Of a stretch of 37,671 nucleotides of DNA, positions 1-37,671 are shown in pieces. The notes beneath the pieces were generated by a model. The model saw only the letters and a list, made by a program, of their open reading frames with translations, was not told where the DNA came from and did not search any database. Origin of the DNA: Thermoleophilia bacterium. GTDB lineage: Bacteria; Actinomycetota; Thermoleophilia; Miltoncostaeales; Miltoncostaeaceae. Both the position numbers and the translations under genes were made by a program. The stretch spans positions 1 to 37,671 of the forward strand of contig JALOLS010000013.1 of NCBI GenBank assembly GCA_025455865.1, written 5' to 3'. Numbering within the stretch: the first letter of the stretch is position 1; each line of letters begins with the position of its first letter.

Positions 1-1343
1 GCGGAGCGCTCCGGGGTCGTGAGATCGATCCAGGTGACGTCGGCGCTGCCGGCGTTCTGCACGACCGCGAAGCGGTCCATGAACGCCATGGACGACGGGC
101 GGCTGCCGGTGTCGATGGCCCGCATGACCCGGCGCGCCCGGAGGTCCACCACCGCCAGCCGGTCGGCGTCGCGGGCCAGCACGACCGCCGTCCGCCCGTC
201 CCGGCCGACGCCGACGGCGGTCGGCGCCCCGCGGAGCTCCGGGAGCGGCAGGCCCGAGCCCCCGGTCAGGCGGCCGGCCCGGGTGAGGCGCACCGCCTCC
301 AGGCCGCCCTCCTGCACCACGGCCACGAACGACCGGGTCCCCGGCGCCCAGGCGAGGGCGGTCGGGCGGCCCGCGAACCGGGCCCGCTCGACGACCTCGA
401 GGGTGGCGGTGTCGACCAGGACGGCGGCGCCGTCTCGGCCCAGCACCAGGGCGCGCCCGGCGGTGGGCGCCATGGCGACGAGCGCCGGCGCCGCGACGCC
501 GTCGACCTGACCGACCTGCCGGCCGGTCGCCGGGTCGACGATGCGCACGATCCCGGAGTCGAGGTCGCTCGCCCACACCCGGTCGCGCTCGTCGAACCGC
601 ACCCCGCCCGGGCGGCCGCCGGTGGCCGACGTCGGGCCGGCGCGGTGGTCGATCAGGTCGACGGTGCCCACCTCGCCGGCGCCCGGCACCGACGCGGCCA
701 TGAGGCTGCCCGAGTCGTCCAGGGCCAGGGCGGCCGTGTCCGGGGGCGCCTGGGCGGCCCAGAGGTCGGCCGAGCCGCTGACGGCGGCCAGGCTGCGCCC
801 GGGCACGTGGTCGGCGTGGGAGCCCCCGGTGCCGACGTCCGGGGCGACGACGTCGCCGGTCGTGCGGTTGACCAGGATCACCTGGCCGCTGGCGAGGGGG
901 AGCGCCTCGATGGCCCGCTCACGGCTCTCGGACATGATCACCCGCTCGGCGACCAGGCGCGGGGTGGCCTCGTCGGCGAGGCCGGCGCGCCGCAGGTCGA
1001 CGGTGACGGTGACCGGGGCGCCGACCGGGGCGGAGCGCAGGCGGGCCGGCGACGGCCCGGCCGGGATCTCGGCGCGCACGCCGATCCGCACGGTGCCATC
1101 GCCCCCGGCGAGGGCGATGGGCGCGTCGCGGCCGACCGGACGGGAGATCAGCGTGGGGGCCACCGGTGGTGGTGGCGTGGGGGTCTCGGCGCCGCCGCCG
1201 CCGGCCCGCAGGCCGAGCACGATGGCGCCGGTCCCCACCGCGGCGACCACGACGCCCGCGGGCACGAGCACCCGTGGGGAGGTCCAGCGCCGCCGGGGGG
1301 CGCCGCCGGGGCCGTCGACCGGCCGGTCCTCGTCGCTCTCCAT
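1..1343 (-). CDS. Membrane-anchored beta-propeller-like protein (3' end missing)
   Basis: Read on the minus strand, an open frame runs from an ATG at 1343 off the left edge without a stop, so about 447 residues are visible and the C-terminus is lost. The start is supported by a GGAAGGTG ribosome site 6 nt upstream. Residues 1-24 are polar and basic, followed by one hydrophobic segment (about 25-45) and a Gly-rich linker, which suggests a single-pass protein with most of its mass outside the cytoplasm. After roughly residue 130 the sequence falls into repeating blocks with motifs such as RVWASDLDSGIVRIVDPATG, RALVLGRDGAAVLVDTATLE and TAVVLARDADRLAVVDL, the pattern of YncE/NHL-type beta-propeller blades. 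Ligand and function are not recognisable. The propeller fold is inferred from the repeat rhythm only. Confidence 0.75.
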   Translation of the reverse strand, partial: MESDEDRPVDGPGGAPRRRWTSPRVLVPAGVVVAAVGTGAIVLGLRAGGGGAETPTPPPPVAPTLISRPVGRDAPIALAGGDGTVRIGVRAEIPAGPSPARLRSAPVGAPVTVTVDLRRAGLADEATPRLVAERVIMSESRERAIEALPLASGQVILVNRTTGDVVAPDVGTGGSHADHVPGRSLAAVSGSADLWAAQAPPDTAALALDDSGSLMAASVPGAGEVGTVDLIDHRAGPTSATGGRPGGVRFDERDRVWASDLDSGIVRIVDPATGRQVGQVDGVAAPALVAMAPTAGRALVLGRDGAAVLVDTATLEVVERARFAGRPTALAWAPGTRSFVAVVQEGGLEAVRLTRAGRLTGGSGLPLPELRGAPTAVGVGRDGRTAVVLARDADRLAVVDLRARRVMRAIDTGSRPSSMAFMDRFAVVQNAGSADVTWIDLTTPERS

Positions 1344-1516
1344 CACGTGCACCTTCCGTCGTCCGCCGCGACGCCGGGCCACCGGCCCGAGACAGAACTC
1401 GGCCGGCGGGGCGGCCGCCATGAGCGGCGCGCACGCGGCGGGGGGTCCACCGCTCCCGCAGGGCCATGATGAACCGCCGCGGGCCGGAGCGCCAGAACCG
1501 TATGGGGAGGTCCGAC

Positions 1517-1534
1517 ACCCCCCGGCCGGGGGGT
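1517..1534. terminator. GC-rich palindrome downstream of the DUF4395 gene
   Basis: An 18-bp perfect palindrome (ACCCCCCGG/CCGGGGGGT) lies just past the stop of the gene on the minus strand. It could form a strong hairpin and end transcription, but no T-run follows on either strand. The rest of the 204-nt gap (1344-1547) shows nothing else I can name. Confidence 0.35.
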
Positions 1535-1547
1535 TCGACCCGACCGG

Positions 1548-2243
1548 CTACGCGGCCGCGGCGACCACCGCGCGGTGGTCCTCGGCGGCCAGGCGGCCGC
1601 TGCGCGCCTCCAGCAGGCGGCCGTCGCGGCCCACCGCGAGCACCGCCGGCACGCTCTGGATGGGCAGGCCGCCCGCCTGGGGCCGCCGCGCCAGGTCCAC
1701 CCGCACCACCTCGCGTCCCTCGGCCAGGTGCGCCAGCTCCCGGGCGGCCGGCTCGCACCGCGCGCACCCGGGGGCGGTGACCAGGACCAGCCACGGGCCG
1801 TCCCCGGTGAGGCCGAGCGGGCCGCGCAGGTCCTCCCCGGTGGTGCGCCGGGCCAGGAGCAGCCGCCAGGCGTGGCAGCCGATGCACACCCCGCTCACCG
1901 CGGAGAACAGGGCGACCGCGGCGACCAGCCCCACGAGCGCCCAGCCCGCGGTCTCCAGCCCGGCGATCCACAGCGCCACGGCCGCGGTGAGCAGGACCGC
2001 CGCGATGCCCTGGGCGAAGCGCACGGGGGCGGCCGGCTCCAGCCGGTCGGGCGGCCGGGCGATCAGGCGGAAGCCCCAGGCGACCGGCGACCAGCGGGGG
2101 CCGGCCAGCGCGAGCAGGATCAGCACCAGGGCCACCACCACGGGGGGCCAGGTGCGAAAGGCCAGGCTCTCGGCGCAGAGCAGCCCGGTGATCCCCTGCG
2201 AGACCCGCGGGAGCGCGGGGTGGACGGCGGCGGGGCGGCTCAT
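1548..2243 (-). CDS. DUF4395 membrane domain fused to a thioredoxin-like domain
   Basis: A 231-residue protein. Residues 1-130 match the DUF4395 pattern: hydrophobic segments at about 35-48, 78-95 and 98-118, the RFAQG stretch at 75-79, and a membrane-proximal Cys-Ile-Gly-Cys pair (C120, C123). Residues 148-231 are a thioredoxin-like domain with the redox motif CARC (C160, C163) after a VLVTAPG strand and a Val-Pro cis-proline loop (SVPAVLAV). Thioredoxin-fold CxxC proteins carry out thiol-disulfide exchange; the role of DUF4395 is not established. Two CxxC pairs in one polypeptide suggest electron transfer across or at the membrane, which is inference. The ATG at 2243 follows a TATCCT -10 hexamer by 8 nt, so the transcript may be nearly leaderless. 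It is transcribed alone, separated from ileS by a stem-loop. Confidence 0.85.
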   Translation of the reverse strand: MSRPAAVHPALPRVSQGITGLLCAESLAFRTWPPVVVALVLILLALAGPRWSPVAWGFRLIARPPDRLEPAAPVRFAQGIAAVLLTAAVALWIAGLETAGWALVGLVAAVALFSAVSGVCIGCHAWRLLLARRTTGEDLRGPLGLTGDGPWLVLVTAPGCARCEPAARELAHLAEGREVVRVDLARRPQAGGLPIQSVPAVLAVGRDGRLLEARSGRLAAEDHRAVVAAAA

Positions 2244-2251
2244 CGAGGCGG

Positions 2252-2257
2252 AGGATA
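2252..2257 (-). promoter_or_regulatory. -10 element for the DUF4395-thioredoxin gene
   Basis: The minus strand reads TATCCT, matching TAnnnT, and ends 8 nt before the ATG at 2243. This predicts a transcript with a leader of only one or two bases. No clear -35 was seen. Confidence 0.45.
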
Positions 2258-2279
2258 GGCCGCGCCGGCCCTATTCACC

Positions 2280-2310
2280 AGCCAACCCGCCGGGATTTCT
2301 GGGTTTGGCT
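2280..2310. terminator. Stem-loop at the end of ileS
   Basis: AGCCAACCC (2280-2288) pairs with GGGTTTGGCT (2301-2310) with one bulged base and a 12-nt loop. It begins inside the ileS stop codon and fits a terminator for the leftward ileS transcript, although no clear U-tract follows. Confidence 0.5.
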
Positions 2311-5300
2311 CAGCCGACCCGCTCGAGCCGCAGGGCCAGCGGCTCCCCGTCGACCAGCGTCTCCTCGCGGTGGTCCCCGGCGAACGGGGCGCCGTGGGCG
2401 ACGGTGAGCGCCTCGGCCAGGGTCTCGGTGGCGATGTAGCCGCGGTGGGCGTCGACCGCCTCGCGCACCCGCCCGGACCCGTCGAGGTGCAGGCGGATGC
2501 GGTCCTCGACGCGCAGGCCGGCCGCCCGGCGGGCGTTCTGGACCACGCGGACCACGTCGCGGGCCATGCCCTCGCGCTCGAGCTCCGGGGTGAGCGCGGT
2601 GGCGAGGCCGACGGCGATGGCGCCGCCCTGGGCCACCGCGTATCCGGTGGACGGGCGGACCTCGCGCAGCAGGTCGGTGTCGGCCAGGCGCTCGCGGCCC
2701 CCGTCGACCTCGACCTCGACCGCGGACCCGGCGTCCAGCGCGCGCACCGCCGCGGCCGGGTCGAGGGCCGCCACCGCCGCGGCGACCCGGGGCATGGCCT
2801 TGCCGAAGCGCGGCCCGAGGGTGCGGTAGTTCGGCTTGACCGTCACCTCGACCAGCTCGCCGGGGTCGGTCACGAAGCGCACGTCCTTGACGTTGAGCTC
2901 GTCGGCCACCACGCCGGCCAGGCCGCCCACGCTCTCGGCCACCGCCGGCGGGCAGGCCACCACGGCCTCGGCGAGGGGCTGGCGCACCTTCAGCCTGGCC
3001 TCCTTGCGGGCCGAGCGGCCGAGCGAGGTGGCCTCCATCGCGGCCGTCATGCCGGCCTCGAGCGCCTCGTCGCGCCGGGCGCCGGGCTCGGGCCAGCGGG
3101 CCAGGTGCACGCTCTCGGGCGCCGCCGGGTCGTGCGCGGCCACCAGGTTGCCGTGGATCTCCTCGGCCACGAAGGGGCAGAACGGGGCCACCAGGAGCGC
3201 GACGGTGGACAGGCACTCGTGGAGGGTCGCGAACGCCGCCGCCCGGTCATCCGCGTCCTCCGAACGCCAGAAGCGCCGCCGGGAGGTGCGCACGTACCAG
3301 TTCGACACCTCATCGACCAGGTCCTCGACCGCGCGGCCCGCGGCGGTCGGGTCGTACGCCTCCATGCGCTCGGTGACCCGCGCGGTGGTGTCGTCCAGGC
3401 GCGAGAGGATCCAGCGGTCCATGGCCGGGCGCGCGGCCACCGGGGGGGCCGGGTCGCCGGGGGCCCAGCCGTCGGGCAGCGAGGCGTAGGTGACGAAGAA
3501 CGCATAGGTGTTCCAGAGGGTGAACAGGAACCGCCGCATGGCCTCGTCGACCACGTCCAGGCTGAAGCGGAACGACTCCCAGGGGCTCTGCCCGGTGAGC
3601 AGGTACCAGCGGAAGGCGTCGGCGCCCTGGCGGTCGAGCACGGTCCACGGCTCGATGACGTTGCCCTTGCTCTTGCTCATCTTCTGGCCGTCGTGGTCCA
3701 GGATGAGGCCGAGGCAGAGCACGTTGCGGTAGGCCGCCTCGTCGAACAGCAGCGTCGACTCGGCCAGCAGCGAGTAGAACCACCCGCGGGTCTGGTCGAT
3801 CGCCTCGCAGATGAAGTCGGCCGGGAAGCGGCCCTCGAGGTCGCCCTGGCCGGCGAACGGGTGGTGCCGCTGGGCGAACGGCATCGCGCCCGAGTCGTAC
3901 CAGACGTCCACCACCTCGGGCACCCGGTGGGCGTCGTCGCCGCACGCCCGGCAGCGGAGCACCACGTCGTCCACGTGGGGGCGGTGGGGGTCGAAGTCAT
4001 CCCCGGGCGGGTTCACGGCGCGCTCGCGGAGCGCCGCGAAGGAGCCCACGGCCTGCACGTCCGCGCACGTCCCGCAGCGCCACAGCGGCAGCGGGGTGCC
4101 CCAGTAGCGCTCGCGCGAGATGGCCCAGTCCACGTTGCCCTCGAGCCAGCGGCCGAAGCGGCCGTCGCGCACGTGCTCGGGATGCCACCCGATGCCCGCG
4201 TTCAGCTCCAGCATGCGGTCGCGCACCCGGGTGGTGCGGATGTACCAGGAGGGCTTGGCGTAGTAGAGCAGCGGTGTCGAGCAGCGCCAGCAGTGCGGGT
4301 AGGCGTGGACGTAGGGCTGCTCGCGCAGCAGCCGCCCGCGGGCGGCGAGGTCCTCGACCAGCGCCCGGTCGGCGTCCTTGACGAAGACCCCGGCGACCGG
4401 CGGCACCCGGTCGGTGAAGCGGCCCTGCCGGTCGACCGGGTTGGGGGTGTCCAGCCCGTGGTCGCGGGCCACCTGCATGTCGTCCTCGCCGAAGGCCGGC
4501 GCGATGTGGACGATGCCGGTGCCGTCCTCGGTGGTCACGAAGGGCGCGGCCACGATGCGGTGGGCGCCGGGGACGTACCCGAAGGGCGGCTCGTACGGGC
4601 GCCCGACGAGGTCCTCGGGGCCGAGCGTGCGCACCACGCGGGCGCCCTCGCCCAGGACCCGCTCGACCAGCGCCGCGGCGAGCACCAGGCGCTCACCCCC
4701 CACCTCGACGAGCGCGTAGGCGGTGTCGGGGTTGATCGCCGCGGCCTGGTTGGCCGGGAGCGTCCACGGGGTGGTGGTCCAGACCAGGAGCGCGGTGCCC
4801 GGCTCGTCGGCCAGGGGGAAGCGCACGTAGACCGAGGGGTCGGTCACCTCGCCGTAGCCCTGGGCGACCTCGTGGCTGGAGAGCGCGGTGCCGCAGCGCG
4901 GGCAGTAGGGGACGACCTTGTCGCTCTCATAGACCATGCCGCGCTCGAAGAGCTCGGCCAGGCTCCACCACACCGACTCGATGTAGTCGGTGTCCATCGT
5001 GCGGTAGGCCGCGTCGGTGTCGAGCCAGAAGCCGATGCGCTCGGTCAGCCGCTCCCACTCGTCCAGATAGGTGGTGACCGACTCCCGGCAGCGCCGGTTG
5101 AACTCGGCGATGCCGTACGCCTCGATCTCGGGCTTGCCGGAGATGCCGAGCTGGCGCTCCACCTCGAGCTCCACCGGGAGGCCGTGGCAGTCCCAGCCGC
5201 CCTTGCGCTCCACATGGCGTCCGCGCATGGTCTGGAAGCGGGGGAACACGTCCTTGAACACCCGCGAGAGCACGTGGTGGCTGCCCGGCCGGCCGTTGGC

Positions 5301-5453
5301 GGTGGGCGGGCCCTCGTAGAAGACATACGGCTCGGCGCCGGCCCGCTCCTGCAGGCTGCGCGCGAAGATGCGCCGCTCGCGCCAGAACTCCAGCACGCGG
5401 CGCTCCATGTCGAGCCAGCCGGCGGCCGGCCCCACCTCCCGGTACGCCCCCAC
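2310..5453 (-). CDS. ileS: Isoleucyl-tRNA synthetase
   Basis: IleRS charges tRNA-Ile with isoleucine in the cytoplasm and edits misactivated valine. The 1047-residue length is normal for the family. The N-terminus has the class Ia pattern VLEFW (20-24) and FYEGPPTANG (45-54), followed by a HIGH-equivalent written PGSHH (56-60). The second ATP motif KMSKS is at 591-595. CP1 editing-domain sequence (LLVWTTTPWTLPANQAAAIN) and several CxxC zinc-type pairs (CPRCG, CWRC, CGTC, CRACG) are present. The GTG at 5453 lies 2 nt after the stop of the upstream HAD phosphatase, so the two are probably one transcript. There is no room for a T-box leader directly upstream of ileS, and none fits in the 83 nt before the HAD gene. 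The HIGH variant is the only oddity. Confidence 0.98.
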   Translation of the reverse strand: MGAYREVGPAAGWLDMERRVLEFWRERRIFARSLQERAGAEPYVFYEGPPTANGRPGSHHVLSRVFKDVFPRFQTMRGRHVERKGGWDCHGLPVELEVERQLGISGKPEIEAYGIAEFNRRCRESVTTYLDEWERLTERIGFWLDTDAAYRTMDTDYIESVWWSLAELFERGMVYESDKVVPYCPRCGTALSSHEVAQGYGEVTDPSVYVRFPLADEPGTALLVWTTTPWTLPANQAAAINPDTAYALVEVGGERLVLAAALVERVLGEGARVVRTLGPEDLVGRPYEPPFGYVPGAHRIVAAPFVTTEDGTGIVHIAPAFGEDDMQVARDHGLDTPNPVDRQGRFTDRVPPVAGVFVKDADRALVEDLAARGRLLREQPYVHAYPHCWRCSTPLLYYAKPSWYIRTTRVRDRMLELNAGIGWHPEHVRDGRFGRWLEGNVDWAISRERYWGTPLPLWRCGTCADVQAVGSFAALRERAVNPPGDDFDPHRPHVDDVVLRCRACGDDAHRVPEVVDVWYDSGAMPFAQRHHPFAGQGDLEGRFPADFICEAIDQTRGWFYSLLAESTLLFDEAAYRNVLCLGLILDHDGQKMSKSKGNVIEPWTVLDRQGADAFRWYLLTGQSPWESFRFSLDVVDEAMRRFLFTLWNTYAFFVTYASLPDGWAPGDPAPPVAARPAMDRWILSRLDDTTARVTERMEAYDPTAAGRAVEDLVDEVSNWYVRTSRRRFWRSEDADDRAAAFATLHECLSTVALLVAPFCPFVAEEIHGNLVAAHDPAAPESVHLARWPEPGARRDEALEAGMTAAMEATSLGRSARKEARLKVRQPLAEAVVACPPAVAESVGGLAGVVADELNVKDVRFVTDPGELVEVTVKPNYRTLGPRFGKAMPRVAAAVAALDPAAAVRALDAGSAVEVEVDGGRERLADTDLLREVRPSTGYAVAQGGAIAVGLATALTPELEREGMARDVVRVVQNARRAAGLRVEDRIRLHLDGSGRVREAVDAHRGYIATETLAEALTVAHGAPFAGDHREETLVDGEPLALRLERVG

Positions 5454-5455
5454 CG

Positions 5456-6115
5456 CTACGCGGCGGCCCGGACCAGCGGTTCCATGTCCCGCCGCACCTG
5501 CACGAAGTCGTGCAGCGGCGTGAACGGGACGCCCTCCTCGGCCAGGTGCTCGGCCAGGCCGGCGCGGGCGAAGACCACGTCGGCCATCCGCGCCGCGCAG
5601 CGGTCGGAGATGCCGTCACCCAGGTAGACCAGGCGCTGCCCGGTCCAGCGCCGGTTGAGGGCCCAGCGCTTGCACATGCGGTCGCAGATGCCGCAGCGCT
5701 CGCCGCGCTCGGCCCACACCAGCTCGCAGCCGGCGCGGGAGAAGCGCGCGTCGTTGGCCACGACCTCCAGGTCGCCCACGCCGGCCTCGGCCAGGACCGG
5801 CTCGATGACCGACCGGAAGCCGGCCGACAGCACGACCAGATGATGCCCCTCGGCGCGGCACCAGCGGACCCACTCCACGAAGCCCTCGCGCACCGGCGCG
5901 TCGCGGCGCACCAGGGCGGCGACCTCCTGCGGCGTCGCCCGCACGGTGGCGAACTGCTCGCTCATGGCCTGCTCGACGCTCATCTCGCCGCTTCGCAGCC
6001 GGGGCTCGAGCGCGGCCCACACCCCCCGGGTGCCGAAGGCCTCGACGATGACGTGCAGCGTGTCCCGGGTGGTGATCGTGCCGTCGAAGTCGCAGGCGAT
6101 GAGCAGGCTTTTCAC
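5456..6115 (-). CDS. HAD-superfamily phosphatase, MtnX/SerB-like
   Basis: A 219-residue HAD phosphatase. Motif I is DFDGTIT with the nucleophile D9 and acid/base D11; motif II is LSAG (about 96-99); motif III is GDGISD (166-171). This set, with a long helical cap after motif I, fits HAD-IB phosphatases such as MtnX (methionine salvage) or phosphoserine phosphatase relatives. A cysteine cluster at C130, C141, C144 and C148 (CGICDRMC) could bind a metal and is not part of the core fold. Neighbours give no pathway: the gene heads a two-gene unit with ileS, and no other methionine-salvage gene is present, so the substrate stays open. The GTG at 6115 is preceded by an extended -10 element only 8 nt away, suggesting a leaderless or nearly leaderless message. 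Confidence 0.88.
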   Translation of the reverse strand: MKSLLIACDFDGTITTRDTLHVIVEAFGTRGVWAALEPRLRSGEMSVEQAMSEQFATVRATPQEVAALVRRDAPVREGFVEWVRWCRAEGHHLVVLSAGFRSVIEPVLAEAGVGDLEVVANDARFSRAGCELVWAERGERCGICDRMCKRWALNRRWTGQRLVYLGDGISDRCAARMADVVFARAGLAEHLAEEGVPFTPLHDFVQVRRDMEPLVRAAA

Positions 6116-6123
6116 GGGGGCGC

Positions 6124-6132
6124 AGGGTATCA
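6124..6132 (-). promoter_or_regulatory. Extended -10 for HAD phosphatase-ileS
   Basis: The minus strand reads TGATACCCT, i.e. TGn plus TAnnnT, ending 8 nt before the GTG at 6115. Transcription would start at or within two bases of the start codon. Confidence 0.45.
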
Positions 6133-6186
6133 GCCCCCACCGGCCGGCCCGCCGGACGGGTGGGCCCGACCACCCGGGGGCGCGCG

Positions 6187-6192
6187 TAGGAT
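6187..6192 (+). promoter_or_regulatory. -10 element for a leaderless SLOG-fold gene
   Basis: TAGGAT is followed by exactly 6 nt (GACCGG) and the GTG at 6199. The spacing places the transcription start on the start codon, the standard layout for leaderless actinobacterial transcripts. No Shine-Dalgarno is needed or seen. Confidence 0.55.
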
Positions 6193-6198
6193 GACCGG

Positions 6199-6684
6199 GT
6201 GCAGCGCGCCCGCGTCATCGCCGTGATCGGCCCCGGCACGCCGGAGGATGCGTCGGTCCCGCAGGCCGCCGAGGCCTGCGGGCGCCTGGTCGCGCGGGCC
6301 GGGGCGACGCTGGTGACCGGAGGGCTCGGCGGGGTCATGGCGGCCGCGAGCCGCGGGGCCCGGGGTGAGGGCGGGAGCGTGGTCGCCGTGCTCCCCGGCA
6401 CCGACCGCGCGGCGGCAACGCCCCACGCGCAGGTGGCCGTCTGCACCGGGGTGGGCGAGGCGCGCGACCTCGGGGTGGTCGCGAGCGCCGACGCGGTGAT
6501 CGCGGTGGGCGGGGGCTGGGGCACGCTGGCCGAGATCGGGCTGGCCCGCACGGTCGGGCGCCCGGTGGTCCTGCTCGGCTCCTGGGGCATCGCCGACCCC
6601 CACCGGCCCGGCCAGCCGGACGGCACGTTCCGGGCCGAGACCCCCGAGCAGGCCGTCGCCCTCGCCCTGGAGGCCCTCCCATAG
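6199..6684 (+). CDS. TIGR00725-type SLOG/Rossmann-fold protein
   Basis: A 161-residue Rossmann-like protein of the SLOG superfamily, closest by eye to the TIGR00725 family and related to LOG/DprA folds. It opens with the strand RVIAVIGPG and has two Gly-rich nucleotide-type loops, TLVTGGLGGVM (about 37-47) and VIAVGGGWGTLAEIG (about 100-114). The second matches the PGGxGTxxE loop of LOG proteins except that it reads GGGWGTLAE. LOG enzymes release the base from cytokinin ribotides, but TIGR00725 members have no firm function, so none is assigned. It starts a plus-strand run with an alpha/beta hydrolase and a lipid kinase; its TAG overlaps the likely start of the hydrolase by 4 nt. Confidence 0.85.
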   Translation: MQRARVIAVIGPGTPEDASVPQAAEACGRLVARAGATLVTGGLGGVMAAASRGARGEGGSVVAVLPGTDRAAATPHAQVAVCTGVGEARDLGVVASADAVIAVGGGWGTLAEIGLARTVGRPVVLLGSWGIADPHRPGQPDGTFRAETPEQAVALALEALP

Positions 6685-7388
6685 CCGCCCCCCGCCCCGT
6701 CTTCGTCCACGGCGCCGGCCGCACCCCGGCATCGTGGGGACCGCAGCTCGCCCGCTTCGAGGGCGCGGCGGCGGTGTCGCTGCCCGGCCACCCCGAGGGC
6801 CAGGCGCTGGACCGGGTCGCCGACCTCGCCGCGTGGCTCGCGGGCGAGCTCGGGGACCTGCCCGGCCCCATCGCCCTGGTCGGCCACTCCCTGGGCGGCG
6901 CGGTGGCCCTGCAGGCCGCCCTGGACCACCCCGGGCTGGCCGACGGCCTGGTGCTCGTCGCCACCGGGGCGCGGCTGCCGGTCCCGCGCCACGCCTTCGA
7001 CCGGCTGCGCGAGGACTTCGACGCCGAGTGCGAGCGCATGGTGCGCGAGTCGTGGGCCGGCGACCACGAGGAGCTGATCCGGCGCGGGGCCGATGCGGTC
7101 CGCTCGCTGGGGCCGGACACGCTGCTCGCCGACTACACCGCCGCGAACGACTTCGACGTGCGCGAGCGGCTGGGCGAGGTGGCCCTGCCGGTGCTGGTGG
7201 TGAGCGGCGCGGACGACCCGCTGACCCCGCCCTGGCTCGGGGAGGAGCTCGCCCGGGGCCTGCCGGTGGCCACCATGGCGCTGGTGGCCGGCGCGGCCCA
7301 CGTGCCCCAGCTCGAGCAGGCCCCCGCCGTGGACCTGCTGGTGGCCGCATACCTCGCCCGTCTCGAGCTCACCCTGGAGGAGGGGTAG
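6681..7388 (+). CDS. Alpha/beta-fold hydrolase with a probable ATA start
   Basis: A 235-residue alpha/beta hydrolase. From 6681 the frame reads xAAPRPVFVHGAGRTPASWG, which supplies the first core strand and the HG oxyanion-hole motif (10-11). The nucleophile elbow is GHSLGG (68-73, Ser70); the acid probably lies in SGADDPLTP and the His in AGAAHVPQLEQ, giving a complete triad. The first standard start codon in frame is the GTG at 6774, which would delete the first strand and the HG motif. The ATA at 6681 overlaps the upstream TAG by 4 nt and sits 7 nt after GGAGG (6669-6673), so I prefer it despite being a rare start. Substrate is unknown. Likely co-translated with the SLOG gene before it and the lipid kinase after it. 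Confidence 0.8.
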   Translation: MAAPRPVFVHGAGRTPASWGPQLARFEGAAAVSLPGHPEGQALDRVADLAAWLAGELGDLPGPIALVGHSLGGAVALQAALDHPGLADGLVLVATGARLPVPRHAFDRLREDFDAECERMVRESWAGDHEELIRRGADAVRSLGPDTLLADYTAANDFDVRERLGEVALPVLVVSGADDPLTPPWLGEELARGLPVATMALVAGAAHVPQLEQAPAVDLLVAAYLARLELTLEEG

Positions 7389-7396
7389 CCCGGCGC

Positions 7397-8323
7397 CTGG
7401 CCCTGGTGGTCAACCCCCACGCGACGCGGGTCCGCGCGGGGATGACCGAGATGGTGGCCGCCGCGCTCGGGAGTGCCGGGCCGGTGGAGATCCTGCACAC
7501 CCGCGAGCCCGGCGACGGGGCCGTGCAGACCCGCCGCGCCCTGGAGCGGGGCGCGACGCTGGTGGCCACCCTGGGCGGGGACGGCACCGTGGCCGACGCG
7601 GCCGGCGTGCTGGCCGGCGGGCCCGTCCCGCTGGCGCCGCTGCCCGGCGGCAGCACCAACGTGTTCGCCCGGGCCATCGGCTGGCCGCGGGGCGCGGAGG
7701 CGGCGGCCCAGGCGCTCGCCGGCCTGCTCGCGGCGGGCGCCGGCGCGCGGGAGGTGCAGCTGGGCGCGGTCACCACCGGGGGGGCGACCCGGGTCTGCTG
7801 CGTGAACGCCGGGGTGGGCGTCGACGCCGAGGCGGTCACCCTGGTGGAGGAGCACCCCGACGCCAAGCGCCGGCTCAGGCAGGGCGCGTTCGCCGGCGCG
7901 GTCGCGGTCTCGGCCGTCCGCGGGGCCATCCGCCCGCCGCGGCTGCTCGTGCGGGTCGACGACGGGGAGCCGATGGCGGTGGCCGCGCTCAGCCTGGCCT
8001 GGGGACGACCCTACGCCTACCTGGGCGACCGCCCGCTCGACCTGGTGCCGGGCGCGGACTTCGACGGCACGATCGCCTGGGTGGGGACCCGGCCCCGGCG
8101 GCCCGGGGCGGCCGCGGTCGGGATCGCCGGCGCGCTGACCGGCGCCTGGCACGTGCGGCGCGGGGTCATCCTGCACGGCGCCGGGGCGCGCCGGGTGGAG
8201 CTCAGGGCCGACCGGCCGGTGGCCCTGCAGGCCGACGGCGAGCCGCTCGGCCGCCACGCCGCCGCCTCGTTCGCCTGCGGGCCCCCGCTCCGGGTGCTGA
8301 CCCCGGGGCTCAAGTCGGGCTAG
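7397..8323 (+). CDS. Diacylglycerol/lipid kinase family protein (DAGKc domain)
   Basis: About 308 residues with the DAGK catalytic signature: an N-terminal strand ending in VVNPHA, the nucleotide loop LGGDGTVADAAG (GGDGT at 60-64), LAPLPGGSTNVFARAIG (the PxGTxNxxA region), and a C-terminal beta-sandwich ending LQADGEPLG. Family members phosphorylate diacylglycerol or other lipids at the inner membrane face (DgkB, YegS, BmrU). The start is uncertain. GTG 7406 would remove most of the first strand. CTG 7397 keeps it and lies 11 nt after the Shine-Dalgarno-like GGAGGAGGGG (7376-7385), so I use CTG. No ATG or GTG exists between the upstream stop and 7406. The gene follows the hydrolase by 8 nt and looks cotranscribed. 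Confidence 0.85.
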   Translation: MALVVNPHATRVRAGMTEMVAAALGSAGPVEILHTREPGDGAVQTRRALERGATLVATLGGDGTVADAAGVLAGGPVPLAPLPGGSTNVFARAIGWPRGAEAAAQALAGLLAAGAGAREVQLGAVTTGGATRVCCVNAGVGVDAEAVTLVEEHPDAKRRLRQGAFAGAVAVSAVRGAIRPPRLLVRVDDGEPMAVAALSLAWGRPYAYLGDRPLDLVPGADFDGTIAWVGTRPRRPGAAAVGIAGALTGAWHVRRGVILHGAGARRVELRADRPVALQADGEPLGRHAAASFACGPPLRVLTPGLKSG

Positions 8324-8391
8324 CTCCGGACGATCCGCTCATGTGCCGGGCCAGGACGGCCCGCCGCCCCTTCGTGGCAAGGAGGCCCCGA

Positions 8392-8652
8392 ATGGTCACC
8401 CGACCCGATCCCCGCGCGGAGCTCGCGGCGTTCACCGCGATGGTGCTCGACCTCGCACGCGTCGACCCCGAGCGCAAGCCGGGCGCCGCCGTGACCCGCT
8501 GGCACCGTGAGCTCGCGGCCCTGCTCGGCCTGCCCTGCGACCGGGCCGCGACCAACCGCGACCTGCTCAAGGGCGCGCTCACCATGAACATCGCCCAGCG
8601 CGACGCGGGGATGGACCCCGTGCCGGTCGGCGCCGGCGGGCGACGGCGGTAG
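8392..8652 (+). CDS. Small conserved-looking protein of unknown function
   Basis: An 86-residue protein I do not recognise. The ATG at 8392 has a strong GGAGG (8381-8385) 6 nt upstream; an in-frame ATG at 8341 is rejected because it lacks one. The sequence is soluble and probably helical, rich in Arg, Ala and Leu (AAFTAMVLDLARVDPERKPG, TRWHRELAALLGLPCDRAAT), with a single Cys and no signal peptide or membrane segment. It ends 5 nt before the start of the alpha/beta hydrolase at 8658, so the two are probably cotranscribed. Coding is supported by the ribosome site and the tight packing; the role is open. Confidence 0.65.
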   Translation: MVTRPDPRAELAAFTAMVLDLARVDPERKPGAAVTRWHRELAALLGLPCDRAATNRDLLKGALTMNIAQRDAGMDPVPVGAGGRRR

Positions 8653-8657
8653 GGCCG

Positions 8658-9857
8658 GTGCGGCCGTTCTTCCGCGACCGGGACTTCGAGTTCGAGACGC
8701 TGATCGCCCTGGGGGCGGCCGAGTACGGGGCGGCCTCCGCGGGCGAGGTGCTGGCCACGATCGAGGGGGTCAGGAGCGGCGACCACGCCGGCTGGGTGAC
8801 GGCCTGGCGGGCGACCGGCCGCCGCCTGGCCGCCGAGGCCGAGGACGCCGCCGCGCGCGGGCACCGGCGCGGGCCGGCCCTGGCCCTGCTGCGCGCCTCC
8901 CTGTACCTGGCGACCGCGCAGGCCCACGCCGACGGCGTGGACGAGCCCGGCCTCTTCGCCGCGCTGTACGAGGAGCACCGGGCGGCCTGGGACCGCGTCT
9001 GCGCGCTCTGGAGCCCCCGGATCGAGCCCCTCGCCATCCCCCACGAGGGCGGGACGTTCGACGGGTGGCTCTTCCGCGCGGCCGAGGACGGGCGCGCGCG
9101 GCGCACCCTGATCGTGAACAACGGGAGCGACGGGCCGGTCACCGCGGCCTGGGTGCAGGGCGTCGCCGAGGCCCTCGCGCGCGGGTGGAACGCGGTCACC
9201 TTCGACGGCCCGGGCCAGAACTCGACCCTGGTGCGCCGGGGCATCGGCTTCCGGCCGGACTGGGAGCACGTGCTCACGCCGGTGGTCGACCACCTGGCGA
9301 CCCTCGCCGAGGTCGACGCGGCGCGCCTCGCCGTGATCGGCGTCAGCCAGGGCGGGTACTGGGTGCCGCGGGCGCTGGCCTTCGAGCACCGGATCGCCGC
9401 CGGGGTGGCCGACCCGGGCGTGGTGGACGTCTCGGCGGCGCTCGAGTCGCACCTGGGCCACCGCATGCGCCGGATGCTGGACCACGGCGACCGGGAGGCG
9501 TTCAACCGCGCCATGGCCGCCGGGGCCCGGTTCTCGGCCGGGCTGCGGCACACGATGGCCTTCCGCTTCCGGCCCTACATGCTCCCCACCCCGTTCGACG
9601 TGTTCGCCGCGGCGCGGGGGTACGCGCTCGACCCCGAGACGATCGGCCGCATCCGCTGCCCGCTGCTGGTGACCGACCCGGACGACGAGGCGTTCTGGCC
9701 GGGGCAGTCGCAGGAGCTGTTCGACGCGCTCACCGGCCCGAAGGACCTCGTCCGCTTCACCCGTGCGGAGGGCGCGGCCGGGCACTGCGAGCCCGCCGCG
9801 ACGGCGCTGCGCGCCGCGCGGATCATGGACTGGCTGGACGAGCGCGTGCCCGCCTGA
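8658..9857 (+). CDS. Alpha/beta hydrolase of the FrsA / dihydropseudooxynicotine hydrolase type
   Basis: A 399-residue hydrolase with a helical N-terminal domain (about 1-120) before the alpha/beta core, the layout of 2,6-dihydropseudooxynicotine hydrolase and related FrsA-like proteins, which break C-C or ester bonds. The elbow GVSQGG gives Ser230; the acid is probably in VTDPDDEAFWP and the His in AAGHCEP. LIVNNGSDGP (151-160) forms the oxyanion region, and TFDGPGQ is typical of this subgroup. The start is the GTG at 8658, a few nt after an AGGG stretch overlapping the upstream stop. No nicotine or aromatic catabolism genes are nearby, so the substrate cannot be inferred. Confidence 0.85.
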   Translation: MRPFFRDRDFEFETLIALGAAEYGAASAGEVLATIEGVRSGDHAGWVTAWRATGRRLAAEAEDAAARGHRRGPALALLRASLYLATAQAHADGVDEPGLFAALYEEHRAAWDRVCALWSPRIEPLAIPHEGGTFDGWLFRAAEDGRARRTLIVNNGSDGPVTAAWVQGVAEALARGWNAVTFDGPGQNSTLVRRGIGFRPDWEHVLTPVVDHLATLAEVDAARLAVIGVSQGGYWVPRALAFEHRIAAGVADPGVVDVSAALESHLGHRMRRMLDHGDREAFNRAMAAGARFSAGLRHTMAFRFRPYMLPTPFDVFAAARGYALDPETIGRIRCPLLVTDPDDEAFWPGQSQELFDALTGPKDLVRFTRAEGAAGHCEPAATALRAARIMDWLDERVPA

Positions 9858-9935
9858 TCCCCGGGCGCCCGGTCCAGGCCGCGAGCCGGGCCAGGGCGCC
9901 GGGCGCGGGAGGCGGCGAACTCGAAGGGCCCGGGC

Positions 9936-11453
9936 TCAGATCCGGGCCGGGTCACGGTAGGGGCCCCAGACGGCACGGAACACGTCGCACATCTCCCCCA
10001 GGGTGGCGTCCGCGCCGGCCGCGTCGATGAGGCGCGGCATGACGTTGGCGCCCCCCTCGCAGGCGGCCCGGAGCGCGGCGACCGCCGCGGCGTGCGCGGC
10101 CGGGTCGCGGCGGGCCCGCAGGGCGCGGACCCGGTCGGCCTGGGCGCGCTCGGCGGCCGGGTCGGCCCGGTGGACGGCCACCGGGGGCTCCTCGGCGGCC
10201 CGGTGGACGTTCACGCCGACCACCAGGCGCTCGCCGGCGGCCATGCGGCGGTGGTGCCGGTAGGCCGCCTCGGCGATCTCGGCCTGCGGATAGCCCTGCT
10301 CGACGGCCGCGACCATGCCGCCGCGGGCCGCGATCTCGTCCAGGTACGCCCGGGCCTCCTGCTCCAGCCGGTCGGTGAGGGCCTCGACGTGGTGCGATCC
10401 GCCGAGCGGGTCGGGCACCCGGGCGACGTCGGTCTCGTCGGCGATCACCTGCTGGGTGCGCAGCGCGAGCAGCGCCGACTCCTCGGTGGGGAGCGCGAGC
10501 GTCTCGTCCCACGCGTTGGTGTGGAGCGACTGCGTGCCGGCCAGCACCGCCCCGAGGGCCTCGACGGCCGTGCGGGCGAGGTTGAGGAGCGGCTGCTGGG
10601 CGGTGAGCGAGACCCCGGAGGTCTGGACGTGGGTCCGGAGCTGCCACGAGCGCGGGTCGCGGGCGCCGACGCGATCGCGCATCTCGGTGGCCCAGATGCG
10701 CCGGGCGGCCCGGATCTTGGCGACGTCCTCGAGCACCTCCATGGTCATGTCGAAGAAGAACGAGAACCGGGGCAGGAACCGGTCCGGGTCGACCCCCCGG
10801 GCGGTCATCTCCTCGACGTAGGCGATCCCGTCGGCCAGGGTGAACGCGAGCTCCTGCGCGGCGGTCGCCCCGGCCTCGCGGATGTGGTAGCCCGACACCG
10901 AGACCGGGTGCCACCGCGGCAGCTCGTCGGCCGAGAACGCGATCAGGTCCCCGACCAGGCGCATGGCCGGCCGCTCGGGCACCACCCACTCCTTCTGGGC
11001 GATGAACTCCTTGAGGATGTCGGTCTGGAGGGTCCCGCGCAGCGCCGCCCGGGGGACGCCGGCCCGCTCGGCGGCGACCACGAGGATCGCGAGCGCGACC
11101 GGCGCGGGGCCGGAGATCGTCATCGAGACCGACGCGGCGCCGAGGTCGATGCCGGCGAAGAGCGCGGCCATGTCGGCGGCCGAGGCGCAGGAGACCCCCT
11201 CGCGGCCGACCTCGCCCTCGGCCAGGGGGTGGTCCGGGTCGTAGCCCATCAGCGTCGGCATGTCGAAGGCGGTCGAGAGGCCGGTCTGGCCCTCGGCCAG
11301 CAGCCGCCGGAAGCGGCGATTGGTGTCGGCCGGGGTGCCGAAGCCGGCGAACTGCCGCATCGTCCAGCGGCGCGTGGCGTACATGCCGGGGTGGATGCCC
11401 CGGGTGAACGGGTACTCGCCGGCCGCCGGGAGGGCGGGCCGGAGGGAGGTCAT
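9936..11453 (-). CDS. Acyl-CoA mutase large subunit (methylmalonyl/isobutyryl-CoA mutase family)
   Basis: A 505-residue catalytic TIM-barrel subunit of the B12-dependent acyl-CoA mutases. Family hallmarks are [13 protein letters not shown] (13-25), [11 protein letters not shown] (30-40), [36 protein letters not shown] and [12 protein letters not shown]. These enzymes rearrange the acyl-CoA carbon skeleton through an adenosyl radical. The C-terminal B12-binding domain is absent, so a separate small subunit is required and is not in this window. In the stretch [16 protein letters not shown], Gln153 occupies the position where methylmalonyl-CoA mutase has the Arg that binds the substrate carboxylate. 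Gln is typical of isobutyryl-CoA mutase, so a non-dicarboxylate substrate is more likely. The ATG at 11453 overlaps the upstream stop as ATGA. Upstream in-frame sequence belongs to the neighbouring gene in another frame. Confidence 0.92.
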
Positions 11454-11863
11454 CCCGGCCCCTGCCGCGCGCCGCCCGGCCGGGCGGCGACCTCGTCGAT
11501 GTAGGCGTCGATCCGCACGCCGAGCGAGCGCAGGGTCACGCCCGCCCGCGGACCGGCCGAGCGCGCGCCCAGGCAGAGCGCCACCCCGACCGCGCGCACC
11601 GCCCCGGTCGCGCCCGCGGGCACGGCCGGGGGGCGGCGGCGCCAGGCCGGGGGCCGGCCGGCCAGGAGCGGGGCGATCATCTGGCGGATCGCCGCCAGCG
11701 CGGCCGCGAGGTGGTGCGGGTCGAGCGTCGCGTGGGCGCGGTCGAGCAGCTCGCGCACGTCGCGCCACACCTGCGCGGGCTCCCCGCCGGGCTGTGCGCG
11801 CAGGAGGTCGGCCGGGGCGACCGCCAGCAGGCGGCCGGCGGGGAAGCGGGGCACGTCTGCCAT
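11450..11863 (-). CDS. Unknown protein coupled to the acyl-CoA mutase
   Basis: A 137-residue protein I do not recognise. The ATG at 11863 follows AGGAGGTGA with ideal spacing, one of the best ribosome sites in the window. The N-terminal two thirds look helical ([31 protein letters not shown]); the remainder is Arg/Ala/Gly-rich with a short hydrophobic stretch (about 90-105, [11 protein letters not shown]). There is no signal peptide and no B12-binding DxHxxG motif, so it is not the missing small subunit. Its stop overlaps the mutase start (ATGA), which implies translational coupling and a related job. A partner, stabiliser or chaperone role is possible but is only inference. Confidence 0.75.
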
Positions 11864-11888
11864 CGCCGTCACCTCCTGGCCTCGCGGG

Positions 11889-11904
11889 GGGCGCGACCGT
11901 ACCA
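11889..11904 (-). promoter_or_regulatory. Extended -10 promoter for the mutase pair
   Basis: The minus strand reads TGGTACGGTCGCGCCC, containing TGn-TACGGT (hexamer at 11901-11896). Transcription would start near 11889, giving a leader of about 26 nt that holds the AGGAGG site. The same 16 bases occur in front of the Uma2 gene at 23415-23430. Confidence 0.5.
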
Positions 11905-11934
11905 CAGGCCACGCCCCCGGCGGGCCCGGCCGCC

Positions 11935-12498
11935 TCACGGCCGGCGCGGCGCCGGCGCGGTGCGCACCGAGTAGCCGATGACCAGCGAGTCCCGCTTCAC
12001 CGCGACGTGCCGGCCCTTCGGGCTGAACGGGTACGCCATGGTGACCGTGAGCGTCCCGCCCGCGGTGGCCGCCCGCCCCGCGAGCGCCGCGGAGCCGTAG
12101 GCCTGGTAGCCCAGGCCGTCGGAGAAGTCCGGGTCGACCGGACGGAACGGGTTGCGCAGCGCCACCACGGCCGTGCGGGCGCCGGCCCCGCCGCCCGTGT
12201 CCAGCCTGAGCCGGACCGTCGCGTCGTAGCCGCTGCCCCCGTTGGCCTGCTGGGTCACCAGCGCGGCCATGACGAGGTGCGCGCTCCTCGCCCCCGGCGC
12301 CTGGAGCGGCGCGAGGTCGAACGTCCAGGTGGCCGTCTGCCCGCTCCGGCGCAGCCATTGCCACCCGCTGATCGTGTCGCCGTCGGACGCGAAGCCCGAC
12401 GGCGGGATGGTCGCCGCCCGGGCCAGCGCCGTCGCGGGGGCCGCGAGAAGCGCCCCCATGCACGCCGCGGCCAGCCAGCGACGCCCGTGGCCTGACAT
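11935..12498 (-). CDS. Secreted protein of unknown function
   Basis: A 187-residue protein with a clear Sec signal peptide: basic MSGHGRR, hydrophobic [17 protein letters not shown], and a probable cleavage after ALA (about residues 24-26). The mature part is rich in beta-forming sequence ([58 protein letters not shown]) with few charges and no cysteines after the signal, suggesting a secreted beta-sandwich. I recognise no family or catalytic motif. The ATG at 12498 has GGAGGGG upstream. It stands alone: 71 nt separate it from the mutase pair downstream and 106 nt from accA upstream. Confidence 0.75.
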
Positions 12499-12604
12499 GA
12501 CCCCTCCTTCCCGAGTGGACCGGGGACGCGCCTGCCCCTACCCCGATCCTGCCGGAGCCGCCGGAGGCCTCCATCCGCGAGGGGTGGCAGGCCGGCTGCG
12601 GCTT

Positions 12605-13555
12605 TCAGGCGTTCGGCAGGTCGCTGCGCGCGGAGGTGGGCTCGCCGCGGCCGGCGGCGAGCGCCGCGGCGTCGGGCGGGATCTCGCGGAAGGGGCCCAG
12701 CCGGCGGAAGCGCTCCGCGCGCAGCCGGCGGCGCTCACCCGAGGGCAGGGCGCGCAGCTCCCGGAGCGCACGGGTCAGATAGCCGTCGACGAGCCGCGCG
12801 GCCTCGTCGGGGTCGCGGTGGGCGCCGCCCTTCGGCTCGGGCACCACCGCGTCCACCACGCCCCAGCGGTAGCAGTTCGCCGCGGTCGGCCGGAACGCCG
12901 CGGCGGCCAGGCGGGCCTTGCCGGCGTCGCGCCACAGGATCGCCGCCGCGCCCTCGGGGGAGATGACCGAGTAGGTGGCGTTCTCGAGCATCAGCACCCG
13001 GTCGGCGACCCCGATGGCGAGCGCGCCGCCGGAGGAGCCCTCGCCGATGATCACCGCGACGGTGGGGACGCGAAGGCGCGACATGGTGCGGATGGAGTGG
13101 CTGATGGCCGACCCCTGCCCGCGCTGCTCGGCGCCGGCGCCGGGGAACGCGCCGGGGGTGTCGATGAGGGTGACCAGGGGGATCTCCAGGCGCTCCGCGA
13201 GCGCCATCACGCGCATGGCCTTGCGGTAGCCCTCCGGGCTCGGCATCCCGAAGTTGCGGTAGGTCCGCTCGTGGGTGTCGCGGCCCTTCTGCTGGCCGAT
13301 GATCGCGACGGGCTCGTCGTGGTAGCGCCCGATTCCGCAGACCAGGGCCGGGTCGTCGCCGAACAGGCGGTCCCCGTGCAGCTCCTCGAAGTCCGTGCAC
13401 AGCCGCGCGATGTAGTCGAGCGTGTACGGGCGCTCCTGGTGGCGGGCGAGCTGGATGCCCTCCCACACGCGCGAGGCGTTCTCGGGAGCGCCGGCCAGGC
13501 GGTCGGCGATGCGCCGCACGAAGCGGCCGCCGGTCTGCGGGCGGGGGATCTCCAC
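12605..13555 (-). CDS. accA: Acetyl-CoA carboxylase carboxyltransferase subunit alpha
   Basis: AccA and AccD form the carboxyltransferase that moves CO2 from biotin to acetyl-CoA, making malonyl-CoA for fatty acid synthesis. This 316-residue protein has the family features: YTLDYIARLCTDFEELHGDR, AIIGQQKGRDT, NFGMPSPEGYRKA, TLIDTPGAFPGAGAEQRGQ, IGEGSSGGALAIGVAD and YSVISPEGAAAILWRD. The start is the GTG at 13555, 6 nt after the accD stop, and it ends the fatty acid operon. The biotin carboxylase and carrier subunits (accC, accB) are not in the window. Having the split AccA/AccD type rather than the fused actinobacterial acyl-CoA carboxylase beta chain is a lineage clue. No anomalies were seen. 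Confidence 0.96.
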   Translation of the reverse strand: MEIPRPQTGGRFVRRIADRLAGAPENASRVWEGIQLARHQERPYTLDYIARLCTDFEELHGDRLFGDDPALVCGIGRYHDEPVAIIGQQKGRDTHERTYRNFGMPSPEGYRKAMRVMALAERLEIPLVTLIDTPGAFPGAGAEQRGQGSAISHSIRTMSRLRVPTVAVIIGEGSSGGALAIGVADRVLMLENATYSVISPEGAAAILWRDAGKARLAAAAFRPTAANCYRWGVVDAVVPEPKGGAHRDPDEAARLVDGYLTRALRELRALPSGERRRLRAERFRRLGPFREIPPDAAALAAGRGEPTSARSDLPNA

Positions 13556-13561
13556 CGGGCG

Positions 13562-14566
13562 CTAGCTCCCGTCGCCGTCGTGGCCGGGCCGGATGCGGTC
13601 GACCAGCCGCCGCGAGAGCCCGGGGATGGACTGCGCCGCCCGGGCGGCGCGGCCCGCGCCCTCCTGCGCCCACTGCACCGGCCCGGGCGCCCCGGGCGGC
13701 TGCTGGCGCTGCGGGCGGTGGAGGATGCCGAGCACCCGGGCGATGCGCTCGGGCATCTCCCGCCGGTCGACCACGGCGTCGACCTGGCCGTTGTGGAGCT
13801 GCAGCTCGGCCTTGCCGAAGTCGGGGGCGAGCTTCTCGCGGGTGGTCTGCTCGATGACCCGCGGGCCGGAGAAGGCGATGAGCGCCCCGGGCTCGGCGTA
13901 GATGACGTCGCCGAGCGACGCGAAGGAGGCCCACACCCCGCCGGTGGTGGGGTGCGCGAGGACGACGATGACCGGCTGCCCGGCCTCGGCCAGGCCGTCC
14001 AGGGCGATGACCGACTTGGCCATCTGCATCAGGGCGAGCACGCCCTCCTGCATGCGGGCGCCGCCGGAGGCGGTGACGATGAGCAGCGGGAGCGCCCGGC
14101 CGGCGGCGTGGTCGCACGCCCGCGCGAGCTTCTCGCCCACGACCGCGCCCATCGAGCCGCCCATGAACGCGAAGTCCATGATCGCCGCGACCGCCGGCCG
14201 GCCCCGGACCTCGAGCTCGGCGCACACGATGGCCTCGCCCAGCCCGGTCTGGGCCTCGGCGTCCTGGGCCCGGTCCGAGTAGGCCTTGAGGTCGTAGAAG
14301 CCCAGCGGGTCGGCCGCCCGGAGCCCGGGCCACAGCTCGGTCCACCCGCCCGGCCCGGCGAGCTGGTCCAGGCGATCGTGCGCCCCGGCCGGGAAGTGGT
14401 GGCCGCACGCCGGGCAGACCCGGAAGTTGCGGCGCATCTCCTCGGCGGAGTAGTGGCTCTCGCAACGCGGGCAGGACCGCTCGTCGGCCGGGATGCGCGC
14501 GGGCCGGTGCTCGGCCCGGTGGGCGAGCTGGCGCAGGCGGTCGATGGAGACGTTGACGCGGTTCAC
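13562..14566 (-). CDS. accD: Acetyl-CoA carboxylase carboxyltransferase subunit beta
   Basis: A 334-residue AccD. It opens with the Cys4 zinc ribbon CPRC...CPAC (C32, C35, C51, C54) typical of bacterial AccD, followed by the crotonase-like carboxyltransferase core: DFAFMGGSMGAVVGEK, LLIVTASGGARMQEG, VVLAHPTTGGVWASFA and RVIEQTTREKL. It partners with AccA immediately downstream. The GTG at 14566 begins 7 nt after the phosphatase-like gene; a longer in-frame extension runs back through that gene and is rejected. The C-terminal tail after about residue 285 is Pro/Gln/Arg-rich and less conserved. Confidence 0.95.
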   Translation of the reverse strand: MNRVNVSIDRLRQLAHRAEHRPARIPADERSCPRCESHYSAEEMRRNFRVCPACGHHFPAGAHDRLDQLAGPGGWTELWPGLRAADPLGFYDLKAYSDRAQDAEAQTGLGEAIVCAELEVRGRPAVAAIMDFAFMGGSMGAVVGEKLARACDHAAGRALPLLIVTASGGARMQEGVLALMQMAKSVIALDGLAEAGQPVIVVLAHPTTGGVWASFASLGDVIYAEPGALIAFSGPRVIEQTTREKLAPDFGKAELQLHNGQVDAVVDRREMPERIARVLGILHRPQRQQPPGAPGPVQWAQEGAGRAARAAQSIPGLSRRLVDRIRPGHDGDGS

Positions 14567-14573
14567 CGGGCGA

Positions 14574-15140
14574 TCATGACACGCCCTCGGGCGGGCGGAG
14601 ACGCGCGAGCCAGGCCTCGACCGACCGGCGGTACGCCGGGACCAGCCGCCCCTCGCGCCGGTGGGACAGGATGGTGCGGGCGGCCCCCTCCGCCGTGTGC
14701 CCGCGCAGGCGGAGCACCGCGTAGGCCACCAGCACCGACCGGCGCCGGCCGCGCTGGCAGTGGATGAGCACCCGGGCGTGGGGGTCGTCCTGCAGCGCGC
14801 GGGCGGCCATGAGCGCCGCGTCGGACCACTTGCGCGCCGGCTGATCGCGGCCGTGATCCCACATGGGCGCATGCGCCACCCTCTCCCGGCCGAACAGCGC
14901 CCGCTCGGCGGCCAGGTCCTGGCTGAAGAGGGTCTGCGCGGTCGCGCGGCAGTTGACCACGTGGGTCACCCCCTCCCGGGCCAGCACCGGGAGGGTGCTC
15001 GGGGTGGGGAGGCTGCCGATGGCGATGCGCTCGTCGCCGATCCAGGTGTAGGGCGAGGTGCGGTCGCCCGGCCCGTAGACCAGGTTGGCGATGCGGAACT
15101 GCAGCGCGCGGATGGGCGCGGCGGCGGCCCGGGCGCTCAC
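14574..15140 (-). CDS. Dual-specificity / tyrosine-phosphatase-like protein in the fatty acid operon
   Basis: A 188-residue cysteine-dependent phosphatase. The P-loop is HCQRGRRRS (127-135) with nucleophile C128 and R134 (HCx5RS). A candidate general acid is D95 or D99 in PMWDHGRD, and the early strand VTHVVNCRA fits the DSP fold. Substrates in this superfamily range from phosphotyrosine proteins to phospholipids (the PTPMT1 group removes phosphate from phosphatidylglycerophosphate). The GTG at 15140 overlaps the fabF stop as GTGA, and accD follows 7 nt later, so it is locked into the fab-acc operon. That suggests a role in lipid metabolism or its regulation, but the substrate is unknown. Hydrophobicity is modest and no membrane anchor was seen. 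Confidence 0.88.
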   Translation of the reverse strand: MSARAAAAPIRALQFRIANLVYGPGDRTSPYTWIGDERIAIGSLPTPSTLPVLAREGVTHVVNCRATAQTLFSQDLAAERALFGRERVAHAPMWDHGRDQPARKWSDAALMAARALQDDPHARVLIHCQRGRRRSVLVAYAVLRLRGHTAEGAARTILSHRREGRLVPAYRRSVEAWLARLRPPEGVS

Positions 15141-16444
15141 CGGCCGTCCTCATAGCGGGTGATGGCGACCGTGGCGTTGTGGCCCCCGAAGCCGAACCCG
15201 TTGGACAGCGCCACCCGCACCTCGGCCCGGCGTGCCGTGCCGGCCACGTGGTCGACGCCCGCGCACTCGGGGTCGACCCGGTCGAGGTTGATCGTGGGCG
15301 GCACCAGGCCCTCGCGCACGGCCATCGCGGTCAGCGCGGCCTCGATGCCCCCGGCCGCCCCCAGGCAGTGGCCGTGCATGGACTTGGTGCTGCTCACCAT
15401 CGTCCGGGCGGCCTTGTCGGCCCCGAGGGCCCGCTGCAGCACCCGCACCTCGGCGACGTCGCCGACCGGGGTCGAGGTGCCGTGGGCGTTGACGTAGTCG
15501 ACGTCCTCAGGGGTCAGGCCGGCGTCCTCGATGGCCATGACCATGGCCCGGGCCGGGCCCTCGCCGGTGGGGTCGGGCTCGGTCAGGTGGTGGGCGTCGC
15601 CGGACAGGCCGTAGCCGGCCAGCTCGACCAGGGGCTCGGCCCCGCGGGCGAGGGCGTGCTGGAGCTCCTCGAGCACCAGGACCGCGCCGGCCTCGCCCAT
15701 CACGAAGCCGTCGCGCCCCACGTCGAACGGCCGGCTGGCCGCGGCGGGGTCGTCGTTGCGGGTGGAGAGCGCCTTCATCGAGTTGAAGCCGGCCAGCCCG
15801 ATGGGGCACACGGCGGCCTCGGAGCCGCCCGCGAGCATGACCTCGGCGCGGCCCAGGCGGATCATGTCGGCGGCGTCGCCCAGGGCGTGGTTGGCCGACG
15901 CGCACGCGGTGACCGTGCACGAGAGCGGGCCCTTGACCCCGAGCGTCATCGACACCTGCGCCGCGGCCATGTTGGCGATCATCATCGGCACGAAGAGCGG
16001 GGAGACCCGGTCGGCGCCCCGCTCCCTCAGGACCACCGACTGCTCGTAGAAGGTCTGGACCCCGCCGATGCCCGAGGCGACCAGCGCGCCGATGCGGTCC
16101 GGCTCGTCCTCGATGCGCAGGGCGGCATGATCGACCGCGAGGCGGGCGGCGGCCACCGCGAGCTGGGCGTGGCGGTCCATCCGCCGGGCCTGGCGCCGGT
16201 CGATGTGGTCGGTCGGCTCGAAGCCGGGCACCTCGCAGGCGAAGTGGGTGCCGAGGCCGCTCTCCTCGGCGTCGAACAGCGTGATCGGCGCGGCGGCCGA
16301 GCGTCCCGCGGCGGCGGCGGCCCATGCCGCGTCCAGGCCGATGCCCAGCGGGGAGACCAGCCCGATGCCGGTCACCACCACCCGCCGCCTGACCCCCGCC
16401 TCGCGTCCCCTGATCGCCTGCCCCACCCGCACCTCCGGACTCAC
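15137..16444 (-). CDS. fabF: Beta-ketoacyl-ACP synthase II
   Basis: FabF condenses malonyl-ACP with a growing acyl-ACP in each elongation round. With the start at GTG 16444 the protein has 435 residues. The catalytic triad is complete: Cys181 in TVTACASA, His321 in NAHGTSTPVGD and His359 in SMHGHCLGAAGG. VVVTGIGLVSPLG (22-34) and the C-terminal SNGFGFGGHNA are typical. GTG 16444 overlaps the fabG stop by 4 nt. An internal GTG (16432) or the GTG run before VVVTGIG would give a more usual N-terminus, so the first 12-21 residues are uncertain. The open frame extends far upstream through fabG in another frame and that extension is rejected. In many genomes acpP precedes fabF; it is absent here. 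Confidence 0.95.
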   Translation of the reverse strand: MSPEVRVGQAIRGREAGVRRRVVVTGIGLVSPLGIGLDAAWAAAAAGRSAAAPITLFDAEESGLGTHFACEVPGFEPTDHIDRRQARRMDRHAQLAVAAARLAVDHAALRIEDEPDRIGALVASGIGGVQTFYEQSVVLRERGADRVSPLFVPMMIANMAAAQVSMTLGVKGPLSCTVTACASANHALGDAADMIRLGRAEVMLAGGSEAAVCPIGLAGFNSMKALSTRNDDPAAASRPFDVGRDGFVMGEAGAVLVLEELQHALARGAEPLVELAGYGLSGDAHHLTEPDPTGEGPARAMVMAIEDAGLTPEDVDYVNAHGTSTPVGDVAEVRVLQRALGADKAARTMVSSTKSMHGHCLGAAGGIEAALTAMAVREGLVPPTINLDRVDPECAGVDHVAGTARRAEVRVALSNGFGFGGHNATVAITRYEDGR

Positions 16445-17187
16445 ATCGACAGGCCGCCGTCGACCGGCAGCACGACCCCCGTGACGAACCCCGCAGCCGG
16501 CGAGCACAGGAAGGCCACCGCGCCGGCGACGTCCTCCGGCGTGCCCATCCGCCCGAGCGGCGTGAGGGCCAGGAGCCCGTCCCGGTGCTCGTCGGCCAGG
16601 CCCGCGGTCATGTCGGTGGTGATCCACCCCGGCGCGACCGCGTTCACCCGGATCCCGCGCGGGCCGGCCTCCTTGGCGAGCGCCTTCACCATGCCGATCA
16701 GCCCGGCCTTGGCGGCAGCGTAGTTCACCTGGCCGGCGTTGCCCATGAGCCCCACCACCGACGAGACCGCGACGATGCTCCCGGCCTTGCGGCGCATCAT
16801 GCCCCGCAGCGCCGCCCGGGCGCAGAAGAACGAGCCCGTGAGGTTGGTGTCGAGCACCGCGCGCCACTGCTCGGCGCCCATGCGCATGGCCAGGCCGTCG
16901 CGCGTGATGCCCGCGTTCAGCACCAGCGCGTCGAGGGGACCGAGCCCGTCCTCGGTCGCGGCGACCAGCGCGGCGGCCTGGTCCTCGTCGGCGATGTCGC
17001 CCCGGGTGGCCAGCGCCCGGCGGCCGGCGGCCGCGACCGCGGCGGCCGTACGCGCGGCGCCCTCGGCGTCGGACACATACCCGATCCCGACGTCGAAGCC
17101 CGCCCGGGCCAGGGCGACGGCGCAGGCGGCGCCGATCCCGCGGCTCGCCCCGGTGACCAGGGCGACCGGCGCCGTGCCCTCGCTCAT
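16441..17187 (-). CDS. fabG: 3-oxoacyl-ACP reductase
   Basis: A 248-residue short-chain dehydrogenase that reduces 3-oxoacyl-ACP with NADPH. The cofactor loop is TGASRGIG (12-19), then NAG (91-93) and the catalytic Ser143, Tyr156 and Lys160 (SSVVGLMGNAGQVNYAAAK). The end LPVDGGLSM is typical of FabG. The ATG at 17187 overlaps the fabD stop as ATGA, and its own stop overlaps fabF by 4 nt, so translation of fabD-fabG-fabF appears coupled. All catalytic residues are present. Operon position supports FabG over another SDR. Confidence 0.95.
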   Translation of the reverse strand: MSEGTAPVALVTGASRGIGAACAVALARAGFDVGIGYVSDAEGAARTAAAVAAAGRRALATRGDIADEDQAAALVAATEDGLGPLDALVLNAGITRDGLAMRMGAEQWRAVLDTNLTGSFFCARAALRGMMRRKAGSIVAVSSVVGLMGNAGQVNYAAAKAGLIGMVKALAKEAGPRGIRVNAVAPGWITTDMTAGLADEHRDGLLALTPLGRMGTPEDVAGAVAFLCSPAAGFVTGVVLPVDGGLSM

Positions 17188-18101
17188 GTGCGGCCCCCGA
17201 TCGCCGCGAGCCCCTCGACGTCGTCGGGGGTCCCGAACGAGGCGGTGGGCACGGAGCGGTCCACCCGCCGGACCAGGCCCGAGAGCACCCGGCCCGGGCC
17301 GAGCTCGACGAACCCGGTCACCCCCATCTCCAGCGCGGCGCGCACGGCGTCGCCGAAGCGCACCGGGGAGGTGAGCTGGGCGAACAGCACCTCGCGCATG
17401 CGCTCCGGCGGCTCGACCAGGCAGGTCGTCGTGGACAGGAACGGCACCTCGGGCGCGGCCGGCGCCCAGGCGTCCAGCGCGGGGCCCAGGCGCTCGGCGG
17501 CCGGGCTCATGAGCGGCGAGTGGAAGGCGCCGCCCACCCGCAGGCGGGTGGCCTTGACGCGCTCCTCGGCGCACAGCTCGACCAGCCGGTCGACGGCCTC
17601 GACGCCGCCGGAGGCGACGACCTGCCCCGGGCAGTTGTAGTTGGCGGGCCACACCTCGCCCGCCTGCGCGCAGAGCGCCCGGGCCCGCTCGTCGTCCACC
17701 CCGAGGAGCGCGGCCATGGTGCCCGGCCGGTGCTCGCCGGCCGCGTGCATGGCCGCGCCGCGCTCGGCGACCATCCGGAGGGCCTCGGCGTAGGGAAGGC
17801 TCCCGCAGGCGACCAGCGCGCTGAACTCGCCCAGGCTGTGGCCCAGGACCACATCGCCCTGCAGGCCGTGCTCGCTCGCCACCCGCCACGCCGCCACCGA
17901 GGTCGCGAGGATGGCGGGCTGGCAGACGTCGGTCTGGGTGAGCAGGTCGGCCGGCCCGTCGAAGCAGGCGTGGGCCAGGTCGTAGCCCAGCGCGTGGTTG
18001 GCCTCGTCGAACGCCGCGCGGGCCGCCGGGAAGGCCTCCGCGAGCGCCCGGCCCATGCCGACCTCCTGGGCGCCCTGGCCGGGGAAGAGCAGCCCGAGCA
18101 T
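17184..18101 (-). CDS. fabD: Malonyl-CoA:ACP transacylase
   Basis: FabD loads malonate from CoA onto ACP. The 305-residue protein has LLFPGQGAQ (4-12), the nucleophile elbow GHSLGE (87-92, Ser89) and the catalytic His194 in GAFHSPLM. CQPAILATS and NCPGQVVASG are also standard. ATG 18101 shares one base with the fabH stop (TGATG), and its stop overlaps fabG. Gene order fabH-fabD-fabG-fabF matches the common bacterial cluster. Length and motifs are complete. Confidence 0.96.
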   Translation of the reverse strand: MLGLLFPGQGAQEVGMGRALAEAFPAARAAFDEANHALGYDLAHACFDGPADLLTQTDVCQPAILATSVAAWRVASEHGLQGDVVLGHSLGEFSALVACGSLPYAEALRMVAERGAAMHAAGEHRPGTMAALLGVDDERARALCAQAGEVWPANYNCPGQVVASGGVEAVDRLVELCAEERVKATRLRVGGAFHSPLMSPAAERLGPALDAWAPAAPEVPFLSTTTCLVEPPERMREVLFAQLTSPVRFGDAVRAALEMGVTGFVELGPGRVLSGLVRRVDRSVPTASFGTPDDVEGLAAIGGRT

Positions 18102-19147
18102 CAGGCCGGCCCCGCCGCGTCCGGGGTCGGGGCCGCCGGCGGCTCGTAGCGGGCGACGGCCGCACCCCAGGTCAGGCCGGCCCCGAACCCGACCATCAGC
18201 ACCAGGTCGCCGGGCCTCAGGCGCCCGCGGTCGCGCGCCTCGGCCAGCGCGATCGGGATGGACGCCGAGGAGGTGTTGCCGACGCGATCGATGTTGTTGA
18301 AGACGCGGTCCTCCGGGATTCCGAGCCGCTCGGTGGCGTACTCGAGGATGCGGATGTTGGCCTGGTGGGCGACCATCAGGTCGATCTCGTCGACCCCGAT
18401 CTCCAGCCGCTCGAGCAGGCGGCGGGCGCTCTCCTCGATGATGCGGGTGGCGAACTTGTAGACTTCCCGGCCGTTCATCCGGATGCACAGGTCCTCGGGC
18501 GCGGCCGTGTGCGCCGGGGCGCGGGTGCCGCCGGCGGGCACGGTGAGCTGGTCGGCCAGGTCGCCGTCGGCGCCGAGGTCGAACCCCAGGAACCCGTCGA
18601 CCGCGTCCGGGGGGGCGGCCGACACCAGGGCGGCCCCGGCCCCGTCCCCGAACAGCACGCAGGTGGTGCGGTCGGTCCAGTCCACGTACCGGGTCAGCAC
18701 CTCGGACCCGATCAGGAGCACGTTGCGGGCCATCCCGCACTCGACCAGCGCCGTGGACTGGGCCAGGCCGTAGATGAAGCCCGAGCAGGCGGCGTTGAGG
18801 TCCACGGCCGCCGCCGACCGGGCGCCGATCCGGCCGGCCACCAGGGGGGCGGTGGGGGGGAAGACGTGGTCGGGGGTCGTCGTGGCGACCAGCACCGCGT
18901 CCAGGTCGGCGGCGTCGGTCCCGGTGCGCTCGAGCAGCCGGCGGGCCGCCTCCACGGCGAGATCGCTGGTGGCCTGGTCGTCGGCGGCCACGTGGCGCTC
19001 GCGGATGCCGGTGCGCGAGACGATCCACTCATCGGTGGTGTCCACGATGCGCTCGAGCTCGGCGTTGGTGAGGACCCGCTCGGGCACGTAGCCCTCCACC
19101 CCGGCGAGGCGGGCGCGCACGGGCGTGCCGTTGCGGGCCACCAGCAC
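18101..19147 (-). CDS. fabH: Beta-ketoacyl-ACP synthase III
   Basis: FabH starts fatty acid synthesis by condensing an acyl-CoA primer with malonyl-ACP. The 348 residues carry the thiolase-fold triad Cys121 (LNAACSGF), His261 (VAHQANIRI) and Asn291 (GNTSSASIP), plus DEWIVSRTGIRERH near the N-terminus. The start is the GTG at 19147, 3 nt after the fabZ stop; the first codons (GTG CTG GTG) leave the exact start open by two residues. Substrate preference (straight or branched primer) cannot be read from the sequence. Confidence 0.96.
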   Translation of the reverse strand: MLVARNGTPVRARLAGVEGYVPERVLTNAELERIVDTTDEWIVSRTGIRERHVAADDQATSDLAVEAARRLLERTGTDAADLDAVLVATTTPDHVFPPTAPLVAGRIGARSAAAVDLNAACSGFIYGLAQSTALVECGMARNVLLIGSEVLTRYVDWTDRTTCVLFGDGAGAALVSAAPPDAVDGFLGFDLGADGDLADQLTVPAGGTRAPAHTAAPEDLCIRMNGREVYKFATRIIEESARRLLERLEIGVDEIDLMVAHQANIRILEYATERLGIPEDRVFNNIDRVGNTSSASIPIALAEARDRGRLRPGDLVLMVGFGAGLTWGAAVARYEPPAAPTPDAAGPA

Positions 19148-19150
19148 GGA

Positions 19151-19594
19151 TCAGCCCGCCGCGGAGGGGTCCGCGTCGGTCACCGCGAAGCGCAGCGTGG
19201 CCTGGCAGGCGACCTGGCCGTCGACCCGCGCCACCGCCTGCCCCTCGCCCACCGGGCCCCGGTGACGGGTGAGCGCGCACTCGAGGTCGAGGGTCTCCCC
19301 GGGCCGGACCGGGCGGCGGAAGCGCGCCTTCTCGATGCCGGCGAAGAGCGCGAGCTTCCCCTGGTTCTCGGGCAGCGAGAGCACCGCCAGAGCCCCGGTC
19401 TGGGCGAGGGCCTCGATGATGATCACCCCGGGCAGGATGGGGTGGCCCGGGAAGTGCCCGGCCAGGAAGGGCGCGTCGGGCGGCAGGGTCCACCGCGCGC
19501 GGGCGCTCCTTCCGGGCTCCAGCGCGACCACCTCGTCGAGGAACAGGAAGGGGTCCCGGTGGGGGATGACCTCGGTGGGCGCCGGGTGGCTCAC
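19151..19594 (-). CDS. fabZ: 3-hydroxyacyl-ACP dehydratase
   Basis: FabZ removes water from 3-hydroxyacyl-ACP. This 147-residue hotdog-fold protein has [11 protein letters not shown] (10-20), the catalytic His47 in [12 protein letters not shown] and Glu61 in EALAQTGA, all standard. It is the first gene of the minus-strand fab-acc operon. The GTG at 19594 has no clear Shine-Dalgarno, but a TACGCT element ends 10 nt upstream, so the message may have a leader of only a few bases. It is divergent from the slipin gene. Confidence 0.95.
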
Positions 19595-19604
19595 GAGACC
19601 CGGA

Positions 19605-19610
19605 AGCGTA
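19605..19610 (-). promoter_or_regulatory. -10 element for the fab-acc operon
   Basis: The minus strand reads TACGCT (TAnnnT) 10 nt before the fabZ GTG. A short leader of three or four bases is predicted. No FapR- or FasR-like palindrome was evident in the 124-nt divergent gap. Confidence 0.4.
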
Positions 19611-19661
19611 TCCGGCCCCCGGCCGGGGTGCCCGCCCGGCGGCGTCGGGCCACGCCCCCCC

Positions 19662-19670
19662 TGCTACCGT
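19662..19670 (+). promoter_or_regulatory. Extended -10 for the slipin gene
   Basis: TGCTACCGT matches TGn plus TAnnnT. Transcription would start near 19677, leaving a leader of about 40 nt that holds the GAGGAG ribosome site before the GTG at 19719. Confidence 0.45.
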
Positions 19671-19718
19671 GGCCGCGAGCGGGCGGAGACCCCGGGTCCG
19701 AATCCGAGGAGCGATGCG

Positions 19719-20555
19719 GTGGAAGCGCTGATCGCGGTCGTCGTCGTCGGCGTGGTGGTGCTCATCTTCCTGAGCGCGTCGGTCAAGGTCGCCCGGGAGT
19801 ACGAGCGCGGCGTGGTCTTCCGCCTGGGGCGGCTGCTCGGGATCAAGGGCCCGGGCCTGTTCATCCTGATCCCCTTCATCGACAAGGCGGTGAAGGTGGA
19901 CCTCCGGACCATCACGCTGAACGTGCCCCCGCAGGAGGTCATCACCCGCGACAACGTGACCGTGAAGGTCAACGCGGTCGCCTACTTCCGCATCCTGGAT
20001 GCCGCCAAGGCCATCGTGCAGGTCGAGAACTACCTGGTGGCCACCTCCCAGATCGCCCAGACGACGCTCCGGTCGGTGGTCGGGCAGGTCGACCTGGATC
20101 ACCTGCTCTCGGAGCGGGACCAGATCAACGCGCGCCTGCAGGAGATCATCGACACCCAGACCGCGCCGTGGGGCATCAAGGTCTCGGTCGTCGAGGTGAA
20201 GGACGTCGAGCTCCCCTCGACGATGCAGCGGGCCATCGCCCGCCAGGCCGAGGCCGAGCGGGAGCGGCGGGCCAAGGTCATCGCCGCCGACGGCGAGTTC
20301 CAGGCCTCCGAGAAGCTCTCGCAGGCCGCCTCGGTCATCGCCGCCGAGCCGACCGCACTGCAGCTGCGCTTCCTGCAGACGGTCTCGGACATCGCGTCGG
20401 AGCGGACCAGCCTCGTGATCGTCCCGGTGCCGATCGACCTGTTCGAGCCCTTCATCGCCGCGCGCAAGACGCAGGCCCGGGCGGCCGAGGACGGCCGCCG
20501 TCCCGGGCCCGCCCCGGCCGCCGCCCCGCCCCCGGAGCCCGCCGCGGCCCCCTGA
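19719..20555 (+). CDS. SPFH/band 7 protein, slipin (stomatin-like)
   Basis: A 278-residue SPFH protein. Residues 2-20 are a hydrophobic anchor ([16 protein letters not shown]); the band 7 domain follows: [20 protein letters not shown] (28-47), [33 protein letters not shown], then a coiled-coil region rich in Ala/Glu/Arg ([20 protein letters not shown]). Slipins oligomerise on the inner membrane and are linked to membrane organisation. The C-terminus is a Pro/Ala-rich tail. The GTG at 19719 has GAGGAG upstream. The partner membrane NfeD-type protease often found beside slipins is not here; a receiver-domain protein follows 52 nt later. Confidence 0.92.
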
Positions 20556-20607
20556 CGGCGCTGCGCCCCTCGAGGCGCCGGGCCGGCCGGGAGGGGAGGG
20601 GGTTCCG

Positions 20608-20982
20608 GTGAGGGGACCGGCGGTGCTCATGGTCGAGGACGACGAGGTCACGGCGATGGCGCTCGAGGCCCATCTGCGCGACCTCGGCCTGGCCCCGCGG
20701 TCGGTCGGGACCGGGGAGGCCGCCCTGGTGGTGGTGGAGACCTGCCGGCCGGCGCTCATCCTCATGGACTGGGACCTGCCCGGCATCGACGGCCTCGCCA
20801 CGGCGCGGGCCCTGCGGGCGACCGGGCTGGACGTGCCCATCGTCGCGGTCACCGGCAAGCGCGATCCGGGCGCCGAGGCGGCGTGCCTGGGCGCCGGCAT
20901 GGACGGCTACCTGCCCAAGCCGGTCACCCGCTGGGGCCTCACCGCGACGCTCCGGCGCCACCTGGGGGCGCGCACGGCGTAG
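20608..20982 (+). CDS. Receiver-only response regulator
   Basis: A 124-residue single receiver domain. The acidic pocket is D11/D12, the phospho-acceptor Asp54 (ILMDWDLPG), the switch Thr82 (AVTG) and Lys104 (YLPKPV). With no output domain it must act by protein contacts, as CheY or Spo0F-type proteins do. No histidine kinase is adjacent; the nearest GHKL protein, at 34.2-34.9 kb, lacks a dimerisation/His domain. The GTG at 20608 has GAGGGGAGGGGG upstream. It is 52 nt after the slipin and on the same strand, so it may share that transcript. Confidence 0.92.
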   Translation: MRGPAVLMVEDDEVTAMALEAHLRDLGLAPRSVGTGEAALVVVETCRPALILMDWDLPGIDGLATARALRATGLDVPIVAVTGKRDPGAEAACLGAGMDGYLPKPVTRWGLTATLRRHLGARTA

Positions 20983-21000
20983 GACGGTCCCAACTCGCAC

Positions 21001-21028
21001 GTGACATTTCACGCGCCGGTGCGAGAAT
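21001..21028 (+). promoter_or_regulatory. Sigma70-type promoter for ku
   Basis: GTGACA (21001-21006, five of six bases of TTGACA), a 16-nt spacer ending in TGC, and GAGAAT (21023-21028, four of six of TATAAT). This is the most complete -35/-10 pair seen in the window and would drive ku-galT separately from the regulator upstream. Confidence 0.5.
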
Positions 21029-21062
21029 CACGGACCCGTCCGCCGAGGGGGAGCGCGCGTCC

Positions 21063-21908
21063 ATGCGGGCCATGTGGAAGGGCTTCATCACGTTCGGCCT
21101 GGTGACCATCCCGGTCGCCGTCGGCATCGCCCAGCAGCGCCGGGACGTCTCGTTCCGGACGCTCTCCCGCGAGAGCGGCGTGCCGGTCAAGCAGCGGCGC
21201 TGGGACCCGGTCGCCGACCGGGAGGTGGGGCCCGACGACGTGGTCAAGGGCTACGAGGTCGCCAAGGGCCGCTACGTGACGGTCGAGGAGGGCGAGCTCG
21301 ACCGCTTCGCGGCCCGGCAGGAGAAGACGATCGAGATCCTCCAGTTCGTCGAGCTCCCGGAGCTCGACCCGGTCTACTTCGAGAAGGCCTACTGGATGGA
21401 GCCCCAGGAGCGCGCCGAGCGCCCCTACGTGCTGCTGCTGCAGGCCATGGAGCGCGCCGGCAAGGGGGCGCTCGGGCGGTTCGTGCTCTCCACCCGCGAG
21501 CACCTGGTGCTGCTCCGGCCCTTCGACGGCATGCTCGCGCTGCAGACCCTCTACTACCCCGAGGACCTGCGGATGCGCGACCACGACGAGGTCGCCGACC
21601 GCCTGAAGGGCATCGAAGCGCGCGAGGACGAGCTCGCGATGGCCGAGCAGCTCATCTCGGCCCTCACCAGGCCGTTCGTGCCCGAGGACTGGCAGAACGC
21701 CACCCGCCGGGCACTGGTCGAGTTCCTCGAGGCGAAGGCCGACGGCGCGGTGGTCGAGGCGCCCGAGGAGGAGGCCGAGCCCGCCCCGGTCGTCGACCTC
21801 ATGGCCGCGCTCAAGGCGAGCCTGGCCGCCGCCGGCCCGATCGCCGCGGAGGAGGAGGCCGCACCGGCCAAGGCGGCGCCCAGGCGCCGCACGCGGAAGG
21901 CGTCCTGA
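21063..21908 (+). CDS. ku: Non-homologous end-joining protein Ku
   Basis: Bacterial Ku binds double-strand DNA ends as a homodimeric ring and recruits LigD. The 281 residues start MRAMWKGFITFGLVTIPV, the family N-terminus, followed by VKQRRWDP, DVVKGYEVAKGRYV and PYVLLLQAMERAGKGALGRF. The core ends near residue 225; the tail is Glu/Ala-rich and finishes with a short basic end (APRRRTRKAS) that could touch DNA. The ATG at 21063 is used; the next one (21072) is possible. No ligD is in the window. The TGA at 21906-21908 overlaps the probable CTG start of galT, suggesting coupled translation of unrelated functions. Confidence 0.95.
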   Translation: MRAMWKGFITFGLVTIPVAVGIAQQRRDVSFRTLSRESGVPVKQRRWDPVADREVGPDDVVKGYEVAKGRYVTVEEGELDRFAARQEKTIEILQFVELPELDPVYFEKAYWMEPQERAERPYVLLLQAMERAGKGALGRFVLSTREHLVLLRPFDGMLALQTLYYPEDLRMRDHDEVADRLKGIEAREDELAMAEQLISALTRPFVPEDWQNATRRALVEFLEAKADGAVVEAPEEEAEPAPVVDLMAALKASLAAAGPIAAEEEAAPAKAAPRRRTRKAS

Positions 21909-22843
21909 CCCCGGTCCGCTGGGACCCCCTCGGGGGCGATCCGATCCTGGTCGCCCCGGCGCGGGCCGCGCGCCCGCACGACGTGCACCACGCGCCCGGG
22001 GCCGACCGGCCGGCCTGCCCGTTCTGCGCCGGCGCCGAGGCCGAGACCCCGCCGGAGACCGACGCCGACCGCGACCCGGCCACCGCGCCGGACACCCCGG
22101 GGTGGCGGGTGCGTGCGGTGCCGAACAAGTACCCGGTGCTGGCCCCGGAGGAGGGCGTGCACGAGGTGGTCGTCGCGACCCCCCGCCACGTCACCCGGGC
22201 CGGGGAGCTCACCCATGACGAGGCCCGGCGCCTGGCCGTGGTGGTGGGCCGCCGGCTGCGGGCGGCGGAGGACGACCCGCGCGATCTGTGGCCCTTCGCG
22301 TTCCTGAACCAGGGGCGGGAGGCCGGCGCGTCGCTCGCGCACCTGCACGCCCAGGTGGTCGGGATCCCGTTCGACCCGCCCCGGCTCGCCCACCGGGCCG
22401 CCGCGTTCGCCGACCTCCCGCGGTGCCCGGTCTGCGCCGACCTGGCCGGCGCGGCGGCGGAGGGCCGCGTGGTGCTCGCGGCCGGCCCGCTGGTGGCGTG
22501 GCTGCCGCACGCGCCGGCCTGGTCGGCCGGGATCCGCGTGGCGCCCCGCGACCACGCCCCCCGGTGGGTGGACGACCCCGACCCGGGCGCCCTGGGGCCG
22601 GTGCTCGCCGACCTCGCGGGCCGGGTGCACCGGGGCCTCGGGCGGGAGGCGCTGAACGCCTGGGTCAACCAGGGCCGGGCGGGGCGCGACGGGCGCTACC
22701 ACTGGCACGCCGATCTGGTGCCGCGCCTGGGGTTCCTGGCGGGCCTGGAGCTCGGGAGCGGGGCGCTCGCGGGCGCCAACGACCCGGCCGCGCTCGCCGC
22801 CCGCCTGCGCGAGCAGGGCGGCGGCGACCCGGCGCGGGGGTAG
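21905..22843 (+). CDS. galT: Galactose-1-phosphate uridylyltransferase, probable CTG start
   Basis: GalT swaps UMP between UDP-glucose and galactose-1-phosphate (Leloir pathway). The HIT-superfamily features are the N-terminal VRWDPLGGDPILVAPARA (4-21), a Cys pair CPFC (38-41), VPNKYPVL (72-79), FLNQGREAGASLAHLHAQ with the active HLHAQ (146-150, nucleophile His148), and a second pair CPVC. About 312 residues, near the family's length. The RWDP motif normally starts a few residues into the protein, and the only start-like codon before it is CTG at 21905, which overlaps the Ku TGA by 4 nt and follows GGAAGG by 4 nt. The next standard start, a GTG about 75 nt further on, would remove the motif. 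No other Leloir gene is nearby; a broader nucleotidylyltransferase role remains possible. Confidence 0.88.
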   Translation: MTPVRWDPLGGDPILVAPARAARPHDVHHAPGADRPACPFCAGAEAETPPETDADRDPATAPDTPGWRVRAVPNKYPVLAPEEGVHEVVVATPRHVTRAGELTHDEARRLAVVVGRRLRAAEDDPRDLWPFAFLNQGREAGASLAHLHAQVVGIPFDPPRLAHRAAAFADLPRCPVCADLAGAAAEGRVVLAAGPLVAWLPHAPAWSAGIRVAPRDHAPRWVDDPDPGALGPVLADLAGRVHRGLGREALNAWVNQGRAGRDGRYHWHADLVPRLGFLAGLELGSGALAGANDPAALAARLREQGGGDPARG

Positions 22844-22844
22844 A

Positions 22845-23414
22845 TCAGCCCGGGTCGCGCAGCAGGGCGAGCGCGGCGGGCACCAGGCCGGCGCCCCCCG
22901 GGAGGACCAGGTCCTCCCCGGGCCGGACGACGCCCACCTCACCCCAGGTCCCGTCCGGACCGGGAGCCCGATGGACGGTGATCACCCCGCCGGGCAGATC
23001 GACGATCCAGAGCTCCGGACATCCGGCACGGGCGTACAGCGCCGCCTTGGCGCCGTCGTGGGCCTGGCTGGTCACGGCGACCTCGACGGCGAGCAGGGCC
23101 TCATCGGCCCGCGGGTGGCGGACGCGCATCTGGCGCTCGTCCATGCGGACCACCGCGAGATCCGGCCCGGGAAGGTCATGGGGCCCGCAGAGGACCGGCC
23201 CCTGCACCCGGACCCAGCAGGGCTCCGGATACGCCCGCTCCAGCGCACGGGCGAGCAGCGTGATCGCGGTGATGTGGGGCGGGCCCTGCGGGGTCATCAC
23301 CGCGAGCTGCCCCCCGATGAGCTCCAGGCGCTCGTCCTCGCCGAGCACCCCGGTCTCGACCATCCGCATGACCTCGTCCACCGTGAACCGGCGGGTCTCC
23401 GCCGCGGTGCCCAT
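22845..23414 (-). CDS. Uma2-family PD-(D/E)xK nuclease-fold protein
   Basis: A 189-residue Uma2 (DUF820) protein. The N-terminus RRFTVDEVMRMVETGVLGEDERLELIGG is typical, followed by the nuclease-like core: PDLAVV (Asp85), LLAVEVA (Glu111) and GAKAALYARAGCPELWIVDL (Lys123). The family is predicted to be endonucleases, is often present in many copies, and has no settled biological role. It converges with galT with 1 nt between stops and lies downstream of gyrA on the same strand but has its own promoter. The ATG at 23414 is 7 nt from a TACGGT -10, so it is probably leaderless. Confidence 0.9.
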   Translation of the reverse strand: MGTAAETRRFTVDEVMRMVETGVLGEDERLELIGGQLAVMTPQGPPHITAITLLARALERAYPEPCWVRVQGPVLCGPHDLPGPDLAVVRMDERQMRVRHPRADEALLAVEVAVTSQAHDGAKAALYARAGCPELWIVDLPGGVITVHRAPGPDGTWGEVGVVRPGEDLVLPGGAGLVPAALALLRDPG

Positions 23415-23430
23415 GGGCGCGACCGTACCA
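23415..23430 (-). promoter_or_regulatory. Extended -10 for a leaderless Uma2 transcript
   Basis: The minus strand reads TGGTACGGTCGCGCCC directly before the ATG; TACGGT ends 7 nt before the start codon. Transcription would begin at or next to the ATG. The 16 bases are identical to those at 11889-11904. Confidence 0.5.
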
Positions 23431-23447
23431 TCGGCGCCGCGCGGGGG

Positions 23448-25982
<2,535 letters not shown>

Positions 25983-25989
25983 GCCTCTC

Positions 25990-28422
25990 CTACACGTCCA
26001 GGAAGCGCACGGAGCGCGCGTTCCGCTCGATGAAGTCGCGCCGCGGCTCGACCTTGTCGCCCATGAGCATCGAGAAGAGCTCCTCGGCGGCGGCCGCGTC
26101 CTCCATGGTCACCCGCTGCAGCACCCGCCGCTCGGGGTCCATGGTGGTCTCCCACAGCTGCTCGAAGTTCATCTCGCCGAGGCCCTTGAAGCGGCTGAGC
26201 GAGACGCCCTCGCGCGCGAGGTCGAGCACCGCGGTCCGGAGCTCCTCATATGTCGACGCCTCGCGGCTGCGCGACCCGCGGCGCAGCGTGAAGGGCGGCT
26301 CGCCGACCAGGTCCCGCAGCCTGCCGCGGGCGCCGCGCAGCGCCGCGAGCTCCCGGGTGCGGTACATGCTCAAGGGGATGGTCACCGTGCGCGCCTCGCC
26401 GGTCCGGGTGCGGACCGACCGGGCCCGCACGGTCTCGAGCGCCGCGTCCTCGGCGATGACCGAGAGCGTGGCCGCGTCGCTGCCCGCCCGCCCGACGGCG
26501 GCCGCGAGCGCCGGCAGGTCGGCCGGGTCGGCCTCGACCAGCCGGTGGGCCTGGGCGAAGTCGACCACCTCGTGCCCGAACGCCCCCTTGAGCGCCGCCG
26601 CCCACCCCTCGTGCTCGCGGAGCGCGCGCTGGTAGCGCTGGAAGCGGGCCTTGGTGAGCGTGCCCGAGTCGGCCGGCGCGGTGCCGGGGGCGGAGGTGAG
26701 CTGCATCTCGCCCAGGTTGCGCTCGAGCAGCCACTCCTCCAGATCCGAGTCCTTCTCGATGTACTGCTCCTGGTTGCCCTGCTTGACCTTGTAGAGCGGC
26801 GGCTGGGCGATGAACACGTACCCGGCCTCGATGAGCTCGGGCATGTGCCGGAACAGGAACGTGAGGATGAGGGTGCGGATGTGGGCGCCGTCCACGTCGG
26901 CGTCGGTCATCACGATGAGCTTGTGGTAGCGGGCCTTGGCGATGTCGAAGTCCTCGCCGATGCCCGTGCCCATCGCGGTGATCATCGCCTGGACCTCGTT
27001 GTTGGAGAGGACCTTGTCGATGCGGGCCTTCTCCACGTTGATGATCTTGCCGCGCAGGGGGAGGATGGCCTGGAAGCTCGACTGGCGGGCACGCACGGCC
27101 GAGCCGCCGGCCGAGTCGCCCTCGACCAGGAAGATCTCGGTGTTCTCCGGGTCGCGGTCGGAGCAGTCGGCGAGCTTGCCGGGCAGGCTGGTCGAGTCCA
27201 TGACGCCCTTGCGGCGGGCGAGGTCGCGGGCCTTGCGCGCGGCCATGCGGGCCTGCGCGGCGGCGGCGGCCTTCTGGCAGATGGCCCGGGCCGCGGCCGG
27301 GTTCTCCTCCATGTACTCGGCCAGCCGCTGGGCCAGCACCTGGGCGACGAACCCGGCCATCTCGGAGTTGCCGAGCTTGGTCTTGGTCTGGCCCTCGAAC
27401 TGCGGCTCGCGGAGCTTCACCGACACGATCGCGGTGAGGCCCTCACGGGTGTCGGGGCCCTCCAGGTTGTCGTCCTTCTCCTTGAGCAGCCCCTTGGCCC
27501 GGGCGTAGTCGTTGACCGTGCGGGTGAGCGCGGTGCGGAAGCCGGTGAGGTGGGTGCCGCCCTCGTGGGTGTTGATGTTGTTGGCGAAGGTGTAGACCGA
27601 CTCGGTGAACGTGGTGGTCCACTGCATGGCCACCTCGACGAATCCCTCCGCGCCCTCCTGGCCGATCGCGATGACGTCGCGGTGGAGCGGCTCGCGGCCC
27701 TTGTTGATGTGGGCGACGAAGTCGGTCAGGCCGCCCTCGGCCCGGTACTCCACCTCGCGGCCCTCGCCGCGCTCGTCGATGAGCCGGATGCGCAGGCCGC
27801 GGGTGAGGAACGCCGTCTCGCGGAACCGGGTCGCCAGCGTGTCGAAGTCGAAGTCGGGCTCGTCGAAGATGTCGGCGTCGGGCAGGAAGCTGATCGCGGT
27901 GCCCGTGCCCTCGGCGTCGCCCACGCGCTCCAGCGGCCCGACCGGGTCGCCGCGCTCGTAGCGCTGGCGGTAGAGCGATCCGTCGCGGCGGACCTCGGCG
28001 GTCAGGCGCTCCGAGAGCGCGTTCACCACGCTCACGCCCACCCCGTGGAGGCCGCCCGAGACCTTGTAGCCCTCGCCGCCGAACTTGCCGCCGGCGTGGA
28101 GGACGGTCAGCACCACCTCGAGCGCGCTGCGGCCGCCCTGGTCGGCCATGCCCGACACCGGGATGCCCCGGCCGTTGTCGCGGACGGTGCAGGAGTTGTC
28201 GGGGTGGAGGGTGACGGTGATCTCGTCGCCGAAGCCCGCCATGGCCTCGTCGACCGAGTTGTCCACCACCTCATAGACCAGGTGGTGCAGACCCCGTGGC
28301 CCGGTGGAGCCGATGTACATGCCCGGCCGGCGGCGCACCGCCTCCAGGCCCTCGAGCACGGTGATGTCCGCCGCGTCGTAGTGGCCGTTCCCGGCCGTGG
28401 TCTCGAAGCCCTGCTCGCTCAT
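25990..28422 (-). CDS. gyrB: DNA gyrase subunit B with long C-terminal insert
   Basis: GyrB is the ATPase half of gyrase. The start at ATG 28422 gives 810 residues. GHKL motifs are Asn55 ([10 protein letters not shown]), DNGRGIP (82-88) and GGLHGVGVS (123-131). TOPRIM motifs are EGDSAGGSA with Glu434 and [13 protein letters not shown]. About 170 residues (roughly 570-742) separate the TOPRIM region from [19 protein letters not shown]. This insert resembles the one in E. coli GyrB (804 residues) and is absent from the shorter GyrB of about 640-690 residues common in Gram-positives and most actinobacteria. The open frame extends upstream of 28422 but that part is not GyrB-like. A TGATAGCCT extended -10 at the dciA stop may drive gyrBA. 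Confidence 0.97.
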
Positions 28423-28582
28423 CCGCCCCCAGTCGACAGCCGGGCCGCTCCACCGGCGGGTCCGGTCGCATCGCGCGCGGGCCCCGAGACGGATGCGGGC
28501 GCGCGGTGGGCGCGCCGCCCGGCGTCCCCGCGCCCCGGAGTCGGGCGGGGAGGTCGCGTGGGAGCCCTCATCGGCGCGCCGA

Positions 28583-28591
28583 AGGCTATCA
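28583..28591 (-). promoter_or_regulatory. Possible extended -10 for gyrBA
   Basis: The minus strand reads TGATAGCCT, where TGA is also the dciA stop. It would give gyrB a leader of about 150 nt. The rest of the 166-nt gap is GC-rich, without another recognisable signal. Confidence 0.35.
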
Positions 28592-29140
28592 CCGGGGCCG
28601 GTCGCCCTCCGCGCGCGGGCCCCCGCCGGGCCGGGCCGCGCGGGCCAGCCCCGCCGCCGCCGCACGGGCGGCGAGGGCCCGGATCTCGGGGTCCTCGATC
28701 CCGGCGACCAGGCCGGCGGCGGCCGTGGACTGCGCCGGGGTGGGCCGCGGCGCCGCGCGGGGGGCCGGGGCGGGGGCGGCCGGCCCGGTCGCGGCGGCGC
28801 CGGGCGGGGGCGGCAGGGCGTGGTCGGCCACCACGAAGCGCAGCCCGGCCACCCGCTCCTCGGGCGCGAGCTCGGCCAGCCGGGCCAGGATGAGCTCCTG
28901 GCGGGCCCTGAGCTCGTGCGCCCAGGCCGCGTCGGCGCAGGCCACGCTCACCACCCCGGCCCGGGTGCGGCGCACCGGAAGCGAGGCGCCCGCCGCCTGC
29001 GGGCCCACCGCGCCGGGCCAGGCGGCCGCAAGGCGCGAGAGCCCGCCGCGGGCCGGCGGCGATCCCCCCAGGCGGCGGGTGAGCCGGCCGACGAGGTCCC
29101 CGACCGCGGCCGGGTCGCGGCGGTGGCGCTCACGCCGCAA
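28589..29140 (-). CDS. dciA: DciA/DUF721 helicase-loader-type protein, TTG start
   Basis: DciA helps load the replicative helicase in bacteria lacking DnaC/DnaI; its DUF721 domain is recognised by [20 protein letters not shown] (Trp41) and [20 protein letters not shown] (Trp73). The best start is TTG at 29140: GGGAGGG lies 6 nt upstream inside recF, and the frame then gives 183 residues beginning [10 protein letters not shown]. This overlaps recF by 11 nt. The frame starting at the GTG that overlaps the recF stop (GTGA) carries no DUF721 sequence and is rejected. The C-terminal half is Pro/Ala-rich, as is common in DciA. The position between recF and gyrB matches actinobacterial gene order. 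Confidence 0.85.
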
Positions 29141-30260
29141 GGCGGCCCTCCCGCACCTCGACCACCCGGGCCCCCCGGTCGGCGGCCGCCGACGCCGCCG
29201 CGGGGTCGGCGGTCGTGAGCAGCGACTGCCCGGGGGGCCCGACCGCGTCCAGCAGCCGGCCGCGGCGGACCGGGTCGAGCTCCGACAGCACGTCGTCCAG
29301 GACCAGCACCGGGGCGGCCCCCAGGCCGGCCAGGTGCTCCCGGTGGGCCAGGAGCAGCGCGAGCACCGCGGTGCGCTGCTCACCCTGGCTGCCCAGGCGG
29401 CGCAGGTCGGCGGTCGCGCCGTCGCGATCCTGCCCCACCAGCACGTCGTCGCGGTGGGGGCCGGCCAGGGTCTGGGCCGCCCGCACGTCGCGGTCGCGGG
29501 CGGCGGCGAGCATCGCCAGGAGCGCGCCCTCGATCTCCTCGTCGGGCACGCCGGCGAGGGCGGCCGGCGAGGGCTCGAGCGCCAGCACCCCGCCCGGCCC
29601 GCCCCCGAGGTCGGCGAGCAGCCGGGCGAACGGGCCGGCGAGCGCCGTGAGCGCCGCGCGCCGGTCGCGGGCGAGCCGGGCGCCCAGGGCGGCCAGGCGC
29701 GCCTCCCAGGGGGGGAGGCCGTCGGCCCCGGTGACCCCGGCCCGCACCCGCCTGAGCAGCGCGTTCCGCTGGGCCAGGGCCGCCTGATAGCCGGCCAGGT
29801 CGTCGGCGTAGCCCGGCGCGGCGGCCTCGAGCAGCCGGTCCAGGTGACGGCGGCGGGCGGCCGGAGGGCCCTTCACCGCCCGCAGCTCGTCGGGCAGGAA
29901 GACCAGCACCGCGCCGCGGGCCCGCCAGGCGCCGAGCGAGCGCACCGGCTCGCCGTCGAGGGCCAGCCGCCGCCCGAGGCCCGGCTGGTAGCCGATGTCG
30001 CGCCGGCGCTCGCCGTCCGGGCCGGCCAGGTCCAGCCGCACGTGCAGCGCGCCGGCGCCGCGGCGGACCATCTCCTGCTCCCGGGAGGTCCGGCAGGAGA
30101 CCCCCAGGCACGCCATGACCAGCGCCTCGACCAGCGACGTCTTGCCGGCGCCGTTCGGCCCGGCGAGCACCACCAGCCCGTCCGGCAGGTCCAGCGCCGC
30201 GCGCGACCAGCAGCGCACATCGGACACCGCCAGCCGCCGCGCCCGCCAGTGGGCGTCCAC
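29130..30260 (-). CDS. recF: DNA replication and repair protein RecF
   Basis: RecF is an SMC-like ATPase that helps load RecA at single-strand gaps. The 376 residues have the Walker A GPNGAGKT (34-41), the ABC signature GSQGEQR (about 290-296) and Walker B VLVLDDVLSELDP (from about 318). The start is GTG 30260, 13 nt after the dnaN stop; upstream in-frame sequence lies inside dnaN in another frame and is rejected. dnaN-recF-dciA follow one another closely and are probably one transcript. Confidence 0.96.
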   Translation of the reverse strand: MDAHWRARRLAVSDVRCWSRAALDLPDGLVVLAGPNGAGKTSLVEALVMACLGVSCRTSREQEMVRRGAGALHVRLDLAGPDGERRRDIGYQPGLGRRLALDGEPVRSLGAWRARGAVLVFLPDELRAVKGPPAARRRHLDRLLEAAAPGYADDLAGYQAALAQRNALLRRVRAGVTGADGLPPWEARLAALGARLARDRRAALTALAGPFARLLADLGGGPGGVLALEPSPAALAGVPDEEIEGALLAMLAAARDRDVRAAQTLAGPHRDDVLVGQDRDGATADLRRLGSQGEQRTAVLALLLAHREHLAGLGAAPVLVLDDVLSELDPVRRGRLLDAVGPPGQSLLTTADPAAASAAADRGARVVEVREGRLAA

Positions 30261-30273
30261 GATGGGCCCCGGG

Positions 30274-31377
30274 TCAGGCCGTGAGGCGGATGGGCATGAG
30301 CAGGTAGCGGTACTCCTCGTCCGCCCCCCTGAGCAGCCCCGGCCGCAGCGGGCTGATGAGCCCGATGCGGACCTCGTCCCCCTCGACCGACTCGACCCCC
30401 TCGCGCAGGAAGTCGGCGTTGAACCCGATCTCGAGCACCTCACCCGAGAACGGCACCGGCAGCGACTCGCGCCCCTCGCCCACCTGGTCGCTCACCGTGG
30501 CCACGGTGACCTGGCCCTGCTCGAAGCGCAGCCGGATGGGCGCCGTGCGCTGGGCGAGCACGCCGATGCGGGTGAGCACCCCGATGAGCTCGCCCCGGTC
30601 GAAGGCCACGTCGTGCTCGAACCGGTCGGGCACGAGCTGCCGGTAGTCGGGGAACTGCCCGTCGATCAGCCGCGTGGTCAGGCGCACGCCGCCGATGCGG
30701 ATGACCCCCTGGGTCTCGGTCAGCACGACCTCGACCTCGGTGGCCCGGGTGGCGGTGATGAGCCGGAGCGCCTCCTGGAGCGCCCGGGCGGGCACGACCG
30801 CCTCGCGGACCTCGGACGGGGCGGCGTCGAGGTCGGTGTGGCGGACGGCCAGGCGGTAGGAGTCGGTGGCCGCCATCACCAGCCCCTCGGGGCCGATGCG
30901 CACCAGCACCCCGGTGAGCACCGGGCGGGTCTCGTCGCGGCTCGCCGCCCGCACGACGCGGTCGGCGGTCATCTGGAAGCGGTCGGCCGGGATGGTGAGG
31001 CCCTCGCCGACGTCGGGCGGCAGCTCCGGGAAGTCGCCGGCCTGCATGCAGTTCAGGCTGAACGACGAGCCGCCCCCGCTCAGCGAGAGCTGGCCCTCGT
31101 TCAGGCGGTGCTCCAGCACCACCGGGCCGTCGGCCATCGAGCGGACCAGGTCCGCGGCGAGGCGCGGGAGCATCACCGCGCCGGGCTCGTCGACCGTCGC
31201 GCCATCCAGGGGCAGCCGGAGCGAGAGCTCCATGTCGGTCGCCGCCACCTCGACCCGGCCGTCCTCGGCCCGCAGGAGGGTGTGGCCGAGGATCGGGATG
31301 GTGGCCTTGGAGGATGCGGCGCGGCCGGCCAGGCCGAGCTTCTGGGCCAGCTCGTCTCGCGGACAGGTCAATCGCAC
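30274..31377 (-). CDS. dnaN: DNA polymerase III sliding clamp, beta subunit
   Basis: The beta clamp encircles DNA and tethers the polymerase. The 367 residues match the family length and its three-domain build: the N-terminal MRLTCPRDELAQKLGLAGRA, middle KATIPILGHTLLRAEDGRVE, and the C-terminal end YRYLLMPIRLTA, which is the classic clamp terminus. A GTG start at 31377 follows TAGCGT by exactly 6 nt, so the transcript is probably leaderless. dnaN is not cotranscribed with dnaA here because an oppositely oriented gene separates them. Confidence 0.97.
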   Translation of the reverse strand: MRLTCPRDELAQKLGLAGRAASSKATIPILGHTLLRAEDGRVEVAATDMELSLRLPLDGATVDEPGAVMLPRLAADLVRSMADGPVVLEHRLNEGQLSLSGGGSSFSLNCMQAGDFPELPPDVGEGLTIPADRFQMTADRVVRAASRDETRPVLTGVLVRIGPEGLVMAATDSYRLAVRHTDLDAAPSEVREAVVPARALQEALRLITATRATEVEVVLTETQGVIRIGGVRLTTRLIDGQFPDYRQLVPDRFEHDVAFDRGELIGVLTRIGVLAQRTAPIRLRFEQGQVTVATVSDQVGEGRESLPVPFSGEVLEIGFNADFLREGVESVEGDEVRIGLISPLRPGLLRGADEEYRYLLMPIRLTA

Positions 31378-31383
31378 GCCGGG

Positions 31384-31389
31384 ACGCTA
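31384..31389 (-). promoter_or_regulatory. -10 element for leaderless dnaN
   Basis: The minus strand reads TAGCGT, then 6 nt (CCCGGC), then the dnaN GTG. The layout is the same as for the SLOG gene at 6187-6199. Confidence 0.5.
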
Positions 31390-31620
31390 CCGCGCGGCGC
31401 GGCCGCCCCGCCCGCGCCGGGCGCGCCGGATCACCCTCCACATCCGCACCGCGCCCATGACGGGGTGAAAAGAAGGATGGAGCTCTTCATCGTCGTCACC
31501 GTCGTGGTGTGGAATCGGGGGAGGACGGCGACCCCTCCCTGCTCGGAGCGGGGATGGGCCTGTTCGCGGTGGCGTGGCATGGCGGTGGAGGAACGCCCGG
31601 TCCATCGACAGCCGCCAACA

Positions 31621-31650
31621 CCCCCCGGCGCGCCGGCGCGCCGGCCGGGG
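31621..31650. repeat. GC-rich inverted-repeat block
   Basis: CCCCCCGGCGCGCC is followed by GGCGCGCCGGCCGGGG, containing two abutting 8-bp palindromes GGCGCGCC. It could fold into a strong hairpin. The role is unknown; it may insulate the divergent dnaN and monooxygenase genes. Confidence 0.4.
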
Positions 31651-31710
31651 AGGGCCGGGGATGGGCGGGGCGATCCTCCACGCGGCGCGTGCGGATGGGA
31701 TGATCGCTCC

Positions 31711-32727
31711 GTGCGGGGGATGCGCGTCATCATCGTCGGGGCCGGGGTGAGCGGGCTGACCCTCGCGCGGCTGCTCGGCCCGGCCGGCGTCCGGGTGCGG
31801 GTGCTGGACCGCGCCCCCGCCGGCCCGCCCCCGGCGCGGCCCTTCATGCTGCCGTTCCAGGGCTTCGGCGCCCTGGCCGCGGCCGGGGTGATGGACCGCG
31901 TGCGCGCCGTCGGCTGGGACGTCGCCCCCCGGGACGGCGACCCGGTCGCGGTGGTGGCCGACTTCCGGCGGGTGCACGCCCTGCTGGCCGACGGGGTGGC
32001 TGTGCGCCACGGGGCCGAGGTCACCGGGCTCGTGCGCGATGGCGACAGCCGGGTGACCGGCCTGCGCCTGGGCGCCGAGGTCCTCCCGGCGGACCTGGTG
32101 GTGGCGGCCGACGGCATCGCGAGCCCGGTGCGGGGGATGGCCGGCATCGAGGCGGTCACGACCCCGGCCGAGTGCGCCCATCTGTCGTTCCTGTCGCCCG
32201 CGGTCATCGACCGGCCGTTCGCGATGGCCTATCTGGGCGACGGCCACCAGGCCGGCCTGCTCGGGTGGCCGGAGGGGTCGGCCGGGTGGTGGGACGTGGC
32301 CCGGGTGGGGCGGGAGGCCGCCCTCGCCCCCGGCCTCGACGCCTTCCGCGAGGCCTTCGCCCGGCTCATCCCGCCGGCCCGGCCCGCCCTCGACGCGCTC
32401 ACCTCCACCGACCAGCTGACCTACCGGGAGATCGTCGAGGTCCGCTGCCCCGTGTGGTGGGTCCCGGGGGTGGTGGTCATCGGCGACGCCGCCCACTTCC
32501 TCGGCCCCGAGGCGGGGATCGGCGCCGGGATGGGCCTGGCCGACGCGCTCGCCCTGGCGCAGGCCATCGAGGCCAACCCGGACGACCCCGACGCCGCCTG
32601 CCGGCACTACGAGCACTGGCACGGGCCGGCGGTGCGGCCGTACGAGGTGGTCGGGGCGGCCGGGGCGCGGATGCCCTCCGGCGCCGGCGCGCGACGGCCC
32701 GGGGAGATCTGGCCCCCCGCGGGCTGA
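31711..32727 (+). CDS. FAD-dependent monooxygenase/oxidoreductase (UbiH/PHBH fold)
   Basis: A 338-residue flavoprotein. The dinucleotide loop is VIIVGAGVSGLTLARLL (6-22, GxGxxG), the middle motif is VVAADGIASPVRG, and the second FAD motif VVVIGDAAHFLGPEAGIGAG (Asp259) is near the C-terminus. This is the group A aromatic hydroxylase pattern; substrate unknown. GTG 31711 (6 nt after GATGAT, possibly leaderless) and ATG 31720 are both plausible starts. It converges on dnaA with 1 nt between stops and faces away from dnaN, so it interrupts the usual dnaA-dnaN pair and is transcribed against the replication fork. Confidence 0.9.
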   Translation: MRGMRVIIVGAGVSGLTLARLLGPAGVRVRVLDRAPAGPPPARPFMLPFQGFGALAAAGVMDRVRAVGWDVAPRDGDPVAVVADFRRVHALLADGVAVRHGAEVTGLVRDGDSRVTGLRLGAEVLPADLVVAADGIASPVRGMAGIEAVTTPAECAHLSFLSPAVIDRPFAMAYLGDGHQAGLLGWPEGSAGWWDVARVGREAALAPGLDAFREAFARLIPPARPALDALTSTDQLTYREIVEVRCPVWWVPGVVVIGDAAHFLGPEAGIGAGMGLADALALAQAIEANPDDPDAACRHYEHWHGPAVRPYEVVGAAGARMPSGAGARRPGEIWPPAG

Positions 32728-32728
32728 G

Positions 32729-34156
32729 CTACCCCTGCGCCGGGGCGGGCCCGGTCAGGCGGGTGGTCAGCGCCTGCACCGCGGCGAGGATCTCGCCCTC
32801 GTCGCGCATGAGCCGCGTCACCTTGTTCACCGCGTAGATGACCGTCGAGTGGTCGCGCCCGCCGAAGGCCCGCCCGATGGCCGGCAGCGACAGGTCGGTG
32901 AGCTCGCGGGCCAGGTACATGGCCACCTGCCGGGGGGCGACCACCCGCTTGGTGCGCTTGTCGCCGACGAGCTCGTCGATGGAGACGTTGTAGTAGCGGG
33001 CGACCTCCTCCTGGATCACCTCGATCCGCAGATGGCCGTCGGCGTCGGGGAACAGGTCGGTCAGCACCTCGCGGGCGAGGTCGGCGGTGACCGCCCGCCC
33101 GGAGATGGAGGAGTGGGCCACGACCCGGATGAGCGCGCCCTCGAGCTGGCGGACGTTGGTCGACACCCGGGCGGCGATGTAGGAGAGCACCTCGGGGTCG
33201 CGGATCTGGTAGCCGTCGGTGAGCACCCGCTTGCGCAGGATGGCGATGCGGGTCTCGATGTCCGGGGGCTGGATGTCGGTCATCAGCCCCATCTCGAACC
33301 GGGAGCGCAGGCGGTCCTCGAGGGTCGCGATCGCCTTGGGGGGCCGGTCGGAGGAGATCACGATCTGCTTGCCGCTCTCGTGGAGGGCGTTGAACGTGTG
33401 GAAGAACTCCTCCTGGGTCTGCTCGCGCCCGGCCAGCGACTGGATGTCGTCGATCAGGAGCACGTCGGTGGAGCGGTAGCGGTCCTTGAAGGAGCGGATG
33501 CCGCCGTCGCGGAGCGCGTTGATGAACTCGTTGGTGAACGTCTCGACCGAGACATAGCGCACCTCGAGGCCCGGGTGGTGCCCGGTGACGAAGTGGCCGA
33601 TGGCGTGGAGCAGGTGGGTCTTGCCGAGGCCCACCCCGCCGTAGACGAACAGCGGGTTGTAGGCCATGGCCGGGGTCTCGGCCACGGCGAGGGCCGCAGC
33701 CTGGGCGAAGCGGTTGGACGGCCCGGTCACGAAGGCCTCGAAGGTGAACCGGGGCTGCAGGCGCCCGTGGGCCCGCCCGACGGCCGGCGGGCCGGCGGCG
33801 GTGATCGCCGCGGGCGCCGACTCGGCCTCGGCCGGCGGGGCACCGTCGGGCACCGCCGCGGGGGTCGCGGTGCCCGGCACGACCTCGACGGCCACCTCGA
33901 CGTCGGCGCCCACCACCTCGAAGAGCGCGTCGCGGACCAGCGGCACGTAGCGCTGCAGGATCCACCCGCGGGCGAACTCGGTCTCCACCGCGAGGGTGAA
34001 GCGCCGGCGGTCCAGCGACCGGGCCTGGGCCCGGTCGAAGGTGAGGTTGTAGGTGGCGGTGTTCAGGCTGCCGCGCAGCCGCGCGCGGATCTGCTCCCAC
34101 ACCTCCGGCAGGTCGTCCTCGGGCACCGGGTCGAGCAGGGGGATGGTCGCGCTCAT
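32729..34156 (-). CDS. dnaA: Chromosomal replication initiator DnaA
   Basis: DnaA binds oriC, opens it and recruits the helicase. The 475 residues include domain I (1-90, [19 protein letters not shown]), a Pro/Ala-rich domain II (about 90-135), the AAA+ core with Walker A GGVGLGKT (173-180) and Walker B VLLIDD (232-237), and the DNA-binding domain IV signature [17 protein letters not shown] (430-446). All key residues are present. The start is ATG 34156 without a strong Shine-Dalgarno. The upstream GHKL-ATPase gene ends 43 nt before it on the same strand, and no separate promoter was seen in that gap, so the two are probably cotranscribed. Confidence 0.98.
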
Positions 34157-34199
34157 GCCGGCGGCCCCGCGGCCCGCGGCGTCGATGGGCCGGCCACGA

Positions 34200-34922
34200 T
34201 CAGAAGAGGGTCGCGAGCAGGGCGGCGCCGCGCTCGGTGAGCGTGCGGGCGCCGTCGGGGGAGCGGGAGACCAGGCCGCGGTGCTCGAGCAGGACCAGTT
34301 CGCGGCCGCAGACCGCCACCGGGAGCACGAGCTCGCGGGCGAGCACCTCGGTGCCCGCCGGGGCGACCTCGAGCAGCAGCGCGAGCAGGCGCCGCTGGAC
34401 GTCCGACGGCGCCGGATCGGGCAGCGGGACGTCCGGCCCGCCCGGGACGCTCAGCGTGACCACCGTCCCGCCGGCCAGGTTGGCGGCCAGGTCCAGGCTC
34501 CCGCCCTCGGCGCCGACCAGCCCGGCGGCGAGCGGCAGGCCGCAGCCGGCGCCGCGGATGACCTCACGGGCCGCCGCGTCGGCGGTGCTGAAGCCGGGCA
34601 GCATGGCCCGGGCCGGATCCGCGATCCCCGGGCCGGCGTCGCTCACCCGGACCGTGCGGCCGCCGTCCAGCACGCTGACCAGCGCGTCGGCGAAGCCGGC
34701 GTGCACGAGGTTCTCGATGATCTCCCGCAGGGCCAGCGGGGGCACCGCCGCCGCGGCCGCCGAGCGGGTGAACAGCTCCTCGATGAGGAGCGCCGGGTCG
34801 TCCTCGCAGACCAGCGCGACCTGGGGCGGCTCGAGCGCGCCGCCGTAGACCGCCACGCGGGCGCCCGCCGACGAGGGGGCGCGGGCGGCGGTCGGGTCGG
34901 CGGTGAGGAGGAGGCTGGTCAC
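34200..34922 (-). CDS. Stand-alone GHKL ATPase with a C-terminal winged-helix-like region
   Basis: A 240-residue protein between oriC and dnaA. Residues about 40-160 form a histidine-kinase-type ATPase domain: N box REIIENLVHAGF (66-77, Asn71), G1 box DAGPG (95-99) and G2 box GAGCGL (124-129), closing with GGTVVTLSVP. There is no phospho-acceptor His domain and no membrane segment, so it is not a classical sensor kinase; anti-sigma factors of the RsbW/SpoIIAB type share this solitary fold. Residues 172-240 (DVQRRLLALLLEVAPAGTEV, LLEHRGLVSRSPDGARTLTE) have the helix-helix-wing look of a winged-helix domain, which is inference. GTG 34922 is the start. It leads the dnaA transcript from an extended -10. 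A role in controlling initiation is suggested by position only. Confidence 0.85.
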   Translation of the reverse strand: MTSLLLTADPTAARAPSSAGARVAVYGGALEPPQVALVCEDDPALLIEELFTRSAAAAAVPPLALREIIENLVHAGFADALVSVLDGGRTVRVSDAGPGIADPARAMLPGFSTADAAAREVIRGAGCGLPLAAGLVGAEGGSLDLAANLAGGTVVTLSVPGGPDVPLPDPAPSDVQRRLLALLLEVAPAGTEVLARELVLPVAVCGRELVLLEHRGLVSRSPDGARTLTERGAALLATLF

Positions 34923-34947
34923 GTGCTCGCGTTCGTGGCGGGGCGCG

Positions 34948-34956
34948 AATGTAGCA
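34948..34956 (-). promoter_or_regulatory. Extended -10 for GHKL ATPase-dnaA
   Basis: The minus strand reads TGCTACATT (TGn plus TAnnnT). Transcription would start near 34941, about 19 nt before the GTG. No good -35 is visible at the right distance. Confidence 0.45.
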
Positions 34957-34981
34957 ACGGCGTTTCAACCGGCGTGAGGGG

Positions 34982-34990
34982 TGTGGACAG
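34982..34990 (-). promoter_or_regulatory. DnaA box
   Basis: TGTGGACAG, i.e. CTGTCCACA on the minus strand; seven of nine bases match TTATCCACA. It lies about 26 nt upstream of the GHKL-dnaA -10, so DnaA bound here could affect its own operon. Confidence 0.6.
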
Positions 34991-35083
34991 GCGAATGCCG
35001 AGCGAGCGGGAATTTCGTGTCCGGGCTCGCGCCGGGGATCATCACGCCGGTCCAGAAACCCGCATGGGCAGCGGGATCCGGAG

Positions 35084-35092
35084 TTCTCCACA
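35084..35092 (+). promoter_or_regulatory. DnaA box
   Basis: TTCTCCACA, eight of nine bases of TTATCCACA. First of a tight cluster of three. Confidence 0.6.
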
Positions 35093-35095
35093 GAC

Positions 35096-35104
35096 CTGTC
35101 CACA
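35096..35104 (+). promoter_or_regulatory. DnaA box
   Basis: CTGTCCACA, seven of nine bases of the consensus, starting 12 nt after the start of the previous box in the same orientation. Confidence 0.6.
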
Positions 35105-35106
35105 GA

Positions 35107-35115
35107 TGTGGAGAG
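35107..35115 (-). promoter_or_regulatory. DnaA box, inverted
   Basis: TGTGGAGAG, i.e. CTCTCCACA on the minus strand, only 2 nt from the previous box and facing it. Confidence 0.5.
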
Positions 35116-35145
35116 CCCCGATCGAGGGGTCCCGGCCCGGCCGGA

Positions 35146-35154
35146 TGCTATGCT
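35146..35154 (+). promoter_or_regulatory. Extended -10 for the rpmH operon
   Basis: TGCTATGCT matches TGn plus TATnnT. Transcription would begin near 35161, leaving a leader of about 70 nt before rpmH. Confidence 0.5.
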
Positions 35155-35230
35155 CCCGCGGCTCGACAGCCGGACGGCGGGCGACTCCGTCCTGCCCGGC
35201 GTGCGGAGACCCTGAAGGAGCGGCCAGAAC

Positions 35231-35365
35231 GTGAAGCGGACCTATCAGCCCAACACGCGCAAGCGCAAGAAGACCCATGGTTTTCGCAAGCGGATGAGCA
35301 CGCGGGCGGGCCAGGCCATCCTCAAGCGTCGCCGCGCCAAGGGCCGCGCCCGGCTGTCCGCCTAG
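35231..35365 (+). CDS. rpmH: 50S ribosomal protein L34
   Basis: A 44-residue gene reading [18 protein letters not shown] at the N-terminus and ending [12 protein letters not shown], the unmistakable L34 sequence (KRTYQPN...HGFR.RM.T..G...L..RR.KGR..L). L34 is a small basic protein of the large subunit. The GTG start at 35231 has AAGGAG about 10 nt upstream. It opens the rightward operon next to oriC, its normal location, and is followed by rnpA 10 nt later. Confidence 0.98.
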
Positions 35366-35375
35366 CATTGGCGCC

Positions 35376-35768
35376 ATGCACGGGGCCCACTCCGACGGGG
35401 CCCGCTGGCCGCGGGATCGGCGCGGGCGCATCACCCGCTCGCGCGACTTCGACGCCGTGTACCGCCGCGGGCGATCCGCCGCGAGCCGCCATCTGGTGCT
35501 CTATGCCTTCCCCCGCGAGGACGCCGGCGACGATCCGCCGCGCCTGGGGCTCTCGGTGTCGCGCCGGGTCGGCAACGCCGTCGAGCGCAACCGCGTGAAG
35601 CGGGTGCTGCGTGAGCAGTTCGCCCGCATCGCCCCCGGGCTGCCCGCCGGCGTGGACTTCATCGTGATCGCCCGCCCCGGCGCCGCGGCGTACGTGGAGG
35701 AGCGCGGCTCGGCCGCCCTGGGCGAGCGCCTGGGGGAGCTCGCGGCGCGGCTGGCGGGGGCCGGATGA
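35376..35768 (+). CDS. rnpA: Ribonuclease P protein component
   Basis: RnpA is the protein cofactor of RNase P, which trims the 5' ends of tRNA precursors. The 130 residues contain RITRSRDFDAVYRRGRS (18-34), the RNA-binding signature RVGNAVERNRVKRVLRE (64-80, RNR at 71-73) and DFIVIARPGA. The N-terminal 15 residues (MHGAHSDGARWPRDR) are longer than usual and the start ATG 35376 has no clear ribosome site, so translation may depend on rpmH. The stop overlaps yidD as ATGA. Confidence 0.95.
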   Translation: MHGAHSDGARWPRDRRGRITRSRDFDAVYRRGRSAASRHLVLYAFPREDAGDDPPRLGLSVSRRVGNAVERNRVKRVLREQFARIAPGLPAGVDFIVIARPGAAAYVEERGSAALGERLGELAARLAGAG

Positions 35769-36001
35769 TGAGGTCGGCACTCCGCGCGCTCATCCGCGGG
35801 TACCAGGTCGGCATCTCGCCGATGTTCCCGCGCCGGTGCAAGTACCACCCGACCTGCTCGGCCTATGCGGCTGAGGCCATCCGGGACTTCGGCGCCGGGC
35901 GCGGCCTGGTCCTGGCCGGCTGGCGCCTGCTGCGCTGCAACCCGTGGAGCCACGGCGGCGTCGACCGCCCGGCCGACCAGACCCTCTTCCGCGCCTCGTG
36001 A
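35765..36001 (+). CDS. yidD: Membrane protein insertion efficiency factor YidD
   Basis: A 78-residue YidD with the hallmark sequence LIRGYQVGISPMFPRRCKYH (9-28), PTCSAYAAEAI and GWRLLRCNPWSHGGVD. The three conserved Cys are present. YidD aids YidC-dependent insertion of membrane proteins at the inner face of the membrane. ATG 35765 overlaps the rnpA stop (ATGA), and its TGA overlaps the yidC GTG by 4 nt, so three genes are translationally chained. Confidence 0.96.
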   Translation: MMRSALRALIRGYQVGISPMFPRRCKYHPTCSAYAAEAIRDFGAGRGLVLAGWRLLRCNPWSHGGVDRPADQTLFRAS

Positions 36002-37071
36002 ACCCGCTCGAGCTGCTGGAGGACCCGCTCCGGGCCCTCCTGGACTTCCTGCACGACCCGCTCGGCTTCACCTACGGCTGGGCCATCGTGATGCTCACGG
36101 TCATCGTGCGCCTCGCGCTGCTGCCGCTCTTCGTGAAGCAGTACAAGTCCGCGCGGCGCATGCAGGAGGTCGCGCCGCAGCTCAAGGAGCTCCAGCGCAA
36201 GTACAAGGGGAACCGTCAGAAGCTCAACGAGGAGCTGATGCGGTTCTACAAGGAGAACGACGTCAACCCGTTCGGGTCGTGTCTTCCCCTTGTCGCCCAG
36301 CTCCCCATCTTCATCGCGCTCTACTACGTGCTGCGCGGGTTCACCCCGGAGGACGACACCAGCCTGTCGTTCATGTGGGCGATCCCCGACATCACCAAGC
36401 AGCTCACCGACATCGGCTGGGCGGTGGTGCCGCTGGTGATCATCTACGCGGTGTCGCAGCTGTTGTCGTCGGAGCTCTCGGCCACCCCGAACATGCCGGC
36501 GACCCAGCGCAAGCTGATGCGGCTGCTGCCGCTGGTCGTGGTCTTCTTCGTGTTCCAGTTCCCGGTCCCCGCCGGCCTCATCATCTACTGGATGACCACC
36601 AACCTCTGGACCTGCGGGCAGCAGCTGGTCATCAAGCGGCGCATCGGCCCGGCCCTGGCGGTCGCGACGGCCGATGTCGCCGAGCCGAAGACCGGCAAGT
36701 CCCGCACCCCGCCCAAGGCGGCCGCCACGGCGGCGCTGGTCGAGCCGGGCGACGCGGTCGAGGACGCCGTGGCCGACGACGCCCCGGCCGAGGAGACGGC
36801 GGCCGAGGAGCCGGGCGAGCCGGTGGCCCGCAAGGCGCCGCCGAAGCGCCGGTCCAAGCGCGATCCCCAGGCGGCCGCGGCCGCCGAGGCGGTCAGCGCT
36901 CCGGAGGCCGCTCCGGCCCCCGAGCCCGCGCCGGTCCCGGAGCCCGCGCCGGCCGCGTCCGCCACGGGCGGCGGCCAGGGCGGCGCCCGGCGCAAGCCGC
37001 GGCCGAAGGGGGCGCCTCCCGGCGGCCCGTCCCGGCCGGCATCCCGCAAGCCCCCGAAGAAGCGACGGTGA
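35998..37071 (+). CDS. yidC: Membrane protein insertase YidC
   Basis: YidC/Oxa1 inserts membrane proteins alone or with SecYEG. With the start at GTG 35998 it has 357 residues: first membrane segment about 26-45 with the groove Arg38 (VIVRLALLPLF), coiled-coil cytoplasmic hairpin (50-85), then segments near 95-113, 142-160, 174-190 and 192-210 (PVPAGLIIYWMTTNLWT is the family signature). No signal or lipoprotein box is at the N-terminus. Residues 220-357 form a long low-complexity tail, first acidic/Ala-rich then Pro-rich (PEPAPVPEPAPA) and ending in many Lys/Arg, which probably contacts ribosomes or RNA. An in-frame extension to 35944 is rejected in favour of the GTGA overlap with yidD. Confidence 0.95.
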   Translation: MNPLELLEDPLRALLDFLHDPLGFTYGWAIVMLTVIVRLALLPLFVKQYKSARRMQEVAPQLKELQRKYKGNRQKLNEELMRFYKENDVNPFGSCLPLVAQLPIFIALYYVLRGFTPEDDTSLSFMWAIPDITKQLTDIGWAVVPLVIIYAVSQLLSSELSATPNMPATQRKLMRLLPLVVVFFVFQFPVPAGLIIYWMTTNLWTCGQQLVIKRRIGPALAVATADVAEPKTGKSRTPPKAAATAALVEPGDAVEDAVADDAPAEETAAEEPGEPVARKAPPKRRSKRDPQAAAAAEAVSAPEAAPAPEPAPVPEPAPAASATGGGQGGARRKPRPKGAPPGGPSRPASRKPPKKRR

Positions 37072-37550
37072 GCATGAGCGAGCAGGCCGGCGGACCCGAG
37101 GCACTGGAGCGCGTGCTCGTCGCGGTGGCGGGGGGGCTCGCCATCACCGGCCCGGCCGCGGTGCGGGTCGGGGAGGACGGCGGGGTGGTCGGCGAGCTCG
37201 GCGGGGACGGCGTGGAGCGGCTGACCGGCCGCGACGGCGAGGTCATCGACGCGCTCCAGTACCTCGCCGCCCAGGTCGTGCGGCGCGCCGAGGGCGGCTC
37301 CCACCGGCGGGTGGTCATCGACGCCGCCGGCTACCGGGCGCGGCGCGAGGAGCTGCTCAGGCGGCTCGCGGTGCGGGCGGCCGAGGAGGCGCTCGAGTTC
37401 GGCGAGGAGATCGAGCTGGACCCGATGAGCCCGCACGACCGGCGCATCGTCCACATGGCGCTCGCGGAGCGCGAGGACGTGGAGACCCGGAGCGAGGGCG
37501 AGGAGCCCCGCCGGCGCATCGTGGTCGCCCCGGCCGACGACGCGGGGTGA
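37068..37550 (+). CDS. jag: KhpB/Jag RNA-binding protein (KH-R3H)
   Basis: A 160-residue Jag/KhpB homologue. A KH-like part includes GDGVERLTGRDGEVIDALQYLAAQVVRR (about 46-73, with GRDG in place of the usual GxxG of KH domains). The R3H domain carries DPMSPHDRRIVHMALAE (118-134). The N-terminal Jag_N domain of the Firmicutes protein is missing, as is common in actinobacteria. KhpB binds RNA, often with KhpA, and affects cell division genes. GTG 37068 overlaps the yidC stop by 4 nt; ATG 37074 is an alternative. It sits in the standard position after yidC. Confidence 0.94.
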   Translation: MSMSEQAGGPEALERVLVAVAGGLAITGPAAVRVGEDGGVVGELGGDGVERLTGRDGEVIDALQYLAAQVVRRAEGGSHRRVVIDAAGYRARREELLRRLAVRAAEEALEFGEEIELDPMSPHDRRIVHMALAEREDVETRSEGEEPRRRIVVAPADDAG

Positions 37551-37554
37551 GGGC

Positions 37555-37573
37555 GCGGCCCCCCGGGGGCCGC
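37555..37573 (+). terminator. Hairpin after jag
   Basis: GCGGCCCCC (37555-37563) and GGGGGCCGC (37565-37573) are perfect inverted repeats around one C. A strong hairpin would form just after the jag stop. No U-run follows and rsmG starts 12 nt later, so it may attenuate rather than end transcription, or act at the RNA level. Confidence 0.4.
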
Positions 37574-37576
37574 GGG

Positions 37577-37592
37577 CGTTTCACGTGAAACC
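37577..37592. promoter_or_regulatory. parS: parS-like centromere site
   Basis: CGTTTCACGTGAAACC contains a perfect 14-bp palindrome GTTTCACGTGAAAC and matches 14 of 16 bases of the ParB-binding consensus TGTTTCACGTGAAACA. It lies near oriC and overlaps the rsmG start codon; parA/parB usually follow rsmG, beyond this window. Confidence 0.85.
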
Positions 37593-37671
37593 CCCCGGGC
37601 CGGCCGCGCTGCTGGTCGAGCGGGCCGGGGCGATGGGGATCGCGGTCGCGCCGGGCCTGGCCGGCACGCTG
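37585..37671 (+). CDS. rsmG: 16S rRNA (guanine-N7)-methyltransferase RsmG, 5' fragment
   Basis: Only the first 29 codons are visible before the right edge. They read VKPPGPAALLVERAGAMGIA and on, an Ala/Leu-rich opening that resembles the start of RsmG (LL..A..LGI.L......L). The assignment rests mostly on gene order: rsmG (gidB) follows jag in most bacteria with this operon. GTG 37585 is the only start-like codon in frame after the jag stop and lies inside the parS palindrome. The SAM-binding motifs lie beyond the window. Confidence 0.6.
   Translation, partial: MKPPGPAALLVERAGAMGIAVAPGLAGTL

Follow-up and report, generated by a model that had tools for sequence, protein, structure and literature searches.

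Candidate AUA and GUA Start Codons Overlapping Stop Codons at an Alpha/Beta Hydrolase Gene and Other Gene Junctions in the Miltoncostaeales

Introduction

AUA is very rarely used as a protein start codon. The closest described natural cases in bacteria are those of infC, ccpN and citZ in Staphylococcus aureus, whose AUA starts are accompanied by strong Shine-Dalgarno sites; in the available text of that report, the ccpN AUA is conserved, and AUA reporters of ccpN and citZ reach about 10% of AUG, the ccpN value rising to as much as 30% in rich medium (PMC13009471). A second related system is the four-base overlap between neighboring genes with termination-reinitiation, which the accessible parts of two sources describe as ATGA or GTGA (PMC6728339, PMC10666635). 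An AUA overlapping a stop has itself been assayed for coupled restart in Escherichia coli, where, according to the available portion of the study, an AUAA junction without a Shine-Dalgarno site failed to restart (PMC9955659). In vitro, the initiator tRNA is described as poorly tolerating weak third-base pairs (PMC10158994, available text).

Here we analyze a stretch of 37,671 nucleotides (the window) that constitutes contig C165 of a draft genome of a Thermoleophilia bacterium (G000, genus g1; 3.16 Mb, 98% complete) and in which an alpha/beta hydrolase gene appears to begin at ATA. Like the S. aureus genes, it would represent a natural bacterial AUA start with a strong Shine-Dalgarno site. The S. 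aureus genes, however, belong to the Bacillota, the available text mentions no overlapping stop for them, and the use of their AUA codons has been measured, whereas the hydrolase AUA is known from sequence. Compared with the ATGA/GTGA overlaps, the hydrolase junction likewise sets the downstream frame one base back, has a stop and a start that share two bases and, as is often the case there, has a Shine-Dalgarno site within the upstream gene. The four-base overlap on the same strand is thus common to both, but the described class joins an ATG or GTG start to a TGA stop, while junctions in this family pair TAG (or TAA) with ATA or GTA. Because its start is ATA and its stop TAG, the hydrolase junction is better said to work like the ATGA/GTGA class than to be a member of it. 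The E. coli construct resembles it in that an AUA overlaps a stop and was assayed for coupled restart, and differs in lacking a downstream Shine-Dalgarno site and in being read by E. coli ribosomes; its failure to restart is, in our reading of the available portion, the weightiest published caution against restart at AUA.

AUA starts themselves are already known, and what appears to be new is that one family has stop-start overlaps of the AUA/GUA type at a few of its genes. A recurrent RUAG/RUAA overlap was not found described in the literature searched, which consisted mostly of papers open without subscription, nor does it occur in the available text of PMC13009471, PMC9094748, PMC6728339, PMC10158994, PMC9955659 or PMC10666635.

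The Hydrolase Junction and the Start of the Protein

The gene upstream of the hydrolase (6199–6684, plus strand) belongs to the SLOG cluster 4 family (PF18306, E 1.3e-35) and is TIGR00725-like, with a TIGR00725 score of 102.9 bits against a cut-off of 106.9. It ends in TAG at 6682–6684. Read from the proposed ATA (6681–6683), the hydrolase gene spans 235 codons on the same strand (6681–7388) and ends in TAG at 7386–7388, so that the two frames overlap by the four nucleotides ATAG (6681–6684). A Shine-Dalgarno-like GGAGG (6669–6673) lies within the end of the SLOG gene, 7 nt 5′ of the ATA. This arrangement, pointed out in the initial annotation, can be read directly at 6669–6684. The open stretch of the hydrolase frame begins at 6369 and contains no ATG, GTG or TTG before a GTG at codon 32 (6774–6776). 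From codon −32 to codon +30, ATA 6681 is the sole codon that is either ATG or one base away from it, in agreement with the earlier claim that it is the only workable start; the remaining near-ATG codons of the frame are CTGs at −80, −55 and −33.

Homology indicates how much of this frame is protein. From the ATA, the product matches Abhydrolase_6 (PF12697) over profile positions 2–212 of 217 with 75.3 bits, well within the family given a curated cut-off of 26.3, whereas from GTG 6774 the match covers positions 34–212 only and scores 58.9 bits. In an alignment of 16 sequences including that of the window, 24 of residues 5–29 are invariant, position 9 being V or I, and this longest invariant block of the hydrolase lies entirely 5′ of GTG 6774. 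The AlphaFold2 model (mean pLDDT 81) places the first strand at residues 5–10. Together, the invariant residues, the profile coverage and the modeled strand bear out the earlier statement that the region of the first strand and HG motif precedes the first GTG. The computed mass of the hydrolase is about 24.5 kDa, and that of a SLOG-hydrolase fusion about 40 kDa.

A canonical start is consequently incompatible with the conserved N-terminus, a property that characterizes the AUA-start class. Initiation at GTG 6774, which would give a protein 31 residues shorter, is very unlikely. This GTG is the first canonical codon of the frame, and a GTG stands at the codon-32 position in 18 of the 30 best homologous loci, but starting there would leave the invariant block outside the protein and begin the profile match 32 positions late. 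Upstream of it, a GAGG is found at 11 nt and nothing closer, so that a close Shine-Dalgarno site is absent, and four of the loci that bear the ATA (G035, G024, G033 and G004) do without the codon-32 GTG altogether. Since the invariant block and the start of the profile lie 5′ of GTG 6774, the protein must begin before it, and we reject this codon as the start. The position of the hydrolase start at ATA 6681 is, by contrast with the GTG, well supported.

Codon 1 in Homologous Loci

Hydrolase homologues were matched in 77 of 101 genomes, none of them from the genus of the window and the closest from the same family, and the best 30 loci were read. Fifteen further close loci from a named collection are copies of 15 among the 30 and were counted once, and 10 distant loci (26–35% identity) were excluded. 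Codon 1 is ATA in 13 of the 30 best loci, ATC in six, GTG in five, ATG in two, and ACA, AGA, CCC and TGA in one each. The initial annotation had proposed checking relatives for ATG at this codon, and the outcome is not simply ATG. Where codon 1 is CCC or TGA the next codon is ATG, and at the ATC, ACA and AGA loci a start in the hydrolase frame lies slightly upstream.

The 13 ATA loci come from three genera, namely G000 (g1), G004 (g5, 50% identity) and 11 genomes of g10, and all 13 read ATAG, the A being the third base of the last codon of the upstream gene or mini-frame. The ATA is therefore kept in relatives, as expected of the AUA-start class, while being absent from 17 of the 30 loci; several of these conservation counts are drawn from genomes related to one another and so lack independence. 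In G004 (72% identity) the hydrolase again follows the same SLOG gene and the junction is again ATAG; in G013 (61% identity) it follows that gene too, with GTGA at the junction. No SLOG homologue was found beside the hydrolase in the 27 other loci of the 30. The public metagenome bins carrying the Thermoleophilia-like loci L034, L037 and L046 are titled Bifidobacterium breve, apparently through a labeling error.

Genus g10 offers a natural comparison. TACCAT is found exactly 7 nt 5′ of a GTG in all 19 g10 hydrolase loci, an arrangement that we take to resemble a leaderless promoter. In eight of the 19, this GTG shares the reading frame of the hydrolase. In the other 11 it is out of frame, 17 nt 5′ of codon 1, and begins a frame of six codons (for example GTG CAG GAG GTG ACC CCA TAG) that finishes exactly on ATAG; an ATG nine bases further upstream, within TACCATG, shares this frame. 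The sequence preceding the ATA is AGGAGGTG in eight of these 11 loci and AGGAG in three. As judged from this layout, just two routes to the hydrolase would remain in the 11 loci, restart at AUA and direct initiation on AUA; with an upstream frame of six codons, direct initiation on AGGAG(GTG) is equally possible.

Similar Junctions in Other Genes

The putative junction recurs in the Miltoncostaeales, where two other gene pairs show it in several genera. In the first pair, the upstream partner is HrcA (TIGR00331, 223.8 bits), a homologue of which is present in 24 of 25 loci. The protein encoded downstream (L193:10674–11348) is conserved and single-copy, has no Pfam or NCBIfam match, and was found in 38 of 42 family genomes, with 25 loci read. 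Eight of these loci have ATAG (genera g2, g6, g7 and g8) and one, in G000, has GTAG; the others start at a GTG two codons upstream (11, g10), at an ATG nine or ten codons upstream (four, g12) or at GTG (one). At the nine RTAG loci the protein is conserved from codon 2 onward, and no canonical codon occurs downstream until index 9, 22 or 24. The Shine-Dalgarno match at the ATA loci is merely AAGG in six of eight.

The second pair is formed by ftsZ and the gene that follows it, identified in G000 as encoding a gamma-glutamyltranspeptidase, with an FtsZ homologue in 21 of 25 loci. GTAG or GTAA is found in 11 of the 25, comprising all 10 readable genomes outside g10 together with G041 (g10), which has an additional ATG five codons downstream. 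FtsZ was not found at the locus of G010, and the incomplete locus of G013 was excluded. Among the 10 loci outside g10, four contain no canonical codon from −8 to +13, and the rest have a GTG seven to ten codons on. In G011 and G025 the stop is TAA and the GTA is retained.

The window also contains a candidate GTA start immediately downstream of the hydrolase. Here GTAG (7385–7388) overlaps the hydrolase TAG and would open a diacylglycerol/lipid kinase gene (7385–8323, plus strand; PF00781, E 1.8e-18), with a Shine-Dalgarno-like GGAGG (7376–7380) 4 nt 5′ of the GTA. No canonical start occurs from codon −20 to +7, and a far-upstream GTG of the frame, at 6734, lies inside the hydrolase gene. Of 30 lipid kinase loci, 25 have ATGA, GTGA or TTGA within −14 to +4 codons, and four have none there. 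A HAD gene of G000 (L147) has GTAG with GGAGG at 7 nt; the GTA is found only in G000, with GTG at that codon in G019 and G022 and starts elsewhere in other relatives. The solid cases are those with homologues, which on present alignments would be the hydrolase and the hrcA-linked gene, joined by the ftsZ-linked gene in the case of GTA. In a tree of four joined proteins, read irrespective of support values, G000 stands beside g10, and the ATA of the hrcA-linked gene spans genera across the tree.

Two more GTAG junctions were seen in the window, one at 5453–5458 (minus strand) before an isoleucyl-tRNA synthetase-like frame and one at 8650–8658, before 8658. The GTA is not needed at either, since a GTG follows two or three codons downstream.

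The Silent Base before the Stop

Each proposed start takes its first base from the third position of the last codon of the upstream frame. At the hrcA-linked junctions this last codon before TAG is GAA in eight of nine, and the share of GAA among Glu codons, computed like all synonymous shares from the codons of the sampled gene families, is 0/47 and 0/20 in g7, 0.03 in g6, 0.06 in g8 and 0.21–0.36 in four g2 genomes. At the 13 hydrolase junctions the last upstream codon is CCA, CGA or CAA, with synonymous shares of 0.00–0.15. The last codon of the upstream gene at ATA junctions is thus mostly a rare synonym.

Among ftsZ frames ending in Ala-Ala, all seven RTAR loci close with GCG and all eight g10 loci with GCC (Fisher p 0.00016, a value inflated by kinship because one genus is compared with several). 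This comparison leaves out G006, G012, G032, G034, G036 and G041, which have other endings, G010 and G013, and two g10 genomes (G030 and G035) in which GCATAG stands at the junction and no long upstream frame was seen. When all −1 junctions were scanned against homologues, those with a stop in both homologues had A or G before TAG in every case, CTAG and TTAG being absent; the genes described above dominate the counts, which include duplicate loci.

Probable Initiation at AUA

If restart and de novo initiation are taken together, AUA 6681 is very likely the start of the hydrolase, and the earlier suggestion of a probable ATA start is sustained, on sequence evidence. It is also probable that this start is genuine and that, with the assistance of the Shine-Dalgarno site, it is taken up by ribosomes coming directly from termination on the overlapping UAG. 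A ribosome completing the SLOG gene would stop at UAG 6682–6684, and the GGAGG within the end of that gene would retain the ribosome or its small subunit. It would then shift back one base and restart on AUA, using the ordinary initiator tRNA, to yield a protein with an initial methionine followed by AAPRPVFVHG. Initiation at AUA, insertion of methionine and dependence on upstream termination are what we infer. The junction would function like an AUGA/GUGA four-base overlap in which the stop is UAG and the start AUA, and the same design, with AUA or GUA, would serve several genes of the family.

The AUA could instead be recognized by 30S subunits initiating de novo on the GGAGG in the ordinary way, the overlap with UAG reflecting tight operon packing only. 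The 7-nt spacing of the GGAGG suits such a mechanism, as do the matches before the ATA in the 11 g10 loci, where no long upstream gene is present, and S. aureus AUA starts depend on extended Shine-Dalgarno sites in the available text (PMC13009471). Nevertheless, packing alone would not demand that TAG overlap the ATA at all 13 hydrolase loci and all eight hrcA-linked loci, nor does a bare AAGG in most of the latter agree well with it; of the two routes to this AUA, we favor restart by the terminating ribosome and consider de novo initiation unlikely. Least probable of all is a −1 ribosomal frameshift before the UAG that fuses the upstream product to the hydrolase. Slippage of the last tRNA by one base would leave it able to pair again at both junctions of the window (CCA to CCC and GGG to GGG), but this re-pairing is impossible at the hrcA-linked junctions (GAA to CGA, GAG to CGA) and in four of the 11 g10 loci (G024, G026, G027 and G031), and a conserved slippery heptamer is absent. 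Given that re-pairing is not conserved, programmed frameshifting was rejected in favor of a start at AUA, which we take most probably to be reached by restart.

Changes in the translation apparatus were considered separately and rejected. An altered code in which AUA specifies Met does not fit the 15 internal ATA codons, whose alignment columns average I 0.51, L 0.27 and V 0.16, with Met outside the eight commonest residues; internal ATA is still Ile-like. Among 42 genomes drawn from family and class relatives, IF3 was found in 41, G000 included, and RRF in 36 of 42 family genomes, again including G000, so that loss of either factor is not indicated; of the six genomes without an RRF match, one (G014) is rated 95% complete. 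One exact-pattern search for the initiator tRNA returned one stem, with anticodon CAT, rather than an altered anticodon.

More tentatively, at somewhat less than even odds in our judgment, the Miltoncostaeales may possess an additional type of four-base stop-start overlap, RUAG/RUAA, whose AUA or GUA serves as the start of the downstream gene through restart of the terminating ribosome. On this reading, start-codon proofreading would be relaxed for a ribosome arriving by termination, so that selection would act on the silent base before UAG as the opening base of a start, and this selection would extend to core-gene operons, such as the hrcA- and ftsZ-linked pairs. If true, the four-base overlap class would extend beyond ATGA/GTGA, and the family would supply natural, conserved AUA/GUA starts for testing start discrimination, in particular whether discrimination is weaker when the ribosome arrives by termination than when it arrives from solution. 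There is also a practical consequence, in that gene finders expect ATG, GTG or TTG and genes of the RTAG type would therefore be truncated at the N-terminus in annotation; the hydrolase, called from its GTG, would lose its first strand and oxyanion motif.

Survey of the G000 Genome

We surveyed 0.95 Mb of G000, the window included, using our own unpublished codon-usage script as gene caller. Junctions at −1 without a nearby canonical start comprised 12 GTAG, one ATAG (the hydrolase) and two CTAG. The ratio of GTAG to CTAG in this sample, 12:2 compared with 169:41 elsewhere, shows no excess of G over C before TAG. Shine-Dalgarno matches accompany five of the 12 GTAG junctions, compared with nine among the 169 GTAG stops elsewhere (Fisher p 0.0008), a weak signal. 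At least three of the 12 (L179, L184 and L140) start further in, having by our own reading a better-fitting GTG or ATG 11, 10 and 21 codons in, respectively. The GTAG of L092, which is presumably DnaE-like, was left out of consideration because a CTG lies two codons downstream. The ftsZ-linked L143 was in the junction list of a smaller sample and was lost from that of the larger one as the gene caller was altered. Samples of G011 and G009 yielded one comparable GTAG junction apiece.

Scans by individual codon gave weak signals throughout, and certain other codons rank equally high. In G000, ATA was observed in two of eight cases (0.49 expected) and GTA in five of 29 (1.69 expected); in G009, the values were two of 20 (1.22) and nine of 41 (3.3), and in G011, one of six (0.56) and one of 27 (1.74). 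A genome-wide RTAG habit in G000 is not supported.

CTGA junctions at which an in-frame CTG stands at the beginning of the coding region and a canonical start is absent or distant are numerous in G000, G011 and G009 (L093, L094, L105, L134 and others), and CTG may serve as a start there. In its open frame, the infC gene of G000 (L184, minus strand) shows neither ATG nor GTG ahead of codon 44 and a single TTG, at codon 5, and its own start may be unusual.

Follow-up and report, generated by a model that had tools for sequence, protein, structure and literature searches.

The GHKL-winged-helix gene and its neighbours

The window, by which we mean the whole 37,671-nucleotide stretch of DNA analysed here, carries ahead of dnaA a gene encoding 240 amino acids from a GTG start (34200..34922, minus strand), recognized by its open reading frame, its Pfam domains and its orthologs across the phylum, and referred to below as the GHKL-winged-helix gene. 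The dnaA gene (32729..34156, minus strand), identified by its Pfam DnaA domains, starts 43 nt 3' of it on the same strand, and inspection of the neighbourhood places rpmH (35231..35365, plus strand) as its divergent neighbour on the other side. No terminator-like site was found in 32600-35400, hence none between the GHKL gene and dnaA, and the window is without an Rfam match.

The ATPase domain occupies residues 64-160 (34443..34733, minus strand), where the window protein matches Pfam HATPase_c above the curated cut-off (E 5.5e-8). The assignment is shared by all 56 divergent members that were aligned, each of which matches HATPase_c, and by the fold search. Only about 60 residues precede this domain, and the window protein gives no Pfam match at E<=1 either to a HisKA/HisKA_3 phosphoacceptor domain or to an AlbA_2 domain, for which there would be no room. 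Alignment of the members delimits, all on the minus strand, an N box REIIENLVHAGF (34692..34727), in which E67, N71 and H74 are invariant, a G1 box DAGPGI (34623..34640), in which D95, G97, P98 and G99 are invariant, and a G2 box GAGCGL (34536..34553), in which G124 and G128 are invariant; glycines 110, 141 and 152 are likewise unchanged in all 56. These boxes, set in a Bergerat fold, make the protein a member of the GHKL superfamily, and the earlier description of a GHKL gene with intact N, G1 and G2 boxes and no phosphoacceptor domain is borne out by both Pfam and the motifs. The glutamate four residues ahead of the Mg-binding asparagine serves as general base in GyrB, MutL, Hsp90 and SpoIIAB, while histidine kinases carry an asparagine at this N-box position. 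The N-box glutamate of the present family suggests a GHKL domain of the ATPase or kinase type. Between close pairs dN/dS is 0.04-0.17 over the whole gene, and often even lower over the winged helix; at the level of sequence, an ATP-binding fold that is intact and under selection is well supported.

The C-terminal part, residues 168-240 (34203..34421, minus strand), is a winged helix of MarR/IclR type. Pfam assigns residues 166-224 of the window protein to DprA_WH above its curated cut-off (E 2.7e-5), and TrmB/IclR/MarR-type HTH families match many of the 56 members, in which the recognition-helix Arg207 is kept in 52 and the wing Arg226 in 50. A structure predicted from the window protein together with eight close relatives has a mean pLDDT of 79 and a pTM of 0.57; pLDDT runs at 75-95 across residues 170-240 and at 62-90 across residues 20-160, with the ATP-lid block the lowest inside the ATPase part. 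In this model the C-terminal domain is predicted to form the tri-helical core and wing of the fold; when Foldseek matches are realigned, residues 168-240 are matched by chains of MarR type with Z 12-13.6. A C-terminal winged helix, suggested in the earlier note, is thus seen by Pfam, by the HTH matches across members, in the predicted model and in the fold matches. In Coriobacterial members (L119-L122, L126, L127, L136-L138) the GHKL and winged-helix domains, both retained, are joined by a long, often Pro/Gln-rich linker.

Relation to described proteins

The ATPase part finds its best solved structure in DIP2311 of Corynebacterium diphtheriae (PDB 3lmm; Z 14.9, rmsd 2.8 over 144 residues, from realigned Foldseek matches), and Foldseek alone places histidine-kinase ATPase domains and 3lmm at its top ranks. 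Because winged-helix chains make up most of the realigned list, nothing can be read from the lack of other ATPase families in it. In profile searches against PDB sequences, the ATPase part matches histidine kinases, CheA, BCKD kinase and MutL, and the tail matches metal-responsive, IclR and AdcR-type regulators.

How close are these matches? DIP2311, which we take to be an AlbA_2/HATPase_c_4-type regulator, has a similar ATPase part, and Foldseek aligns 263 columns to it, but the two proteins share 12% identity with no match at the sequence level, and the DIP2311 chain, which has an additional domain at its N terminus, is roughly double the length. Sensor histidine kinases such as EnvZ, CpxA and KinB provide the best PDB sequence matches and share the Bergerat fold and the G1/G2 spacing, but the GHKL-winged-helix protein lacks their phosphoacceptor helix and sensor, and has Glu rather than Asn in the N box. 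SpoIIAB, RsbW and RsbT resemble it in having a solitary GHKL domain, an N-box Glu and Asn and a DxGPG motif; these proteins have no winged helix, and their genes sit with those of STAS partners. The comparison with RsbW/SpoIIAB made in the earlier note stands for the fold and the N-box Glu but fails for family membership, since the protein falls far below the cut-off of the TIGR01925 spIIAB model. MarR, IclR and TrmB regulators share the C-terminal fold and the HMM matches, but in the present protein this fold is coupled to a GHKL ATPase as input domain.

None of the curated NCBIfam models reaches its own cut-off for the GHKL-winged-helix protein, and searches of open-access papers turned up no account of the gene. 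No described family fits it. GHKL domains and winged helices are both common; what is new is a compact protein that combines the two and is fixed beside dnaA.

Distribution and linkage to dnaA

A set of relatives comprising 61 genomes, 37 of them from the window's own family, yields a clear ortholog in 30 of the 37, and 10 further orthologs in two other families of the same class. In six of the seven own-family genomes without an ortholog dnaA, too, is missing from the assembly, and in the seventh dnaA is only partial, at the end of a contig, so these absences are assembly gaps. At a threshold of E<=1e-20, a profile built from the 40 orthologs matches 65 of 299 genomes of the class and 156 of 396 genomes of the phylum Actinomycetota, and every matching genome has exactly one match. 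Families f3, f5, f6, f7 and f8 of the same class are without the gene, and its absence from several related families shows that initiation as such can proceed without it. In one outside phylum, sampled around an Eisenbacteria contig, none of 47 genomes has a full-length match, with one partial match to the ATPase domain (9e-16), and viral contigs hold no relative of the protein. One member of family f23 is presumably Rubrobacter xylanophilus, and the family is hence termed Rubrobacter-type below. The carriers include the Coriobacteriia Cryptobacterium curtum (PMC3035227) and Atopobium parvulum (PMC3035223). A contig titled Bifidobacterium breve (CAMCDF010000004.1, locus L034) carries a dnaA region of the window's family at 62% identity; it is apparently G030's own contig, G030 being a member of that family, and the title is probably wrong.

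Eighty loci from 23 families were inspected: 30 belong to the window's own family, 10 to two sister families and 40 to another 20 families. In 75 of the 80 the next gene downstream, in the same orientation, is dnaA; in the remaining five the contig or chromosome record ends right after the GHKL gene, so that no counter-example exists among the 80 and the linkage to dnaA, which the earlier note had named as a check, holds across the phylum. The two reading frames are often only a few nucleotides apart, with 6 nt from GHKL stop to dnaA start in the best-sampled genus (TAGNNNATG), and rpmH is divergent in all inspected loci where it is visible. Architecture, conservation, a single copy and a fixed place before dnaA are all direct observations.

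On the other side of dnaA, a FAD-dependent monooxygenase-like gene (about 31600-32727, plus strand) lies between the window's dnaA and dnaN. The dnaA-dnaN gap of the window is 1352 bp and has zero DnaA-box-like sites; in seven relatives checked it is 262-399 bp, with 1-4 such sites.

The rpmH-side gap

In the gap between the GHKL gene and rpmH (34923-35230), three DnaA-box-like sites, at 34982, 35084 and 35096, each carry one mismatch, where about 0.2 such sites are expected, and there is no box with zero mismatches. Own-family rpmH-GHKL gaps in general have 2-5 such sites at up to one mismatch, again against about 0.2 expected. The earlier note placed the gene between oriC and dnaA. The DnaA-box-like sites make that placement, beside a putative oriC, plausible. 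An extended -10-like sequence, TGCTACATT (34948..34956, minus strand), lies upstream of the GHKL gene and is recognized by consensus only, in the sequence itself and in the relatives' alignment. A composite site, AAATTCCCGC-N15-CTGTCCACA (34982..35015, minus strand), has a DnaA-box-like second half and occurs in 30 of 30 family genomes. Site scan and alignment also delimit a cluster of DnaA-box-like sites at 35084..35112, without assigned strand, that includes the inverted pair TCCACAGATGTGGA at 35099-35112; an inverted pair TCCACANNTGTGGA is present in the rpmH-GHKL gap of 11 of 11 loci in one genus, where an extended -10-like sequence also precedes the GHKL gene, and of 13 of the 18 remaining own-family loci.

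Could any of these elements be the operator of the GHKL-winged-helix protein? Of 30 own-family genomes, 29 have a single copy of the composite, generalized as WWWTYSCCGC-N15-17-(DnaA box core), and the other (G020) has two; the reversed control pattern has zero matches in 36 genomes. Presence at the own-family loci is by construction, because the pattern was drawn from them, and the informative part of the result is its near-uniqueness genome-wide. As an operator the f1 composite was rejected: it is nearly absent from GHKL-bearing loci outside f1, and its first half, of TTTTTCCCGC type, precedes dnaA in f7 and f5 loci that lack the GHKL gene. In the Rubrobacter-type family, NTGCAAA-N3-7-TTT lies beside DnaA boxes in 20 of 20 loci (0.11 expected), but CTGCAAA-N-TTT is also found before dnaA in GHKL-lacking f3 (4/4) and f8 (1/1), and was set aside likewise. 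Because whole or partial copies occur in relatives without the gene, both motifs probably belong to the promoter or the origin, and none of the conserved motifs of the promoter region can be assigned as the operator. CTGCAAA-N3..9-TTT adjoins DnaA boxes both in GHKL-bearing f23 and in GHKL-lacking f3 and f8 (L055, L057-L059, L061, L151-L170), which makes it a candidate for an undescribed dnaA-promoter or oriC element. In three f23 loci (L115, L117, L118) the dnaA-dnaN gap has 15-16 DnaA boxes without a mismatch, and oriC is therefore likely to lie downstream of dnaA there.

Proposed function and alternatives

Little is established about the control of DnaA beyond E. coli, Bacillus and Caulobacter. 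An ATP-binding domain and a DNA-binding-type domain fixed together before dnaA make the protein a likely, if putative, regulator of the start of chromosome replication, and the nucleotide-sensing regulator of DnaA or oriC suggested in the earlier note is partly supported. The form of this idea that we prefer, and to which we give roughly even chances, is that the protein serves the dnaA operon as a one-component DNA-binding regulator responsive to ATP. The GHKL gene would be the first gene of that operon and be co-transcribed with dnaA. Its GHKL domain, to judge from the invariant N, G1 and G2 boxes with their general-base Glu, would bind ATP and change state with nucleotide or partner, and the MarR/IclR-type winged helix would contact DNA, most likely in the divergent rpmH/GHKL-dnaA promoter region beside the DnaA boxes. 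Transcription of dnaA, and hence replication initiation, might in this way track the energy or nucleotide state of the cell.

Does the protein instead act on DnaA or the origin directly? Its winged helix could bind oriC, the protein could bind DnaA, or both, with the ATP state licensing or blocking DnaA assembly. The role would be analogous to that of SirA, Soj, YabA, DiaA and Hda, whose folds are unrelated to the GHKL-winged-helix protein; SirA, Soj and DiaA act on DnaA assembly by those other folds. A place beside DnaA boxes and dnaA that stays fixed across the whole phylum would suit such a regulator, and so would the pairing of a DnaA-box-like site with a second element at a near-constant spacing of 15-17 nt, once in nearly every family genome. 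However, the dense DnaA-box cluster of f23 sits on the far side of the gene, between dnaA and dnaN, and a mirror-tree comparison of the GHKL protein with DnaA (r 0.30, partial -0.06; crude, from BLAST-trimmed sequences) shows no co-variation beyond that of DnaN, which mildly favours transcriptional over direct control of DnaA. We consider direct action unlikely, though as the main alternative it deserves some weight.

Two further explanations would uncouple the protein from initiation. Genes around the origin tend to keep their order, and rpmH, rnpA, yidC, dnaN and recF hold their places around dnaA without a functional tie in every case; a housekeeping protein of other function might have stayed there for that reason only. 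Against this, linkage has zero exceptions in the 80 loci, the GHKL and dnaA frames are commonly almost contiguous, and the gene is missing from several families in which the flanking order persists; mere neighbourhood appears improbable. A kinase or partner-switch protein like RsbW or RsbT, with the winged helix as a protein docking surface and targets unrelated to dnaA, would account for the GHKL fold and for an N-box Glu of the SpoIIAB/RsbT type, and one relative has a weak match to TIGR01925 (E 1.6e-4). The spIIAB scores are 13.2 and 21.6 bits against a cut-off of 135, however, no STAS partner stood out among the window's ORFs (without a dedicated STAS search), and the arginines of the recognition helix and wing are kept; this explanation we regard as very improbable.

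We advance a broader scheme tentatively and with somewhat less than even confidence: a so far undescribed, phylum-wide, energy-sensing initiation switch, in which the ATP state of the protein would directly couple nucleotide supply to dnaA expression or to DnaA action at the origin, and which would have been kept in deep-branching Actinomycetota but be lacking from the phylum's other lineages. A single-copy gene that is never away from dnaA in 23 sampled families is a candidate for lineage-specific control of initiation, and its carriers, through the Coriobacteriia, include bacteria of the human gut and mouth.

A separate arrangement is seen in family f6, where four loci (L053, L054, L056 and L060) have a ParA/Soj-like gene divergent upstream of dnaA, at the usual place of the GHKL gene.
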